Shown: positions 1 to 64,000 of the stretch, piece after piece | Layout of the letters: every line of letters starts with the position of its first letter | How positions within the stretch are numbered: the first letter of the stretch is position 1 | From: Paucibacter sp. TC2R-5 | GTDB taxonomy: Bacteria > Pseudomonadota > Gammaproteobacteria > Burkholderiales > Burkholderiaceae_C | Assembly (NCBI RefSeq): GCF_025717605.1 | Contig: NZ_JAJIRQ010000001.1 | Location: 186,001 to 250,000, forward strand | Direction of reading: 5' to 3' | Length of the DNA: 64,000 bases | Notes under the pieces: model-generated | The model's database searches: none | What the model was told of the DNA's origin: nothing | The model's input: the letters and a program-made list of their open reading frames with translations, nothing else | Position numbers and translations under genes: made by a program

Positions 1-1
1 G

Positions 2-133
2 AATATCCAGCATATTTTTGCGGTGACCGAGCAGACCAGCGAAGGCACGCGCTCGACCGCCTTGATGGTGCATGAGTTGTCCCGATCGGCTGACGCATTG
101 AAGCAGTCGGTGGCTCGCTTCAAAGTTGCCTAA
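2..133 (+). CDS. pilJ: PilJ-type methyl-accepting chemotaxis protein, C-terminal end only
   Basis: Only the last 43 codons are in the window; the gene begins upstream of base 1. The reading frame runs from base 2 to a TAA at 131-133. The segment shows the helical end of a chemoreceptor signalling domain (FAVTEQTSEGTRSTA, then an ELSRSADAL run). The identification as PilJ rests mainly on position: it lies 16 bases before chpA, matching the pilG-pilH-pilI-pilJ-chpA order of Pil-Chp clusters. PilJ is the inner-membrane receptor that passes surface or ligand signals to ChpA to control type IV pilus activity. The sensory part cannot be assessed here. Confidence 0.75.
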   Translation, partial: NIQHIFAVTEQTSEGTRSTALMVHELSRSADALKQSVARFKVA

Positions 134-149
134 GGCCTGGGATCCGAGC

Positions 150-3100
150 ATGGATATTGCACGCGATTCAGAATTTCCCGCCGACCTCAGCCCGCTTGCC
201 TGGGTGCAAGAGGAGTTGCGGCGCTCGCTTGAGGCGGTCCATAAAACCCTGCGCCGCATACTGCGCGATGGCGAAAATCGCCAATCGGCTGCGGCAGGCT
301 TGGGCGCAGAGGGCATGGTGGCCGCTCCGATCAATGCGGGCGCACAGGCGGCGCTGCAGGCGGCGGCCGCACAGCTGCACCAGGTGGCCGGTGTATTGGG
401 CTTGGTGGGTTTGCCGGCGGGAGCCTTGGTTTTGCGGGCGGCCGAACAGGCTGTGACTGCCCTGGCCGAGGCGCCGGCTCAGATTGATGTGACTCACGTC
501 GAAACGATAGAGCGCGCCAACTTTGCCTTGCTGTCGCTGATCGCGCGCATGTTGGCCGGTGGCCCGGCGGCGAGCCAGGTAACGACCCACAGTGCCAGTC
601 CCGTATCGACCCTGAGCCTGTTTCCGGCCTACCGGGACTTGCAGACGATGAATGGCGCCGAGCGCATTCATCCGGCCGACTTATGGCAGTTTGAATGGAG
701 CTGGCGCACGCTGCCGGCCGACGCGCACGCGCAGGCCTTGCCGGCAGCGACGGTGCGGCCGGCGTTTGAGGCCGCTTTGCTCAAGCATATGCGTGCGCCC
801 AACGCCGAACATGCGCGTAGCCTGAGTGAGCTCAGCGCGGGCTTGGCTGCGGGACTGCAGTCGCCCCGCTCGAAAACCTTGTGGCAGCTGGCCGCCGCGG
901 TGTTCGAGGCGCAGACGCTGGGCTTGCTGACGGTCGATGCCTTGGTCAAGCGCCTGGGCTCGCGTTTGCTGTCGCAGATGCGCGCGCTGCCCCAAGGCGA
1001 TGCGGGTGTAAATGAGCGCCTGGCGCAAGACCTGCTGTTCTTTTGCGCTCAAAGCAGCGCGCCCACGCCCACGTCCACGGCGATGCAGTCGGCCCCGCGC
1101 TTGCAAGCGGCCCTGGCCAGCTATGGGCTGTTGGATATGCCCGCCGGCGACTATGAGGACGCGACGCTGGGTCATATCGACCCCGCTTGGGTGACGCAGG
1201 CGCGCCGCCGGGTGGTGTCGGCCAAGGACTCTTGGGGCAGTGCGGCCGAGGGCGACAGCCAACGGGCCAGCGCTTTGAATGAGCAGTTTGCGGCCCTGGC
1301 CGAATCACTGCAAAAACTCTTTCCCAGCGGCGAGGTGTTGGCCGAGTCGCTGCAGCGTGCGGTGGTGGCAACTCTGCGTTCGGAAGCCCCGCCGCCACCG
1401 GCCTTGGCCATGGAGGTTGCGACCAGCTTGCTGTATGTCGAGGCTGCGCTGGATGACGCCGCTTTTGACCAGCCCGAGCAGGCCGAACGGGTGCGCCGGC
1501 TGGCCGGCCGCATCGAGTCGGTGGCACGCGGCGGCGAGCCCGAGCCGCTGGAAGCTTGGATGGAGGATTTGTACCGCCGGGTCTCCGATCGTCAAACCCT
1601 GGGCAGCGTGGTCCAGGAGCTGCGTGTCAACCTGTCCGAGATCGAGCGGCAGGCGGACGAGTATTTCCGCAACCCCAGCCAGCGCGAGCGGCTGATCCCG
1701 GTGCCGGGCCAGTTGCAAGCGATGCGCGGTGTCTTGACGGTGCTGGGGCTGGATCAAGCCTCGCTGGCCTGTTTGCGCATGCGCGATGAGGTCGACGAGT
1801 TGGCCAATACCGAGGTCGACGTGGAGCGCGGCGGGCCGCGCGAGTTGTTTGACCGCTTGGCCAATAACCTGGGTGCGCTGGGCTTCCTCATCGATATGTT
1901 GAGTGTGCAGCCGCAACTGGCCAAGCGCATGTTCAGCTTCGACGAAGCCAGCGGCCGCCTCAATCCGGTCATGGGCCGGCGCAGCGACGCGAGCCCGGTG
2001 CCGCCACGCAATCCGCCAGCACTGGATCAGCCGCTGCCGACCTTGCCCGCGCATGATGCGGTTGAGCCCCAGCCTGTTGCTGTTGCTGTTGCTGTTGCTG
2101 CTCCGGCTGCTGAGATCGATGTCGGGCCGGCGCATGCCGAGCTGCCGCCCCTTGACTTGGCGCTTGACCTGGCATTTGAAGCCGCGCCCACGGCACCGCT
2201 TGAATTGCCCGTCAGCATTGAGGCGCCCCCTCAGCCTGAGGCGATCGCTGCGCCCGAAGTTCATGCCCAAGCCCAAGCTCCCGTGCTTGCGCCTGCGGCC
2301 GCAGTGGCCCAGCCGCCGCATGACCCGGAGATGCAAGAGATCTTCCTGGAGGAGGCCGATGAGGTCATCTCCAATGCGCGCGCGGCGCTGGCGACCTTGC
2401 AGGAAACACCCAGCGAGCGCGAGGCCATGACGGTCCTGCGGCGCGCTTTTCACACGCTCAAAGGCAGCGCCCGCATGGTCGGCATGGACGCCTTCGGCGA
2501 GGGCGCCTGGGCCTGCGAGCAGCTATACAACGCCCGTCTGGCCGAGGCTGCGCCTTTTGGCGACGCGGGCCTGCTGAGCTTTACCGGCGAGGCGCTGGAT
2601 TACCTCGCCGATTGGTGCGCGCAGATCGTGGCGCAAGCGCCGGTTTCACAACGGTCCGAGTATTTGCGCCAGGCGGCCGATGCCTTGCGTCTGGGCGAGG
2701 CCGCCGTGCCGCTGGAATCGGCGGCTGAAACGACAGCTGCATCCCAGTTAGAAGCTCCGGCCGATTGGCCAGTGACCTCGATCGATGCACCGGCGACCGA
2801 TCTGGAGCAAGCACCGGCCGACGCCTTGGAGCAGCTGCATTTGCGGGAGTTGCCGGTGTTGCCGGAGCTGGAACAAGCCGCAGCTCCCGTGCAGGAACCG
2901 GACACCGCGCTCGACGATTTGTCGACGCTGGAGGTCTTGCCCTTCGAACTCCATCTGCCGCCCGAGCCGACCGCGCCGCCTGCGCCGGTGTTTGAGTTGC
3001 CCGAGTTCGAGCTCAGCTTGGACCTGGGCGAGGAACTGGAGCAGTCGGCCTTGGTGGCTGCTTCGCCGGCACCGTTGATCCCGGTGGATGCGCCTGTAGA

Positions 3101-6100
3101 AGCAGAAGCAGAAGCGGGGGCGGAAGCAGAACTACAGGCCGAAGCCGAAACGCAGGAAGCTCATGCCTCGGCCGAACCCAGCATCGCCCGCACGCCGCCG
3201 CGCTCGGCCTTTGAGCCGGTCTTGGTCATGGGTGGCCGCGCAGCCGTCGAGCCGCATCCGCTTGCGCCCGATGAGGCCGAGGACATGCCGCATTCAGAGC
3301 CTGTCGCGCTGGATGAGTCGCTGGACGAGCAGTACAAAATGATTGGCAGCTTGCCGGTCAAGCTGGAGTTGTTCAATATCTTCCTCAACGAGGCCGACGA
3401 ATTGTCGCGTCGCCTGGCCACGAGTTTGGCCGAATGGGCCTTGGAGTTGAATCGCCCGGTGCCGGCCAATTGCGAGGCTTTGTCACATGCCTTGTCGGGC
3501 AGCGCCTCGGCGGTCAAATTTGATGATCTGGCGACCTTGACTCGCGCGATGGAGCATGCCTTGGGGCGGGCCGCGCGAGCCAGCCGCTACAGCGAAGCCG
3601 AGGCGCAGCTGTTTGTCGGCGCGGCGGACCAGGTGCGGCAATTGCTGCACCAATTTGCGGCCGGTTTCTTGAAGACTTTTGACTCGGCAACGCTGGCGGC
3701 TTTGCGTGCCTATGAGCCCAATCTTGAGCCCAATAGCCGTTTCGGTGAATTGAGTGATCTTGAGGACGATGGCAAACATTGGCGGGACTCGCGCCCGGGG
3801 GCAGCAGCCGCTGCCCTGGATGCGCCAGATGCGCCCGAAGTTGGCATGCACTTGGCTGAAGCCGATCAGGTCGAGCCGGGCCTGCCCGATGACATCGACC
3901 CGGTGCTCTTGCCCATTTTCGAAGAAGAGGCACGCGATTTGCTGCGTGATCTGCATGCGGCGCTGCGGGAGTGGGTTGCCCAGCCGAGCGACTTGCGTTG
4001 CGCCTCGGCCTGCATGCGGGCATTGCACACGATCAAGGGCGGCGCCCGCCTGACCGGCGCGATGCGCTTGGGTGAGCAGGCCCATGCGCTGGAATCGGCG
4101 CTCGAGCGAGCCGTCGCCGATGGCCTGCCTTCGCCGGACGACTTGCTGGGCTTGCAGGCCGCTGCGGATGCGCTGGAAGCCAGCTTTGAGCATTTGGGTG
4201 CTGTAGCGGTACCGGTACAGGCGCCTATGCCTGAAGTCGAGGCCATTGCGGAGCCTGTAGTCGAGCCGGTAGTTGAGCCAGTCATCGAGCCCGCGGCTGA
4301 GACGCTGCTCGAATTGGCGGTGGAGCCGGCGGCGCAAGCGAGCGCTGAACTGTCTGCCCAAGCTCCTGCCGAATCGCTCGTGGAACCCGAGCTGGAACAG
4401 GTCAGCGACGCTGTGCTCTCGGAGAGCTTGCCGATAGCGCCTCAGCTCGCGATGGCCGGGGTGCAAATTGATTGGTCACGCTTCACCGATACACCACAGG
4501 ACGAGGGCGTCGAGGCGGCCGCGACCGGGCTGCAAGCCATGGTGCGGGTGCGGGGCAGCCTGCTGGAGCGCATGGCCGCGCAGGCCGGCGAGGTCAGCAT
4601 CAGGCGCGCAAGGCTGGAGTCCGAGCTGGCACAGATGAAGAGCAGCTTGCTTGATTTGGACGACAACTTGGGCCGGCTGCGCGCCCAGTTGCGCGAACTG
4701 GAGCTGCAGGCCGAATCGCAGCTGGGTGGCCAACAAGAGCTGCTCCAGGCCAAGGACGGCTCGGCCGACTTTGACCCGCTGGAGTTCGATCGCTACACGC
4801 GCTTCCAAGAGTTGACGCGGATGATGACCGAGTCGGTCGGCGACGTGGCCACCGTGCAGCGCGCCTTGCAGCGCAATGTGCAGTTGGGTGAGGATGAGCT
4901 GGCCGCACAGTCGCGCCTGACGCGAGAGTTGCAAGACGATTTGCTGCGCACCCGCATGGTCGAGTTTGAGAGCTTGGCCGAGCGCTTGCACCGGGTGGTG
5001 CGCCAAGCGGCGCGCGACGCGGGGCGGCAGGCGCGGCTGGAGATTGTCGGCGCGCAGACCGAACTGGACCGCAGCGTGTTGGAGCGGATGGCGGGCGCTT
5101 TTGAACATCTGCTGCGCAACAGCGTCAGCCACGGCATTGAGGCGGCCGAGGCGCGCATCGCTCAGGGCAAAGACCCGGTCGGCACGCTGCGCCTGACGGT
5201 GCGCCAAGAAGGCAATGAAGTCTTGCTGAATTTCAGCGACGACGGGGCTGGCCTGGACCTGCAGCGCATCCGCGAGCGCGCTCTGCAACTGGGCTTGCTG
5301 CCGGCCGCCGTGACAGGCGAGTCGGTGGGGGCGCCTAACATGCCTGACGAGGCCGCCTTGATGCAGCTGATTTTCGCGCCGGGCTTTTCGACCGCCGAGC
5401 AGGTGACCGAGTTGTCCGGGCGCGGGGTAGGCATGGACGTGGTGCGCGCCGAAGTCAGCACGCTGGGCGGCTCGATCGAAACCAGCTCGGTGCCTGGCCA
5501 AGGCACGGCATTCATGCTGCGCTTGCCGCTGACCACGGCGCTGACGCAGGTGGTGCTTTTGCGTTGCGGCGAGCAGGTGGTGGCGGTGCCGGCCGGTTTG
5601 ATGGATTCCTTGCAGCGTGTGCCCAGCGAGCAGGTCGAGGCGGCCTATGCCAGCGGAACGCTGCAATTCGGCGGCGAGGCCTTGCCTTTTTATTGGCTCG
5701 GTGGCCTGCTGGGCCTGGCCGGTCGCGGCCATGGCCAGGGCAAGCATATGTCGGTGGTCCTGGTGCGCAGTGCCCAGCAGCGCATCGCACTGCACATCGA
5801 CGAGGTCTTGGGCAATCAGGAAGTGGTGGTCAAGAACTTAGGCCCGCAGCTGAGCCGGGTGCCAGGTCTTGCCGGCATCAGCTTGCTGGCCTCGGGCGAG
5901 GTTGCCCTGATTTACAACCCGGTCGCGCTGTCCACCTGGTATGGCGCCGCCGCGCAACAGCGCTTGGCCGCGCTGCGCCAGTCACAGGGTCAAGAAGGGC
6001 CGGGTAGTCAGGCCAAGCCGGCGGAGGCCGAGCAGACCTTGGCACCGCTGGTGCTGGTGGTGGACGACTCATTGACGGTGCGCCGCGTCACCCAGCGGCT

Positions 6101-6434
6101 GCTGGAGCGCGAGGGCTACCGGGTGCAGTTGGCCAAGGACGGCCTAGACGCGATGGAATGCCTGGCCGCCGAGGAGTTACCGGCCATGGTCTTGTCCGAC
6201 ATCGAGATGCCGCGCATGGACGGCTTCGACCTGGTTCGCAATATGCGGGCCGATCCGCGCTTGGCCGGCCTGCCGGTGGTGATGATCACCTCCAGAATTG
6301 CGCAGAAGCATCGCGATTACGCCCAACAACTAGGGGTCAACCATTACTTAGGCAAGCCCTATGACGAAGAGTTACTTTTGTCATTGATTGCTGGATACAC
6401 TTCGACACAATTTGCGGCCGAGCCCACTGTTTAG
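150..6434 (+). CDS. chpA: ChpA/PilL: multi-HPt hybrid CheA-type histidine kinase of the type IV pilus system
   Basis: Cytosolic hybrid sensor kinase of 2094 residues, expected to take signals from PilJ and phosphorylate the PilG/PilH regulators that control pilus extension and retraction. Three phosphotransfer domains are visible: His768 in AFHTLKGSAR, His1113 in a degenerate SHALSGSAS, and His1293 in ALHTIKGGAR. A CheA-type ATPase follows (HLLRNSVSHGIE near 1650, GRGVGMDVVR near 1755), then a CheW-like domain and a C-terminal receiver with Asp2017 in SDIEMPRMDGF. The first 600 residues look like further divergent HPt-type helical domains. Proline- and alanine-rich linkers separate the domains. 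I chose the ATG at 150; an upstream TTG at 126 overlaps pilJ. It is somewhat shorter than Pseudomonas ChpA, which has more phosphotransfer modules. Confidence 0.93.
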   Translation: MDIARDSEFPADLSPLAWVQEELRRSLEAVHKTLRRILRDGENRQSAAAGLGAEGMVAAPINAGAQAALQAAAAQLHQVAGVLGLVGLPAGALVLRAAEQAVTALAEAPAQIDVTHVETIERANFALLSLIARMLAGGPAASQVTTHSASPVSTLSLFPAYRDLQTMNGAERIHPADLWQFEWSWRTLPADAHAQALPAATVRPAFEAALLKHMRAPNAEHARSLSELSAGLAAGLQSPRSKTLWQLAAAVFEAQTLGLLTVDALVKRLGSRLLSQMRALPQGDAGVNERLAQDLLFFCAQSSAPTPTSTAMQSAPRLQAALASYGLLDMPAGDYEDATLGHIDPAWVTQARRRVVSAKDSWGSAAEGDSQRASALNEQFAALAESLQKLFPSGEVLAESLQRAVVATLRSEAPPPPALAMEVATSLLYVEAALDDAAFDQPEQAERVRRLAGRIESVARGGEPEPLEAWMEDLYRRVSDRQTLGSVVQELRVNLSEIERQADEYFRNPSQRERLIPVPGQLQAMRGVLTVLGLDQASLACLRMRDEVDELANTEVDVERGGPRELFDRLANNLGALGFLIDMLSVQPQLAKRMFSFDEASGRLNPVMGRRSDASPVPPRNPPALDQPLPTLPAHDAVEPQPVAVAVAVAAPAAEIDVGPAHAELPPLDLALDLAFEAAPTAPLELPVSIEAPPQPEAIAAPEVHAQAQAPVLAPAAAVAQPPHDPEMQEIFLEEADEVISNARAALATLQETPSEREAMTVLRRAFHTLKGSARMVGMDAFGEGAWACEQLYNARLAEAAPFGDAGLLSFTGEALDYLADWCAQIVAQAPVSQRSEYLRQAADALRLGEAAVPLESAAETTAASQLEAPADWPVTSIDAPATDLEQAPADALEQLHLRELPVLPELEQAAAPVQEPDTALDDLSTLEVLPFELHLPPEPTAPPAPVFELPEFELSLDLGEELEQSALVAASPAPLIPVDAPVEAEAEAGAEAELQAEAETQEAHASAEPSIARTPPRSAFEPVLVMGGRAAVEPHPLAPDEAEDMPHSEPVALDESLDEQYKMIGSLPVKLELFNIFLNEADELSRRLATSLAEWALELNRPVPANCEALSHALSGSASAVKFDDLATLTRAMEHALGRAARASRYSEAEAQLFVGAADQVRQLLHQFAAGFLKTFDSATLAALRAYEPNLEPNSRFGELSDLEDDGKHWRDSRPGAAAAALDAPDAPEVGMHLAEADQVEPGLPDDIDPVLLPIFEEEARDLLRDLHAALREWVAQPSDLRCASACMRALHTIKGGARLTGAMRLGEQAHALESALERAVADGLPSPDDLLGLQAAADALEASFEHLGAVAVPVQAPMPEVEAIAEPVVEPVVEPVIEPAAETLLELAVEPAAQASAELSAQAPAESLVEPELEQVSDAVLSESLPIAPQLAMAGVQIDWSRFTDTPQDEGVEAAATGLQAMVRVRGSLLERMAAQAGEVSIRRARLESELAQMKSSLLDLDDNLGRLRAQLRELELQAESQLGGQQELLQAKDGSADFDPLEFDRYTRFQELTRMMTESVGDVATVQRALQRNVQLGEDELAAQSRLTRELQDDLLRTRMVEFESLAERLHRVVRQAARDAGRQARLEIVGAQTELDRSVLERMAGAFEHLLRNSVSHGIEAAEARIAQGKDPVGTLRLTVRQEGNEVLLNFSDDGAGLDLQRIRERALQLGLLPAAVTGESVGAPNMPDEAALMQLIFAPGFSTAEQVTELSGRGVGMDVVRAEVSTLGGSIETSSVPGQGTAFMLRLPLTTALTQVVLLRCGEQVVAVPAGLMDSLQRVPSEQVEAAYASGTLQFGGEALPFYWLGGLLGLAGRGHGQGKHMSVVLVRSAQQRIALHIDEVLGNQEVVVKNLGPQLSRVPGLAGISLLASGEVALIYNPVALSTWYGAAAQQRLAALRQSQGQEGPGSQAKPAEAEQTLAPLVLVVDDSLTVRRVTQRLLEREGYRVQLAKDGLDAMECLAAEELPAMVLSDIEMPRMDGFDLVRNMRADPRLAGLPVVMITSRIAQKHRDYAQQLGVNHYLGKPYDEELLLSLIAGYTSTQFAAEPTV
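2076..2102 (+). repeat. In-frame GTTGCT hexanucleotide repeat inside chpA
   Basis: Four perfect copies of gttgct plus an extra gct encode alternating Val-Ala in the linker before the first recognisable HPt domain of ChpA. Gain or loss of a unit would stay in frame and only change linker length. Other low-complexity linker repeats lie at about 3100-3150 (Ala-Glu) and 4255-4290 (Glu-Pro-Val-Val). Confidence 0.85.
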
Positions 6435-6442
6435 CGCTCGGC

Positions 6443-6466
6443 GCTGCGGGTCGGGGCCGCAGCTTT
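6443..6466 (+). terminator. Possible weak terminator after chpA
   Basis: A 7-bp stem gctgcgg/ccgcagc (6443-6449 with 6457-6463) is followed by only three T residues. It sits 9 bases after the chpA stop and before the GGDEF gene. The short T-run makes it a weak or leaky terminator at best, so readthrough into the next gene is plausible. Confidence 0.35.
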
Positions 6467-6532
6467 AACCCTCTGGGTCCGTCGAAGTCAATAAAAGTAG
6501 CTCGAACTCCTGCAATGGAGTGAGTCAAAAAA

Positions 6533-7588
6533 ATGTCCGAAGTCGTTGATCATCTGGCCGAAATGACCGGCTTCCGGGACCGGGACGTCATGGACGTGAC
6601 CCTGGTGTGCGCATTGCGTGACCTCTTGGAGCCGCTGTCGGTGGCGATTTTTCGCTGTGTCGGCGACGCGGGCGAGCAGCGCTGGCTGACCCGCGCGCGC
6701 TTGGGCGCCGATGATGCTGTGGCCACCGCCGACCCGCTCTGGTCCGACCCCGCTGGCCTGCCTTTGCTGCAAGACTACCCGCAGCGCCTGGACTGCATGC
6801 ATAGCCGCGCCGTGGTGCAGGGCGAGCTACCAGCCTTGGCCGACAAGGCCGAGCAATTCATCAGCTTGTTCCCTATCGCCACCGATCGTGAGGTGGTGGG
6901 CGTTTTGGAAGTTATTTCAACGCAGCGCATGAGCCCTAAGGCGCAACGCATGGTCAGCAGCGTGCTGCGGATTTATCACAACTTCCAAGGCCTGCTCGAC
7001 TACAGCGAACGTGACACCTTGACGGGCCTGCTCAATCGCAAGACCTTTGAGGACAGCTTCCTGAAGGCCGTCAGCGAACTGCCGGCGCGGGCGATTCTGG
7101 CCGATACCGATGATGGGCGGCGTCACGAGGGCAGCAGCCCGCGTTACTTTTTGGGCGTCATCGATATCGATCACTTCAAACAGGTCAATGACCGCTTCGG
7201 ACATTTGATCGGTGACGAGGTCTTGCTCTTGTTGTCGCGCCTGATGCGCAGCAGCTTTCGCTTTCACGACTTACTCTACCGCTTTGGTGGTGAGGAGTTC
7301 GTGGTCTTGATGCGCTGCGAAGACGAGTTAGACGCGGCCCATGCCTTCGAGCGCCTGCGACTCAATACCGAGCAATATGCGTTCCCGCAAATTGGCCGCA
7401 TCACCGTCAGCATTGGTTTTACGCAAGTGCGTATCGAGGATTCGCCGGCCTCTGCCTTCGAGCGCGCCGACAAGGCCGTCTACCACGCGAAAGATTCGGG
7501 CCGCAACCAGGTGCACAGCCATGCCGAGCTGGTCTTGGCCGGCAAGATGAGCGAGCAGGCTCAGCTCAGCGCGATGGAATTGTTCTAA
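6533..7588 (+). CDS. GGDEF diguanylate cyclase with N-terminal GAF-like region
   Basis: Predicted to make cyclic di-GMP from two GTP. The protein has 351 residues with no membrane segment or signal peptide. Residues 1-150 look like a GAF-type sensory region. The GGDEF domain spans about 160-335 with an active-site GGEEF at 252-256, a functional variant. An RxxD inhibitory site (Arg243 to Asp246) lies five residues before the motif, so product feedback inhibition is expected. GGAG at 6517-6520 is a spaced ribosome binding site. The gene is 98 bases after chpA on the same strand, suggesting a link between pilus chemosensing and c-di-GMP; that link is inference. No EAL domain is present. Confidence 0.9.
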   Translation: MSEVVDHLAEMTGFRDRDVMDVTLVCALRDLLEPLSVAIFRCVGDAGEQRWLTRARLGADDAVATADPLWSDPAGLPLLQDYPQRLDCMHSRAVVQGELPALADKAEQFISLFPIATDREVVGVLEVISTQRMSPKAQRMVSSVLRIYHNFQGLLDYSERDTLTGLLNRKTFEDSFLKAVSELPARAILADTDDGRRHEGSSPRYFLGVIDIDHFKQVNDRFGHLIGDEVLLLLSRLMRSSFRFHDLLYRFGGEEFVVLMRCEDELDAAHAFERLRLNTEQYAFPQIGRITVSIGFTQVRIEDSPASAFERADKAVYHAKDSGRNQVHSHAELVLAGKMSEQAQLSAMELF

Positions 7589-7643
7589 CCCTGGTCTGCG
7601 AAGGGCTGGGTTGATTTGGCTTGATGGGCAAAAGCCCGGCCAG

Positions 7644-7658
7644 TGGCCAGTCTATTGC
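7644..7658 (+). promoter_or_regulatory. Sigma-54-like -24/-12 element upstream of a PEP-CTERM gene
   Basis: TGGCCAGTCTATTGC matches the sigma-54 consensus TGGCAC-R-N4-TTGC at all positions except the fifth and sixth, with the required GG and GC spacing. It lies 164 bases before the PEP-CTERM start at 7822. PEP-CTERM systems are commonly associated with the PrsK/PrsR pair, PrsR being a sigma-54-dependent activator, which makes the match more credible. It is a single match by eye, and a chance occurrence cannot be excluded. Confidence 0.4.
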
Positions 7659-7821
7659 GCCAGTTTGCGCAAATCAAAGCCCCCCGGCTTAGGGGGTGAG
7701 CGTGGTTTTGGTGAAAATTATCGGTACTTTGGAGCACCGTTATGCCATCATGCGCGTCGGTGAATAGATTCATCTGCAGTCTGCCCCCACCGAATGCCTG
7801 GGCCTCATTAAGGAAAACGTC

Positions 7822-8535
7822 ATGTCGACAAGTCAAATTTTCAATGCTTTCAAAAAGACCGGCTTGACCGTCGCCTTGGCGGCCGCTGCGTTTACCGGTG
7901 TCGCGCACGCTGGCGCTGTCAGCACCAGCTTTGATCCGCTGTTTGGGATCGCCTTGCCCAATCTGGGTTATGCGGGTACGTTTGACTTCACGGTCCCTGA
8001 CAGTTGCCTGGGTTCGATGTCTGGTGTGTATTCGCTTCCCCTACCATGCGGCGGTACTTTGACAGGGCTCGCGACTTTAACTTTGTATGACAAAAATTCG
8101 CTGGCGACCAGTATTACCTCCCCACAGCTGTCTCTCGATATTACTGGTCTGGATGTGAACAATGGAGTGGTGGTTGGTTGGAGTACGGATCGTTCGAATG
8201 ACCTGAAAACCTATTTTGCTGGCTTGGCTGCCGCAAACGGTCCAGGGGCCTACGTCAATAGCTTCGATATTTCATATTTGAATGGTGTCCCTTTGCTGGC
8301 TTGCCGTAATTGCAATGGAGGAACGAGCACCATTCGCGGCGAGCACGATAACTTCATCCAAAAATCAATTGTGACCAACGATGGTGGTGTTACCCATATT
8401 GTCACTATGACATTGGATGGCGGCTCAACGAGCAGCATCAACAACGTCATCACGCAAGTGCCGGAGCCGAGCAGCCTGATGTTGAGTCTGGCAGGCTTGT
8501 TGGGACTTGGTTTCATGGTTCGCCGCAAGCGCTGA
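7822..8535 (+). CDS. PEP-CTERM sorting domain protein
   Basis: Secreted protein of 237 residues with a signal peptide (positive n-region, hydrophobic stretch to about residue 30, cleavage near AHA). The C-terminus is a canonical sorting tail: VPEPSS, a hydrophobic helix, then RRKR. In this family an exosortase removes the tail and the protein goes to the surface or the exopolysaccharide matrix; no exosortase gene is in this window. The middle is low in charge, rich in Gly, Ser and Thr, and has four Cys residues that could form disulfides; I recognise no domain. AAGGAAAA at 7810 is the ribosome binding site. The third-position G+C is lower than that of neighbouring genes. A sigma-54-like site and a strong terminator bracket it as a single-gene unit. 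Confidence 0.85.
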   Translation: MSTSQIFNAFKKTGLTVALAAAAFTGVAHAGAVSTSFDPLFGIALPNLGYAGTFDFTVPDSCLGSMSGVYSLPLPCGGTLTGLATLTLYDKNSLATSITSPQLSLDITGLDVNNGVVVGWSTDRSNDLKTYFAGLAAANGPGAYVNSFDISYLNGVPLLACRNCNGGTSTIRGEHDNFIQKSIVTNDGGVTHIVTMTLDGGSTSSINNVITQVPEPSSLMLSLAGLLGLGFMVRRKR

Positions 8536-8562
8536 GTCAGCGCGGCCAAAGTCGCTATGGAG

Positions 8563-8596
8563 AAAAAGGCGGTCGCTTGAGGCGACCGCCTTTTTT
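8563..8596. terminator. Bidirectional intrinsic terminator
   Basis: AAAAA, a perfect 9-bp stem ggcggtcgc/gcgaccgcc (8568-8576 with 8582-8590), a 5-base loop, then TTTTTT. It lies between the convergent PEP-CTERM gene and the cyclase/ATPase gene and can serve both strands. Confidence 0.9.
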
Positions 8597-8622
8597 CATG
8601 CAGATGCTCAACAGCTACTGGC

Positions 8623-11448
8623 TCATTGAGCCAGTGCAGCCACTCGCTTCAGCGACAGTGCCAATGACTTGCGCAGCAAGTCGTCCGAGCCCCAGCCCAG
8701 CGCCTCCTGCCATAGCTGCTCATAGGCTGAAGCGGGCACCGCTTCTCTGAGCTGCTCCAACCACGCCTGCCAGCGCGCTTGCGCTCGCTGCGGGCGCGTG
8801 AGTCTTGCGTTGTTGCGTAGCTGTGTGCTGGCGGATGCCAAGCCAACTGCCAGTTCCTGATGACCCAGGCCTAAAGCCAAGACGGCGTGATCATCTAGGC
8901 AGCCCAGCAACTGCTCACGCATCTCGAACGCATTGAAGGCGGTGAGCGCGTCATAGAGCCGGCTGCTGGCCTCGGCCCACTCGCCCTTGACCGACAGCAC
9001 TTGGCTCTGCCGCCACAGCGCGTTGGCGACACCGCGTCGGTCGCCTGCTGCCAGGCAAATCTTCAAAGAGCGGGCAAAGGCCAAGTCTGCTTTGTCAAAA
9101 TCCTGCGCTTCAAAAGCGATCAGGCCGGTGATCAACTCGGCTTCGGCTTCGGTTTCCGGATGCTTGTGCGTGCGAGCCAAGGCCAGCACTTCTTGGAGAT
9201 GGCGAGCTGCCTCTTCGTCATCGCCATTGAAGTAGTCGATTTGCGCCAATTGGGTCAGCACGATCGCTTCGTTGCCCGCATCGCCGCATTGCCGGAACAG
9301 GGCCAGACTTTCCAGCACCGCTTCGCGTGCGCCGCGGCCGTCGCCTGCGCTGAGCTTGGCCAGTGCAATGGTCGACAGCGTCGGCGCCAGCAAGGCCGCT
9401 TGGTTGAGCTCACGACGCAGCGCCAAGCAAGGCTCAAGTGCTTTCAAGGCCGCGGCATGATCGCTCTGACTCCAGGCCAGCACCGCAGCCACATAAAGCG
9501 CATGGGCATGCACCATCGCCGACTCCCGCACCGCCGCGAGCTCAAGCATGGCGGTCACAGCGGCTCGGCCCTCTGCGGCGTGGCCGCGCAGCACCCAGAA
9601 GTTTTGCTGCGCGACGGCCAACTTCACCGTCAGGATGGGGTCCACCAGGCCTTCATCCGACAGCGCCAAGCTCATGGCGGCGCGCAAATTGTCTTGTTCG
9701 GCCTCAAAGCGGGCCAGCCATTCACCTTGCTTGGCGCCACGCAGGCCATCGCGCGCCTGTTTGGCCAGCTCGAAATAGTATTGGCAATGGGCCACTCGCA
9801 GGTCATCGGCTTCGCCGCTGTCATTTAATTTGCCCTGCGCATATTCGCGAATGGTCTCTAGCATTCGGTAGCGGGTGCCCTTGGCCTCCTCGATTTGCAT
9901 GACCAAAGACTTTTCCACCAGCGCGGACAGCAAGTCGAGAATATCGTCGGGATTGAGCGGCTCGCTGCCGCATATGGATTCCGCAGCCTGCATATCAAAG
10001 CCGCCCTTGAAGGGCGCCAAGCGATTGAGCAGCGTCATCTCGTTCTCCGACAGCATGTCGTAGGACCAGTCGACCAAGGCGCGCAGGGTTTGCTGCCGTT
10101 CTTGCAGCACGCGCGAACCGCCGGTTAGGATTTTGTAGCGGTCGTTCAGCCGCCGATTGATATCTTCGACCGACAGCACCCGCACCCGCGCAGCGGCCAG
10201 CTCAAGGGCCAGCGGTATGCCTTCCAGGCGCGCAACCAGTTCGGCCACCGCCGGCGCAACTTCCTCGGTCAACTCGAAGCTGGGTTTGTGCGCTTGAGCG
10301 CGATCGACGAAGAGCCGCACCGCAGTGGACTTGAGCAGGCTGCTCACACTATCGCCGACGCTGGGCAGCGGCAAGGGCAAGATAGGGTAGGCGCGCTCGC
10401 CAGGAATGCGCAATGCCTCGCGGCTCGATGCTGCCAGGCGCACGAAGGGCGCCGCCTTGATGACGGCCTGGGCCAGGTCCGCAGAGGCCTTGATCAGATG
10501 CTCGCAATTGTCAAAAACCATCAAGACCCGGCGATTCTTCAGATAGGCGCAGACCGATTGCAGCAGCGTGCGCTCCGGTTCCTCGCGCACGCCCAGCACC
10601 TGCGCGGCCTCGCTCAGGGCCAAACTCGGGTCGCTGATCGGAGCCAGATCCAGGAACCAGACGCCGTCAGGGAACTGATGAATCAACTCGAACGCGGCCT
10701 GCAGCGATAAACGGGTCTTGCCCAGGCCGCCCATGCCCAGCAATGTGACCAAGCGTGCGTTGCCGAGCAGGGTTTTGATCTCGCGCAGCTCTTGCTCGCG
10801 CCCGATGAACTTGCTGCCCTGCAGCGGCAGGTTGTTGGGAATTTCCTTGACCGGCATCCAGTTCTCGGCAACCCGAGTCACGCGGTAGACCTTTTCTCCA
10901 TCGGCAGGGGCTTTGACGTGCTTGCCGGGCAGGGCGACTTCGAAAATCTCGATCGCGTCCGAAACGCCCTTCATCATCCAATGACCGTGGGATTCGATCT
11001 CCCATTCGGGCGCAGCAAGTGCCGCTCTGGCCTCGGCACTCAAAAGCGTCTGTGCGCCGGCTGCAATGGACATGATGCGTGCCGCAGTGGGTTTGGCCAA
11101 ACCGTCCACTTCGAGGGGCTTGGCGCCGCGCAGCACATCTTCTTCGCTGTTTTCACGCAGAATGACCGGGCCAAGATGAATGCCCGCGCGCGCCGCAAGC
11201 GGTGTATCGAGCGCGCCAATGGCCTGGTGATAGGCATGCGCATAACGGACCGCATCATCGGCGTTCTCGAACATCAAGAGCATGCCGTCGGTCTTGTCGA
11301 TTTCGCGGCCACGCCAAGAAATCAAGAGGTCACGGGCCACGCGGTCATGCTGAACCCAGACCTCGGCCATCAACTGGTCTCCCAGTTGTTCCGAGAGTTT
11401 GGTGCTGTCAACCACGTCGGTGAGCAGCAAGACACGAATTTCCGACAT
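8623..11448 (-). CDS. Class III cyclase-domain / STAND ATPase / TPR-like regulator
   Basis: Cytosolic protein of 941 residues. Residues 1-170 form a divergent class III nucleotide cyclase domain; LLLTDVVDST carries the first metal Asp, and KTDGMLLMF retains the second Asp but lacks one residue of the usual TxGDG loop. Residues 215-560 are a STAND/NB-ARC-like ATPase with FIGREQEL and Walker A GMGGLGKT ending at Thr245, then MVFDNCEH as Walker B. The C-terminal 380 residues are helical repeats of TPR type. No DNA-binding domain is visible. The ATG at 11448 was chosen over a longer start because GGGAGAA lies 7 bases before it. Cyclase activity is uncertain given the altered loop. The substrate, whether ATP or GTP, cannot be read from the sequence. 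Confidence 0.82.
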   Translation of the reverse strand: MSEIRVLLLTDVVDSTKLSEQLGDQLMAEVWVQHDRVARDLLISWRGREIDKTDGMLLMFENADDAVRYAHAYHQAIGALDTPLAARAGIHLGPVILRENSEEDVLRGAKPLEVDGLAKPTAARIMSIAAGAQTLLSAEARAALAAPEWEIESHGHWMMKGVSDAIEIFEVALPGKHVKAPADGEKVYRVTRVAENWMPVKEIPNNLPLQGSKFIGREQELREIKTLLGNARLVTLLGMGGLGKTRLSLQAAFELIHQFPDGVWFLDLAPISDPSLALSEAAQVLGVREEPERTLLQSVCAYLKNRRVLMVFDNCEHLIKASADLAQAVIKAAPFVRLAASSREALRIPGERAYPILPLPLPSVGDSVSSLLKSTAVRLFVDRAQAHKPSFELTEEVAPAVAELVARLEGIPLALELAAARVRVLSVEDINRRLNDRYKILTGGSRVLQERQQTLRALVDWSYDMLSENEMTLLNRLAPFKGGFDMQAAESICGSEPLNPDDILDLLSALVEKSLVMQIEEAKGTRYRMLETIREYAQGKLNDSGEADDLRVAHCQYYFELAKQARDGLRGAKQGEWLARFEAEQDNLRAAMSLALSDEGLVDPILTVKLAVAQQNFWVLRGHAAEGRAAVTAMLELAAVRESAMVHAHALYVAAVLAWSQSDHAAALKALEPCLALRRELNQAALLAPTLSTIALAKLSAGDGRGAREAVLESLALFRQCGDAGNEAIVLTQLAQIDYFNGDDEEAARHLQEVLALARTHKHPETEAEAELITGLIAFEAQDFDKADLAFARSLKICLAAGDRRGVANALWRQSQVLSVKGEWAEASSRLYDALTAFNAFEMREQLLGCLDDHAVLALGLGHQELAVGLASASTQLRNNARLTRPQRAQARWQAWLEQLREAVPASAYEQLWQEALGWGSDDLLRKSLALSLKRVAALAQ

Positions 11449-11595
11449 TAACTGATTCTCCCTGGCCGAGCAGAGTTCGGTGGGCGAAACTCCCTGCGGC
11501 ATGGCCGGGAGTATAGGTTTGCCGATGGGTCGATCACGCAGCCAAGCTGAAACGGCTGCCTGCAGCGCTGCGTCACCAGCGTGCGCGAAATCCCT

Positions 11596-12276
11596 TCAGG
11601 CCTTGCTGGGGTTTGGTGAGGTCGCCGTGTTTTGTTCCATGACCAAGGCCGGATTAAGGCGCGGGTCGTTGTACATCTTGAATTGGCGGTAGACCTTGAA
11701 GTAGGCGCGGCCGGCGAGTGAATCGGCCAGCAAGGCATCAAAGCAGTCGCCCAGATCGCTGCGTTGCTGGCGCAGGCGGGCGAGGCGCTCGCTGCAGACG
11801 GCGCGGTGTTCCTCGTCAACGTCGCTGCGCAGGGTCTGCAAGCGCATCGCCTCGACCTTCAAAGACATGATGGACATGCGGTCCACCATGCTGCCGGCGG
11901 TTTCGCTATTGAGCCGGGCGCCGGGGCCTTGCGTCGAGCGCGGTGTCGGGCTGCCGATGCTGGCCGCGTCGACCAAGCCCAAGGCACTGAGCAAGAATTC
12001 ATCGATGCGCTCGATGGCGTCATTGCGCGCTTGGTTGAAGCGGTCAATGGCGCGCTTGTTGGCGACGATCTCCGCATCCTGCGCCTGCTGCCGGCGAGCC
12101 AGATCTTCCTCGCCCCAGAGGCTTGCGTTGTAGAAATGGTTGATGCTGATCCAGCCGAGCAGGTCGTCGGCGACGGGCGCTGTGGCGGGTAAGCCAAGTT
12201 CCAGGGCCACGGTTTGCTGCGCAATGATTTCGCGCGCGGTGGGCAATGCAATCAGGGCTTGGGCAGAAGAGGGCAT
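11596..12276 (-). CDS. DUF4254 domain protein
   Basis: Soluble protein of 226 residues, mostly alpha-helical, with the DUF4254 pattern: [19 protein letters not shown] followed by a long Arg/Asn/Asp-rich helix. The biochemical function of the family is unknown, but its genes often lie beside lipopolysaccharide or glycan glycosyltransferases. Here it is divergent from a family 9 glycosyltransferase across a 71-base gap, which fits that association. No signal peptide or membrane segment is visible. The start at 12276 (MPSSAQ) is favoured over an in-frame codon 18 residues upstream, which would push into the shared promoter region. A role in cell-envelope glycan synthesis is inference from context. 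Confidence 0.75.
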
Positions 12277-12347
12277 AAGGTTCTCGAGAGTGGGCACTGG
12301 GTGCAATGGCAGAATGCCGCCGCAGAGCATAACCGGGAGTACTCGCG

Positions 12348-13319
12348 ATGATAGTCAAGGCAAATGGGCCGCGCCCCTTGATTGTGCGTCTGCGCAATTT
12401 TGTCGGCGATGCGGTACTGGGTCTGCCGGCGCTGCGCCTGCTTGAGCGCCATGGCTATCAGCTGCAACTGGTCGGCAAGGGCTGGGCGCCGGATTTGTTC
12501 GCCGCCGAAGGCTGGCCGGTACATGTGCGGCCCAAGAAGTTGGGTGATCGGATCAAGCAATTGCGCCGCTTGCGCGCCGAAGCACGCCGCCTCGACCCCG
12601 ACTTTGATCGCCGCTCAAATGCCGTGGTGTTTCCCGGTGCCATTTCAGCCGCGCTGGATATGCGTTTGGCCGGCTTGCGAGCCGAGGGCTATGCCGGTGA
12701 TGGGCGCAGCTGGCTGCTGGCGCGCAGCCATGCCATCTATATGCAGGTCCATACCTTGCGCAGCTATTGGGACCTGAGTTGTGCATTTCTCGGTATCAGC
12801 GAGCCCCCGCCGGCTTCGATCGATTTCAAAGTCAGCGCTGCCCAATTTGCGCAGGCAGATGCCTTGCTGCAGCAGCATGGCGTTCGGCCCGGCTTTGTGT
12901 TGGTGTGTCCATTTGCCAATGACACCATTGAGTTGGTCGACAAAACCTGGCCGCATTTTCCGGCCTTTGTCGAGCGGCTGGTCGCCAGCGGCCAGCAAGT
13001 GCTGATTTGCCCCGGGCCTAATGAGGTTGAGGGCGGGCGGCGTATGTACCCGACAGCGCTACGCCTCGAGGGCGTCGGCCTGGGCGTTTACAACGCCTTG
13101 CTGGCGCGAGCCAGGCTTGTGGTTTCGAACGACACCGGCCCGGCTCATATGGCGGCGGCGGTCGGTGCGCCGCTGCTCAGCGTCATCGGGCCGACCCCGC
13201 TGGCGCTGTGGGCACCATGGGGGCCAAACGTCGAAATCATGCAGCGCTATCCCGAGTGGTTCACGGCCGATGAAGTCTTGGCGAGGGTGCTGCAGCGCTT
13301 GGCTTCAGCACCCGCGTGA
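12348..13319 (+). CDS. Glycosyltransferase family 9 (heptosyltransferase-like)
   Basis: Predicted inner-membrane-associated transferase of 323 residues, related to ADP-heptose:LPS heptosyltransferases. The N-terminus ([18 protein letters not shown]) matches the GT9 opening, and the C-terminal half has the nucleotide-sugar binding signature [24 protein letters not shown]. The length is normal for the family. The ribosome binding site GGGAG is 8 bases before the ATG. It is divergent from the DUF4254 gene and convergent with the M13 peptidase gene, two bases separating their ends. The acceptor is unknown; it could act on LPS core or another surface glycan. No other LPS genes are adjacent, so waaC or waaF identity is not supported. 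Confidence 0.85.
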
Positions 13320-13321
13320 AC

Positions 13322-15358
13322 TTACCAGATGCGAATGCGCTCCTCGCTGGCCTTGAACATCTGATCGCCCTGCTTGGTGCCGAAAGCCTCGTGGAAGCCG
13401 TCGTGATTGACTGCGGCGCCGTTGGCGCGGAACTTGGCCGGTGAATGGGGGTCCACGGTCAAGTTCTGCATGGTGCGTTCATCCCGCGCCTTGGCACGCC
13501 AGGCTTGCGACCAGCCCATGAAAAAGCGCTGCTCGCCGGTATAACCGTCGATCACGGCGGCCGGTTTGCCGCCGAGTGAGTGCCGGTAGGCCTTGTAGGC
13601 GATCTGCAGGCCGGACAGGTCGGCAATGTTCTCGCCCAAGGTCAGCTTGCCGTTGAGCGTCTTGCCGGGTAGCGGCTCATACTTTTCGTACTGCGCCACC
13701 AACTGCGCGCCGACTTTCTCAAAGGCCTGACGGTCGGCGTCGCTCCACCAATTGCGCAGCGCGCCGTCGCCGTCGAACTGGCTGCCTTGGTCGTCAAAAC
13801 CATGGCTGATCTCATGCCCGATGACGGCGCCAATGGCGCCGTAGTTGACCGCGTCATCGGCCGCCATATCAAAGAAGGGCGGCTGCAAAATCGCGGCCGG
13901 GAAGACGATCTCGTTCATCGACGGGTTGTAATAGGCGTTGACGGTTTGCGGCGTCATGCCCCATTCGGCCCGGTCGACCGGCTTGCCCACGCGGGTGGCG
14001 ATGCGTTCCCATTCAAAGCGGCCCGAGCGCGCGCGGTTGCCGAAGGCGTCGCCTTCGCGCACTTCCAGCGCGCTGTAGTCACGCCAGGTGTCGGGGTAGC
14101 CGATCTTGACCATGTACTTGGACAGCTTGTCCTTGGCGGCGGCCTTGGTGGCGGGCGTCATCCAGCTCAAGCCGTCGATCGAGTCGCCGTAGGCATTCAT
14201 CAGATTGCCGACCAACTCGACCATGCGGGTCTTGTAAGCGGGCGGGAAATGCTGGGCCACATAGACCTGACCGATCGCTTCGCCCAGGGCGCCGTTGACC
14301 TCGGCAATGCCTTTTTGCCAACGTGGCCGTTCTTCCTTGGCCCCCGTCAGCGCATTGCCGTGGAAGGCAAAGCGAGCTTCACGGTAGGGCTTGGGCAGCA
14401 GTTCGGCGTTTTCGTCCAGCACGCGCAGCTTCAGATAGGCCTTCCAGTCGGCCAGAGGCACTTCTTGTGTCATCTTGGCCAGCGCCGCCATGGTGCTGGG
14501 CTGCGAGACCGTGATGCGGTCAACGCCTTGCAGCTGTGCGGCGGCCATGAAGGCGGCCCAGTCGAAACCAGGCGCAGCCTTGGCCAACTCGTCCGGCGTC
14601 ATCGGGTTGTAGGTCTTGACCGGGTTGCGGTTGTCGACCTTGTCCCAATGCGCCTCGGCAATGCGCTTCTCTAGCGCCATCACTTGGGCAGCCACAGCCC
14701 CAGGAGCCTTTTCGCCCGAGAGCTTGGCCAGCGTTATCAAATAGGCCAGATAGGCTTTGCGCGCTTGGCTCAGCTTGTCGTCGTCCTTCAGGTAGTAGTC
14801 GCGGTCCGGCATGCCGATGCCGCCTTGCCAGGTCAGCGCACGGTTGATGCCCGGCTCTTTGAAGTCAGGCATCACCCACAGCACCATAGGCGTGTTGACG
14901 GCACCCTGAGCGCGACCCAACCAGCGCGCCAAATCGGCCGGCGTCTTGATCGCGTCAATGCTGGCCAGCATCGCTTTGGCGGGCTTCAAGCCGGCTTTGT
15001 CGATGGCCGCCAGGTCGGTGTAGGAGCCATAGAAGGCGGCGATCTTTTGCTCGACGCTACCCTTGGCTTGGCTCGCCTTTGGATTGGCGGCGAGTGCCTC
15101 AACGATCACGCGCACTTGCTTGTCGGACAGGTCGCGCAGCTGATAAAAGCTGCCGTACTCGGCCTTGTCGGCCGGGATCTCGGTCTTGCTGACCCAGGCG
15201 CCGTTGGCGGCCAGGAACAAGTCGTCTTGCGGGCGTACCTTGCTGTCAAAGCCACTGAGGTCCAGGCCAGAGGTAGGGGCCTTTGCGGGCGTTGCAGCTT
15301 GTGTCAGAGCGGCCGACAACAGCAGGGCGGACAGGGGCAAAAGTCGAAAGAGTTTCAT
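13322..15358 (-). CDS. M13 family zinc metallopeptidase (neprilysin/PepO-like)
   Basis: Secreted or periplasmic oligopeptidase of 678 residues. A signal peptide covers about residues 1-21 (MKLFRLLPLSALLLSAALTQA). The active site is complete: the zinc-binding HEISH at 515-519 and the third ligand Glu576 in GENIADLSG, with the family substrate-binding NAYYNP about 40 residues before HEISH and a C-terminal FRANGAAVNHDGFHEAF segment with IRIW at the end. The length matches bacterial M13 enzymes, which cleave short peptides. It is transcribed alone, convergent with the glycosyltransferase and divergent from the next regulator gene. The ribosome binding site is weak. The physiological substrate is unknown. 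Confidence 0.92.
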   Translation of the reverse strand: MKLFRLLPLSALLLSAALTQAATPAKAPTSGLDLSGFDSKVRPQDDLFLAANGAWVSKTEIPADKAEYGSFYQLRDLSDKQVRVIVEALAANPKASQAKGSVEQKIAAFYGSYTDLAAIDKAGLKPAKAMLASIDAIKTPADLARWLGRAQGAVNTPMVLWVMPDFKEPGINRALTWQGGIGMPDRDYYLKDDDKLSQARKAYLAYLITLAKLSGEKAPGAVAAQVMALEKRIAEAHWDKVDNRNPVKTYNPMTPDELAKAAPGFDWAAFMAAAQLQGVDRITVSQPSTMAALAKMTQEVPLADWKAYLKLRVLDENAELLPKPYREARFAFHGNALTGAKEERPRWQKGIAEVNGALGEAIGQVYVAQHFPPAYKTRMVELVGNLMNAYGDSIDGLSWMTPATKAAAKDKLSKYMVKIGYPDTWRDYSALEVREGDAFGNRARSGRFEWERIATRVGKPVDRAEWGMTPQTVNAYYNPSMNEIVFPAAILQPPFFDMAADDAVNYGAIGAVIGHEISHGFDDQGSQFDGDGALRNWWSDADRQAFEKVGAQLVAQYEKYEPLPGKTLNGKLTLGENIADLSGLQIAYKAYRHSLGGKPAAVIDGYTGEQRFFMGWSQAWRAKARDERTMQNLTVDPHSPAKFRANGAAVNHDGFHEAFGTKQGDQMFKASEERIRIW

Positions 15359-15533
15359 GCGGAAATGCCTGGGATAGGAGAGCGCGCAGCGTAGTGCAAG
15401 GGCACTGGCTTGGCAAGATGACTTTCCGCACGGTGGGTAGACCCTTGCTGCTGCTGCGGCTGTTCAGGTTTTCCGGCAACTTGGCAGGGGTCAACGCGTA
15501 CACTGCGGCGGTCCGCCTCCTGAAAAGCACCCT

Positions 15534-18500
15534 ATGTTTTGCCCTCGTTGCCAAGCCGCCAGTCCAGCGGGCGGCCGATTTTGCGCGCAATGTGGTGCGC
15601 CATTGCCGGCTTCGGACGCGGTGCAGCGCAGCTCGCGCCGCCAGATGACCGTCTTGTTCTGCGACTTGGTCGGCTCAACCGAATTGGCGCAGCGCTGCGA
15701 CCCGGACGACTGGTTGGCTGCTCTGCAGCAGTATCACGATCTGGTGCGGCGAGTCAGCGCGCGCTATGGCGGTTTTGTCGCCCGTATCGTTGGTGACGGG
15801 GTGGATGTCTATTTCGGCTATCCGCTCGCCAATGAGGATGATGCTGCCCGGGCCTTGCACACCGGCCTGAATTTGGCGGCCGAGCTGCCGCGCATAGAGG
15901 TGGAGCCGGGCGTGCCGCTGTCCTTGCGCATTGGCATCGCTACCGGCATGGTCGCCGTCAGCGTAGGGCAAGGGGTTGCGGTGGCTGGGCCCACACCCAA
16001 TCTGGCCGCGCGCATTCAGGCTGCGGTGCCGCCGGGTGCCATCGGTGTTGCACCCAGCACCCGCCACATCGCCGGAGGGCAGTTCGAGTTTGCTGAACTC
16101 GGCGAGCATGCACTGAAGGGCTTCGAAGCGCCGGTGGCGATCAATGTGGTGCGCCGGGCGCTGTCGCAGGACAGCAGGTCCGCTTGGCGCGGCCGCGACA
16201 CGCGTCTGCCTATGGTTGGCCGCAGGGCCGAGCTCAACAGCCTGCAGACCATCTGGCAGCGCGCCAGCGCCGGGCGCACCTGCGGCGCTTTGGTGCTCGG
16301 TGAGCCGGGCCTGGGCAAATCGCGCTTGGTGACGGCCTTGGATCTTGTGCTGCCGGCGCAGGGCCACACCATGCTGCGTCTGCAATGCTCGCCGTTTCAT
16401 GTCAACAGCGCCTTGCAGCCCTTTGTCCAACATCTGGCCGTGGCCGCTGGCCTGAGCAGCAGCGACAGCAATCCGGTAAAGCTGGACAAGCTCGAAGCGC
16501 AGCTGGCCATCGGCGGTATCGAGGACCCGAGCGACTGCGCGCTGATTGCCGCACTCTTGGGCGTCGCGTCGGACGGCCGTTACCCGGCCCTGGCCATGCC
16601 GCCGCCTATGCAGCTGCAGCTGATCAAGGAGGCGCTTAAGCATTACTTTTCGGGCCTGGCTCACCAGCGCCTGAGCCCGGCCAATGAGCAAACGCTCACC
16701 CGGTATTTCGTCGGCCATGCGGAGGAGCGACCCTTGCTGCTGGTGATCGAGGACATGCATTGGGTCGACCCGACCTCCTTGGAGCTGATCGAGCAGCTGC
16801 TGGCCAGCGGCGACGACGCGTCCATCCTGCTCTTGATGACCGCGCGCCATGACTTTTCCTCGCGCTGGCAGGACGGCGAGAACTTTCTGCAACTGGTGCT
16901 GCAGCGCTTGCCTGACGAGGACGCCTTTGCCGTGGCAGCGCAGCAGCTGCAGCAGGCCGATCTGCCGCCGCAATGGCTGGCCGCCATCATCGAAAGAACG
17001 GACGGCGTGCCGCTGTTCATCGAGGAAATGACGCATATGCTGCTGGAGCGCCGGGCCGCGCCCAGCGGCGCGGTGGGCTTGGGCCATGCGGTGCCCGAGA
17101 CCTTGGTGGACTTGCTGACCGAGCGGCTGGACAGGCTGCCGGCGGCGGCGAAGGAGTTGGCGCAGGTCGCGGCGGTGATAGGCCGCGAGTTCGACCGCGA
17201 GCTGCTTTTTGCGGCCGCGCCCGAACTTGAAGGCGGGCAGCAGGCTGCGCTGCAAGCGATGCTGGACAGCGGCCTGCTGCTGAGCGGCAGCGCCGACGGC
17301 GAGCGCTTGTTGTTCAAGCATGCCTTGGTTGAAGACACCGCATACGGTTCGGTGCCGGCCAAGCGCTGTGCCGAGATTCACGGCCGCTTGGCCGATGTGT
17401 TGCTGAGTCAGTTCAAGACTCGCGTCCATCATCAACCCGAGCTGGCCGCTCGTCACCTGAGCCGCGCCGGCCGGGGCTTGGAGGCCGCCGCTTGGTGGCA
17501 GGCCGCCGGCGGGCAGGCGCTGTCGCGGGGCGCGCCGCGTGAGGCCGCCGGTCATCTGCGCGCCGGCGTGGCTGCTTTGGGCGGGGTGGCTGCCAGCGCT
17601 GAGCGCGACCGGGCCGAACTGGGCCTCCTGTCCATGTTGGGCCCCACCACCATGGTCTTGCTGGGCCCCGGCAGCGACGAATTTGGCAGCGTCCAGCAGC
17701 GCGCCTATGAACTCAGCCAGACCTTGCCCGGTCAGCCCCTGTTGTTCCCCACCAGCTACGCCTGGTGCTTGTTCAACTGGGGGCGTGCCCGGCTGGCTGC
17801 GGCCGGCGAGCTGGCGGACGGCTTGCTGCTTGCCGCCGCCTTGCGCGCCGGTGAAACCGAGGCGGCCTTGGCCGCCCACACGATGGCGGGCATGGTGCAG
17901 TTTCACCGAGGTCAGCCGGAGGCGGCGCGGGGCCATTTGTCGCAGTCCACCGCGCTCTACGAGCCGCAGCGCGACGCCGCGCTCTATCCGGTCTACCTGA
18001 TGGATTTTGGCGTGTTCGGGCGCTTTTATCTGGCGCTGGCGACCCAGGTGCTGGGCTTTGCCGATGCGGCGCGGCGTATTGCCGCCGAGGCCTTGCTCTT
18101 GGCCGAAGGCCTGAACCAGCCCCACACGCTCGGCTTTGCGATGCTGGCTAACTTCAATACTGCAGTGATGCGCGGGGACGCCGCCGAGGCGTTACCAATG
18201 GCCGAGCGCTGCATCGAGTTTTCAAGTCAGTTCGGTTTCCCTGAGTTCATCGCGATGGCGCGGATCGCAAGGGGCTGGGCCTGGGCGCATGGGCAAGCGC
18301 GCTGGGCCGAAGGTTTGGCCGAGCTGCAGGCCGGTATTGCGGGCTGGGCCGAGACCGGCTTCGAGAACTGGCAGACCTGGTTCGCGGTGCTGGAGGCGGA
18401 GATGCTGGGGCAGCTGGGGCAGCATGGCGCGGCGCTGGCCCTGATGGAGCGGCAACTCGCACGCGTAGCGGCCAATGGTGAGCACCAGTTCGAAAGCTTG

Positions 18501-18683
18501 CTCTTGGGGGAACGCGCGGCCGCTCTTGCTGCGCTGCCTGGACGCAGTGCCGAAGCTAGAGCCGAAGCCAAAGCCCAAGCCGAAGCGGACTTCGAGTCAG
18601 CCGCCGCCTTGGCGCGCGAGCAAGGTGCGGCCGCCTGGTCGCAGCGCATCGCAAGCCGGCGGGCCCAGGTCTTGCCGCACTAG
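15534..18683 (+). CDS. Zinc-ribbon / class III cyclase / AAA ATPase regulator
   Basis: Protein of 1049 residues. A zinc ribbon opens it (Cys3, Cys6, Cys17, Cys20). The cyclase domain at about 36-215 has LFCDLVGSTEL with metal Asp44 and RIVGDGVDVYFGYP carrying the second metal Asp, so both metal ligands are present. A P-loop ATPase follows (MVGRRAEL, then GEPGLGKSR with Lys262, and LVIEDMHWVD as Walker B), then about 500 residues of TPR-like helices to the C-terminus. This architecture is widespread in proteobacteria, but its role is poorly defined; ATP-driven assembly controlling the cyclase is an inference. It lies only 4 kb from a second cyclase/ATPase protein of different domain make-up. 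The end of the protein has an Ala-Glu-Ala repeat. Confidence 0.87.
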   Translation: MFCPRCQAASPAGGRFCAQCGAPLPASDAVQRSSRRQMTVLFCDLVGSTELAQRCDPDDWLAALQQYHDLVRRVSARYGGFVARIVGDGVDVYFGYPLANEDDAARALHTGLNLAAELPRIEVEPGVPLSLRIGIATGMVAVSVGQGVAVAGPTPNLAARIQAAVPPGAIGVAPSTRHIAGGQFEFAELGEHALKGFEAPVAINVVRRALSQDSRSAWRGRDTRLPMVGRRAELNSLQTIWQRASAGRTCGALVLGEPGLGKSRLVTALDLVLPAQGHTMLRLQCSPFHVNSALQPFVQHLAVAAGLSSSDSNPVKLDKLEAQLAIGGIEDPSDCALIAALLGVASDGRYPALAMPPPMQLQLIKEALKHYFSGLAHQRLSPANEQTLTRYFVGHAEERPLLLVIEDMHWVDPTSLELIEQLLASGDDASILLLMTARHDFSSRWQDGENFLQLVLQRLPDEDAFAVAAQQLQQADLPPQWLAAIIERTDGVPLFIEEMTHMLLERRAAPSGAVGLGHAVPETLVDLLTERLDRLPAAAKELAQVAAVIGREFDRELLFAAAPELEGGQQAALQAMLDSGLLLSGSADGERLLFKHALVEDTAYGSVPAKRCAEIHGRLADVLLSQFKTRVHHQPELAARHLSRAGRGLEAAAWWQAAGGQALSRGAPREAAGHLRAGVAALGGVAASAERDRAELGLLSMLGPTTMVLLGPGSDEFGSVQQRAYELSQTLPGQPLLFPTSYAWCLFNWGRARLAAAGELADGLLLAAALRAGETEAALAAHTMAGMVQFHRGQPEAARGHLSQSTALYEPQRDAALYPVYLMDFGVFGRFYLALATQVLGFADAARRIAAEALLLAEGLNQPHTLGFAMLANFNTAVMRGDAAEALPMAERCIEFSSQFGFPEFIAMARIARGWAWAHGQARWAEGLAELQAGIAGWAETGFENWQTWFAVLEAEMLGQLGQHGAALALMERQLARVAANGEHQFESLLLGERAAALAALPGRSAEARAEAKAQAEADFESAAALAREQGAAAWSQRIASRRAQVLPH

Positions 18684-18690
18684 CGCAGCG

Positions 18691-20109
18691 TCAGTGCCCG
18701 GGCAGGCGCGGCCTCACGAACACGTCGGCGCCGGTCGACCCGCCCGCTGTCATCAAGGCGAAGGTCAACATCATGTCGTAGTCGGTAGCGACGATGCCGT
18801 CGCGCCCATGGCCGGATAAGGCTTGATTGCCCGCTAGATTGCGGAACCACTGCGCCCATTGCTTGGAGCCCGGGTCGAATAGCATGAACTGGCCGCCGTC
18901 TTCCGGAAACACCTTGTTCGGCGAGGGATAAAGATTGGCGACGAATGGGTATTGGCCGGCCGAGTGGCAGCTCACGCAGGAGGTGGCCGGGAATGGTTGC
19001 CCAAGGGCTGAGCGGCGCCCGGACACGGTCACTACATTGTGCCTAATGCCCACGTCCAACGGGCCGGCCAGCCTGCCGCCCCAGCCCAGGCCGTAGCTGA
19101 TGAAATCGGGCAGATCTTTGCTGACCCAGGTTTCTTGCAGCACACCGTTGGGCCCCAGGCCGTCGGGGAACTTGGCCAATTCGGGGTCGTTGCCCCACAT
19201 CGCGCCCACCGGCAGCGCCCGGTCCCAGACGGTGGCAGCGTTAGAGCGGCTGTCGTAGGCAAAGGCCATGAAGACCCAGCCGGTTTTGGGCGAGGCGCGG
19301 CTGTCCTTGATGCGCACCGCCATCTGCAAAAAGCGCATCGGCGTGATGACGGGCACGCGCTTGGTCGGGTCCGGCTCTTTCTCCATCGAAGCGACCGATG
19401 GGCGGTAGAGATGCGAAACCGAAGAGCCCTTCAAGACCGGCGGGCCGTTCTTGCTCGGCCATTGGTCTTCCAGCAAGGTCACACCTTCGACCTTGACGAC
19501 GATGGAACCTTCCGGAAACTGCGCAGCACTCAGGTCGGGGCGCAGCGGGTTCTTCCAGATCTTGCCCAGTTGATGGGCCGCGACATCGTTGTAGTAAACC
19601 ACCGCATGGTTCTGAAACGAGGGCACGGTGGGGCGCTGGTTCTCGGGGTAGGAAATGCTTTGCAGAATCTGCCCGGTGTAGGAGCCCAGCAGTGCTTCGC
19701 GGCCTGTTGAGGGGTCGATCTTGCCGTTGCTCATGGTGGCACCTTGCCCGCCCCAAGGCATGTCGTACCAGCCCGCCTGCTGCGGCGACCAGTGCAGCGG
19801 GTCGTTGAGCAGGCCCTTCAAATCCTTTTCCAGCATTTTTTTGACCGCTGCCACATAGGCCGGCGCGGTGTCTTTGCTCAAGGGGCCTGCGGGCCTGGCC
19901 GCGGGCCATTTGGCCGCTACCGGGTGCAGGGGATAGTCGTAGTGACTGGTTCGAAAAGGCTGCGACCAATCCGGCGGGTACAGCGTGTTGTTGCCGGCGA
20001 AGGGGTCGGGCACCTGCGCCCAAGCGTTCAGCTGCACAGCGCAGAAAACGAGGCCGCCCCAGGCAAATCGTTGGAGATTGCTAACGCTGCGGGTCTTGGT
20101 ACAGGGCAT
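18691..20109 (-). CDS. Exported mono-heme c-type cytochrome-like protein, function unknown
   Basis: A 472-residue protein with an N-terminal signal peptide (hydrophobic stretch at about 15-30, cleavage near AWA). It has a single heme c attachment motif, CVSCH, at 378-382. The 377 residues before it carry no domain I recognise and are rich in Trp, Pro and Tyr. A Met in the last 30 residues could be the distal ligand. It is probably periplasmic and might accept or donate electrons to an unidentified partner. The ribosome binding site is strong (AAGGAGTGATCAC before the ATG). It is convergent with the cyclase gene. It could be the heme-bearing component of an oxidase or dehydrogenase encoded elsewhere. 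Confidence 0.6.
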   Translation of the reverse strand: MPCTKTRSVSNLQRFAWGGLVFCAVQLNAWAQVPDPFAGNNTLYPPDWSQPFRTSHYDYPLHPVAAKWPAARPAGPLSKDTAPAYVAAVKKMLEKDLKGLLNDPLHWSPQQAGWYDMPWGGQGATMSNGKIDPSTGREALLGSYTGQILQSISYPENQRPTVPSFQNHAVVYYNDVAAHQLGKIWKNPLRPDLSAAQFPEGSIVVKVEGVTLLEDQWPSKNGPPVLKGSSVSHLYRPSVASMEKEPDPTKRVPVITPMRFLQMAVRIKDSRASPKTGWVFMAFAYDSRSNAATVWDRALPVGAMWGNDPELAKFPDGLGPNGVLQETWVSKDLPDFISYGLGWGGRLAGPLDVGIRHNVVTVSGRRSALGQPFPATSCVSCHSAGQYPFVANLYPSPNKVFPEDGGQFMLFDPGSKQWAQWFRNLAGNQALSGHGRDGIVATDYDMMLTFALMTAGGSTGADVFVRPRLPGH

Positions 20110-20276
20110 GTGATCACTCCTTGTTCAACAAAGGATTGGCTTGGAGCCAGCTGCCCCAAGCCCAAACTCACGCCCGAGGCCGGGGCGGCGCATTGTTGAC
20201 TACACTTTCTGTGGCCGTCAAGCCAAAGTCAGATCCGCATCAAGCGGTCACCACTGTGGCGCCCATGGGCAGGCGC

Positions 20277-21017
20277 TCAAGCGGGCGAAAACTTGTCCAC
20301 CGCGTCGGTGATGATGCCGTCCACACCGCTTGCGATCAGTGTTTGCGCAGTCGTCAGGTCGTTGACGGTGTAGACCAGTGCCTTCATGCCGGCGGCGTGG
20401 ATCTGAGCGAGGGTGTCGGCATCCATCAAGCGATAGTTGGTGATGACGGCCCGGCAGCCCAATGCCTGCGCTTCGCTCAGCCAGCCGGCGCGCAAGCTGT
20501 CGAGCAGCAAACCACGCGGCAGGTCGGGCGCCGTTTCGAGGGCGCCCTGCAAGGCCGGCGGGTCGAACGATGTCAACAGGGGCGCGCAGCCCGAGCCGCT
20601 CCATAAGCGCAAGACCTCGCGGCCGATCATCTGGCCGGTCAGCAACTCCTGGCCCGGGGTGGGCTTGATCTCGATATTGAGGGCATAGCGATTGGCCAAG
20701 ACGAAGCGGGCCAGCGCGTCAAGGCTGGGCAGCGGCTCGCCGGCAAAAGCGCGGCTGTGCCAGCTGCCGGCATCCAGGCGGGACAAGTCGCGCCATGCCA
20801 TCTCACCGGCGACGCCATGGCCATTGCTTGTGCGCTCAAGTGTGGCGTCATGCAACAAGAAGGGCAGGCCGTCACTGGAGAGCTTGCCGTCGCACTCAAA
20901 GGCCCGGTAGCCGTGCTGGGCGCCCGCGCGAAAGGCGGCCAGCGTGTTCTCGGGTGCTAACTTGCCCGCTCCTCGGTGGGCGATCCAGAAGGGCAGGGGC
21001 CAGGCGGCGTTGTTCAT
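20277..21017 (-). CDS. ugpQ: Glycerophosphodiester phosphodiesterase, cytosolic
   Basis: Hydrolyses glycerophosphodiesters to glycerol-3-phosphate plus an alcohol. The protein has 246 residues with no signal peptide, as for cytosolic UgpQ. The GDPD signature is present: [12 protein letters not shown] at 14-25, then an E-x-D pair ([11 protein letters not shown]) and [11 protein letters not shown]. It is the last gene of the ugpBAECQ operon. Its ATG at 21017 overlaps the ugpC stop as ATGA, so translation is probably coupled; that decides the start over a longer in-frame option. Substrates reaching it would be glycerophosphodiesters imported by UgpBAEC. Confidence 0.92.
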
Positions 21018-22099
21018 TGAGGGCTTGCTTTCTCTTCCACCCGGCGGGTGGTTTGCGGGTCGAACCAATGCAGATGCTTGTCGCTCAGCGCCAGCTTCAG
21101 CGTGCTACCGGGGGCCGGCGGCGTCTGCGTGCCGTCGATGCGCAGCGTGAACAACTCGCTGCCCAAGCGGCCATAGATCAGGCGCTCGGCACCGAGCATC
21201 TCAATCATCTCGACCTCAAAAGGCCAGCCCTGCTCATGCTGCCAATGATCCAGATGTTCGGGCCGCAAGCCCAGGATCAGCTCGCCGTCGCGCGGCGCGG
21301 CCTCGGGCAGATCCAGCGTGATGCCGCCGACTTTGAACGTCAGGCCCTGCGCCTGGCCCTTGAGCAGATTCATAGGCGGCGAGCCGATGAAGCCGGCCAC
21401 AAAGGTGGAGGCGGGGCGGGCATAGACTTCTTCGGGGGTGCCGATCTGCTCCATATGGCCGCCGTTCATCACGATCATGCGCTGGGCCAGCGTCATCGCC
21501 TCGACCTGGTCGTGGGTGACGAAGAGCGAAGTCACGCCGAGTTCGCGGTGTAGTTTTTGAATCTCCAGCCTTGTGTGCGCGCGCAGCTTGGCGTCGAGGT
21601 TGGAGAGCGGCTCATCGAACAAGAACACCTGCGGCTTGCGCACGATGGCCCGACCCATCGCGACGCGCTGGCGCTGGCCGCCGGAGAGCTGGCGCGGCGT
21701 GCGGTCCAGCAAGCCGCCCAGTTCCAAAATCTTGGCGGCCTTGTCGACGCGGGCCTTGATCTCGGCCTCGGGCACTTTTTTTATCTTCAGACCGTAAGCC
21801 ATGTTCTCGAACACCGTCATATGCGGGTAGAGCGCATAGTTCTGGAACACCATCGCGATGTCTCGTTCGGCCGGCTCGATGTTGTTGACGACGCGCTCGC
21901 CAATCGCGATTTCGCCGCCGGAGATTTCCTCCAGGCCGGCCACCATGCGCAGCAAGGTCGACTTGCCGCAGCCGGACGGGCCGACGATGACGACGAACTC
22001 GCCGTCCTTGATTTCGGCATTAACGCCGTGGATGACCTGATTGGCCTTGGGGCCGTGGCCGTAGCGCTTGACGACGTTTCTGAGGGAAATGGAAGCCAT
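21014..22099 (-). CDS. ugpC: sn-glycerol-3-phosphate ABC transporter ATP-binding protein
   Basis: Nucleotide-binding subunit of 361 residues that powers glycerol-3-phosphate and glycerophosphodiester uptake. Walker [10 protein letters not shown] is at 40-48, Q-loop [13 protein letters not shown] follows, the ABC signature LSGGQ is at 138-142, and Walker B FLFDEP at 159-164. The C-terminal 120 residues form the OB-fold regulatory domain of the MalK/UgpC group. It lies 16 bases after ugpE, with an AAGAGTGAGAG ribosome binding site. The assignment to ugp rather than another sugar transporter rests on the operon order and the adjacent ugpQ. Confidence 0.93.
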
Positions 22100-22115
22100 G
22101 TGTCTCTCACTCTTC

Positions 22116-22967
22116 TTATTTTTCGGTATCGACCAGGCCTTTGACGAACCACTTCTGCATCAGCATCACGACCAAGGCCGGCGGGATCATCGCCAGCATC
22201 GCGGTGGCCATGATGATGTTCCAGTCGTTGGCCGCGTCGCCGCCGCTGATCATGCGTTTGATGCCGATGACGACCGGGTACATGTTCTCGTCGGTGGTGA
22301 CCAAAAGCGGCCACAGGTATTGGTTCCAGCCGTAGATGAACTGAATCACGAACAGCGCCGCGATGCTGGTGGTCGACAGCGGCAGCAAGATGTCTTTGAA
22401 AAAGCGCAGCGGCCCGGCGCCGTCCATGCGGGCGGCCTCCAGCAACTCATCCGGCACCGTCATGAAAAACTGTCGGAACAAAAAGGTCGCGGTGGCCGAG
22501 GCGATCAGCGGCACGGTCAGGCCGGCGTAGCTATTGAGCAGGCCCAGGTCGGCCACCACCTGGTAGGTCGGGCCAATGCGCACCTCCACCGGCAGCATCA
22601 AGGTGACGAAGATGCTCCAGAAGAAGAATGACTTGCCCGGGATGCGGAAGTAGACGATCGCAAAGGCCGACAGCAGCGAGATGGCAATCTTGGCGATCGC
22701 AATCGTCAGCGCACTGACCAGGCTGACCCACATCATGCGGCCGACCGGCGCCGTGGACCCCGCACCAGCGGAGTTGCCGAACAGCGCGGTCTTGTAGTTC
22801 TCGATCAAATGACTGCCCGGCAGCATGGGCATTGGCGCTTGCACGATTGCATCGGCCGTTTGCGTGGACGCGACAAAGGTGATGTAGACCGGAAAGGCGA
22901 CGATCAGCACGCCCAGGATCAACACCAGGTGCGAGATGAAGGTCAAGACGGGGCGACGTTCAATCAT
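22116..22967 (-). CDS. ugpE: sn-glycerol-3-phosphate ABC transporter permease UgpE
   Basis: Inner-membrane permease of 283 residues with six hydrophobic segments and the EAA loop ([20 protein letters not shown]) that contacts UgpC. Its length is typical for the MalG/UgpE group. The ATG overlaps the ugpA stop in a TGATG arrangement, so the two permease subunits are probably made in equal amounts. A gap of 16 bases separates it from ugpC. Confidence 0.92.
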
Positions 22968-23854
22968 CAGTATTGAACCTTCTTCTCAACATAACGGAAC
23001 TGCACCACGGTCAGCGTGATCACGATGAACATCAAGACCACCGACTGCGCGGCCGAGCCGCCCAGATCCATCGCTTTGAAACCGTCGTAATAGACCTTGT
23101 AGACCAGGATGGACGTGTCTTTGCCAGGCCCGCCGTGCGTGGCGGCGTCGATGATGCCGAAGGTGTCGAAGAAGGCGTAGACGATATTGATCACCAGCAA
23201 GAAGAAGGTGGTCGGCGACAGCAGCGGGAAGATGATGGTCCAAAAACGCCGCCAAGGGCCGGCGCCGTCGATTGCGGCCGCTTCGATCAAGGACTTGGGG
23301 ATGGCCTGCAGGCCGGCCATGAAGAACAGGAAGTTGTAGGAGATCTGCTTCCACACGGCTGCCATCACCACCAGCGTCATCGCGTGATCCGAGTTGAGCA
23401 AATGGTTCCAAGGGATGCCCATTTGCGTCAACCAGTAGGACACCACGCCGATCGAGGGCGCGAACATGAAGAGCCACAGCACGCCGGCGATCGCCGGTGC
23501 GACCGCATAGGGCCAGATCAACAGCGTGCGGTAGACGCCGGCCCGCTTGACCACGCGGTCTGCCATCACCGCCAGCAGCAGTGACAAGACCAGACCATTG
23601 CCGGCCACCAGCAGCGAAAAAATCGCCGTGGTCTTGAACGAGGCCAGATAGCCGGGGTCGGCAAACAGCTGTTGAAAATTCTCCAGCCCCACCCATTCGG
23701 TGGACAGCCCGAACGCGTCTTGGCGCTGCAGCGACTGCAACAAGGCCTGCGCCGCCGGCCAGAAGAAGAACACCGAAATGACCAGCAACTGCGGCGCCAG
23801 CAGCAGCCAGGGCAGCCAGGAGGCCTTGAACTGAACGCGTTTTTCTATAGCCAC
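22967..23854 (-). CDS. ugpA: sn-glycerol-3-phosphate ABC transporter permease UgpA
   Basis: Inner-membrane permease of 295 residues with six membrane segments, a MalF-type N-terminus and the EAA loop ([19 protein letters not shown]). Together with UgpE it forms the channel. It starts with GTG at 23854, 20 bases after the ugpB stop, with no strong ribosome binding site. It overlaps ugpE by one base. Confidence 0.92.
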
Positions 23855-23874
23855 TGTTTGTCTTGTCTAACGCT

Positions 23875-25194
23875 TTACTTGGTCGCGCCCGTGTTGGCCT
23901 TCTGGAAGCGCTCCAACTGCTCGTTGCCCCGCTGCACCGCTGCGTCCAAGCCTTCCTTGGCGCTCTTCTTGCCGCCCCAGACCTGCTCCATTTCCTCGTC
24001 GATGATGGTGCGTACCTGCACGAAGTTGCCCAGGCGGATGCCGCGCGACTTGTCGGTGGTCTTGCGGATCATCTGCGTGACGGCGACATCGGTGCCGGGG
24101 TTCTCTTTGTAGAAGCCGCTCTTGTCCGTCAACTCAAATGCTGCCTTGGTGACCGGCAAATAGCCGGTGCGCTTGTGGCTGGCCGCCGCCACCTCGGGCT
24201 GGGCCAGGAAGCTGAAAAAGGCGGCCACGCCTTTGTATTCAGGCGTCTTCTTGCCCGCCATCACCCACAGGCTGGCGCCGCCGATGACGGTGTTTTGCGG
24301 CGCGCCGGGCACGTCGGGGTAGTAGGGCAGTGGCGCGATGCCGGAGGCGAACTTGGCGTTCTTCTTGATATTGGCGTACATGCCGGAGCTACCGGTCATC
24401 ATTGCGCATTCGCCCGAGACAAAGGTGGCATCCGCCGCATTGCCGCGGCCCTTGTAGACCAAGAGGCCTTGCTTGCTCATATTGGCCAGGTTCTCGATAT
24501 GGCGCACATGCAGCGGCGTGTTGAAGGCCAAGCGCGTGTCCAGGCCGCCGAAGCCGTTGTTCTTGGTGGCGTATTCGACGTTATGCCAGGCCGAGAAGCT
24601 TTCCAGCTGCGTCCAGCTGACCCACGACGTGGTGAACGGGCATTTGTGGCCGCTGGCCTTGAGCTTGGCGGCGGCCAGCGCCACCTCGGGCCAGGTGCTG
24701 GGCGGGGTGGTGATACCGGCGGCCTTCAGCGCGTCCTTGTTGAAGTGGAATACCGTCGTCGAGCTGTTGAAGGGCATGCTCAACATCTGGCCACTCGGTG
24801 CCGTGTAATAGCCGGCCACAGCCGGCACATAGGCGCCGGCATCAAACTTGGCGCCACCCAGCTTCATCACCTCGCCGACCGGCATGATCGCGCCCTTGCT
24901 GGCCATCATGGTGGCGGTGCCGACCTCGAAGACCTGCAGGATATGCGGCGCATTGCCGGCGCGGAAGGCGGCGATCGCGGCCGTCATCGACTCGTCGTAA
25001 CTGCCCTTGTAGCTGGGCACGATCTTGACCTCTTTCTGGCTGGCGTTGAATTCCTTGGCCAGATCGTTGACCCAGTCGCCCAGGCCGCCGCCCATCGAAT
25101 GCCACCACTGGATTTCGGTTTGTGCCTGGGCTTGCGGCGTCAGGCCGGCGAGCAGCATGGTCAAGGCGGCAGCGAGGTGCTTGGTTGTCATCAT
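23875..25194 (-). CDS. ugpB: sn-glycerol-3-phosphate periplasmic binding protein UgpB
   Basis: Extracellular solute-binding protein (family 1) of 439 residues; it captures glycerol-3-phosphate or glycerophosphodiesters in the periplasm. The signal peptide (MMTTKHLAAALTMLLAGL...) is cleaved near AQA, and the mature protein opens with TEIQWWHSMGG, typical of UgpB. The start is at 25194 (or the next codon at 25191); a longer open frame extends upstream but lacks a signal and crosses the divergent gene. It is first in the operon, ahead of ugpA. In many bacteria ugp is phosphate-regulated, but I see no clear Pho box upstream. Confidence 0.93.
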   Translation of the reverse strand: MMTTKHLAAALTMLLAGLTPQAQAQTEIQWWHSMGGGLGDWVNDLAKEFNASQKEVKIVPSYKGSYDESMTAAIAAFRAGNAPHILQVFEVGTATMMASKGAIMPVGEVMKLGGAKFDAGAYVPAVAGYYTAPSGQMLSMPFNSSTTVFHFNKDALKAAGITTPPSTWPEVALAAAKLKASGHKCPFTTSWVSWTQLESFSAWHNVEYATKNNGFGGLDTRLAFNTPLHVRHIENLANMSKQGLLVYKGRGNAADATFVSGECAMMTGSSGMYANIKKNAKFASGIAPLPYYPDVPGAPQNTVIGGASLWVMAGKKTPEYKGVAAFFSFLAQPEVAAASHKRTGYLPVTKAAFELTDKSGFYKENPGTDVAVTQMIRKTTDKSRGIRLGNFVQVRTIIDEEMEQVWGGKKSAKEGLDAAVQRGNEQLERFQKANTGATK

Positions 25195-25500
25195 GGGCTG
25201 GGGTCTCCGGGTGTTTGTGGCTTGTGGGGGAAAATACAGGCAGACCGCGAGCGGCGCAAGGGCGGATTTCCCCAAAACGGGCCAAGGTCTTAGGCCTGCG
25301 TGCCCGGCCAGAATGCTGCACTGCGGTACGATCGGCGCCCGAGCTGCTGGGGTAATCCCTCGAGTTCGGCTCAGATTTTTTAGCAGATGCGCAGCCACAA
25401 GCTCAGGCGCCTCTTGCCAAGTTCTCAGCCTTGTTGACGCGGGTCTGTCCAGATGCCCGCTCAACAGCCAACCATGGGCGCTTTTGTGCGTCCGGCCGCC
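25195..25500. other. Divergent intergenic region between ugpB and the FAD/Fe-S oxidoreductase gene
   Basis: About 300 bases that must hold the promoters of both divergent units. I see no convincing Pho box, sigma-54 element or hairpin. Its 3' end may be coding if the plus-strand gene starts at 25453 or 25474 rather than 25501. Confidence 0.5.
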
Positions 25501-28500
25501 ATGAATGCTCCGCTCCCGCTGATGCCTGTCCCGACTCAAGACCTGACCCTTGTTAAGCAGGGCCACGATGCTGCCCCCCGCCTGCGGGAGATTCCCTACA
25601 ACTACACCTCCTTCTCCGACCGCGAGATCGTCATCCGCCTGCTCGGCGCCCCGGCGTGGGAGCTGCTCAACCAGCTGCGCCAGGAGCGCCGCACCGGGCG
25701 CTCGGCCCGCATGTTGTACGAGGTGCTGGGTGATATCTGGGTGGTGCAGCGCAACCCCTATTTGCAAGACGACTTGCTGGACAACCCCAAGCGCCGCCGC
25801 CTGCTGATCGAAGCCTTGGAGCACCGGCTGCACGAGGTCGAGCTGCGCCGCGACCCCAGCACCGATCCGCTGCGCGACCAATCGGTCGGTGAATTGCTGA
25901 CCGCCGCGCGCGCCGCGATTGCAAGCTTTGCTGCCCAGTTCGACGCGGTGGCCGAGCTGCGCCGGCGCACGACCAAGCTGCTTGGCAAAACCACGGCCAA
26001 GGACAATATCAAGTTCGACGGCCTCTCGCGCGTCTCGCATGTGACCGACGCGACCGACTGGCGGGTCGAGTACCCGTTCGTCGTGCTGACCCCGGACACC
26101 GAGGTGGAGATGGCCAGCCTGGTCAAGGGCTGTATCGAGTTAGGCCTGACCATCATCCCGCGTGGCGGCGGCACCGGCTATACCGGCGGCGCCGTGCCGC
26201 TGGTCTGGAACAGCGCCGTCATCAACACCGAAAAGCTCGAGGCCTTGCGCGGCGTCGAGATGCTGACGCTGCCGGGGATGGACCGCGAGGTGGCGACGAT
26301 CTGGAGCGAGGCCGGCGTGGTCACGCAGCGCGTCGCCGACCTGGCCGAGGCGCATGGCTTTGTGTTCGCCGTCGACCCGACCTCGGCCGAGGCCAGCTGC
26401 GTGGGCGGCAATGTGGCGATGAATGCCGGCGGCAAGAAGGCCGTGCTCTGGGGCACGGCGCTGGATAACCTCGCCTCCTGGCGCATGGTGACACCTGATG
26501 CCAAGTGGCTGGAGGTCACGCGCCTGAACCACAATATGGGCAAAATCCATGATGTGGAGACGGCCAGCTTTGAGCTGCGCTACTTCGATGCCTCGGGGTT
26601 GAGGCTGGAGCGCACCGAACGTCTCGACATCCCCGGCAGCACCTTCCGCAAAGAAGGCCTGGGCAAGGATGTCACCGATAAATTCCTCGCCGGCCTGCCC
26701 GGCATCCAGAAAGAAGGCTGCGACGGCCTGATCACCAGCGCACGCTGGGTCGTGCACAAGATGCCGGCGCATGTACGCACCGTCTGTCTGGAGTTCTTCG
26801 GCAATCCCAAGGACTGCGTGCCGGCGATTGTCGACATCAAGGACTTCATGTTTGCCGAAGCCAAGCGCCCCGGCGGCGCGGTACTGGCGGGCCTGGAACA
26901 CCTGGATGACCGCTATCTGAAGGCGGTGGGCTACAGCACCAAGAGCAAGCGCGCCAATCTGGCCGGCGCGTCCTCCGGCGGACTGCCCAAGATGGTCTTG
27001 GTCGGCGACATCGTCGGCGAGGATGCCGATGCGGTCGCGCGTGCGACTTCTGAAGTTGTGCGGCTGGCCAACGGCCGCAACGGCGAGGGCTTTGTCGCCA
27101 TCAGCCCCGATGCGCGCAAGAAGTTCTGGCTCGACCGCAAGCGCACGGCGGCGATCTCCAAGCACACCAATGCCTTCAAGGTGAACGAGGATGTTGTGAT
27201 CCCGCTGCCGCGCATGGGCGAGTACACGCTGGGCATCGAGCGCATCAATATCGAGCTGAGCCTGCGCAACAAGCTCGCCTTTGTGGCCGGCCTGAAAAAG
27301 CTATTCACGCAAAGCAGCTTGCCGCTGGGCCGCAGCGACGACGCCGGCGATATCCCTAGCGCCGAGTTGCTCGGTGACCGGGTTCAGCAAGCGCTGGCGC
27401 TGCTGGACGAGGTCGGCGGGCAATGGCAGTTGTGGATGGATCAGCTCGACGCGGCCCAGCCTGGGGGCTTGAGCTTCTTCGATCAGTTGCAAGACCACAG
27501 CTTGCGCGCGTCCTGGAAGACGCAAATCCTCAAGCCGCTGCAAATCATCTTCAATGGTGGTGCGTTTGCGCCCATCCTTGACGAGTGCAAACGCATTCAC
27601 AAGGAGGTCTTGCGTGGCCGCGTCTGGGTAGCGCTGCATATGCATGCCGGCGATGGCAATGTGCACACCAACATTCCCGTCAACTCGGATAACTACGAGA
27701 TGCTGCAGACGGCGCATGAAGCCGTCGGCCGCATCATGGTGCTGGCGCGTGGCCTGGACGGCGTGATTTCGGGCGAGCATGGCATCGGCATCACCAAGCT
27801 GGAGTTCATGCTGGACTCGGAGTTGGCGGGTTTCGCAGGCTACAAGGCCAAGGTCGACCCCGAAGGGCGCTTCAACAAGGGCAAGCTGCTGCGTGGCGGT
27901 GCGAGCCCGGCGGACTTGACCAACGCCTACACGCCCAGCTTTGGTCTGATGGGCCATGAGTCGCTGATCATGCAGCAAAGCGATATCGGCGCGATCAGCG
28001 AGTCGATCAAAGATTGCCTGCGCTGCGGCAAATGCAAGCCGGTCTGCGCCACCCATGTGCCGCGTGCCAATCTGCTCTATTCGCCGCGCAACAAGATCCT
28101 CGCGACGTCCTTGCTGGTCGAGGCCTTTTTGTATGAGGAACAAACGCGGCGCGGCATCTCGATCAAGCATTGGCAGGAGTTCGAGGATGTGGCCGACCAT
28201 TGCACGGTCTGCCACAAATGCCTGAACCCTTGCCCGGTCAAGATCGACTTCGGCGAAGTGACGATGAATATGCGCAATCTCTTGCGCAAGATGGGGCAAA
28301 AGACCTGGCGGCCCGGCAACGCGGCGGCGATGTTCATGCTCAATGCGTCGAACCCGGAGACCATCAAGCTCGCCCGTGCGGCGATGGTCGGCGTCGGCTT
28401 CAAGGCGCAGCGCCTGGCTCACGATGTGTTGAAGACCTTCGCCAAAAAGCAGACGGCAGCACCGCGCGCCACGGTCGGACCCGCGCCGATCAAGGAGCAG

Positions 28501-29427
28501 GTGATTCACTTCATCAACAAGAAGCTGCCCGGCGGTCTGCCCAAGAAGACCGCGCGTGCGCTGCTGGACATTGAGGACAAGGACTACGTCCCCATCATCC
28601 GCAATCCAGCGGCCACGACCTCAGAAACCGAAGCGGTGTTCTATTTCCCCGGCTGCGGCTCGGAGAAGTTGTTCAGCCAGGTCGGCTTGGCGACACAGGC
28701 GATGCTCTGGCATGCCGGCGTGCAGACGGTCTTGCCGCCGGGTTATTTGTGCTGCGGTTATCCGCAGCGCGGCTCGGGCCAGTTCGACAAGGCCGAGAAG
28801 ATGATCACCGACAACCGGGTCTTGTTCCACCGTGTTGCCAACACGCTGAACTACCTGGATATCAAGACGGTGGTGGTGTCCTGCGGCACCTGTTATGACC
28901 AGTTGCAAGGCTATAAGTTCGAGGACATCTTCCCCGGCTGCCGCATCATCGACATCCACGAATACCTGCTGGAAAAAGGCATCACGCTGGGCAGTGACAA
29001 GAGCTATCTCTATCACGACCCCTGCCACACGCCGATGAAGCTGCAGGCGCCGATGTTGACCGTCAATGCGCTGGTCGGCCCGAATGTGGTCGAGAGCAAG
29101 CGCTGCTGCGGCGAGAGCGGCACGCTGGGCGTCACCCGGCCAGATGTTTCGACGCAGATCCGCTTCCGCAAGGAAGAAGAGCTGCTCAAGATGGAGGCCG
29201 AGCTGCGCGGCAGCGGCAAGGTCGCTGCGGCCGAGAACCTCAAAATCCTGACCAGCTGCCCGAGCTGCTTGCAAGGCCTGAGCCGCTACGGCAATGACCT
29301 CAACAACGGCTTGCTGGAGGCCGACTACATCGTGGTCGAAATGGCCCGGCAGATCCTCGGCGAGGATTGGATGCCCGAGTATGTGGCCAAGGCGAACAGC
29401 GGCGGCATCGAGCGAGTGCTGGTGTAA
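25501..29427 (+). CDS. DUF3683 / FAD-binding / Fe-S oxidoreductase (D-lactate or glycolate dehydrogenase-like)
   Basis: Very large soluble oxidoreductase of 1308 residues. In order it has an N-terminal DUF3683 region ([20 protein letters not shown], about 20-170), an FAD-binding domain of the GlcD/Dld type ([15 protein letters not shown]), an FAD-linked oxidase C-terminal domain ([21 protein letters not shown]), two 4Fe-4S clusters ([11 protein letters not shown] and [12 protein letters not shown]), and two cysteine-rich CCG domains ([10 protein letters not shown] and [10 protein letters not shown]) like those of GlcF/LldE. It fuses into one chain what GlcD and GlcF do separately, oxidising a 2-hydroxy acid and passing electrons to quinone. 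The substrate is not readable; D-lactate is commonly assumed. The start is uncertain: in-frame ATGs lie at 25453, 25474 and 25501, none with a good ribosome binding site. Confidence 0.88.
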
Positions 29428-29530
29428 AGGGCCGGTAAAGCCTTCACAAAAGCGTGCAGTTCTCACGCCCTGGGGGGGCGGCCTGTGGTCGAATGGGTGT
29501 TAATTCTGAGTCTTTGGAAGTTTCATTCGC

Positions 29531-32500
29531 GTGAAGCAATTCGGCCCCCCTAAGCTTGAGCTCTTCGCTGGCAAGGACGTCGTGTCGTCTTTGCTGCAGG
29601 CATTGCCGATTTCACTGGGCCTGGACCGCTTGCTTGTTTTGCTGCAACTGGCCTGGTATCAGCGCCAAAGCGATAGCGAAAACGCGCTGAGTTGGGCCGG
29701 CGAGGCGCAGGCCTTGCTGGAAGTCGTCGAGTTGACCTTGCTCGACCATCAAGGGATTCATACCCGTTTGACCCTGGTGCAGGCGGAGATCGATATCTTG
29801 CGTGGCAAGTCGGCGTTGGCCGAGCCCAAGGTGCTGGCTGCAATCGCCGTGTACGAGAGTTGCGGCGACAGCCTGGGCAGCGGCGATGCCAGGAACGCGC
29901 TGGTCACGATCCGCAGTGATGCGGGCGACCCTGTCCAACGCGATGCTTGCTTGCTGCAATGCCAGGCGGATTACCGGCGCAGCGGCGACCCGATCCGCAT
30001 CAAGTTTTCGCTCGCCCGCAGCCTGCTGTTTCAGGCTTTTCGCGATGCCAAGGCGACCGGGCTGAGTCTGCAGCAGCATTTTGATCCCGCCGAGGATCAG
30101 GGGCCGGTGGTCACGCCGATGTTGGCCAGCGTACGGGCCGTGGTGGCCGGCTATACCGGTGAGCTCGGCCCTTCCATCGTGCAATTTTTGCTGGCCTTCA
30201 AGGCGGCCGAGGAAACCGGGCAACTGAGGTTTGCGATTCTGTCGGCCTGCAATGGCGCCGACTCTTTCGCCAGCCTGGGGGACTTGGATGCGGCGCTGGA
30301 ATGGGATGAGCGCGGCCTGGCCTTGGCGCGCGGCTGCGGCTGGCCGGTGATGCTGGCGATGGCCTTGACCCAGACCGGCTCGGTCTTGCGCCTGTTGGGG
30401 CGCTTGCAGGACGCCAGACAGTGCCAGCTTGAGGCCTTGGCCGCGATTGGCGATTTAGGTGCATCGAATACCTATGTGATGGTCTTGCAGGGCTTGAGCG
30501 AGGTCTTGCTGGACCTGGATCAGCCGGACGAGGCCTTGCTGCGCTTTGGCCAGGCCGAGCAGGCTTCGCTCAAGCTCGGTGAGCCCATTGCCGTGTTGCG
30601 CAGTTACCGCGGCCAGGCGAGCGCCTTGGCCAAGTTGGGTCGGCCTGTGGAGGCCCTGGCCAAGGCCGAGGGCGCCTTGGCCGAGGTCATACAGCAGGGG
30701 AATATCGAGGAGCAGGTGAAGATCTTGCGGGTGCTGGCCGGCTTGCACCGTCAGCACAGTCTGCCCGTGCCGCTCGATTTGCAGGCCGCCAGCGCGCCGC
30801 TGCACTATTTGCAACAGGCGCAAGATGCGGCGGCCGGTATCGAAGGATTCTTGGCGCCGAGCGAGTTGTTCGACGAGTTGGCCCAGGCGCAGGCCGAGGC
30901 CGGCGATTTTGCGCGGGCCTATCTGAGCGCGCGGGCGGCGGCACAGGCCCGCGACACGGCCCGCAGCAAGGACGGCAACAACCGCGCCATTGCCATGCAG
31001 GTTCGTCAGGACACGGCGCGTGCGCTTGCGGCGGCCGAGCACCACCGACTCGTCGCGCAGACCGAGGCGCGCCGGGCCGAGCTTCTGCAGGCCACCAGCG
31101 ACACGCTGGAGACCTTGGGTCAGGTTGGCCGTGAGATCACCGCCAGCTTGAACTCAGAAGCGGTGTTCGCTGCGCTGCACCGCCACGTCCACCGGATGAT
31201 GGATGCGACATTTTTCGGCATCTGTTTGTTTGATGAAGAGGCCGCCCGTTTGAATATGGTGTTCGCGCGTGAGGGCGATCTGGTCGTGCCCGGCATGAGC
31301 ATGCCGCTGGCGGACCCCAACTCATCGTTTGCGCTTTGCGCGCGCGAGCGGCGCGAACTGCAGATCGAGTTGGCGCCGCAGGATGAGGGCTCGTTTGTGA
31401 TCCCCGGCACCATGGAAACCATCAGCCTGATGTACTTTCCGATGCTGATCGGCGAGCGTTTGCTGGGCGTGATGTCGGTGCAGTCGCCTCGCGCGCGAGC
31501 CTATGGCGAGCGCGAGGTCTTCATCATGCGTGCACTCTGCGGCTACGGCGCGATCGCGCTCGACAACGCCCAGGCTTACGCCCAAGTCGAAGCGGCGACG
31601 GCCGCCAAGGGTCAGTTTCTGGCCAATATGAGCCATGAGATCCGCACACCGATGAACGCGGTCCTGGGCATGCTCAAGCTCTTGCAAGGCACCGATCTGA
31701 ATCAGCGCCAACGCGATTACACGGTCAAGGCCGCCGGCGCTGCCAAGTCCTTGCTGGGCTTGATCAACGACATCCTGGATTTCTCCAAGATGGATGCCGG
31801 CAAGATGACGCTGGACCCGCAGCCTTTTGCGCTGGACCAACTGATGCGCGATCTGTCGACCATCGTGTCCACCAATGTGGGCAAGAAGCCGGTCGAGGTC
31901 ATGTTCGACATCGCCGCGGAAGTGCCGCCAGTCTTAATTGGCGACGCCCTGCGTTTGCAGCAGGTCTTGATCAATCTGAGCGGCAATGCGATCAAGTTCA
32001 CCGCGCAGGGTGAGGTGGTGATACGCATCGAGTTGCTGCGCTACAGCGGCTCGGACGTGGTCTTGCGCTTTGCGGTGCGTGACAGTGGCATTGGCATCGC
32101 GCCGGAGAATCAGAAAAAAATCTTCGAAGGCTTCTCGCAGGCCGAGGTCTCGACCACCAGGCGCTTTGGCGGCACCGGTCTGGGCCTCAACATCTCGCAG
32201 CGCCTGGTCGCTATGATGGGCGGCGAGCTGGCGCTGGATAGCGTGCTGGGTGAGGGCAGTACCTTTCATTTCAGCCTGACCCTGCCGGTCGGCGATGCGC
32301 TGGCCGTGGAGACCGACGACTCTGCTCAAGCTGGCGATAGTCTGGCCGAGCATTTGAGCGTGCTGGTGGTGGACGACAGCGCGATCGCTCGCGAGCTGGT
32401 GCAGCATATGGCGCAATCCTTGGGTTGGCTGGCCGAGGCGGCGGCCGATGGGCAAGAGGCCTTGCAGCTGATGCAGGCGCGCAAGCAGGCCGAGCGCCAG

Positions 32501-33670
32501 CCCTTTGACGCGGTCTTCATGGACTGGGAAATGCCCGGCATGGATGGCTGGGAAACGATGGCCCGTATGCGCGAGCTGATGGGGCCTAACTCGCCAATCA
32601 CCGTGATGGTGACTGCGCATGGCCGCGAGCGCCTGGCCGAGCGCAGCAAGGAGGAGCAGGCCAGCCTGAACGGCATCTTGGTCAAGCCCATCACGGCGGC
32701 GATGTTGCACGATATGCTCAAACGCACCCGCGCCGGGCAGGGCAATGTGCGGCGCCAGGCGCGCTCGGCTGCGGCTAAGCAGCTGGTGTTGGCGGGCTTG
32801 CGACTGCTGCTGGTCGAGGACAACGAGCTCAACCAGGAAGTTGCACAAACCCTGTTGGAGCAGGCAGGGGCCACGGTCCGCTTGGTCGGTGATGGGCAGG
32901 TGGCGCTGGACCTGCTGCGCGCCGAGCCGGCCGCCTTTGATGTCGTGCTGATGGATGTGCAAATGCCGGTGATGGACGGCTTCACGGCCACCCGCCTGAT
33001 TCGCGCCGGCGGGCCGCAGGGCTTGGGTTTGACTGCGCTGCCGGTGGTGGCGATGACGGCCAATGCGATGGCCTCGGACCGTGAGGAATGCTTGGCTGCC
33101 GGCATGACGGACTTTGTCAGCAAACCTTTCGAGTTAGCCGAATTGGTGCAAGTCTTGCTGCGCGTCAGCGGCCGCAGTGCCGCTGCCAAGGCGGCTCAAG
33201 TTGGCGCCGGGCGGCACTTTGCGTCTTTGCCCTTGCCCGCGCATTTGCAGGCCAGGGCGCTGGAGCTGGGGATTGAAGCCCAGCTGACGATTGACAGATT
33301 CATGGGCAAGACGGCGCTGTACCAGCGCATGGTCAGCAGCTTTTGTGCCTCGGCGCAGGACTTGCCGGTGCAACTGGACGCCTATCTGGCGCGCGCCAGC
33401 TTTGCCGAGGCGGAAAGAGCGCTGCACAGCTTCAGAGGCTTGGCCGCGACCTTGGGCGCCACCGGCCTGGTCACCTGGTGCGCCGAGGGTGAGGCGATGT
33501 GCAAGCGCTCGCAGGCACCCGATGCACAGTGGCTGGCTGGCTTTGCCCGGTATTTGCACGCCGGCACCCAAGACCTGATCCTGATGGCGCAGCTGATCAG
33601 TGATTGGGCGGCTGAGGTGCCAACAGGAGCAGGTGCCGAAGCGGCTGCGATTACAGTGCGGCCATCTTGA
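29531..33670 (+). CDS. Hybrid histidine kinase: TPR-like, GAF, HisKA, HATPase, two receivers, HPt
   Basis: Soluble hybrid sensor kinase of 1379 residues. Residues 1-500 are TPR-like helices, 530-690 a GAF domain, then HisKA with His702 in [15 protein letters not shown], an HATPase ([20 protein letters not shown], then [11 protein letters not shown]), receiver 1 with Asp998 ([12 protein letters not shown]), receiver 2 with Asp1142 ([12 protein letters not shown]) and an HPt domain with His1299 in [13 protein letters not shown]. All phosphorelay residues are present. There is no membrane segment, so it senses an internal cue or a protein partner. It starts with GTG, with GGAAG 10 bases upstream. 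No response regulator with an output domain is adjacent, so the final target is unknown. It heads a co-directional run with the next three genes. Confidence 0.9.
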
Positions 33671-33684
33671 ATTGCAGGCTCGCC

Positions 33685-34173
33685 ATGAATTCCCCAGCCC
33701 CAACCCCAACCTTTACCGTTAGCCCCACCGCTTGCCCCACCACTTGCCCCACCACCTGCCCTTTGTGCCAGGAGCCGGGTGGGCTGCTCGTTGCGCAGAC
33801 GCCGCTGTGGCGGGTCGTGCGGGTAGCCGATGAGAACTTTCCGGCTTTTTACCGCTTGATCTGGCAAAGCCATGTGGCGGAGTTCAGCGATCTGGACGAG
33901 GCCCAGGCGCAGGCCTGTATGCAGGCGGTCACGACGATTGAGCGGGTCTTGCGCAGTGCCTTGAGCCCGACCAAGGTCAATCTGGCCACGCTGGGCAATG
34001 TGGTGCCGCATCTGCACTGGCATGTGATTGCGCGTTTCGACTGGGACAGCCATTTCCCCAATCCGGTCTGGGGCGCGGCGCTGCGGGAGTTGAATGAGCC
34101 GGCATGGACGCGGTTGGCGCTGGCCTTGCCGGATCTGGACGCGCAGGTGGCTGCGGCCTTGCAGAGGCATTGA
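33685..34173 (+). CDS. HIT family nucleotide-binding protein
   Basis: Cytosolic protein of 162 residues with the histidine triad HLHWHV (His109, His111, His113), which characterises nucleotide hydrolases and transferases. The segment CPLCQEPGG at about 30 is where most relatives begin, so the first 28 residues are an extension, partly made of a repeated Thr-Thr-Cys-Pro unit. The Cys residues there (C-x3-C-x3-C-x2-C) could bind zinc, but this is speculative. I chose the ATG at 33685, 14 bases after the kinase stop, over an upstream TTG that overlaps the kinase. The substrate is unknown. Co-transcription with the kinase is likely. Confidence 0.85.
   Translation: MNSPAPTPTFTVSPTACPTTCPTTCPLCQEPGGLLVAQTPLWRVVRVADENFPAFYRLIWQSHVAEFSDLDEAQAQACMQAVTTIERVLRSALSPTKVNLATLGNVVPHLHWHVIARFDWDSHFPNPVWGAALRELNEPAWTRLALALPDLDAQVAAALQRH
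33728..33759 (+). repeat. 12-bp tandem repeat in the HIT gene N-terminus
   Basis: About two and a half copies of a 12-base unit (acttgccccacc with small variations) encode repeated Thr-Thr-Cys-Pro. The repeat is in frame and lies before the conserved part of the HIT protein. Confidence 0.7.
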
Positions 34174-34233
34174 AGTGTATTGGCCGCTGTGGCCGCTCTA
34201 CACTGGGTTTGTATCGAAGATGCGGGAGACCCG

Positions 34234-34998
34234 ATGAGGCGACGTGAACTGGTGCGAGGCTCAGTGCTGGCCCTCGGTTTGGCGTCCGTGCCAATGGCTC
34301 ATGCTCAGCCGGCCCAGCCTTTCTTCTTGCAGGCTTTCACCGAAAACTTGCCGCCCTTGAATTTTTCAGGCGCCAGCGGGCCGGCTGGTTTCAGTGTGGA
34401 CTTGCTGCGCATGATGGCGGGCGAGGCCGGTTTGGGCCTGGATGTTCAAGTTCAGCCCTGGATACGGGCGATGCGCTCCGCCGCCGAGTCCAAGCATTCG
34501 GTGCTGTTCTCGCTGGCACGTTTGCCCGAGCGTGAAGCCTTGTTTCAGTGGGTGGGCCCGATCAGTGAGCGGCGCATCGTGATCTATCGCCTGGCGCGGC
34601 GCACCGACATTCACTTCACCGGCCTGCAGCAGTTACAAGGCTTGAAGATCGGCGTGGTGCGCGAATCCGCTGCGGCCAAGCGCTTGCTGGCCATGGGCTT
34701 GACGCCCGAAGCTGAGATCGAATGGGCGCAGGATGATGCAAGCAATCTGCGCAAGCTCCTGGCGGGCCGCATGGACCTGCTCGTGATGTTGGACTGGGCC
34801 GCGGCCTGGAATTTGAAGCAGCACCAGCTGCCTTTTGCTAGTCTGACCGAGCTGGCCGCCATGGACACCGATCTCTCGTACTGGTATGGCCTGCACCCAG
34901 AAATCGAGCCCACGATCAAGCACGGGCTGCAAAGCGCCTTGGACCGGATCAAGCTCGACGGCCGCTACGCGGCGCTGCGTCGGCGCTACTTTGATTGA
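34234..34998 (+). CDS. Periplasmic substrate-binding protein, family 3, without transporter genes
   Basis: Exported protein of 254 residues resembling amino-acid-type solute-binding proteins (SBP_bac_3). A signal peptide begins MRRRELVRGSVLALGLASV and is cleaved near AHA; the twin Arg might allow Tat export, but a Sec signal is equally possible. The mature region has the family pattern GFSVDLLRMMAGEAGL and a second lobe with LKIGVVRESAAAKRLL. The ATG at 34234 follows GGGAGA by 6-7 bases, which decides the start. No permease or ATPase is adjacent, so it may be a sensor for a signalling protein rather than a transport component. It lies between the HIT gene and the repeat protein gene. Confidence 0.8.
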   Translation: MRRRELVRGSVLALGLASVPMAHAQPAQPFFLQAFTENLPPLNFSGASGPAGFSVDLLRMMAGEAGLGLDVQVQPWIRAMRSAAESKHSVLFSLARLPEREALFQWVGPISERRIVIYRLARRTDIHFTGLQQLQGLKIGVVRESAAAKRLLAMGLTPEAEIEWAQDDASNLRKLLAGRMDLLVMLDWAAAWNLKQHQLPFASLTELAAMDTDLSYWYGLHPEIEPTIKHGLQSALDRIKLDGRYAALRRRYFD

Positions 34999-35025
34999 GT
35001 TTGAATGGATAAAGAGGAGTTGGTG

Positions 35026-36234
35026 ATGGGGACCGAAACTATGCAGCTCACCGCGCTTGAAAAAGCCTTTGGCGAGCTGCAAAAGCAGTTGGACGCGGAG
35101 CAGTTCGATGCCGGCTTGGCGGCCCTGGAGCGGCTGCTGGCTCAATTGCCTGCCGAGTTGGACGAGGGCCAACGAGCGCTGAAATACCGGCTGCTGAATG
35201 CGCGCGTGGCGGCGCTGACCAAGCTCGACCGCTTCGATCAAGTCCTGCACGACTGCGCGGCCATGCTGGACCTGATCTCCGTCGATCAGGCCTCGGCACA
35301 GCGCGCCGGCGTGATGACCCAGCTCTCATTTGCACAGGCCAATTTACTGATGCCCGAGCAAGCGCTGCGCGCCGCCCATGTGGCACTGCAAGACGGATTG
35401 CAATTGCACAACAACTTGCTGACCGCGCAGGCCCTGGAGCGCCTGGCCATGGTCTATTTGTCCATGGGCGACGGCGACGCGGCGCTGACCTTGATGTTTG
35501 AGGCGCTGGGGCATATGGACCAGCACAAATCAGACTACGAGCGGATTCGACGTTACTCGAATGCGATGCATCTGATCTGCAGCCTCTATGACGCCTATAT
35601 CGATGCGGAGAAATTCGGCGCTGCCGCCGCCGTGCTGGAGCGCGCCAACAGCTTCAATGAGCCAGCGGCGGCCCTGGCGCCGGACGTTGCCAGTCAATAC
35701 ATTGTTTGCATGTGGCGAGCGAATCAGGCGCGCTGGCACCGTCGCTGCGGCCGTCGGCAGATGGCGCGCGGCGCTTTTCTGGATTTGGAGCAACGCGCCG
35801 CGGCCAACGCCTGGCATGCGATACGGCGCCCGGTGCTGCTGGAGCTGGCCTTGATGGAAGAAGGCGAGTGCCGCCCGCAAGAGGCTTTGAAGCTGCTGGC
35901 GGCGGTGTTTGAGGGCGCGGAGCTGCGGGTCCGCGACGTGGTGGCCTTGCCCGCGCTGCGGGCGCAACAGCGCTGCTTCAGGGCCACGGGTCAGGTGGAG
36001 CAAGCGGCCGCGGCGGCGGCGCAATGGGAGTCTAGGCAGACCGCGCGCCGTCAGGCCGTGCGGCAGGCCGAGCTACAACTGCCCGGGCTGGATCAGCGCA
36101 TTTTGAGCAGCTTGGCGGCGGCCGAATCCGCGCGCCTGGATGAGGTCGTACGCCAGCTGCGCGAGCGCCGCCGCCAAGGCGCCGGACTGAGCTTGCTGGA
36201 CCATCAATGGATGGCCCCCAGCGCCAGCACTTAG
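35026..36234 (+). CDS. Helical (TPR-like) repeat protein, function unknown
   Basis: Cytosolic protein of 402 residues made almost entirely of amphipathic helices with Ala/Leu spacing like TPR repeats; no catalytic motif, signal peptide or membrane segment. The start at 35026 is supported by a very strong AAAGAGGAG six bases upstream, in preference to an ATG at 35005. Its repeats resemble in style the N-terminal half of the hybrid kinase two genes upstream, so it may be a partner or adapter for that kinase; this is inference. Similar repeat regions are also found at the N-terminus of GGDEF and kinase proteins, so it could be an output-less relative. Confidence 0.6.
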   Translation: MGTETMQLTALEKAFGELQKQLDAEQFDAGLAALERLLAQLPAELDEGQRALKYRLLNARVAALTKLDRFDQVLHDCAAMLDLISVDQASAQRAGVMTQLSFAQANLLMPEQALRAAHVALQDGLQLHNNLLTAQALERLAMVYLSMGDGDAALTLMFEALGHMDQHKSDYERIRRYSNAMHLICSLYDAYIDAEKFGAAAAVLERANSFNEPAAALAPDVASQYIVCMWRANQARWHRRCGRRQMARGAFLDLEQRAAANAWHAIRRPVLLELALMEEGECRPQEALKLLAAVFEGAELRVRDVVALPALRAQQRCFRATGQVEQAAAAAAQWESRQTARRQAVRQAELQLPGLDQRILSSLAAAESARLDEVVRQLRERRRQGAGLSLLDHQWMAPSAST

Positions 36235-36256
36235 GCTTTCAGACCTTCAAAGACCC

Positions 36257-37303
36257 TCAAGCGGCGCGCAATGTGCTGCTTGCGTGAGCCAGCCCGAGCT
36301 GGCCGAACAAGTCCTTGGGGTTGGCCATTTGGGGAATCAAGCTCACATCCTGGCCCAAGCCCAGCTCGCGGGCGCAGTCGCGCAGCAGGCGTAGCGCCGA
36401 GAAGTCTTCCAGCGCGAAGCCGACCGAGTCAAAAAAGGTGATCTGCTCGGCGCTGTCACGGCCGCTGCTCAGGCCCTTGAGCACGCGCCAGAATTCCGTA
36501 ACTTCGAATTCCGCCGGCATCTGCTGCAGATCGCCCTCGATGCGCGACTGGGGCTCAAACTCGACAAACACCTTGGCCGCTTCCAAGACGCCACGGTGCA
36601 TCTCGGTCTTGCCGGGGCAGTCGCCGCCGACGCCATTGATGTGCATGCCGGGCTCGATCATGTCGGGGGTGATGATGGTGGCATTGGTCTTGTCGGCCGT
36701 CACCGTGGTGACAATGTCGGCGCCGCGTACGGCCTCAGCAGTGCTGGCGCAGACCTTCAGCGTCAAACCGGGCAGGCCCTGCAAATGGCTCAAGAGCTTG
36801 GCGGTGGCGGCGGTGTCGATGTCGAACAGCCGGATCTCGCTGATGCCCAGCAGATAGTGGAAGGCCAGAGCCTGAAACTCGCTTTGCGCGCCATTGCCGA
36901 TCAAGGCCATGGACTTGGCGTTTTTGCGTGCCAGTTTGCGGGCCACCATGGCCGACGTCGCCGCGGTGCGCAAGGCGGTGGTCAGGGTCAGTTCGCTGAC
37001 CAGCTCCGGCCGACCAGTGGCCACATCAGCCAGCAGGCCCACTGCCATCACCGTTGGCAAGCCCACACGGGTGTTCTTGGGGTGGCCATTGACGTATTTG
37101 AAGCTGTAGAGGCTGGCGTCGGCGATTGGCATCAGCTCGATCACGCCGTCCTCGGTGTGGCTGGCCACTCGGGCGCATTTGTCGAATTCGTTCCAGCGCA
37201 AATAGTCGGCTTCAAGGTAGCCCACCAAGCGCTTGAATACTTCGGGCAGGCCCAGGGTTTGGGTAATGCGGGCAACATCTTCGGTGGTCAGCAAGGTGGT
37301 CAT
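36257..37303 (-). CDS. Ornithine cyclodeaminase family protein
   Basis: Predicted NAD-dependent enzyme converting L-ornithine to L-proline with loss of ammonia. The protein has 348 residues, full length for the family. Visible features include KYVNGHPKN, a Rossmann segment (MALIGNGAQSEFQALAF), and TADKTNATIITPDMIEPGMHINGVGGDCPGKTE with the conserved Asp of the active site. The length and GGDCPGKTE favour true ornithine cyclodeaminase over the shorter mu-crystallin or alanine dehydrogenase relatives. GGAGA precedes the ATG. It is divergent from an Lrp/AsnC regulator, the usual arrangement for substrate-responsive control of amino-acid catabolism. Confidence 0.88.
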   Translation of the reverse strand: MTTLLTTEDVARITQTLGLPEVFKRLVGYLEADYLRWNEFDKCARVASHTEDGVIELMPIADASLYSFKYVNGHPKNTRVGLPTVMAVGLLADVATGRPELVSELTLTTALRTAATSAMVARKLARKNAKSMALIGNGAQSEFQALAFHYLLGISEIRLFDIDTAATAKLLSHLQGLPGLTLKVCASTAEAVRGADIVTTVTADKTNATIITPDMIEPGMHINGVGGDCPGKTEMHRGVLEAAKVFVEFEPQSRIEGDLQQMPAEFEVTEFWRVLKGLSSGRDSAEQITFFDSVGFALEDFSALRLLRDCARELGLGQDVSLIPQMANPKDLFGQLGLAHASSTLRAA

Positions 37304-37395
37304 GGCAGTCTCCGTTTTTCGAATGACTGAATTCTGGCCAAGCCTCCTGTTAGCGAGAAGAGCAAGAAAAGATCAAAAAGTCAGAGAGATCTATC

Positions 37396-37412
37396 ATTTA
37401 GTCAGACTAAAT
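37396..37412. promoter_or_regulatory. 17-bp palindrome, candidate Lrp/AsnC operator
   Basis: ATTTAGTC-A-GACTAAAT is a perfect inverted repeat with 8-base arms in the A/T-rich gap between the divergent ornithine cyclodeaminase and Lrp/AsnC genes, 51 bases before the regulator start. It resembles the YAG...CTR symmetry of Lrp-family sites. It would allow the regulator to control both itself and the enzyme gene. Confidence 0.65.
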
Positions 37413-37463
37413 TGTCGAAATGGCAGAATCGCCATCAGCCCTAACTCAGCAGGACAGCTATTC

Positions 37464-37889
37464 ATGGACACTTTGGATCAGCAACTGATTGCCTTGCTCC
37501 GCCAGGACGCCCGCGCCAGCGTCGCCAGTTTGGCCCTCAAACTGAAGGTGTCGCGTGGCACCGTCAGCAACCGCATCACCAAGCTGGAGGACACCGGCGT
37601 CATCAATGGCTACACCGTCAAGCTCAGGCCGGACGCGACGCCGAATCAAATCACCGCCTGGATGAGCATCGCGGTGGAGGGCAACAAGACGCGTGAAGTC
37701 ATCAGCATCTTGCTGGGCGAGCCGGGGGTGTCGGGCTTGTTCGATACCAACGGGCGCTGGGATCTGCTGGCCGAGCTGCGCGCGCCCAACCTGGGCGACT
37801 TGGCCAATGTGCTGGAGCGGGTGCGGCTGATCAAGGGCATCGAGACGACCGAAACAAGCATTCATTTGCAGAGCTACAAGCTGTCCTGA
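37464..37889 (+). CDS. Lrp/AsnC family transcriptional regulator
   Basis: DNA-binding regulator of 141 residues. The helix-turn-helix is at about 20-45 (SVASLALKLKVSRGTVSNRI) and the RAM ligand-binding domain fills the rest (ITAWMSIAVEGNKTREV, then GRWDLLAELRAPNLGDL). The ATG at 37464 with AGGA upstream is chosen; a much longer frame runs back across the promoter and into the divergent gene and is not credible. It probably responds to ornithine, arginine or a related amino acid and regulates the divergent cyclodeaminase gene. The effector is inferred from the neighbour, not from the sequence. Confidence 0.9.
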   Translation: MDTLDQQLIALLRQDARASVASLALKLKVSRGTVSNRITKLEDTGVINGYTVKLRPDATPNQITAWMSIAVEGNKTREVISILLGEPGVSGLFDTNGRWDLLAELRAPNLGDLANVLERVRLIKGIETTETSIHLQSYKLS

Positions 37890-37918
37890 GCGCGGGCTGA
37901 GTCACCCTGCGCCACCGC

Positions 37919-40282
37919 TCAATTCGCGCTGAGTCGGTGCAGTGTCGGCCCCGCCAGCAATGGCGTGGCCTTGGCCGCCGCCCAGTCGGCATGCCCGGCG
38001 CCATAGAACGGCGACAGCGGGTGGCCACTCTGGCCCCCCGGCATGGACAAGCTCGCCGCGCTTTCAAGGCCGGGCGAGACCACCATGCGTTGGGATTGAC
38101 CAAAGCTAGGCTTGGCGACAAAGGGGAGGTTGGAGTCGCCCCCTTGCGGCTGTGAGGGCATGTCCAAAAACGCCGACAAGGCCGGCACCGCCTTGGACAT
38201 CAAATGCTGGATCCGGCTGGCGTTGTGCTGGCCCCATGTGGCTTGACTCAACGCCTGCTTGCCGTCTTGGGTCAGCTCCTTCAGCGCCGCGTCGACCTGT
38301 GCCAATTGAAAGGCGTCCCAACTGGCGTAGCCTGCCGGCAGCAGGTGGGCAGGGCGCTCCGTCAGTGCTTGTACGGCACTGTATTCAAACTGCGAATGCC
38401 ATTTGAAGCGCCGCTTTTCGTCGGCCTGCTGCGCGCCCAGCACCGGTGTTGTCCAGGCCAGCCAGAGCTGGTCCAGGGTGCGCAGACGTACCGTGCGAAT
38501 CAAGCGGTAGCCGACCTCTCCGGCATCGGCGTGACCGTTCCAATTTTTGATTTGTGTGAGCGCTTGAGCATGGGCCGGGCTGCTCGCCAACAAGGGCAGC
38601 AGTCGGTCGCCCCAAGTCTTGATGAAGCGGGCTTCGCTGTCGAAATGAATGGCACTCAGGCTGGCTTGGCTGTGGCTGCTGTGCTCGCTCAAGCGGGCGC
38701 GAATTTGCTGCGCGCGGGCGCCCAGATCGAAGCCGCCGTCGCCTATCACTTGCGCCTTGGCACCACCCAGTTGGCGGTTGTTGGCGGTCCAGAGCTGCCC
38801 GTCGGCAGGCCGCAGCAGCTGAGGATAGTCAGCCAGGCCCAGCCACGCATGCGGGGCCAGATCCATGCTTTGGAAGCGCGCGTAGCCGGCTCCGTCGGGC
38901 GCTTGTGTCCAGAGGCGGCCAGCCACGCTCCAGCCGATTTGGCCTTGATCGTCGGCGACCAGGATGTTTTGATGCGGCATGCCGGCCGCTTGGGCGACGC
39001 CCAGCGCGCCGGCGGCGTCGCGGGCCGTGAGCATCTTGTCCAGGCCCAGGTTGTAGGCCTCGACCTTGTGGGCGATCCAGCGCAGTGCATAGCGTTGGCC
39101 GGCTTGCTCGCGCACGATGGGCGCGCCGTCCAGTTCCTGCACTTCCAGCGTCTTGGCGGCGGCGCCCTTGACGGCAATCGTTTCGGTAAACGATTTCAGC
39201 CGCGCCGAGGGCACTTGATCCGGCAGCTTGATCCAGTCAAACCACTGACCGTAGGCGTTGGTAAAACCCCAGGCAATATGGCCGTTAGAGCCGACCACCA
39301 GGCTGGGCATGCCGGGCAAGCTCAGGCCCGCTGCCCGCAAGACCTGACCCTCTTGGGTCTTGAGTTCCAACTGGGTTCGAAACCAGATGCTGGGCACGCC
39401 CAGGTCCAGATGCATATCGTCGGCCAAGATGGCCCGGCCGTTGCTGCTGCGGCTGCCGGACACGGCCCAGTTATTGCTGCCGATCAGCGGCGCCTCGGCG
39501 CCCGCCGAGCCCGCTAGCTCGAATGCCGCTTGCACTGAGCGGCCGAGCTGGGTTTTGCGCAGATCCAGCAGGGCCGGGCCCGGCAGCGCGGCCGGCTTCA
39601 CTTCGCTGGCGTCCAGTGCCGCGTCCCAGGGCCCCCCGCGCGGGTTCAGCCAGTCGAATAGCGCATCGCCGGCGTGTTCGCGCAGGGTGGCACGCTCGAA
39701 GCCGGCCTCCACGCTGCCGCCTTGCAGCATCCAGAACATTTCGCCCACCACCAGCAGCGAGTCAACCGCGGTCCAGGCGGACGCTTCACCGCGCAAGATC
39801 AGGTATTGCCAGGGTCGCACGGGCAGGCCGGTCAAGCCGGCGTTGACTCCGTCGGCGTAGGCTTTCAGCAAGGCCTGGTCGGCGGCGGGCATTTGGGCTA
39901 AGCGCTCGGTCAGGCGGGCGCGCATGCGGTGGGCGCGGCGCTGGATATCGCGCGGCAAGGCCTTGTCGCCAAACAAGGCCGACAACTCGCCGGCCGCCGA
40001 GCGCCGCGTCAGATCCATTTCGAAAAAACGCTCTTGGCCATGCAAAAAGCCCAGGCCTCTTGCCAGATCCAGCCGGTTCTCGCCGCGCAGCACGGCGGTG
40101 CCCAGCGCGTCGCGCTCCAGGCTCAGCGGCGCGCTCAGGCCAGGCAGGGCGATGGTGCCGTCCAGTTGAGGCAAGCTGGCACGCAAGGCCAGCCAGGCGC
40201 TGAAGCCAGTCAAAACAAGCGCGGCAGCGGTGCCGGCGAGCAAACGGGGCGCCCAGCGGCGCATTCTGTGTGGGCTACTCAT
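37919..40282 (-). CDS. Penicillin acylase family protein (Ntn hydrolase)
   Basis: A 787-residue precursor of the penicillin amidase superfamily, which cleaves amide bonds in beta-lactams, acyl-homoserine lactones or other N-acyl compounds. Residues 11-33 are a hydrophobic signal or membrane anchor, so the enzyme is periplasmic or membrane-bound. The autocatalytic site is intact: Ser269 in LIGSNNWAVSG would become the N-terminal nucleophile of the beta subunit, with Asn and Trp following as in the family. GFLHGQERFFEMDLTRR is the conserved alpha-subunit segment. It is convergent with the Lrp gene and 63 bases after the cupin gene. Substrate specificity cannot be read; quorum-signal cleavage is one option. 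Confidence 0.87.
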   Translation of the reverse strand: MSSPHRMRRWAPRLLAGTAAALVLTGFSAWLALRASLPQLDGTIALPGLSAPLSLERDALGTAVLRGENRLDLARGLGFLHGQERFFEMDLTRRSAAGELSALFGDKALPRDIQRRAHRMRARLTERLAQMPAADQALLKAYADGVNAGLTGLPVRPWQYLILRGEASAWTAVDSLLVVGEMFWMLQGGSVEAGFERATLREHAGDALFDWLNPRGGPWDAALDASEVKPAALPGPALLDLRKTQLGRSVQAAFELAGSAGAEAPLIGSNNWAVSGSRSSNGRAILADDMHLDLGVPSIWFRTQLELKTQEGQVLRAAGLSLPGMPSLVVGSNGHIAWGFTNAYGQWFDWIKLPDQVPSARLKSFTETIAVKGAAAKTLEVQELDGAPIVREQAGQRYALRWIAHKVEAYNLGLDKMLTARDAAGALGVAQAAGMPHQNILVADDQGQIGWSVAGRLWTQAPDGAGYARFQSMDLAPHAWLGLADYPQLLRPADGQLWTANNRQLGGAKAQVIGDGGFDLGARAQQIRARLSEHSSHSQASLSAIHFDSEARFIKTWGDRLLPLLASSPAHAQALTQIKNWNGHADAGEVGYRLIRTVRLRTLDQLWLAWTTPVLGAQQADEKRRFKWHSQFEYSAVQALTERPAHLLPAGYASWDAFQLAQVDAALKELTQDGKQALSQATWGQHNASRIQHLMSKAVPALSAFLDMPSQPQGGDSNLPFVAKPSFGQSQRMVVSPGLESAASLSMPGGQSGHPLSPFYGAGHADWAAAKATPLLAGPTLHRLSAN

Positions 40283-40345
40283 GGCGGCGATTGTGGCCGC
40301 CTCGGGTGCTGTGGTCGGCCGGGGTTTTCCTGCCCCGGCAGCTAT

Positions 40346-40675
40346 TCAAGTCTTGTGCACCAAGGTCAGCAAGAGGCTGCTGTCCAGCTCCGCGACGACG
40401 GCATGGGCTTCATTGGCGCGCAGCACGGTCAGCTGGCCTGCACTGAGCGGCAACTGCGTGCCGGCCATGTCCAGGCGTACACGGCCGGCTAGGCATTGGA
40501 TGCACAGCTCGCCAGCCAGCTTGTGCTGGCTCAAATATTGGCCGGCTGGCAACAAGAGGTGCAGCAATTGCAGCTGATCGGCCTTGATCAAGCTGGTGCT
40601 CGGGGTTCCGACGCTGAACTCGCTGAGCGCCTTCAGGTCTATCAGCTGGCCCAGGCTTGCGTGTTGAATTGCCAT
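40346..40675 (-). CDS. Small cupin-domain protein
   Basis: A 109-residue single-domain beta-barrel protein of the cupin type: LHLLLPAGQYLSQHKLAGELCIQCLAGRV followed by AGTQLPLSAGQLTVLRANEAHAV matches the two cupin motifs, with His/Glu candidates for metal binding. Small cupins like this are often sensory or sugar-binding; no enzyme function is claimed. The ATG at 40675 follows GAGGAG by six bases; longer in-frame starts exist but lack a comparable ribosome binding site. It is divergent from the patatin lipoprotein gene across a 67-base gap. Confidence 0.75.
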   Translation of the reverse strand: MAIQHASLGQLIDLKALSEFSVGTPSTSLIKADQLQLLHLLLPAGQYLSQHKLAGELCIQCLAGRVRLDMAGTQLPLSAGQLTVLRANEAHAVVAELDSSLLLTLVHKT

Positions 40676-40742
40676 GCTCATCTCCTCGGGCATGATGGCC
40701 ATGCCCTGGGCTTGATTGTGTTGCAGGCTTCTAGAATCGGCC

Positions 40743-41696
40743 ATGCTCAATTCATTCTTTTCCTGCGCCCGGCATTCTCTAGGCCTGCGAGCTGCCGGCT
40801 TTGTCTTGCTGAGTTTGCTGATCACGGCTTGCTCGAATGCGCCCTTGGTGCCACCCGAGAAGCCGCCCGTGACTATGGTGGATCCGGTTGCCCGCGCCGC
40901 CGTGCCGGCGCCGGTCCCCGTGCCGCCCCGCGTGGGTCTGGCCCTGGGTGGTGGCGCGGCGCGCGGCTTTGCGCATATCGGCGTGATTCAGGTGCTGGAG
41001 GAACAGGGCATCAAGGTCGATCTGGTGGCAGGCACCTCGGCCGGCAGCCTGGTCGCGGCACTGTATGCCTCCGGCTTGAGTGGCCGCGAAATGGCGGTGC
41101 TGGCCGAGGGCATGGACGAAGGATCCATCACCGACTGGGCCTTCCCGACCCGTGGCTTGATCCGTGGCGAGGCCTTGGCCCGTTATGTGCGTGAGAAAAC
41201 CGGCGCCAAGCAGATCGAACAAATGAAGCTGCCCCTGGGCATTGTGGCCACCGATTTGGCGGACGGCAGCGGCATTTTGTTCCAGCGCGGTGATACCGGT
41301 GCGGCCGTGCGGGCCTCCAGCTCGGTGCCGGCGGTGTTTCAGCCGGTCAAGATCGGCAGCCGCGAATATGTGGACGGCGGGTTGGTGGCCCCGGTGCCGG
41401 TGCGCTATGCCCGCCAGATGGGCGCCGAGCTGGTGATCGCGGTGGACATCAGCTCGCCGCCGGAGGCCAAGCCCGGCAGTGACGCCATCCGGATGTTGTT
41501 GCAGACTTTTTCCATCATGGGGCGCAGCATCAATAACTTCGAGCTGAGGGAGGCCGATGTGGTGCTGCGGCCCAAGCTGGACGGCTTTGGCAGCGCCGAT
41601 TTCACGGTGCGCAAGCAGTCGGTGCAGGCCGGGCGCGAAGCGGCGCTGGCCATGCTGCCGCAAATCCGCGCCAAAATCGCGGCGAAGACACGCTAA
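40743..41696 (+). CDS. Patatin-like phospholipase lipoprotein
   Basis: A 317-residue lipoprotein of the RssA/YchK-type patatin family. The signal peptide ends in the lipobox ITAC with Cys30, so it is lipidated. All active-site elements are present: the GGGAARG oxyanion loop, GTSAG with Ser99, and DGG with Asp211, forming the Ser-Asp dyad. It probably hydrolyses acyl esters of phospholipids at the membrane; the target lipid is unknown. I took the ATG at 40743 (MLNSFF) rather than an upstream TTG because it gives a clean signal peptide. It is followed 17 bases later by a Lon-N-domain gene, likely in the same transcript. Confidence 0.88.
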   Translation: MLNSFFSCARHSLGLRAAGFVLLSLLITACSNAPLVPPEKPPVTMVDPVARAAVPAPVPVPPRVGLALGGGAARGFAHIGVIQVLEEQGIKVDLVAGTSAGSLVAALYASGLSGREMAVLAEGMDEGSITDWAFPTRGLIRGEALARYVREKTGAKQIEQMKLPLGIVATDLADGSGILFQRGDTGAAVRASSSVPAVFQPVKIGSREYVDGGLVAPVPVRYARQMGAELVIAVDISSPPEAKPGSDAIRMLLQTFSIMGRSINNFELREADVVLRPKLDGFGSADFTVRKQSVQAGREAALAMLPQIRAKIAAKTR

Positions 41697-41713
41697 ACAG
41701 CAAAGCTGCCCGC

Positions 41714-42349
41714 ATGAAGCCGCAAACCTTGCCCCTCTTTCCGCTGCAGTCGGTGCTGTTTCCGGGCGGCTACTTGCAGCTGCAGGTGTTCGAGCCGCGC
41801 TATCTGGGCATGGTGGAGCGCTGCGACAAGGGCGGTCTGCCCTTTGGCGTCGTCAGCCTGCTGGAGGGCGGCGAGGTGCGCCGGCGCTTGAGCGGCCAAG
41901 CCGGTTTTGCGTCCGAGCGCTTCAATCTTCTCGGCACGCTGGCCCATATCGAAAGCCTGGAGAGGCCGCAGGCCGGCTTGTTCAAGCTGCGCTGTGTCGG
42001 CGGTCAGCGCTTCAAGTTGCTCAGCATTGCGCAGTCTCCGCATGGGCTGTGGTCGGGGGAGGTGGAGGAGTTGGCGGCGGACAGCGAGGTGACAGTGCCG
42101 CCGGACCTGCGGCCCGCGGCCGAGCTTTTGCAGACCTTGCTGCACAAGTTGGAGCAGGGGGCCGCGGCACTCGATCTGCCGCTGCAGCCCCCTTATCGCT
42201 GGGAAGATTGCGGCTGGCTGGCCAACCGCTGGTGCGAGCTGCTGCCCTTGGCTCCGGAGGAGCGGCAACGCCTGATGCAGCTGGACAACCCATTGTTGCG
42301 GCTGGAGTTGGTGGCCGACCAGTTAGACCGCCTGCAACTGCAGCCCTGA
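41714..42349 (+). CDS. Lon N-terminal (LAN) domain protein
   Basis: Cytosolic protein of 211 residues containing only the substrate-binding domain of Lon protease: TLPLFPLQSVLFPGGYLQLQVFEPRYL near the N-terminus and VGGQRFKLLS in the middle. It lacks the AAA and protease domains. Proteins of this kind are common in proteobacteria and their function is not settled. It follows the patatin gene by 17 bases and is closed by a strong terminator. Confidence 0.87.
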   Translation: MKPQTLPLFPLQSVLFPGGYLQLQVFEPRYLGMVERCDKGGLPFGVVSLLEGGEVRRRLSGQAGFASERFNLLGTLAHIESLERPQAGLFKLRCVGGQRFKLLSIAQSPHGLWSGEVEELAADSEVTVPPDLRPAAELLQTLLHKLEQGAAALDLPLQPPYRWEDCGWLANRWCELLPLAPEERQRLMQLDNPLLRLELVADQLDRLQLQP

Positions 42350-42355
42350 ATAGAC

Positions 42356-42387
42356 AAAAGGCCCGGTGCATGCACCGGGCCTTTTTT
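42356..42387. terminator. Bidirectional intrinsic terminator
   Basis: A perfect palindrome AAAAGGCCCGGTGCA/TGCACCGGGCCTTTT ends in a run of seven T residues. It separates the convergent Lon-N-domain gene and the first phasin gene and can terminate both strands. Confidence 0.92.
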
Positions 42388-42430
42388 TGATTCAGTCAGC
42401 AAGGCCCTGCGGGCCGAGCCAATCCATCAA

Positions 42431-42985
42431 TTAAGCAGCGCGCTTGGCGGCGCGGGCGCCGGTTTGCGATGCCTTGACGGCCGAGTTGGTAGCGGCTTGG
42501 AAGTTGGCGGCGGCCACGTCAGCGGCTTGCTTACCAGCCTTCTGCACCGATTCCAGCGCGTTGTTGGCGGTGGTGATGGCGTTCTTCACCAGGGCCACTA
42601 CGTTCTCGGAACCAGCAGGTGCGTTCTTGGAGGCGGTTTCGACCAGAGCGGCGAACTTGGCTTGAGCGTCGGCCACTTGAGCTTCGGCAACCTTGGCCAC
42701 TTCGGCGCTGGTACTGCTGGTGATTTCTTGCACGTGGCGGCTGTAGGAAGCTGCCTTCTCGGCGCTAGGCTGCAGCAGGGTAGCTTGCAGGCTCAGCAGT
42801 TCTTGAGCGTCCTTGACCGACATCACGGCTTGGGTGGACTCAACGGCTTCGGCCAGCGCGGTCTTGGCGACTTGCATGTTCAGCTCGACCAGCTTCTCAA
42901 CGCCTTGGAAGGCAGTGGTGGTCAGGCCGAAGAGAGTCTCGACATTGGCTTTGTGGGCGGCGAAGAATTGTTCAGCTGTCAGCAT
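42431..42985 (-). CDS. phaP: Phasin family protein (first copy)
   Basis: Structural protein of polyhydroxyalkanoate granules, 184 residues, coating the polymer surface. The sequence is amphipathic-helical and shows the PhaP pattern: [58 protein letters not shown], and an Ala/Lys-rich tail. The ATG at 42985 has GGAG eight bases upstream; a longer frame upstream lacks support. It is very similar over its whole length to the next gene upstream (43292-43849), so the pair is a tandem duplication. Two 17-bp palindromes in its upstream region are probable PhaR operators. Confidence 0.93.
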
Positions 42986-43070
42986 GGTGTGCTCCTGTGT
43001 GGGGGGCGACCCCCGGTTGATTTCAAATGAAATTCGTCTTGCGGATGTTCGCAAGCTGCTGCACAGTTAA

Positions 43071-43087
43071 ATGCTGCGCTGCAACAA
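43071..43087. promoter_or_regulatory. 17-bp palindrome, candidate PhaR operator A of the first phasin gene
   Basis: ATGCTGC-GCT-GCAACAA matches the shared pattern TTGYTGC-N3-GCARCAA except at the first base. It lies 86 bases before the phasin ATG and 57 bases from site B. It sits in the 306-base gap 42986-43291, which otherwise holds only site B and a terminator. Confidence 0.65.
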
Positions 43088-43127
43088 AACGAATTGTAGG
43101 GACTTGAAACCGAAATGCAAGCAATAT

Positions 43128-43144
43128 TTGTTGCGGCGCAGCAA
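43128..43144. promoter_or_regulatory. 17-bp palindrome, candidate PhaR operator B of the first phasin gene
   Basis: TTGTTGC-GGC-GCAGCAA, a full match to TTGYTGC-N3-GCARCAA. The start-to-start distance to site A is 57 bases, the same as between the two sites of the second phasin gene. Confidence 0.65.
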
Positions 43145-43217
43145 ATAACTTGAAAGCTCATCGGCTGTCGAGGTTTTAGGCTTGGATTTGCGCCAAGCGC
43201 CTGAGGCATTGGGGCGT

Positions 43218-43245
43218 AAAAAAGCCCGGCTTGTGAACCGGGCTT
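43218..43245 (-). terminator. Intrinsic terminator of the second phasin gene
   Basis: Read on the minus strand: stem AAGCCCGG/CCGGGCTT (43238-43245 with 43222-43229), 8-base loop, then TTTTTT. It lies 46 bases after the stop of the 43292-43849 gene and before the promoter of the next phasin gene, so the two phasins are separate transcripts. Confidence 0.88.
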
Positions 43246-43291
43246 CTTGACCAGCAACCCGAAACCGGAGTTACAGGACTGCAGCTTCTGT

Positions 43292-43849
43292 TTAGGCCGT
43301 CGCGCGCTTGCCGTTGCGGGCAGCGGTTTGGGTGGCCTTGACGGCGGTGTCGGCGGCGGCTTCGAAGTTGGCTTCGGCCACTTCGCTGGCTTGGCGAGTC
43401 GCTTGCTGGATGGACTCAAAAGCGCTGTTGGCGGCAGCCACGGCGGTCTTGACCATGGCAACGGCGTTTTCGCTGCCGGCTGGTGCGTTCTTGGCGGCGC
43501 TGTCGATCACGGCGGCGAACTTGGCTTGCGCATCGGCGATTTGGGCTTCAGCCACCTTGCTGACTGCGGCATTGGTGCTGTTGGCGATGTCATACAGATG
43601 GCGGCTGTAAGCGGCTGCCTTCTCGGCGCTAGGCTGCAACAGCGTCGACTGCAAAGCCAGCAGTTCTTGCGCGTCCTTCACCGACATCAGGCTTTGGGCG
43701 GATTCCAGCGATTCGGCCAAGCCGGTCTTGGCGACTTGCATATTCAGTTCGACAAGCTTTTCGATGCCTTCGAACGCCTTGGCTGTCAGGCCGAACAGCG
43801 TTTCGACATTGGCTTTGTGGGCATTGATGATTTGTTCTGTGGTCAGCAT
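43292..43849 (-). CDS. phaP: Phasin family protein (second copy)
   Basis: PHA granule-coating protein of 185 residues, paralogous to the 42431-42985 gene. The two align end to end almost without gaps, sharing [35 protein letters not shown] and [11 protein letters not shown]; they differ most in the C-terminal tail and in Thr/Ala for Ser/Asn substitutions. AAGGAG precedes the ATG. It has its own terminator and its own pair of upstream palindromes, so the promoter was duplicated with the gene. Different expression or granule preference of the two copies is possible but not shown. Confidence 0.93.
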
Positions 43850-43914
43850 GTAGCACTCCTTGGCCGGGGTCTACCCCCGATATATGGGTCTGTTGAATTG
43901 CTTCGACAGCGGGA

Positions 43915-43931
43915 TTGTTGCGCTGCAACAA
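43915..43931. promoter_or_regulatory. 17-bp palindrome, candidate PhaR operator C of the second phasin gene
   Basis: TTGTTGC-GCT-GCAACAA is a perfect inverted repeat, extendable by one A/T pair on each side. It lies 66 bases before the phasin ATG. Confidence 0.7.
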
Positions 43932-43971
43932 TGCAAAGTATATGGACGCGCCACAAGTTTGCAAGGGTTTT

Positions 43972-43988
43972 TTGCTGCACCGCAACAA
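43972..43988. promoter_or_regulatory. 17-bp palindrome, candidate PhaR operator D of the second phasin gene
   Basis: TTGCTGC-ACC-GCAACAA, full match to TTGYTGC-N3-GCARCAA, 57 bases start-to-start from site C. It lies in the divergent gap with the deacetylase gene, so an effect on that gene is also possible. Confidence 0.65.
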
Positions 43989-44096
43989 GTTAGGGGGTAG
44001 GCAGATGAAGCCCTGCCAGCCCTTGATCAAAGCTTGCGCTTGGCCCGTGACGCCGGCATGACAGGCGGGGCGCGCCAAAGCGGCTATGGTGTCGGC

Positions 44097-45053
44097 ATGT
44101 TGGCCTTTCATTCCGATGCCCATAGCCTGGCGCTGCCAGCCGGGCACTCCTTTCCGCAATCCAAATACCGGCTGCTGCGCGAGCATTTCGAGGCGCAGCC
44201 GGGCCTGCTGCGCATGCAGGCAGCGCCGGCTGCCAGTGAGGCCGAGCTGGCCTTGGTGCACAGGCCTGACTACATCGAGGCGGTCCTGCAGGGCGGCCTG
44301 AGCGCGGCCGCGCAGCGCGAGATCGGATTCCCCTGGTCGACCCAGATGGCCGCGCGCTCGCGGCATTCGGTCGGCGCCAGCATCGCGGCGGCGCGCGCCG
44401 CCTTGCAAGAGGGCGTGGCTGCCAATATGGCCGGCGGCACCCACCATGCCTTTGCCGACCGGGGCTCGGGCTACTGCGTCTTCAATGATGTGGCGGTGGC
44501 CGCCAAGCTGATGCAGGCCGAGTGGCGCGAGCAGCATGGCCAAGCGCTCAACGTGCTGGTGATCGACCTTGACGTCCACCAGGGCAATGGCACGGCCGCC
44601 ATCTTTCAGGGCGATGCCAGCGTCTTTACCTTCTCGATGCATGGGGCCAAGAACTTCCCGGCCCGTAAAGAGGCGAGTGATCTGGACGTGGAACTGCCCG
44701 ATGGCTGCGCCGACGCCGAGTATCTGGCAGCGCTGGACACTGCTTTGGCGACGATTTGGGCGCGCTATCAGCATGCTGCTCCAGGGCTGGCTTTCTACCT
44801 GGCCGGTGCCGACCCGCATGAAGGTGACCGGCTCGGCCGCCTCAAGCTGACGACGGCCGGCATGCTGGCGCGGGACCAAAGGGTGCTGGATGCCTTGCGC
44901 GCCCGCCGCATCCCGGTCGCGCTGAGTATGGCGGGCGGTTATGGCCATGACATCAGCAGCACCTTGGCTTGTCAGATCAATACCTTGAATACCGCTGCAC
45001 ACAGCTGGCTGCAATGGCAGCAAATGCCGCGACAGCGCTCAATGCAAGAATAG
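44097..45053 (+). CDS. Histone deacetylase superfamily protein
   Basis: Zinc-dependent deacetylase of 318 residues related to acetoin-utilisation AcuC and class II deacetylases. Active-site features are complete: the His116-His117 pair in GGTHHAFADRGSGYC, the metal ligands Asp159 and His161 in DLDVHQGNGT, and a later GADPHEGDRLG supplying the third ligand. No signal peptide, so it acts on cytosolic acetylated proteins, polyamines or small molecules; the substrate is unknown. The ATG at 44097 is chosen over a longer TTG frame because it begins at the conserved domain. It heads a plus-strand run of five genes with gaps of 3-30 bases. Confidence 0.9.
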   Translation: MLAFHSDAHSLALPAGHSFPQSKYRLLREHFEAQPGLLRMQAAPAASEAELALVHRPDYIEAVLQGGLSAAAQREIGFPWSTQMAARSRHSVGASIAAARAALQEGVAANMAGGTHHAFADRGSGYCVFNDVAVAAKLMQAEWREQHGQALNVLVIDLDVHQGNGTAAIFQGDASVFTFSMHGAKNFPARKEASDLDVELPDGCADAEYLAALDTALATIWARYQHAAPGLAFYLAGADPHEGDRLGRLKLTTAGMLARDQRVLDALRARRIPVALSMAGGYGHDISSTLACQINTLNTAAHSWLQWQQMPRQRSMQE

Positions 45054-45081
45054 CCCCAGCCACCCGCAAAGGAATGCCCCA

Positions 45082-45795
45082 GTGAATTTGTTTGAAACTC
45101 CCAGCCCGCAAGACCAGGCCGCCGTAGACAAGGCGATAGAAACCCGCCGCTCGATGCGGGCCTTTTTGCCCACGCCGGTGCCGCGCGCGACGATTGAAGA
45201 AATCTTGCGTGTAGCGGCGCGCGCGCCGTCCGGCACCAACACCCAGCCCTGGCAGGTGCATGTGCTGACCGGTGCGGCAAAAGAGCGTTTGAGCGCGCGC
45301 ATCCTGGCCGTTCATAACGACCCGGCCGAGCTGAGCACGCACAACCAGGAATATGCCTATTACCCCAACGAGTGGGCCTCGCCCTATATCGACCGGCGCC
45401 GCAAGGTCGGCTGGGATCTGTACGGCCTCTTGGGCCTGGCCAAGACCGACCGTGCCGGCATGCACGCTCAACATGGTCGCAACTACCAGTTCTTCGACGC
45501 GCCGGTCGGCCTGATGTTCACCATCGACCGGGTCATGCAGCAGGGCAGTTGGCTGGACTACGGCATGTTCTTGCAAAGCATCATGATCGCGGCGCGTGGC
45601 CACGGCCTGCATACCTGCCCGCAAGCGGCCTTCACGCAGTTCCATCGCCTGATTGCCGAAGAGCTGAGTTTGCCGCCGGCGCAGATGCTGGTCTGCGGCA
45701 TGGCGCTGGGTTATGCCGATCCAGACGCGATCGAGAACACGCTGCAGACCGAGCGCGCGGCGGTGGCCGAGTTCACGCGCTTCCTGGAGGACTGA
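45082..45795 (+). CDS. Nitroreductase family protein
   Basis: FMN-dependent oxidoreductase of 237 residues. AIETRRSMRAFLPTPVP and AARAPSGTNTQPW are the FMN-binding start of the nitroreductase fold, and HTCPQAAFTQFH with VCGMALGYAD completes it. The likely electron donor is NAD(P)H; the substrates could be nitroaromatics or quinones. It starts with GTG at 45082 after AAAGGAA. The stop is only 3 bases before the hydroxyacid dehydrogenase start, so the two are almost certainly co-translated. Confidence 0.9.
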   Translation: MNLFETPSPQDQAAVDKAIETRRSMRAFLPTPVPRATIEEILRVAARAPSGTNTQPWQVHVLTGAAKERLSARILAVHNDPAELSTHNQEYAYYPNEWASPYIDRRRKVGWDLYGLLGLAKTDRAGMHAQHGRNYQFFDAPVGLMFTIDRVMQQGSWLDYGMFLQSIMIAARGHGLHTCPQAAFTQFHRLIAEELSLPPAQMLVCGMALGYADPDAIENTLQTERAAVAEFTRFLED

Positions 45796-45798
45796 AGC

Positions 45799-46767
45799 TT
45801 GGCTGCTCGACAAAAAGTGCTGGTGGCCCGGCGCATCTTTCCCGACATTGTGGCCAGGCTGGTCGAGCACTTCGACGTCGAGGAGCCGCTCGATGACACG
45901 CCCTTGCCGCAGGCCGAGTTGATCCGGCGCCTGCAAGGCAAGGTCGGTCTATTTGCGACCGGCACCGAGCTGATCGATGCAACGCTGCTGGCTGCCTGCC
46001 CGGAGCTGCGCGCCGTCTGCCTGATGACGGTGGGCTACAACAATGTTGATCTGGCCGCTTGCAGCGCCCAAGGCGTGCGGGTCACTAACGCGCCGGATGT
46101 GCTGACCGAGACCACGGCCGACTTTGGCTTTGGCTTGATGCTGGCGGCGGCGCGGCGCATCACCGAGGCCGAGCATTACCTGCGTGCCGGCCGCTGGGGG
46201 CAATGGTCGATCGATCTCTTGGCCGGCGCCGATGTGCATGGCGCGACGCTGGGGATTTTGGGCATGGGCCGCATCGGCCAGGCGATCGCCAAGCGCGGCG
46301 CTTTGGGCTTCGGCATGCAGGTGATCTATCACAACCGCAGCCGCTTGGACCCCGAGTTAGAGAAGCCGCTCGGTGCGCAGTGGGTGAGCGAGGACGAGCT
46401 GCTGCGGCGCGCCGACCACCTGGTCTTGGTCGTTCCCTATTCACCGCAAGCGCACCATCTGATTGGCGCGCCGGAGCTGGCCTTGATGAAGCCGAGCGCG
46501 ACCTTGACCAATATCGCGCGTGGCGGCGTCGTCGATGACGCGGCGCTGGCCGAGGCCTTGGCCGCCGGGCGCCTAGCCGCCGCCGGCCTGGACGTCTTCG
46601 AGGGCGAGCCGGCCTTGAACCCGGCCCTGCTGGCGCTGAGCAATGTGGTGCTGACGCCGCATATCGCCAGTGCCTCGCTGCCGACGCGCCGCGCGATGTG
46701 CAATCTGGCGGTCGACAATTTGATCGCTTTGCTCGGTGGGGCGGAACCCGTGACCGGACTGAACTGA
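45799..46767 (+). CDS. D-2-hydroxyacid dehydrogenase (glyoxylate/hydroxypyruvate reductase type)
   Basis: NAD(P)H-dependent dehydrogenase of 322 residues. The nucleotide-binding GILGMGRIGQAIAK is present, and the catalytic residues are Arg241 (NIARGGVVDD), Glu270 (DVFEGEP) and His288 (TPHIASAS), which all fit the glyoxylate/hydroxypyruvate reductase pattern. It reduces glyoxylate, hydroxypyruvate or another 2-oxoacid. It starts with TTG, but GGAGG eight bases upstream and the 3-base gap after the nitroreductase stop make the start convincing. Confidence 0.92.
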   Translation: MAARQKVLVARRIFPDIVARLVEHFDVEEPLDDTPLPQAELIRRLQGKVGLFATGTELIDATLLAACPELRAVCLMTVGYNNVDLAACSAQGVRVTNAPDVLTETTADFGFGLMLAAARRITEAEHYLRAGRWGQWSIDLLAGADVHGATLGILGMGRIGQAIAKRGALGFGMQVIYHNRSRLDPELEKPLGAQWVSEDELLRRADHLVLVVPYSPQAHHLIGAPELALMKPSATLTNIARGGVVDDAALAEALAAGRLAAAGLDVFEGEPALNPALLALSNVVLTPHIASASLPTRRAMCNLAVDNLIALLGGAEPVTGLN

Positions 46768-46795
46768 GCGCGAACCTGAACATGGACGGCCCAGC

Positions 46796-47722
46796 ATGGA
46801 CAAGTTGACGGCAATGCAGGTCTTTGTGGCCGTGGTCGACAGCGGCAGCCAGTCCGCTGCGGCGGAGCAACTGGATCTGTCGCGCCCGGTCGTGTCGCGC
46901 TACCTGGCTGAGTTGGAGGCCTGGGCCGGTGCACGCTTGATGCACCGCACCACCCGCAAACTCAGCCTGACGGCGGCCGGCCATGAGCTGCTGCCGCGTT
47001 GCCGTCAGCTGCTGGACTTGAGCGCCGATATGCAGGCCGCTGTGACCTTGCCCGACAGGGCGCCGCAAGGTCTGCTGCGGCTGACGGCCAGCAGCTCTTT
47101 TGGTCAGGCGCAACTGGCCAGAGTAGTGGCGGAGTTTGTGGCGCTGTACCCGGCCGTGTCCGTCGATCTGGTCTTGCTGGACCGCGCGGTCAATCTGGTC
47201 GAGGAGCGCATCGACCTGGGTGTGCGCATCAGCAATGAGCTGGATCCGAATTTGATCGCGCGCCGCTTGTCGGTCTGCCGCTCAGTCGTTTGCGCGGCGC
47301 CGTCCTATTTGGAAAAACGCGGCCGGCCGCAAGGCCTGGAAGAGCTGAGCCAGCACAACTGCCTGAGCCATTTCTACTATGGCAAAAGCCTCTGGACCTT
47401 CGAGCGCGAGGGCGCTCCCGACGCGCTTGCCAGCAGCGTCAATGTCAGCGTGAATGTCAAAGGCAATGTCAGCGCCAATGATGCCGGCGCGCTGCTGCAA
47501 GCCGCCTTGGCCGGCGTGGGCGTGGCGATTTTGCCGACCTATCTGGCAGGAGAGCATTTGCGCGCAGGACGCTTGCTCGCGCTTCTGCCCGATTTGAAGC
47601 CGACCGAGCTGAGCATTTATGCGGTCTACGCCTCGCGCAAGAATATGTCCACGGCCCTACGCGTGATGTTGGATTTTCTGGCCGAGCAGTTCGCGCCCGA
47701 GCCCTTGTGGGATAGTCATTGA
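46796..47722 (+). CDS. LysR family transcriptional regulator
   Basis: DNA-binding regulator of 308 residues. The winged helix-turn-helix is at 1-60 (LTAMQVFVAVVDSGSQSAAAEQLDLSRPVVSRYLAELE), and the rest is a LysR-type effector domain. It belongs to the group that begins MDKLTAMQVF and often controls adjacent oxidoreductase genes. It lies 28 bases after the hydroxyacid dehydrogenase gene and 30 before the GST gene, on the same strand rather than divergent, so its targets are less certain than usual. Confidence 0.9.
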   Translation: MDKLTAMQVFVAVVDSGSQSAAAEQLDLSRPVVSRYLAELEAWAGARLMHRTTRKLSLTAAGHELLPRCRQLLDLSADMQAAVTLPDRAPQGLLRLTASSSFGQAQLARVVAEFVALYPAVSVDLVLLDRAVNLVEERIDLGVRISNELDPNLIARRLSVCRSVVCAAPSYLEKRGRPQGLEELSQHNCLSHFYYGKSLWTFEREGAPDALASSVNVSVNVKGNVSANDAGALLQAALAGVGVAILPTYLAGEHLRAGRLLALLPDLKPTELSIYAVYASRKNMSTALRVMLDFLAEQFAPEPLWDSH

Positions 47723-47752
47723 ACCGCCAACCCTAAGCAGCCAATTCATCGC

Positions 47753-48643
47753 ATGAACGATTCATCCAAACCCGATTCTTCGACTTACACGCCGCCCAAG
47801 GTGTGGACCTGGAACAAGGAAAATGGCGGCCAGTTCGCCAGCATCAATCGCCCCATTGCCGGCCCCACGCATGAGAAAGAACTGCCGGTAGGCCGCCACC
47901 CGCTGCAGCTTTATTCGCTGGCCACGCCCAATGGCGTCAAGGTCACGGTGATGCTGGAGGAGTTGCTGGCGCTGGGACATAGCGGCGCCGAGTACGACGC
48001 CTGGCTGATCCGCATCAATGACGGGGATCAGTTTGGCAGCGGCTTTGTCGGCGTCAACCCTAACTCCAAGATTCCAGCGCTGCTGGACTGCAGTTGGGAG
48101 CAGCCGATTCGTGTTTTTGAATCCGGCGCGATTCTCTTGCACCTGGCTGAAAAGTTTGGCGCCTTGCTACCCAAGGACGCGGCCGGCCGGGCTGAATGCC
48201 TGTCTTGGCTGTTCTGGCAGATGGGCAGCGCGCCCTACCTGGGCGGCGGCTTCGGGCATTTCTATGCCTATGCGCCGAGCAAGATGGAATACCCGATCGA
48301 CCGCTTTGCGATGGAGGTCAAGCGCCAGCTTGACGTGCTGGACCGGCGTTTGGCCGAAAGTCCCTATCTGGCCGGCAGCGACTACACGATTGCCGATATC
48401 GCGGTCTGGCCCTGGTACGGCGCCTTGGCCGAAGGCTTGCTCTACAACGCCGGCGAGTTCCTGCAGGTCGAGAGTTATGCGAACGTGCAGCGCTGGACCA
48501 AGCAAATCGCCCAGCGCCCAGCGGTGCAGCGCGGCCGCATGGTCAATCGCACCTGGGGTGAGGCGTCCAGCCAGCTGTGGGAGCGCCATGCGGCGAGCGA
48601 TTTTGAGGGCCAGACGCAGGACAGGATCGGCAAGCCGAGCTGA
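47753..48643 (+). CDS. yghU: Glutathione S-transferase, YghU type
   Basis: A 296-residue GST of the nu-class YghU/YfcG group, which has disulfide-bond reductase activity and binds two glutathione molecules. Residues 50-140 are the thioredoxin-like domain (LYSLATPNGVKVTVMLEELL, then GVNPNSKIPALLD), followed by an all-helical domain with SDYTIADIAVWPWYG. The N-terminal extension PPKVWTWNKENGG is characteristic of YghU. It is the last gene of the plus-strand run and ends four bases from the convergent pseudoprotease gene. Confidence 0.9.
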   Translation: MNDSSKPDSSTYTPPKVWTWNKENGGQFASINRPIAGPTHEKELPVGRHPLQLYSLATPNGVKVTVMLEELLALGHSGAEYDAWLIRINDGDQFGSGFVGVNPNSKIPALLDCSWEQPIRVFESGAILLHLAEKFGALLPKDAAGRAECLSWLFWQMGSAPYLGGGFGHFYAYAPSKMEYPIDRFAMEVKRQLDVLDRRLAESPYLAGSDYTIADIAVWPWYGALAEGLLYNAGEFLQVESYANVQRWTKQIAQRPAVQRGRMVNRTWGEASSQLWERHAASDFEGQTQDRIGKPS

Positions 48644-48647
48644 AGGC

Positions 48648-49856
48648 TCAGAGCCGCTTGCCTTCGATCAACAACTGCACCGTCAAAGGCAGCGCCTGCT
48701 CGTACTGCTGATCAAGTGCAATCGGCAGGCCTTGTTGCAGCACTGGGACGTCCGTAAACGAAGCACCCAGCTGAGCTTGCAAGACGCTCAGCGGCAGCAG
48801 CTTGGGCTCGCCGTCCTGGTTCGGCAGTACCAGACCTATCCAGCGTCCTGCTTGATCGAACACCGGCCCGCCGCGTGGGGCGAGCGGGAGTTCCACACCC
48901 AAGGCTTGCTGGTTGTTGGCCGCGCTGATGCGGCCTAAAAAGCCCCGGTGCATGGCCGGCCAAGCGGCTTGCGCCGAGGGTGTGGCCAGATAGGCAAATG
49001 CGGTGGCCGGGCTGCCGGCGAAGGCATCGCGCGGCGCGCGTGCCAACTTCGACTGAGCGATGGGCAGCGGTGTGTCCAAGCTCAGCAGAGCCAGGCCCAA
49101 ACTGTCAAAACTTTGCAGCAAATGGGCCGTGCTGGTGTGTCCCAAGCCATTGCGCAGCCAGAGCTGTGTCGCGGCCTGGCTGGGTGCCAACGGCACCAGG
49201 GCTAGGCGCCCGCCGTCAAGCAAGAGCCCGCTGCCCAGCGCTAGCGCATGGGAGGGAACGGGCGCACCGACAGCCAAGGGGCCGGGACGAATGCTGGCGG
49301 CAACGGGGTCGGACTCGGCCTGAGCCATGGGCTCGGCGCGCGGCAGTTGTTGCTGCGTCGCCAGCAGTGCCGGCTCGTTCGGCAGGCGCTTCAAGCCGGC
49401 TTCCAACATGCGCATGGCCTCGGCCCGCTGCTCGCCCAAGGCCAGCATCCAGGCATAGAGCGCCAAAGCCTCGGGCTCATGGATATGCGCGCCGGCGGTG
49501 TGCGAGGCAAACATCAGCGCCGAGCGATATTCGCCGGCCTGCATCTGCGCCTGCAAGAGCAGCAACTCGGTGTCGGCCGCATGGCTGATCATGGCGGCTG
49601 CGTCGAGTCGCCGCTGTGCGGTGTCGCTGTCGCCTGCGGCCAGTGCCGTGCGGGCGGCCTGCAGCAGCGCCTGCCGCTCGGGCTCGCTTGGCGATTGGGC
49701 ATGCCCCTGCTGACCCTGCGAATGTTGATGCGGATGTTGATGGGCTTGGGTGCCGCCGCAAACAAAGGTGGCCAGGCTAAAAAACAGCCCGGCCACCTTT
49801 GGTTTCCAGCTCGACACCGCCCGCTTGCCATCAAGCGGTGGGCGGTATTTTTTCAT
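48648..49856 (-). CDS. Exported TPR-like / trypsin-fold protein lacking the catalytic triad
   Basis: A 402-residue exported protein. A signal peptide ends near residue 38 (GGTQA), followed by a His/Gln-rich stretch at 39-52, then TPR-like helices to about 165 and a trypsin-like beta fold from about 195. The fold is recognised from GSGLLLDGG (208-216), GLALLSLD (254-261) and GGPVFDQAGRWIGLV (329-343). By alignment with trypsin-like proteases, the catalytic His is Leu223, Asp is Gly254 and Ser is Arg328, so it is predicted to be inactive. It may bind peptides or serve as a scaffold. Its ATG is one base after the metallophosphatase stop (TGAGATG), so translation is probably coupled. Confidence 0.7.
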   Translation of the reverse strand: MKKYRPPLDGKRAVSSWKPKVAGLFFSLATFVCGGTQAHQHPHQHSQGQQGHAQSPSEPERQALLQAARTALAAGDSDTAQRRLDAAAMISHAADTELLLLQAQMQAGEYRSALMFASHTAGAHIHEPEALALYAWMLALGEQRAEAMRMLEAGLKRLPNEPALLATQQQLPRAEPMAQAESDPVAASIRPGPLAVGAPVPSHALALGSGLLLDGGRLALVPLAPSQAATQLWLRNGLGHTSTAHLLQSFDSLGLALLSLDTPLPIAQSKLARAPRDAFAGSPATAFAYLATPSAQAAWPAMHRGFLGRISAANNQQALGVELPLAPRGGPVFDQAGRWIGLVLPNQDGEPKLLPLSVLQAQLGASFTDVPVLQQGLPIALDQQYEQALPLTVQLLIEGKRL

Positions 49857-49857
49857 C

Positions 49858-51807
49858 TCAAGGCGTCTGTGTGATGCGTGGCTTGTTCAGCACCGCGCTG
49901 CTGGGGTTGTAGGCGTTTGCGGCATTCTTGTAGCCGGACAGATAGGCGATCAAGGCATCGATGTCTTGTGCGCCGCCCTGGACATTGCTGCCGCCCAGCA
50001 GGACCGTGAAGCCGTCGCCGCCGGTGGCGGTGAAGTTGTTGACTGTCACGCGGTAGGTCTTGGCCGGGTTTTGCACCACGCCATTGATGACGATGTTGTC
50101 AGCAGCACCCGTCACAACGGGCGGGTAGACGGTCACATCGGTCGGCGTCAGCGTCACGTTCTGGATCTTGGCGCAAGCCGGTGCTGCGGCGCTCCAGTTG
50201 TACTTCAGGCCATTGCTGGCTTGCATCACGCGGTCTGCGGTCTGGCCCTTGCAACCTTTGAATTGCTGCTCCAGCACGTCCTTGAGTTGCTGCGCTGTCA
50301 GCGTCATCGTCACCAGGCTATTGCCGAACGGCTGGACGGTGAACGCGTCGGCGTAAGTCAGCGCATAAGGGTAGCTGGCAGCGGCGGGCTTGACGAAGCC
50401 TGGGCTGCGCACGCCGCCGGCATTCATGAAGGCCATCACCGCGCCGCCCAATGCGGCCGGCTGGGTCGCTTGCAACTGCGCGTCGGCGATCAGATCACCG
50501 GCTTCCATTTCGCCGGCGCTGTTGGCGCCATTGCTCAGGCCGGTGGTGATGGTGCCCACCACTTGACCGGCGATCGGTGCGACCGCGTTCTTGTAGGCCT
50601 GTACCACGTTCTTGACTTCCGGGTTGTTGGCGATGGCGGTGTTGATGGCGGCGTCGCTGCGGTCCACCAAACGGTTGGTGGCGCTGACGGCCGTCACGTC
50701 GCGGCTGACGGGGTCGATGCTCAGATCGACTTCGGTCAAGGCGCGGCCGAAGGCGCTGGAACTGGTGACCGGGATCAGTCGGCCGGTCTTGTTAGGCAGG
50801 CCGGTGGGGCGCGGCGTGCTGACCGCGTTGGCGGCGTTGCTGCCGGTCACGTCGACGGTGTTCTTCGAGCAGTTGTAGGCGGCGTGGGTGTGGCCGCTGA
50901 TGACCAGATCGACCGCATTGTCAAAGCGAGCGACTACCTTGGCGATATCGCTGGCGCTGCCGTCCGGGTTCTTGAGATCGTTCAGGCAACCGTTGATGTC
51001 GCTGGCGTTGGTCAGGCCGCTGCCGGCCGCCGCGTTCTGGAAGCCACCTTGGTGAATCAACACCACAACGGATTCGATGCCCTGGGCGCGCAGCTTGGGG
51101 ATCAAGGCATTGACCGAGTCGGCCTCGTCCTTGAAGGCCAGGCCGGCCACGCCGGTGGGGGTGACGATGCCCGGTGTGCCCTTGAGCGTCATGCCGATGA
51201 AGGCAACTTTGACGCCGCCAAAGCTTTTCACGCCATAGGCCGGCAGCAGCGTGCGGCCGGTGGCGGTTTCGACCACATTGGCCGACAGCCATTTGAACTT
51301 GGCGCCGTCAAAAGTGCCCGGTGCCGAGGAGCCGAAGCCCTTGCAGCTATTGGCTTCCTGGACGCCGCCGGCGTCCAGTTTGCAGCCGCCGTTTTGCAGT
51401 CGGCGCAGCTCGTCCTTGCCCTTGTCGAATTCGTGGTTGCCCACCGACGAGAAATCAACGCCGATTTTGTTCAGCGTCTCCACCGCAGGCTCGTCAAAGA
51501 ACAGCGCCGAGATCAAGGGCGAGGCGCCGATGAAGTCGCCCGCTCCGACAACGACGGTGTTGGGGTTGCTGGCCTTCATTTTGGCCACATAGGCAGCCAG
51601 ATACTCGGCGCCGCCGACGGCGGGGCGCTGGGCGCTAGGGATGGTGGTGTTCTTGCCAAAGGTGCCGGGAGTTTCCAGCGTGCCGTGGTAATCATTGAAG
51701 CCGATGATCTTGACACTGATGGGGCTAGGGCCCGCGGTGACGGCTTGCGCCGCGTTCAGGCCAAAAGCGGCCATCAAGGCCAGCAGCAGAGGACGTGTTT
51801 TAAACAT
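49858..51807 (-). CDS. Exported 5'-nucleotidase / UshA-type metallophosphatase
   Basis: A 649-residue periplasmic or secreted phosphatase. After a signal peptide (cleavage near AQA, residue 22) comes a two-metal phosphoesterase domain: GFNDYHG with Asp39 and His41, GAGDFIGAS, SVGNHEFDKG and SGHTHAAY, followed by a 5'-nucleotidase C-terminal domain ending NFTATGGDGFTVLL. It would release phosphate from nucleotides outside the cytoplasm. There are four or more Cys residues, suggesting disulfides. It lies 29 bases after a PEP-CTERM gene and one base before a pseudoprotease gene, so the three form a unit. It does not itself have a PEP-CTERM tail. Confidence 0.9.
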   Translation of the reverse strand: MFKTRPLLLALMAAFGLNAAQAVTAGPSPISVKIIGFNDYHGTLETPGTFGKNTTIPSAQRPAVGGAEYLAAYVAKMKASNPNTVVVGAGDFIGASPLISALFFDEPAVETLNKIGVDFSSVGNHEFDKGKDELRRLQNGGCKLDAGGVQEANSCKGFGSSAPGTFDGAKFKWLSANVVETATGRTLLPAYGVKSFGGVKVAFIGMTLKGTPGIVTPTGVAGLAFKDEADSVNALIPKLRAQGIESVVVLIHQGGFQNAAAGSGLTNASDINGCLNDLKNPDGSASDIAKVVARFDNAVDLVISGHTHAAYNCSKNTVDVTGSNAANAVSTPRPTGLPNKTGRLIPVTSSSAFGRALTEVDLSIDPVSRDVTAVSATNRLVDRSDAAINTAIANNPEVKNVVQAYKNAVAPIAGQVVGTITTGLSNGANSAGEMEAGDLIADAQLQATQPAALGGAVMAFMNAGGVRSPGFVKPAAASYPYALTYADAFTVQPFGNSLVTMTLTAQQLKDVLEQQFKGCKGQTADRVMQASNGLKYNWSAAAPACAKIQNVTLTPTDVTVYPPVVTGAADNIVINGVVQNPAKTYRVTVNNFTATGGDGFTVLLGGSNVQGGAQDIDALIAYLSGYKNAANAYNPSSAVLNKPRITQTP

Positions 51808-51836
51808 GGTGATGGGTCTTTTGAATGCAGGGTTGC

Positions 51837-52445
51837 TTACTTGCTGGCTTTGCGGCGCAGGGCCAGCGACAGCAACGACAGGCCGGCCAGCAGGCTGGCC
51901 AGGGTCGTCGGCTCGGGCACGGCTGAAACGGTCAGCTGCAGGCCGCCGGTGGTCACATTCATCGGGCTGCCGGCGAGCTGGACCGACCTGGATAGATAGC
52001 CGCTGATGTCGTAGCTGCCGGCTTGCAGCGTGTAGACGCCGCGGCTGAAGCTCGGGTTGGCCAAGGCGATGTTGAAGTCAGCGACGGAGCTGCCTTCCAG
52101 CAAGGGGTCGCCGTCAACGCCGACGCTGGTTTCGCCGAGTGCGGCGCCCTTGTTCGTGACAATGAAGCGATCGCCGGAAATGCCGCTGTCCAGCACGGTC
52201 AAACTGCCGACAAAGCCGGCATCGATCGTGAACGTGAAGTGAGCCGTGCTGGCATCGTCAAATCCAAGCAGCCAGTCGAGGCTGTTCGGGCTGTTGACCG
52301 GAGTCAGGTCGGCATTGACCAGGAATTCGGCCCAGCTGCCGTCGGCTGCCAAGGTGGCTGCGTGGGCGGAGCTCAGGCCGGCAGCCAGCGTGAGTGCGCT
52401 CAAAGCGCCGACCGCAACGGCGCGGGAGAAGAATTTGCTTGTCAT
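51837..52445 (-). CDS. PEP-CTERM sorting domain protein
   Basis: A 202-residue exported protein with a signal peptide (cleavage near AHA, residue 29) and a sorting tail VPEPTTLASLLAGLSLLSLALRRK that an exosortase would remove. The mature part is beta-rich, high in Gly and Ser, and has no domain I recognise. It heads the operon with the metallophosphatase and pseudoprotease genes. It is a different protein from the other PEP-CTERM product at 7822. Confidence 0.87.
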   Translation of the reverse strand: MTSKFFSRAVAVGALSALTLAAGLSSAHAATLAADGSWAEFLVNADLTPVNSPNSLDWLLGFDDASTAHFTFTIDAGFVGSLTVLDSGISGDRFIVTNKGAALGETSVGVDGDPLLEGSSVADFNIALANPSFSRGVYTLQAGSYDISGYLSRSVQLAGSPMNVTTGGLQLTVSAVPEPTTLASLLAGLSLLSLALRRKASK

Positions 52446-52535
52446 GATCTAGTCCAGGATGGATGAGGGCCACCGTCAAAAAACAATGCTGACGGAACGG
52501 CGCGATCCTGCCTGTGCGGGGTGACTAGGGTGTGA

Positions 52536-52557
52536 ACCTGCTTGGGCCCAAGCAGGT
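52536..52557. repeat. 22-bp perfect palindrome
   Basis: ACCTGCTTGGG/CCCAAGCAGGT is fully self-complementary with no loop. It lies 8 bases after the helicase stop and 91 bases before the PEP-CTERM ATG. There is no T-run on either side, so it is not a standard terminator; it may be a protein-binding site or a weak transcript end. Confidence 0.6.
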
Positions 52558-52565
52558 CAAACGGA

Positions 52566-54620
52566 TCATGGCTTCGTTTTATTGAGCAAGGCAGTCGGCA
52601 CGAACGCACTTGGCCGCTCGGCATTGACCAGCAAGGTCAATTGGCCTTTGGCCCGCGTCGCGGCGACGTAAAAGAGGTTCCTTTCACCGACCGGCTCGGC
52701 CTGGGCATCGGGGAATACGCCCTGGGTCAAAAAGGGCAGCAAGACATGCTCAAACTCCAGACCTTTGACATGGGCTGCGCTGGCCAGCGTGATGGTGGGG
52801 CGGCTCTTGTGTTTGTGCGAGAACACCTTGCCCTCGGCGCGCGCGGCCACTCGCTGCGCCTGCGCCTCGTCCAGCGCTTGCAGTGATTGGAAGAAGTCGA
52901 GCGCGCTGCGATGTTCGGCGGAGGCGGCCAGCAGACCCTTCATATGGCGGCCCAGTTCGTCCCGGCGCTCCTTCTCGACGAAGACGTCGCGGCCAAACTT
53001 GGCCATCTCCAGCGCGGCCAGGAATGCAGCGAAGTCCGCACCCTGCTGCACCACAGCCAAGGCCTTTTGCAGCCGCTGTTTAACCGGTTTGGGCGCCCAG
53101 TCGAGGATGTGCTGGTTGAAGATCTTGGCGAGCACTTGCTCGCTGTCGGCCGCGGCGGCTCTGGCTTCGCGCATAAAGGCATCGGCGGATTGATAGTCGG
53201 GATCATCCGCCTTCAGCGGCGGCGTTTGCGTCATCTCGAACAAGGCGTCCGGGATCAAGCGCCGTGTCTCGGCCCCGCCCAGCGTGTCGAGCCGGCCGCT
53301 GGCAATCGCATAGACGCTGCGCACGAACAGGACCTCGGGTCTGCGCAGATAACTGACAAAACCCATGCATTGATAGGCGATGCCTTGGGCGTGCAAGGCG
53401 TTCTCCAGCAGCACCGATTGCGATTCATGGCGCAGCAGCACCGCGCAGTCGCTATAGACATCGTCCTTGCGTTGCTCGCTGCGCCAAGTCTGCAAGGCGC
53501 TGACGACGGCCGCAGCGGTTGTCGGCTGCGCCGGGCCGTCGCAGCTGAGCATGCGCAGTTCGGTCTGGCGCAGCTGTTGAGCAGCAATCGGTTTGGCGGC
53601 GAGCTTGGCCATCCAGCCCGCCAGTTTGTCGCCGTAGCGAAAACTCAGGGACAGTGGCAGGCGCTGCAGGCGCCGGCCGAGCTCCGCGTCGAGCGCGCGG
53701 CTCATGAACCTGGCATCGGCACCGAAATGTTGGTGGATCACCTGATCGCGGTCGCCAACGCCGCAAAAATACACCTCGGGTCTGTGCAACAGCGCGCGCA
53801 ACAAGGTGAACATCGCCTCATTGCAGTCATGCATCTCGTCGACAAAGATGCCGTCGAACTGGCCCAGCGGAAGCTCCTCGGGGCTGTCGATGCTGTCCGA
53901 GCGTAAGAGCCGGGCGAGGTCATAGGTGGCGTCCAGTGGCATGCGGAAATTGGCCTGCTCATAGCCCGAGTCCAGGCGCAGATGTTCATAGGCGCGCAGC
54001 ACCCGCAGCAGGCTGTAGTCCAGGCCCAGCTCATCGGCCGCGTAGTCGGGGCTGTCCAGACCCTGTTCGGACGGGTTCAGCTCCAGAGCCAAGCGCCCCT
54101 TGATGCTTTGGATGCGGCGTAAAAAGTCGCCCACATAGGACTCGGCGCCGTAGGACGGCAGCACGAGGTCTTCGGTATGGCGCTCCAGCGGGTTGTTGGC
54201 CACCGCCTCGATGGCGCTCCAGACATAGGCCCGAGCCTGCTCTGCACTGTGCAGCTGGCGCACCGGCGGCACAGCCCTATCGCCCTGCACGCGTTCGACC
54301 TGCTGGAGCACGCTGGCCGCATAGGCATCAAAGGTCTCGACGCGCACCTGCTTGTGCATCAGGCTGTCGCCGGCCACCAACTGCAGGGCGCGGCGCAGAG
54401 CCAGGCAGGCGGTGGGCGTGAAGGTCAGCGCCAGCATGCGGCGCGGCGCGGCGCCGCGCGCCAAGACTTCGCAGATGCGCAGGGCCAGCGAGGTGGTCTT
54501 GGCGGTGCCGGCCGCCGCCTCAATCAAGATCGAATGCTCACCCGAGGCCTGTATGTCTTCTTGCTCGGCAGTGATGGTGATGGCTTGCGTGCGAAAGCGC
54601 AGAGCGCCGGGTAAGGACAT
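52566..54620 (-). CDS. UvrD/Rep-like SF1 helicase with altered Walker A
   Basis: A 684-residue superfamily 1 helicase-type ATPase. Motif I reads AAAGTAKTT at 35-43, where the usual glycine before the lysine is Ala40. Other motifs are recognisable: DGIFVDEMHDCN (motif II), a GDRDQVIHQHFGAD segment (motif III region), LSLSFRYGDKLA (motif IV) and FYVAATRAKGQL (motif VI). The length is close to that of UvrD-type helicases. Its role is presumably in DNA repair or replication, but the substitution might reduce ATP binding. It is transcribed alone, with 55 bases to the oxidoreductase gene upstream. Confidence 0.8.
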   Translation of the reverse strand: MSLPGALRFRTQAITITAEQEDIQASGEHSILIEAAAGTAKTTSLALRICEVLARGAAPRRMLALTFTPTACLALRRALQLVAGDSLMHKQVRVETFDAYAASVLQQVERVQGDRAVPPVRQLHSAEQARAYVWSAIEAVANNPLERHTEDLVLPSYGAESYVGDFLRRIQSIKGRLALELNPSEQGLDSPDYAADELGLDYSLLRVLRAYEHLRLDSGYEQANFRMPLDATYDLARLLRSDSIDSPEELPLGQFDGIFVDEMHDCNEAMFTLLRALLHRPEVYFCGVGDRDQVIHQHFGADARFMSRALDAELGRRLQRLPLSLSFRYGDKLAGWMAKLAAKPIAAQQLRQTELRMLSCDGPAQPTTAAAVVSALQTWRSEQRKDDVYSDCAVLLRHESQSVLLENALHAQGIAYQCMGFVSYLRRPEVLFVRSVYAIASGRLDTLGGAETRRLIPDALFEMTQTPPLKADDPDYQSADAFMREARAAAADSEQVLAKIFNQHILDWAPKPVKQRLQKALAVVQQGADFAAFLAALEMAKFGRDVFVEKERRDELGRHMKGLLAASAEHRSALDFFQSLQALDEAQAQRVAARAEGKVFSHKHKSRPTITLASAAHVKGLEFEHVLLPFLTQGVFPDAQAEPVGERNLFYVAATRAKGQLTLLVNAERPSAFVPTALLNKTKP

Positions 54621-54675
54621 GAGTGAGCCTGGTCAGGAGCATGCAGAGTCAGGCATTTTGCTTGAGGATCTTTTT

Positions 54676-56232
54676 TCAGGTCCCGGTGACGCCTTGTGGC
54701 TGTTTGAACAAGCCCGTCGGGTCGACCCGGGCCTTGATCTGTTTAAGCCGGGCTAGATTGCTGCCGTAATAGGCCTCTTCGGGGTTTGTGATCAGCGCAT
54801 CCAGATAGTTCTGGTAGGCGCGCCCGCTGCTCCAGGGCCGCAAGGTTTGGCGCATGCCGTGCGCCCATTGCTCACCGTCGCTGAGCTCGCTGCCGGATGT
54901 TGCGGGGCTGTATTCGGCGTAGTACTGGGCGCTGAACAAGGCTTGGCGGTGCACAAAAGCAGTCGCATCAGAGGCCACGCGGCCGATGGCGCCGCCCATC
55001 AGATTCATGATGACAGTGCCGGGGCGGCCGGCGCTGCGACGCGCCAGCACGGCCGCGCTCAAGGCGGCGGCCATGCCTTGCGGATCGGCCAGGCTGTCAA
55101 AAAAATCCGAGCTGGCCGCCATCGCGACGCGACCCAACAGCCCGGCTGAATTTTGACTCGGCAGATGGCATTGCGCCGGGCTCAAACTGGTGCAAGCACC
55201 CAGCATCACCTCGCGGTAGTTGCGCGACGTTTGCGAGCTGCTCAAGGCTGGGCGGCCGATCTTGGCAAGCAAGCTCTGCCAATGCGGACGCAAGGCCGTC
55301 TCGTCGCCGATGCTGAAGCCCCAAAGATGGCAGCCTGCGGGCGAGACGACGAGTTGCGACCAGATTTGATCCGGCATGGTCTTGGGCCATTCGCTCCAAG
55401 CCGCCAGCACGGCCGGCAAATCGACCAAGGCGAAGTCGGCCGCAAACTGCTGCAAGGGCGTCACGGCATGGGTCTGAAACGTGAACTCGCTGACGATGCC
55501 GAAATTGCCGCCGCCGCCGCCACGCAAGGCCCAGAACAGGTCGGCGTTTTGACTGTCGCTGCAGAGCAGCTCGGCGCCGTCCGCCGTGGTCAGGCGGGCG
55601 CTACGCAGCGCGTCGCAAGTCAGGCCGTAAGCCCGGTCTATCACCCCGAAGCCGCCGCCCTGGGTGATGCCGGCAATACCAACCGACACGCAGCTGCCGG
55701 AAGGAATGCAGCGGCCCTGTGCGATCAAACTCTCGTACACATCGGCCAGCTTGGCGCCGGCGCCGACGATGGCTAGATCGCCATCGAGACGCACACTGTC
55801 CATCGGGCCGACGTCGATGATGAGGCCGCTGCCGGTCGAGTTACCGATATAGCTGTGGCCGCCGCCGCGCGGCACGACGGCGATGCTGAGGCGGCGCGCG
55901 AAGGCCAGGCCGGCCTGGATATCGGCCGAGCCGGCGCAGCGTATCAAGGCTTGCGGCAGCAAGGCGTCGTAGCGCGCATTGGCGGGGCGGCGCAGGCGCT
56001 CATAGTCGGAGTGGCCTGGGCGGATCAGCGGGCCTTTGAGTTGCGCGGCGAGAGCGTCCCATTCGCTGGCGGACGGGCCGCCGCTGGGGGAGGGCGGAGC
56101 AGTAGCCGGTGCTGGGCCTGGAGCGGGCGGCGGTGCTGGGCCAGAAGCATCCCCCGATCCGCCGCCACAAGCCGCCAGCATGGCAGCCATGGGGGTAGCC
56201 GAGCCGTACTGAAGAAAACGTCGTCGATCCAT
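54676..56232 (-). CDS. Tat-exported bicovalent FAD oxidoreductase (BBE-type), probable lipoprotein
   Basis: A 518-residue exported flavoenzyme. The N-terminus is a Tat-like signal (DRRRFLQYGS) leading to a possible lipobox LAAC with Cys22, then a Pro/Ala-rich linker. The FAD-binding domain follows (RGGGHSYIG with His126, and GSCVSVGIAGITQGGGFG with Cys181), the residue pair used for bicovalent flavin attachment in berberine-bridge-type enzymes. The C-terminal BBE segment is YYGSNLARLKQIKARVDPTGLF. It oxidises a sugar, alcohol or other hydroxylated compound with O2 or another acceptor. I used the ATG at 56232, though a GTG at 56241 is possible. The substrate is unknown. Confidence 0.85.
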   Translation of the reverse strand: MDRRRFLQYGSATPMAAMLAACGGGSGDASGPAPPPAPGPAPATAPPSPSGGPSASEWDALAAQLKGPLIRPGHSDYERLRRPANARYDALLPQALIRCAGSADIQAGLAFARRLSIAVVPRGGGHSYIGNSTGSGLIIDVGPMDSVRLDGDLAIVGAGAKLADVYESLIAQGRCIPSGSCVSVGIAGITQGGGFGVIDRAYGLTCDALRSARLTTADGAELLCSDSQNADLFWALRGGGGGNFGIVSEFTFQTHAVTPLQQFAADFALVDLPAVLAAWSEWPKTMPDQIWSQLVVSPAGCHLWGFSIGDETALRPHWQSLLAKIGRPALSSSQTSRNYREVMLGACTSLSPAQCHLPSQNSAGLLGRVAMAASSDFFDSLADPQGMAAALSAAVLARRSAGRPGTVIMNLMGGAIGRVASDATAFVHRQALFSAQYYAEYSPATSGSELSDGEQWAHGMRQTLRPWSSGRAYQNYLDALITNPEEAYYGSNLARLKQIKARVDPTGLFKQPQGVTGT

Positions 56233-56278
56233 TTCTGCCACTTGTCTGCCCCTTGCCCGCTGATTCAGTCGGATCGAT

Positions 56279-57052
56279 TTACTTTGGCCCGATCAGGGCC
56301 GGCACCGCTTGGCGTAACTCTTTCTCTATCATCCGCTCCAAAGTGTCGACCTTGTCCTCCGGGCTCAGGGCTTGCCAGGGATCAAAGCCATCTTTGCTGC
56401 GGGCCGACCCGATAGTCTGCGAACTGCTGATCGTTTGCTGCTGCAAAACTTGCGCATTGGACAAGTCAACCAGGCTCAGTTGCAAATAGGTGTACGGCGC
56501 CAGGAAGCCCTGGCCGCTTTCCAGGGTGTCGGTGTTGTACATGCGCTTTTGGCGGTCGATGTAGAAGCCAATGCCCTCCAGTCGGCCGCTGCCCACGGCA
56601 CCCTGGGTGGTCGCGAGCTTGGCGTCCTGTCGGTTACGCGTCAGCAGCAATAAATGGCTGGCGCCGTCCTTCTTCATCGCCTCCACCAAGTTCGGCGGCA
56701 GCAGCAGCTTGGTTCCGTCGAACAAGGCCCAAGGGTCGCCGAACAAATCAATCGACGGTGAGCGGTAGAGCAAGACTTCGCCTGGCCCTTTGAGTTCCTT
56801 GACGCTGGCCTGTATGGTGCGCAGCGCGGTGATGTCGAATGGCGCGTCCGGAATTGCGGCCGATTGCTTGATATTGCGGTCTAACTTGCTGCCGACCGTG
56901 GTTTGAAATGTCACGACATTGATGGAGTCACCGATCAAAGACAGCACAGCAAACTTGGCCTCCGGCGAAGCCGCCTGTGCTGCATGGCCCAGCAAGCCCT
57001 CGCTCAGGACGGTCGCCGCAGCCAGTGTCAGCAAGAGATTCCTGCGTTTCAT
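56279..57052 (-). CDS. Secreted protein of unknown function
   Basis: A 257-residue protein with a signal peptide (MKRRNLLLTLAAATVLSEGLLG..., cleavage near AQA). The mature part is moderately hydrophilic with no recognised motif; GDPWALFDGTKLLLPPNLVEAMKKDG and LLLTRNR resemble a phosphatase or solute-binding fold only loosely. The start at 57052 follows CAGGGGGA by 5 bases. It lies 46 bases upstream of the flavin oxidoreductase gene on the same strand, so the two may be co-transcribed. I cannot assign a function. Confidence 0.6.
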   Translation of the reverse strand: MKRRNLLLTLAAATVLSEGLLGHAAQAASPEAKFAVLSLIGDSINVVTFQTTVGSKLDRNIKQSAAIPDAPFDITALRTIQASVKELKGPGEVLLYRSPSIDLFGDPWALFDGTKLLLPPNLVEAMKKDGASHLLLLTRNRQDAKLATTQGAVGSGRLEGIGFYIDRQKRMYNTDTLESGQGFLAPYTYLQLSLVDLSNAQVLQQQTISSSQTIGSARSKDGFDPWQALSPEDKVDTLERMIEKELRQAVPALIGPK

Positions 57053-57212
57053 CCAATCCCCCTGTGTTGCATTTTTTGGTTTGACGTCTTGAGTCGACGT
57101 TAGGGAGGATTGTTTCTCAAGACCCTCGCCACCTCGGGCAGGGAATGCCCTCGGGTCTGCTGCACGCACGCTTCATGCTGTTCGGGCCTGGAACAGCTGA
57201 GACAATCAGGGC

Positions 57213-58559
57213 ATGAGTGTTTTCGAAGCGATGAGCTTGGCGGCCCTGAGCCTGCTGGTGCTGGGCATGTTTTTGCTCTGGCTGCACATGCGCCGGACGG
57301 CGAGTGAGGGCAAAGCAGACGCCGAATTGCTGCCAATCCTGCAACAAGCCAACGAGCGCTTGGAACGCGAACTGCGTGACGAGTTGACGCGCAGTGCTGG
57401 TGCCACTCGCCAAGAGTTGCAGCAAAGCCTAGCGCGCTTTCAGCAAGCCCTCAGCAGCGGTCTGGCCGGCAGCAGCCAAGCGCAGACCGCGCAGGCCTTG
57501 GCCGCCCGCGAGGCGCAGGACCTGGCCGCGCAGCGCCAAACGCAAACCCTGGCCGAGAGCTTGCGGGCACTGGCCCAGACCGTCGAGCAGCGCCTGAGCC
57601 TGATCCAGCAAGACAACGAGAAAAAGCTCGAGCAGATGCGCGCCACCGTCGACGAAAAACTGCATGCGACGCTGGAGCAGCGCCTGGGCGAGAGCTTCAA
57701 GCAAGTGGCCGAGCGCCTGGAGCAGGTGCATAAAGGCCTGGGCGAGATGCAGGGCCTGGCCCGTGATGTGGGCAGCCTGAGCCGGGTGCTCAACAACGTC
57801 AAGACGCGCGGCATTTTTGGCGAGGTGCAGTTGCAGGGCTTGCTGGAGCAGGTCTTCACGCCCGAGCAGTACGCGGCCAATGTGGCGACCATCCCCGGCA
57901 GCAGCGAGCGGGTCGAGTTCGCTATTCGCTTGCCGGGTCAGCGCAGCGATGGCGTCGCCCTGTGGTTGCCGATCGACGCCAAGTTTCCGCGCGAAGACTA
58001 CGAGCGTTTGCTCGACGCGCAGGAGCGCGCCGATGCCGTGGGAGTTGAGCAATCGAGCAAGGCGATAGAGACGCGGCTGCGCGCAGAGGCCAGAAGCATC
58101 CGGGACAAATACGTCGCGCCGCCGCACACCACCGACTTTGGGCTTCTGTTTGTGCCGACCGAAGGGCTTTACGCGGAGGCGCTGCGCCGGCCCGGTTTGT
58201 TGGAGGCGCTGCAGCGTGAATTCAAAGTGATGCTGGTAGGCCCGACTACTTTATTGGCCACCTTGACCAGCTTGCAGATGGGCTTTCGCACGCTGGCGCT
58301 GGAGCAGCGCTCGGCCGAGGTCTGGGAGGTGCTGGGCGCGGTCAAGACCGAGTTCGGCAAGTTCGGCGAGGTCTTGGCCAAGACCAAGAAGAAGCTTGAC
58401 GAGGCCAGCAACAGCATCGACCTGGCCGAGACCCGCACGCGGGTGATGACGAGGAAGCTCAAGGATGTGGAGGCGCTGCCGGATGAGGCGGCAATGGCCC
58501 TGCTTAAATTGGCGGGCAGTCCCCTTGATGATGACGAAGCTGACGAGGCCAGGTCTTGA
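57213..58559 (+). CDS. rmuC: RmuC family protein
   Basis: A 448-residue protein of the RmuC family, linked to DNA recombination and limiting inverted-repeat rearrangement. Residues 1-25 are a membrane anchor, 40-190 a long coiled coil, and 200-400 the conserved domain with NNVKTRGIFGEVQLQGLLEQ, LPIDAKFPREDYERL and TLLATLTSLQMGFRTLALEQ, resembling PD-(D/E)xK nucleases. Divergent from the secreted-protein gene by 160 bases. Its stop overlaps the TTG start of the MFS transporter gene. Confidence 0.92.
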   Translation: MSVFEAMSLAALSLLVLGMFLLWLHMRRTASEGKADAELLPILQQANERLERELRDELTRSAGATRQELQQSLARFQQALSSGLAGSSQAQTAQALAAREAQDLAAQRQTQTLAESLRALAQTVEQRLSLIQQDNEKKLEQMRATVDEKLHATLEQRLGESFKQVAERLEQVHKGLGEMQGLARDVGSLSRVLNNVKTRGIFGEVQLQGLLEQVFTPEQYAANVATIPGSSERVEFAIRLPGQRSDGVALWLPIDAKFPREDYERLLDAQERADAVGVEQSSKAIETRLRAEARSIRDKYVAPPHTTDFGLLFVPTEGLYAEALRRPGLLEALQREFKVMLVGPTTLLATLTSLQMGFRTLALEQRSAEVWEVLGAVKTEFGKFGEVLAKTKKKLDEASNSIDLAETRTRVMTRKLKDVEALPDEAAMALLKLAGSPLDDDEADEARS

Positions 58560-59737
58560 CTCAGCCCAGCCCGGCCGCCAATTTGCGCCGCGCTTTCCCC
58601 TGGCTGATTGCGGGTCTCATTTCCTTGCATGCCTGCATGGCGGTGACGCGCGTCGCCGCCAGCCTATGGGTCTTGCATCAAGGCCATGGTGAGTGGGCGG
58701 TCGGGGTTTTGCTGAGCCTGTTCGCGGTGGCGCCGATGTTGTTGGCGATGTGGGCGGGCCGGCAAGCCGATCGGTATGGCCTGCACCGTCCCGTCGGCAT
58801 CGCGGTGCTGATGGCGCTGTTTGGCGCCCTGGTGGCTCTGGCGGGGCAGGGCCTGTGGACGATAGGGCTGAGCTGCTTCCTCGCCGGCGGCGCGCTCAGC
58901 GTGGCGGCGGTGGCGATGCAGCGTGAGGCGGGCCAGATGGCCGACGAACCCTCCGAGCTCAAGCGCGTGTTCGGCTGGATGGCCTTGGGGCCGGCGATGT
59001 CGAATGCCTTGGCCCCGGTGGCGGCCGGCGTGTTGATCGACTATGTGAGCTTCCGGGCCGCTTTTGGCTTGGCTGTGCTCTTGCCGGTGCTGGCCTGGGT
59101 GTTCATCACCAAGCTGCCCCGCCACACGCCGAAAGCCCAGAGTGCGGCCAGTCGTGCCAAGCCGGCCTGGGATCTGCTGCGACAACCGGCGCTGCGCTAT
59201 TTATTGCTGATGAACGTGGTGCTGGCTGCGGCCTGGGATGCGCACAGCTTTGTGGTGCCGGTGATCGGTCATGCCAAGGGGCTGAGTGCATCCAGCATTG
59301 GTTTCGTGCTGGCCTCGTTTGCGGTCGCCGCGATGGCCGTGCGCCTGGCCATCATCCGCTGGTCCAAACAGTTGGATGAAGTGAAGGCCTTGCGTGCGGC
59401 GATGCTGATGGCCGCCGCCACCTTGGCCGTCTACGCTTGGTTGCCCGGCACGCCGGGGCTGATGTTGGGTTCCGCCTTGCTGGGTCTGGCCTTGGGCTCG
59501 GTGCAACCGATGGTGATGGCCATGCTGCACCAAGTCACGCCGGCCGACCGTCACGGTCAGGCCCTGGGTCTGCGCATGGTGGCCACCAATGGCGCGACGG
59601 TGGCGATGCCGGTCGGCTTTGGCCTGCTGGCGGCCGCCAGCGTCAGCGCCGCACCCCTGTGGTTGATGGCGGGCTTGTTGCTGTTGGCGCAATGGCCTGC
59701 GGCAAGGCTAACGCGCCATCAAAACGGTGAGTCTTGA
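58556..59737 (+). CDS. MFS transporter
   Basis: Inner-membrane transporter of 393 residues with about 12 hydrophobic segments and the motif-A-like loop GRQADRYGLHRP between segments 2 and 3. Its substrate cannot be assigned; drug or metabolite export is usual for such lone genes. The start is TTG at 58556, overlapping the rmuC stop as TTGA, which suggests coupled translation; a later start would remove the first membrane helix. It is convergent with the universal stress protein gene, nine bases apart. Confidence 0.85.
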   Translation: MTQPSPAANLRRAFPWLIAGLISLHACMAVTRVAASLWVLHQGHGEWAVGVLLSLFAVAPMLLAMWAGRQADRYGLHRPVGIAVLMALFGALVALAGQGLWTIGLSCFLAGGALSVAAVAMQREAGQMADEPSELKRVFGWMALGPAMSNALAPVAAGVLIDYVSFRAAFGLAVLLPVLAWVFITKLPRHTPKAQSAASRAKPAWDLLRQPALRYLLLMNVVLAAAWDAHSFVVPVIGHAKGLSASSIGFVLASFAVAAMAVRLAIIRWSKQLDEVKALRAAMLMAAATLAVYAWLPGTPGLMLGSALLGLALGSVQPMVMAMLHQVTPADRHGQALGLRMVATNGATVAMPVGFGLLAAASVSAAPLWLMAGLLLLAQWPAARLTRHQNGES

Positions 59738-59746
59738 ACGAGCTGT

Positions 59747-60619
59747 TCAGTGCGACATCAGCACCGGCACCGTCATCGAATGCAGCATCGAGCGCGTGAC
59801 GCCGCCCAGTACCAGCTCCCACAGCCGGGTCTGGCCGTAGCCGCCCATCACGATCAGGTCGCTGTCACTGTCGGCCGCGTGGGATAGCAAGGCCTCGGCC
59901 ACCGAGGCGTCGGGCATAAAGGAGGACATCAGGCGCTCGCCCAGCGAGGGCTCGCGTTGGTGCAGGACTTTGAGCGTGCACTCGATACCGTGCAGGCGTA
60001 GATAGGCTTGCGGGCGCAGCAGAGGCTCGGGGCCGAGTTCGGCACTTTCGGAAAAACGCACCAGCTCGATATGTTTGGCGGCTTGCAAAAATGGCAGGGC
60101 GTCGCGCAAGGCGCGGGCGCTTTCGCGTTTGTCAGTCCAGGCCACCAGCACGCGTTCGCCGCAGCGCGCCAGCGGCGTGTCATTGACATAGGGGACAAAC
60201 AAAATCGGGCAGCCGCCCGAGATCAGCAAGCGGCCAATCAGGCCATCGGCCGAGCCGTCCGGCACCTGCGGGTCTTGTTGGCTCATGACCAGCAAATCGC
60301 AGTTGCGTGCAATCTGCACCATCGCCTCGGCGGAGTCGCCCATCTCGCTGCGAAAACTGATGTCGGCGCCGGCCGCTTTGACCAACTCGGCAGCACGCTG
60401 CACGCGGCGCTGATCTTCGCCCTCATGCAGGTCCAGCGCCAAGCTGGCGGCTTCGGGCGAGAGATAAGCGCCGGTATTGCTGGGTGCGACCGCATGCACC
60501 GCCGCCAAGTGCGCGCCCAAGGCCTGCGCAAAACGCTGCGCCAGCGCCACCACCTGGGCCGAGCGCGGCTTGTCATTGACATGCACCACCATGGACTTGA
60601 TCTTGCTGCTCGCTGCCAT
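59747..60619 (-). CDS. Universal stress protein, two-domain
   Basis: A 290-residue cytosolic protein made of two UspA domains. The second carries the nucleotide-binding pattern DLIVMGGYGQTRLWELVLGGVTRSML and the C-terminal VPVLMSH. The first domain is less conserved. Such proteins are induced under stress and bind ATP or AMP. GGAGGATGAG before the ATG at 60619 decides the start over an in-frame codon 18 residues upstream. It is convergent with the MFS gene and follows the kinase/response regulator pair on the same strand with a 66-base gap. Confidence 0.87.
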   Translation of the reverse strand: MAASSKIKSMVVHVNDKPRSAQVVALAQRFAQALGAHLAAVHAVAPSNTGAYLSPEAASLALDLHEGEDQRRVQRAAELVKAAGADISFRSEMGDSAEAMVQIARNCDLLVMSQQDPQVPDGSADGLIGRLLISGGCPILFVPYVNDTPLARCGERVLVAWTDKRESARALRDALPFLQAAKHIELVRFSESAELGPEPLLRPQAYLRLHGIECTLKVLHQREPSLGERLMSSFMPDASVAEALLSHAADSDSDLIVMGGYGQTRLWELVLGGVTRSMLHSMTVPVLMSH

Positions 60620-60685
60620 CTCATCCTCCAAACATTGAACTGGGGAGGCGCTCATGCTAACGCGAGCCGACAAGGGCGGGCCGAG

Positions 60686-61051
60686 CTATTTGGAAACGGC
60701 CGCCAAGGCCAAGCCCAATTCACTCTCATCAAAGGGTTTGGACAAATAGCCGGCCGGCGCGGTGAGTTGGGCGCGGGCGAGGCTGTCGGCGCCGCTGAAG
60801 GCGCTCAAAAACAAGCAGGGAATGTCGAACAGGTCGCGTATGACTTGGGCGGCGCTGATGCCGTCCATGCTGCTGGCCAGGTGGACGTCCATCATGACCA
60901 AATCGGGGCGCAATTGCCCGGCCAGTTCGATCGCTTGCTCGCCGGATTTGGCATGGCCCACCGGCTCGGCCCCGAGGTCGCGCAATTGCTCGGCGATGTC
61001 CATGGCGACGATCAGTTCATCTTCCACCACCAGAACCTTGAGTTTGCTCAC
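60686..61051 (-). CDS. Single-domain response regulator
   Basis: A 121-residue CheY-like receiver without an output domain. The acidic pair is at 10-11, the phosphorylation site is Asp55 (VMMDVHL), and YLSKPFD carries the conserved Lys. It starts with GTG at 61051, overlapping the kinase stop by four bases (GTGA), so it is the cognate partner. Without an output domain it presumably acts by protein interaction or as a phosphate sink or relay. Several HWE/HisKA_2 kinases work this way in general stress or light signalling; which applies here is unknown. Confidence 0.88.
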   Translation of the reverse strand: MSKLKVLVVEDELIVAMDIAEQLRDLGAEPVGHAKSGEQAIELAGQLRPDLVMMDVHLASSMDGISAAQVIRDLFDIPCLFLSAFSGADSLARAQLTAPAGYLSKPFDESELGLALAAVSK

Positions 61052-62631
61052 AAACTACTCCTGGCTAAATTGATCTCAAGTGCAGCCGGCTTCTCGGGTG
61101 CGAAATCTACCGTAAATTCCGCCGCCGGCCCAGCCCCAATCAGCAATATGCCGCCCATTTGCGTCGCCAGGCTGCCCACCAGTTGCAGACCCAGGGATTT
61201 GCCCTGACGGGCTTCAAAGTCGCTCGGCAAACCCGCGCCGTTGTCGCTGACATGCAAGCTCCACAGCGGGCTGTCGGGCTTGGGCGCCAGTTGAATGCGG
61301 ATTTCACCGGCGCGGCCATCGGCAAACCCATGTTTGAGGCAATTCGAGACCAACTCCGTAAGCAGCAAACCACAGGCTGTGGCCTGGTCAAGCCCGACTT
61401 GCAGGCTTTGGGCCTGCACATGCAGTTGCAGCAAGCCGTCTTCGACTTGCAAATTCTTCAAGCTCTGGCTGGCGACTTGGCGGATATGGGTGCCCAGATC
61501 GATGGCGGCAAAGGTGCCGCTGCGATAAATGGTTTCGTGCAACAAGGACATCGAGCGTATGCGTGCCTGCATGTCTTTGAGCACGGTTTTGGTGGCCGCA
61601 CTCTCGCTGCGCCGGGCTTCCATCCGCAAAAGACTGGTGATCACCTGCAGATTGTTTTTGACGCGGTGGTGAACTTCCAGCAGCAGCGCGGTTTTGTCTT
61701 GCAGCGATCGCTGCAATTGCGCTTCAATCAGCTTGAGCTGGGTAATCGAGCTGTGTGAGATCACCGCGCCGCCAGCGTCCCGACTCAGCGGCGTGACGCG
61801 CATGGCGAACCAGCGTTGTTCGGTGGGTGAGTCGCAGGGATACTCAAGATTGAAGCTGCGCTTGCTGCCGTTGAGCACGGCTGCGATGCCGGCATGGGCC
61901 TCCAAAGGGCTGCTATCCGCGGCTTGCGCAGGATCACCCGTGCCGCGGCAACTGTCCAGATAGCAGTGCCCGACGCTGCCATTTTTGGGGCCGCCATTCG
62001 CTTCGGCGAACTGCCGCCAAGGCTGATTGACCGCAATGATGATGCCCTCGCGATCCAGCACCGCAATCTCGGCGGCCACAGAATTCAACACGGCCAGATT
62101 GAATGCTTCGCTTTCTCTCAGCGCCTTTTCGGCCTTCTTCAGTTCTGAGACGTCCAGCACCAAGGCCACAAAGCCCCGCACTTCACCGTCGACCTTGTGT
62201 GCGATGTACTGAGCCCAGGTGTAGCCAATTTCACCGTTAGCGCGGGTCAGCTGCCGCTCGAATTGTTGATTCTCACCCGCTAAAACAGCGCGGATATGGG
62301 GTTCGTTGTTCCCGAATAGTTCGGGTCCAAGCAGCTCTTGCATGCTCAGCCCCAGCATTTGCTGCTGGCTGCGTTTGAACCAGGTCAGGTACTCCTTGTT
62401 GGCGAAGCTGCAGCGCAGCTCGCGGGTCCAATAGCCCAACATGCCGGGCACATGGTCGGACAGCGCTTGGGCAATTTGCTGCGCCTCTTGAAGCGCCAGC
62501 ACGGCCCGTTGCTCAGCGATGAGTTGCCGGCGCAGGCGGAATATCCACAGCGCGGCGCCAATCAGCACAAGCGTCAAAGCCGCCAGCAGCCAGGCCAGCG
62601 AGGCGATGTTGATGGGCTGATCAAGACTCAC
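61048..62631 (-). CDS. PAS-containing HisKA_2/HWE-type sensor histidine kinase
   Basis: A 527-residue kinase. One membrane segment at about 10-35 anchors it, followed by two PAS-type domains (about 50-170 and 180-300) and a HisKA_2 dimerisation domain with EVHHRVKNNLQVI (His-His at 321-322), then an HATPase (LLLTELVSNCLKHGF, SDNGAGLPSDF). The start is uncertain: GTG at 62631 follows GGAGGTGGA and is preferred; ATG at 62664 adds 11 residues without a ribosome binding site. It overlaps the response regulator gene. The signal is unknown; the PAS domains could bind a cofactor. Confidence 0.87.
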   Translation of the reverse strand: MSLDQPINIASLAWLLAALTLVLIGAALWIFRLRRQLIAEQRAVLALQEAQQIAQALSDHVPGMLGYWTRELRCSFANKEYLTWFKRSQQQMLGLSMQELLGPELFGNNEPHIRAVLAGENQQFERQLTRANGEIGYTWAQYIAHKVDGEVRGFVALVLDVSELKKAEKALRESEAFNLAVLNSVAAEIAVLDREGIIIAVNQPWRQFAEANGGPKNGSVGHCYLDSCRGTGDPAQAADSSPLEAHAGIAAVLNGSKRSFNLEYPCDSPTEQRWFAMRVTPLSRDAGGAVISHSSITQLKLIEAQLQRSLQDKTALLLEVHHRVKNNLQVITSLLRMEARRSESAATKTVLKDMQARIRSMSLLHETIYRSGTFAAIDLGTHIRQVASQSLKNLQVEDGLLQLHVQAQSLQVGLDQATACGLLLTELVSNCLKHGFADGRAGEIRIQLAPKPDSPLWSLHVSDNGAGLPSDFEARQGKSLGLQLVGSLATQMGGILLIGAGPAAEFTVDFAPEKPAALEINLARSSL

Positions 62632-62756
62632 TCCACCTCCGTTGCCCGCCGAAGCTCTGGGCATGTTGAGTTGCTTGGCAGTTGCTTGGCTTTTGGGGGC
62701 TCACTCTAGCATCGCGGCTGGGAGCTGGGCTTCTGAGTTTGCCGTGAATATTGCAG

Positions 62757-63608
62757 TTACTGTTGCTGCTGCTGCATGCGCAGGCGCCGCGCCGAATCTT
62801 CATCACGGGCGTCGTCGATTTCACGCATCACGCCGCGCAAGTCGACCGGCCGGTTCTGGTGCACGAAGCGGCCTGTCAGCCTGGCGTCGGGCGTCAGCGT
62901 GCCGCGCTCGAACAAGGCCCAGATCTCATGGCCGAAGTCGCTGTGCAGCAAGTCGGGTGCAAACTGGCCGAAGAAATTACGCAGATTCTCAACGTCACGC
63001 AAGAGCATCCGTTTAGCGTGGTTGTTACCTGCCGCGTCGACCGCTTGCGGCAGGTCGATGATGACCGGGCCGTCCGCCGCCAGCAGGATATTGAACTCCG
63101 ATAAGTCGCCATGCACGATGCCGGCGCAGAGCATGCGCACCACTTCCTGCACCAGCGTGGCGTGATGCTTGAAGGCTTGCTGCGGCGTGAACTGCACATC
63201 GTTCAGGCGCGGTGCGGCCGAGCCGTCGGCGTCGGTGACCAACTCCATCAAGAGCACGCCCTCGAAGAAGTTGAAGGGCTTAGGCACCCGCACGCCGGCA
63301 CCGGCCAGTCGGTAGAGGGCATCGACCTCGGCGCTTTGCCAGGCTTCTTCTTGCTTTTCGCGGCCGAACTTGCTGCCCTTGGCCATGGCGCGGGCCTCGC
63401 GGCTGTTCTTGACCTTGCGGTTCTCGGTGTAGTCGACCGCCTGGCGGAAGCTGCGCTGGGTGGCTTCCTTGTAGACCTTGGCGCAACGGGTTTCGCCGCC
63501 GCACTGGACGACGAACACTTGGGCCTCTTTGCCGCTCATCAATTGGCGCGATACGCCGTCGATCAGGCCTTCGTCAAGCAGAGATTGCAATCTTTTCGGT
63601 GTCTTCAT
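62757..63608 (-). CDS. RIO-type serine/threonine kinase
   Basis: A 283-residue atypical protein kinase. Features are Lys44 in CAKVYK for ATP binding, HGDLSEFNILL with Asp168, and IIDLPQAVD with metal-binding Asp185. MSGKEAQVFVV near the N-terminus is the RIO glycine-loop equivalent. The C-terminus ends in five Gln. The start at 63608 begins with the conserved MKTPKRL; a longer frame from 63680 lies over the promoter. Bacterial RIO kinases have no settled function. It is divergent from the M16 peptidase gene. Confidence 0.87.
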   Translation of the reverse strand: MKTPKRLQSLLDEGLIDGVSRQLMSGKEAQVFVVQCGGETRCAKVYKEATQRSFRQAVDYTENRKVKNSREARAMAKGSKFGREKQEEAWQSAEVDALYRLAGAGVRVPKPFNFFEGVLLMELVTDADGSAAPRLNDVQFTPQQAFKHHATLVQEVVRMLCAGIVHGDLSEFNILLAADGPVIIDLPQAVDAAGNNHAKRMLLRDVENLRNFFGQFAPDLLHSDFGHEIWALFERGTLTPDARLTGRFVHQNRPVDLRGVMREIDDARDEDSARRLRMQQQQQ

Positions 63609-63712
63609 ATCTTGGCTATTGTCGGGGCGCGTGCCTGCGCTGAAAGTCAGCACGTATTCTGGCCTCAGAATGCCGGGCATCGGGGTTTCCCTTTTGCGGA
63701 GTTGGGTCTTGT

Positions 63713-64000
63713 ATGTTGCGTTTTCCTTTTCGTTTGTCTGCAGGTGTGTTGGCGGCTGTCTTGGCCACGCAATGGCTGGCCGGTTGCGCTCAGACAAAAG
63801 CGCCGCCCATGGTTGCGGCCGAGGCCGCTGTCGCTCAAAACCCAGCTGTTTTTGTGCGCGAGCTCGGCGGCATCAGCGAATACCGCCTGCCCAATGGCCT
63901 GCAGATCCTGCTCTTTCCCGACGAAGCGCAGAGCACCACCACCGTCAACATCACCTACCGGGTGGGCAGTCGGCACGAGTCGCAGGGCGAGTACGGCATG
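63713..64000 (+). CDS. M16 family peptidase lipoprotein, N-terminal part
   Basis: The first 96 codons are present and the gene runs off the window. A signal peptide leads to a lipobox LAGC (Cys24), so it is a lipoprotein. The mature start YRLPNGLQILLFPDEAQSTTTVNITYRVGSRHES matches the opening of insulinase-family (M16) zinc peptidases; the HxxEH site expected some 15 residues further is beyond the end. GGAG lies 12 bases before the ATG. Confidence 0.85.
   Translation, partial: MLRFPFRLSAGVLAAVLATQWLAGCAQTKAPPMVAAEAAVAQNPAVFVRELGGISEYRLPNGLQILLFPDEAQSTTTVNITYRVGSRHESQGEYGM

Follow-up and report, generated by a model that had tools for sequence, protein, structure and literature searches.

Water and biofilms contain organic phosphorus that is stored in extracellular nucleotides and DNA. 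To our knowledge, little is known about how the enzymes that use this phosphorus are retained at the bacterial surface. UshA-type nucleotidases are common Pho genes, and Pho control of UshA is known (PMC4415409). A metal-binding pseudoprotease, MamO of magnetotactic bacteria, is known among trypsin-like proteins (PMC4794232). In open-licence PMC papers we found no link of a PEP-CTERM protein with a nucleotidase (also searched with exosortase added), no operon of nucleotidase, trypsin-like and tetratricopeptide (TPR) proteins under phosphate starvation and no bacterial HtrA-type pseudoprotease with a TPR. A Pho-induced UshA-like nucleotidase is of a known kind; the pseudoprotease family described here as its putative partner is undescribed. 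Here we examined a three-gene locus in a window of 64,000 nucleotides, i.e. the whole stretch of DNA that was analysed. We consider it probable that the locus belongs to the Pho regulon and serves to scavenge phosphate outside the cytoplasm, as an operon which encodes a nucleotidase, a non-catalytic pseudoprotease partner and a surface PEP-CTERM protein.

The three genes and their products

52505..52536, minus strand: PhoB-type promoter (predicted); box TTCAC-N6-GTCAC at 52536..52521, 10-base spacer, -10 hexamer CAGGAT at 52510..52505
51837..52445, minus strand: PEP-CTERM protein gene, 202 aa
49858..51807, minus strand: metallophosphatase (5'-nucleotidase) gene, 649 aa
48648..49856, minus strand: trypsin-like protein (TPR-pseudoprotease) gene, 402 aa

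A preliminary description had listed these genes as an operon with gaps of 29 bases and 1 base, the latter at the nucleotidase/pseudoprotease junction TGAGATG; coordinates and gaps were exact. A promoter/terminator scan found no terminator-like site on the minus strand in either intergenic gap and no sigma-70-like promoter. By eye, the N-termini of all three proteins are signal-peptide-like, i.e. all three look exported.

The product of 49858..51807 is, by sequence, a UshA/CD73-like 5'-nucleotidase of clade T, predicted to be secreted and to hold two metals. Both Pfam domains scored over cut-off (Metallophos 29.4 bits, cut-off 21.5; 5_nucleotid_C 108.3 bits, cut-off 23.6), and the closest solved relative is 2z1a (E 1e-37). 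Ten metal and substrate positions, the ligands among which we assigned presumptively, are intact (D39, H41, D91, N124, H125, H252, H306, H308, N462 and R467) and identical in 33/33 clade-T and 17/17 other nucleotidase sequences. Some of the nucleotidases carry a C-terminal CPxGAxxNP tail which, by eye, did not track with presence of the PEP-CTERM gene.

The trypsin-like protein consists of a signal-peptide-like N-terminus, a His-rich stretch (about 39-52), a TPR domain (58-174) and a trypsin/HtrA-like fold without triad (204-398). The preliminary description had recognized the trypsin fold and the missing triad, both correctly, but had overlooked the TPR domain and with it the two-domain character of the protein. 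At the positions of H, D and S in HtrA2 the pseudoprotease has A224, G254 and R328. Among 31 homologues the H column holds no His and the D column no Asp; Ser was present in 3/30 in the S column. The His-Asp-Ser triad of HtrA/S1 serine proteases is thus absent, whereas the trypsin-like fold is seen in the predicted structure, not by the Pfam cut-off (Trypsin_2 21.7 bits, cut-off 27.6; TPR matches were likewise sub-threshold). The structure was modelled from 9 sequences, and one of five AlphaFold2 models was good (pLDDT 78 vs 54-58). In this model residues 58-174 form seven helices in the tandem 34-residue helix pairs of a TPR; a TPR repeat is the best conserved part of the protein. The domain matched HOP TPR1 with Z 15.7 (rmsd 2.2, 116 residues), a value to be read against the Z of about 13-14 which helical models reach by common arrangement.

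Four residues, H92, E97, H119 and H124, are invariant in 31/31 homologues and, from the TPR register, would be located at the loop end of TPR repeat 2. Possibly the pseudoprotease is a metal-handling partner which delivers metal to the nucleotidase or protects the metal bound there. The invariant residues, the His-rich stretch after the signal peptide in several species and the metal-binding of MamO, one of the top structural neighbours, would fit; yet the stretch is absent from several homologues and the invariant residues may be structural. We consider such a role rather improbable.

The PEP-CTERM protein is composed of a signal-peptide-like N-terminus, a strand-rich domain and, at the C-terminus, VPEP, a TM helix and an RR tail. 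The motif scored over both cut-offs (Pfam PF07589 26.2 bits, cut-off 20.7; NCBIfam TIGR02595 22.8 bits), V176, P177 and E178 are invariant in 9 orthologues, and the genome itself encodes one exosortase, all as in PEP-CTERM surface proteins. The structure model of the strand-rich domain was weak (pLDDT 72 for the protein); weak fold matches to PliG and a PPC domain were set aside and no function was drawn from them. An exosortase was present in 26/27 genomes with the PEP-CTERM gene vs 13/19 without (p = 0.015, optimistic given kinship). A lipobox-like signal on the nucleotidase was found in 16/22 cases without the PEP-CTERM gene vs 9/27 with it (p = 0.01 without correction for kinship). These counts use the stricter of two rules, modelled on PROSITE PS51257; the first rule gave 18/22 vs 8/27. 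In species that lack the PEP-CTERM gene the nucleotidase thus tends, as judged by this signal, to have a lipid anchor of its own.

Linkage of the pseudoprotease to clade-T nucleotidases

In a neighbourhood comparison of 18 same-genus genomes, close homologues of all three genes were present in the same order in nine and none of the three in the other nine. Because it recurs in this manner the arrangement is more than chance, and the earlier assumption of a conserved unit, not unique to this strain, was confirmed. As a trio it needs qualification: the core is the pair of nucleotidase and TPR-pseudoprotease, and the PEP-CTERM gene, present in 20/28 such pairs, is optional. In the nucleotidase tree, which takes in clade-T members without pseudoprotease, a single clade of 49 (support 0.987) contains each of the 35 nucleotidases that are linked to a pseudoprotease.

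The pseudoprotease is strictly linked to this one clade. Among 399 genomes of the family, 27 had a strong homologue of it, and in each of these a clade-T 5'-nucleotidase was encoded directly upstream on the same strand. In genome G136 the pair is convergent. Outside the family, genome G654 has the pair on the same strand, and in genome G640 it is convergent, 0.9 kb apart. In genome G094 the nucleotidase and a pseudoprotease fragment are each located at a contig end. Weak pseudoprotease matches in the order (27 loci, L145-L171; E 1e-9 to 1e-3) were taken as ordinary HtrA/TPR proteins because their stored flanks had no nucleotidase or PEP-CTERM match; this check covered the 27 loci; nine further weak matches had no locus. 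Genomes G220 and G251 of the family sample were likewise rejected as carriers. The distance matrices of nucleotidase and pseudoprotease correlated with r = 0.60 (26 shared loci), which was not used as evidence because shared ancestry by itself produces a correlation of this size. The sampled genomes are related and all p values given here are optimistic.

Conversely, the pseudoprotease was absent beside 13/42 clade-T nucleotidases of the family sample, and these are scattered through the clade. Therefore, it is not required for every clade-T enzyme. Such scattered losses or absences would suit secreted proteins which are Pho-induced independently of each other and merely share a promoter, as operons often hold functionally parallel genes; the pseudoprotease would then have no contact with the nucleotidase and a role of its own, e.g. 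in envelope stress or in binding other exported proteins. Against this stand the 27/27 strong cases beside one nucleotidase clade and the two genomes in which the genes lie near each other though convergent, which a shared promoter alone cannot explain. We regard independent proteins as unlikely and favor a partner of the nucleotidase.

A PhoB-type element upstream of the operon

The element was discovered by a phylogenetic footprint and is conserved in 9/9 trios of the genus. At 52505-52536 it has the layout of a Pho promoter: two direct repeats with an 11-base period are followed by a -10 hexamer at fixed distance. The first start codon, that of the PEP-CTERM gene, follows after another 59 bases. 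An E. coli-style Pho box (CTGTCAT-N4-CTGTCAT, up to 3 mismatches) had 4 matches in the window, with 3.4 expected, and none at the operon. The exact pattern used here, KTCAY-N6-KTCAY-N10-NANNNT, occurred twice in the window vs 0.04 expected from shuffles. In the entire genome it was found 17 times vs 3 for a reversed-pattern control; about 3 of the 17 are expected by chance. Sites precede pstS, PPK2, a metallophosphoesterase and a fasciclin gene divergent from pstS. Several others precede phasin, STAS, ShlB-type and copper chaperone genes, which have no obvious phosphate role, and still others fall inside reading frames or before genes without an assigned name. In 1.02 Mb of loci, 29 distinct boxes were located outside the operons, 7 of them with a -10.

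The strict box was upstream of 26/49 operons vs 175/20000 random windows (0.9%), and the -10 was at the same offset in 26/27 boxes. In the remaining 23/49 operons it was missing within 300 bases; two of these had a near match and one more a match only under the loosest rule. The box accompanied 24/35 operons with pseudoprotease vs 1/13 without (Fisher p = 0.0002) and, counted by genus, 13/20 vs 1/7 (p = 0.03), both p values being optimistic given kinship. The same box and -10 spacing was present at pstS in 9/9 genomes. The 23 operons without strict box could mean that the element is coincidental and that the nucleotidase acts in nucleoside salvage or in signalling, i.e. removal of ATP or AMP, rather than in phosphate supply. 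The excess over random windows, the fixed -10 offset and the identical layout at pstS and PPK2 make this very improbable. Because of the recurrent box, the fixed -10 and the same layout at pstS, PPK2 and the metallophosphoesterase, we consider it most likely that the operon is part of the Pho regulon and serves to obtain phosphate from nucleotides. The phosphate-scavenging role suggested at the outset is thus backed by a promoter which recurs across genera.

Proposed mechanism and comparison with known systems

When phosphate is short, PhoB would bind to the tandem TCA box at 52521-52536. Transcription would start about 50-60 bases ahead of the PEP-CTERM gene, and the three exported proteins would be made. 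Outside of the cell the two-metal 5'-nucleotidase may free phosphate from nucleotides, with the TPR-pseudoprotease as a presumed non-catalytic partner, i.e. adaptor, stabiliser or regulator. An exosortase would place the PEP-CTERM protein at the surface, and the Pst system would import the freed phosphate; the same element is present in the promoter of its pstS gene. A more specific version is considerably less certain and is offered tentatively: a TPR-pseudotrypsin adaptor family, derived from an HtrA-like protease, may dock a clade of Pho-induced 5'-nucleotidases on the exosortase-anchored PEP-CTERM protein, thus forming a surface nucleotidase complex. If true, a PEP-CTERM protein family gains a functional context, phosphate hunger, and a bacterial pseudoprotease family a testable role outside of biomineralisation. 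The degenerate pattern of Pho box plus -10 could then be used for Pho-regulon prediction within this group of Burkholderiales.

With the PEP-CTERM/exosortase surface proteins the trio protein has in common the signal-peptide-like N-terminus and the PEP-CTERM motif; its body differs and constitutes a separate family (the closest NCBIfam subfamily, FxDxF, scored below cut-off, 36 vs 50 bits). The pseudoprotease shares the trypsin-like fold with the HtrA/Deg proteases MucD, DegQ and DegS (VIA-align Z 13.5-13.8, about 156 residues to DegS; Foldseek E about 1e-6). It differs by the lack of a triad, which holds for all 31 homologues, by the N-terminal TPR and by a score that does not reach the Trypsin_2 cut-off. 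MamO, which matched with Z 13.8 (159 residues, rmsd 2.6), is likewise a trypsin-like pseudoprotease whose role is not catalytic. It acts in magnetite formation and has a surface di-histidine, and the abstract on it does not mention a TPR (PMC4794232); the likeness to the trio protein is one of predicted fold only. With UshA and the bacterial 5'-nucleotidases (PF00149 plus PF02872; 2z1a, 1ush, CD73) the trio enzyme shares two domains and the metal and substrate residues. In contrast to the UshA type, it falls into a separate clade, has its own insertions (e.g. 330-341 and 565-574) as well as one additional conserved cysteine, Cys 519, and the clade-T nucleotidase is usually encoded together with a pseudoprotease.

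Conservation and gene order of the trio

The three genes matched the preliminary description in their reading frames, strands and gaps, and in the junction TGAGATG. All three proteins have signal-peptide-like N-termini, as judged by eye. The first is a PEP-CTERM protein by Pfam and NCBIfam and the second a 5'-nucleotidase by Pfam, with every NCBIfam match of the latter (UshA and related) under its cut-off; no Pfam or NCBIfam model reached its cut-off for the third, the pseudoprotease. A promoter and terminator scan returned no promoter-like site, and the terminator-like sites it gave on the - strand are all outside the gene gaps.

A gene-neighbourhood comparison had been suggested to see whether the trio is conserved. 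Among 18 genomes of the window's genus (Paucibacter/Roseateles), nine encode close homologues of each of the three proteins, with the genes side by side in one shared order; the other nine, two of them less than 80% complete, had none of the three. A nucleotidase about 40% identical to that of the trio was present in all trio-less (9/9) and all trio-bearing (9/9) genomes. Two genomic places were observed. In the window's genome (G000), G001, G004 and G005 the trio follows a UvrD-like helicase gene, named by Pfam on the window's copy and separated from the trio in G005 by a few extra frames; on the far side three of these four genomes have a glutathione-transferase-like gene (by eye). Downstream of the trio in G001 (L058 15267-18797) a subtilase, another PEP-CTERM gene and, near the contig end, a fragmentary second pseudoprotease copy are found. 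In five further genomes the trio is located between slmA and a conserved ATPase-like gene (both named by eye). Where the trio follows the helicase gene (four genomes), these two genes directly adjoin each other, as they do in seven genomes of the genus that lack the trio; the slmA match of G002 is partial and the assembly of G014 is broken here. The same place holds the trio in three further genera (L114-L116, L126) and the nucleotidase alone in one (L205, L210). By this pattern of presence, absence and place, the trio genes have been lost or moved as a set.

A pseudoprotease profile matched in 31 of 399 family genomes, 27 times strongly (E 3e-36 or better), and in all 27 the nucleotidase gene is directly upstream on the same strand. 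Among the weak matches, G136 has the PEP-CTERM and nucleotidase genes with the pseudoprotease convergent, and G094 is interrupted by contig ends; G220 and G251 were taken as unrelated. An order sample of 399 genomes added two strong cases, G654 with the pair on the same strand and G640 with it convergent at a distance of 0.9 kb. With a nucleotidase profile threshold of at least 843 bits (next match 602), the family sample contained 42 nucleotidase places, the pseudoprotease being adjacent in 28, absent in 13 and undecided in one. In a tree of 72 nucleotidases, all 35 pseudoprotease-linked members, the 13 without and the one undecided formed one clade of 49 leaves (SH-like support 0.987). Since those without are dispersed inside this clade and not grouped, loss (or gain) of the partner has happened repeatedly. 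Some of the 13 (L202-L214) are second copies beside the pair (G114, G236, G262). A PEP-CTERM homologue was upstream in 20 of the 28 places with a pseudoprotease versus 2/13 without (Fisher p 0.002). By these adjacencies and counts the core consists of the nucleotidase and the pseudoprotease, and the PEP-CTERM protein often joins them. In G028 (L068 7741-10562) a 306-aa PEP-CTERM gene, only weakly like that of the trio (E 5e-6), shares a few bases with the gene for a nucleotidase from another clade; the two may have been paired independently.

A PhoB-type promoter

When the 200 bases before the first trio gene were aligned across nine genomes, a pair of TCA triplets repeating at an 11-base period emerged, and after it CANNNT (52505-52536, - strand). 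The layout is that of PhoB promoters, the spacing of the -10 included. Two direct repeats of 11 bases are described for PhoB promoters in PMC4415409. The motif was derived from the nine trios of the genus; the independent tests are the other genera and the pstS and PPK2 sites. The box [GT]TCA[CT]-N6-[GT]TCA[CT], sought within 300 bases upstream of 49 operons, was present in 19/27 led by the PEP-CTERM gene and 7/22 led by the nucleotidase; random windows of the same loci contained it in 175 of 20000 cases. Of 27 boxes, 26 have NANNNT starting 10 bases behind them (offset 10); each other offset from 4 to 14 has 0 or 1. The box preceded 24/35 operons with a pseudoprotease versus 1/13 without. In the window's genome the full pattern has 17 matches against 3 for its reversed form; the window itself has two, with 0.04 expected. 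Judged by these motifs, the trio operon is very probably Pho-controlled.

As a control, the region upstream of pstS was examined in these nine genomes; all carry GTCAC-N6-GTCAY, with the hexamer TANNAT again at offset 10. Also kept in 9/9 is a divergent box with TAAGCT at the 10-base offset; two genomes have a second pstS-like copy, and there both boxes are absent. The fasciclin-domain gene divergent from pstS has its own Pho-type promoter (L269/L270, G000:C45:22441-22567). In the window's genome full-pattern sites precede pstS, PPK2, the trio and genes for a metallophosphoesterase, a GNAT acyltransferase (presumably OlsB-like), the fasciclin protein, a phasin, a STAS protein, a PCuAC copper-chaperone-like protein and a ShlB-type transporter; others (L256, L260, L264-L266, L268) are within reading frames or before unnamed genes. 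The second exact match in the window (44031-44062, - strand) is about 180 bases upstream of the phasin gene (PF09361), so that storage granules may be connected with phosphate starvation. The PCuAC-like gene and a secreted protein gene each have their own Pho-type site (L261, L262; G000:C41:31600-32300); in the secreted protein, which has no Pfam match, a DFHNHTTCSDGS stretch looks PHP-like by eye.

Pseudoprotease, anchoring and purpose

AlphaFold2, supplied with nine sequences, gave a best model of the pseudoprotease with pLDDT 78 (remaining four 54-58), comprising seven helices (58-174) and a beta barrel (204-398). Structural neighbours were, among TPR domains, HOP TPR1 (Z 15.7) and, among HtrA-type folds, MamO and DegS (both Z 13.8) and, by Foldseek, MucD. 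A profile alignment with HtrA2, a weak match (E 0.07), puts the triad at A224, G254 and R328. The notion of a trypsin fold devoid of its triad was borne out in 31 homologues from 17 genera, which have no His, no Asp and Ser in 3/30 at these positions. Mean pairwise identity is 0.47 in the TPR part versus 0.41 in the barrel; TPR repeat 2 is most conserved (0.59), and H92, E97, Q106, G108, H119, G122, H124 and Y134 are invariant in 31/31. The absent triad together with the conserved TPR part and invariant residues points to binding rather than catalysis. A further feature is:

49701-49742, - strand, His-rich stretch, residues ~39-52 of the pseudoprotease, just past the likely signal-peptide cleavage site

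It is shared by several, not all, homologues: among its first 62 aligned residues L126 has nine His, and L059/L060 have none. A metal role of the TPR histidines is improbable.

An exosortase was present in 26/27 genomes with the PEP-CTERM gene versus 13/19 without, and a lipobox-like signal in 16/22 nucleotidases without a PEP-CTERM neighbour versus 9/27 with one, both modest trends that ignore kinship. Both fit a PEP-CTERM protein that acts in trans as an anchor at the surface, a role which we assign tentatively. We lean towards the pseudoprotease being a physical partner of the nucleotidase. Extracytoplasmic release of phosphate from nucleotides is quite likely the purpose of the operon. A lasting association of nucleotidase, TPR-pseudotrypsin and PEP-CTERM protein was not found reported in the open-licence PMC literature; secreted 5'-nucleotidases under Pho induction are already known.
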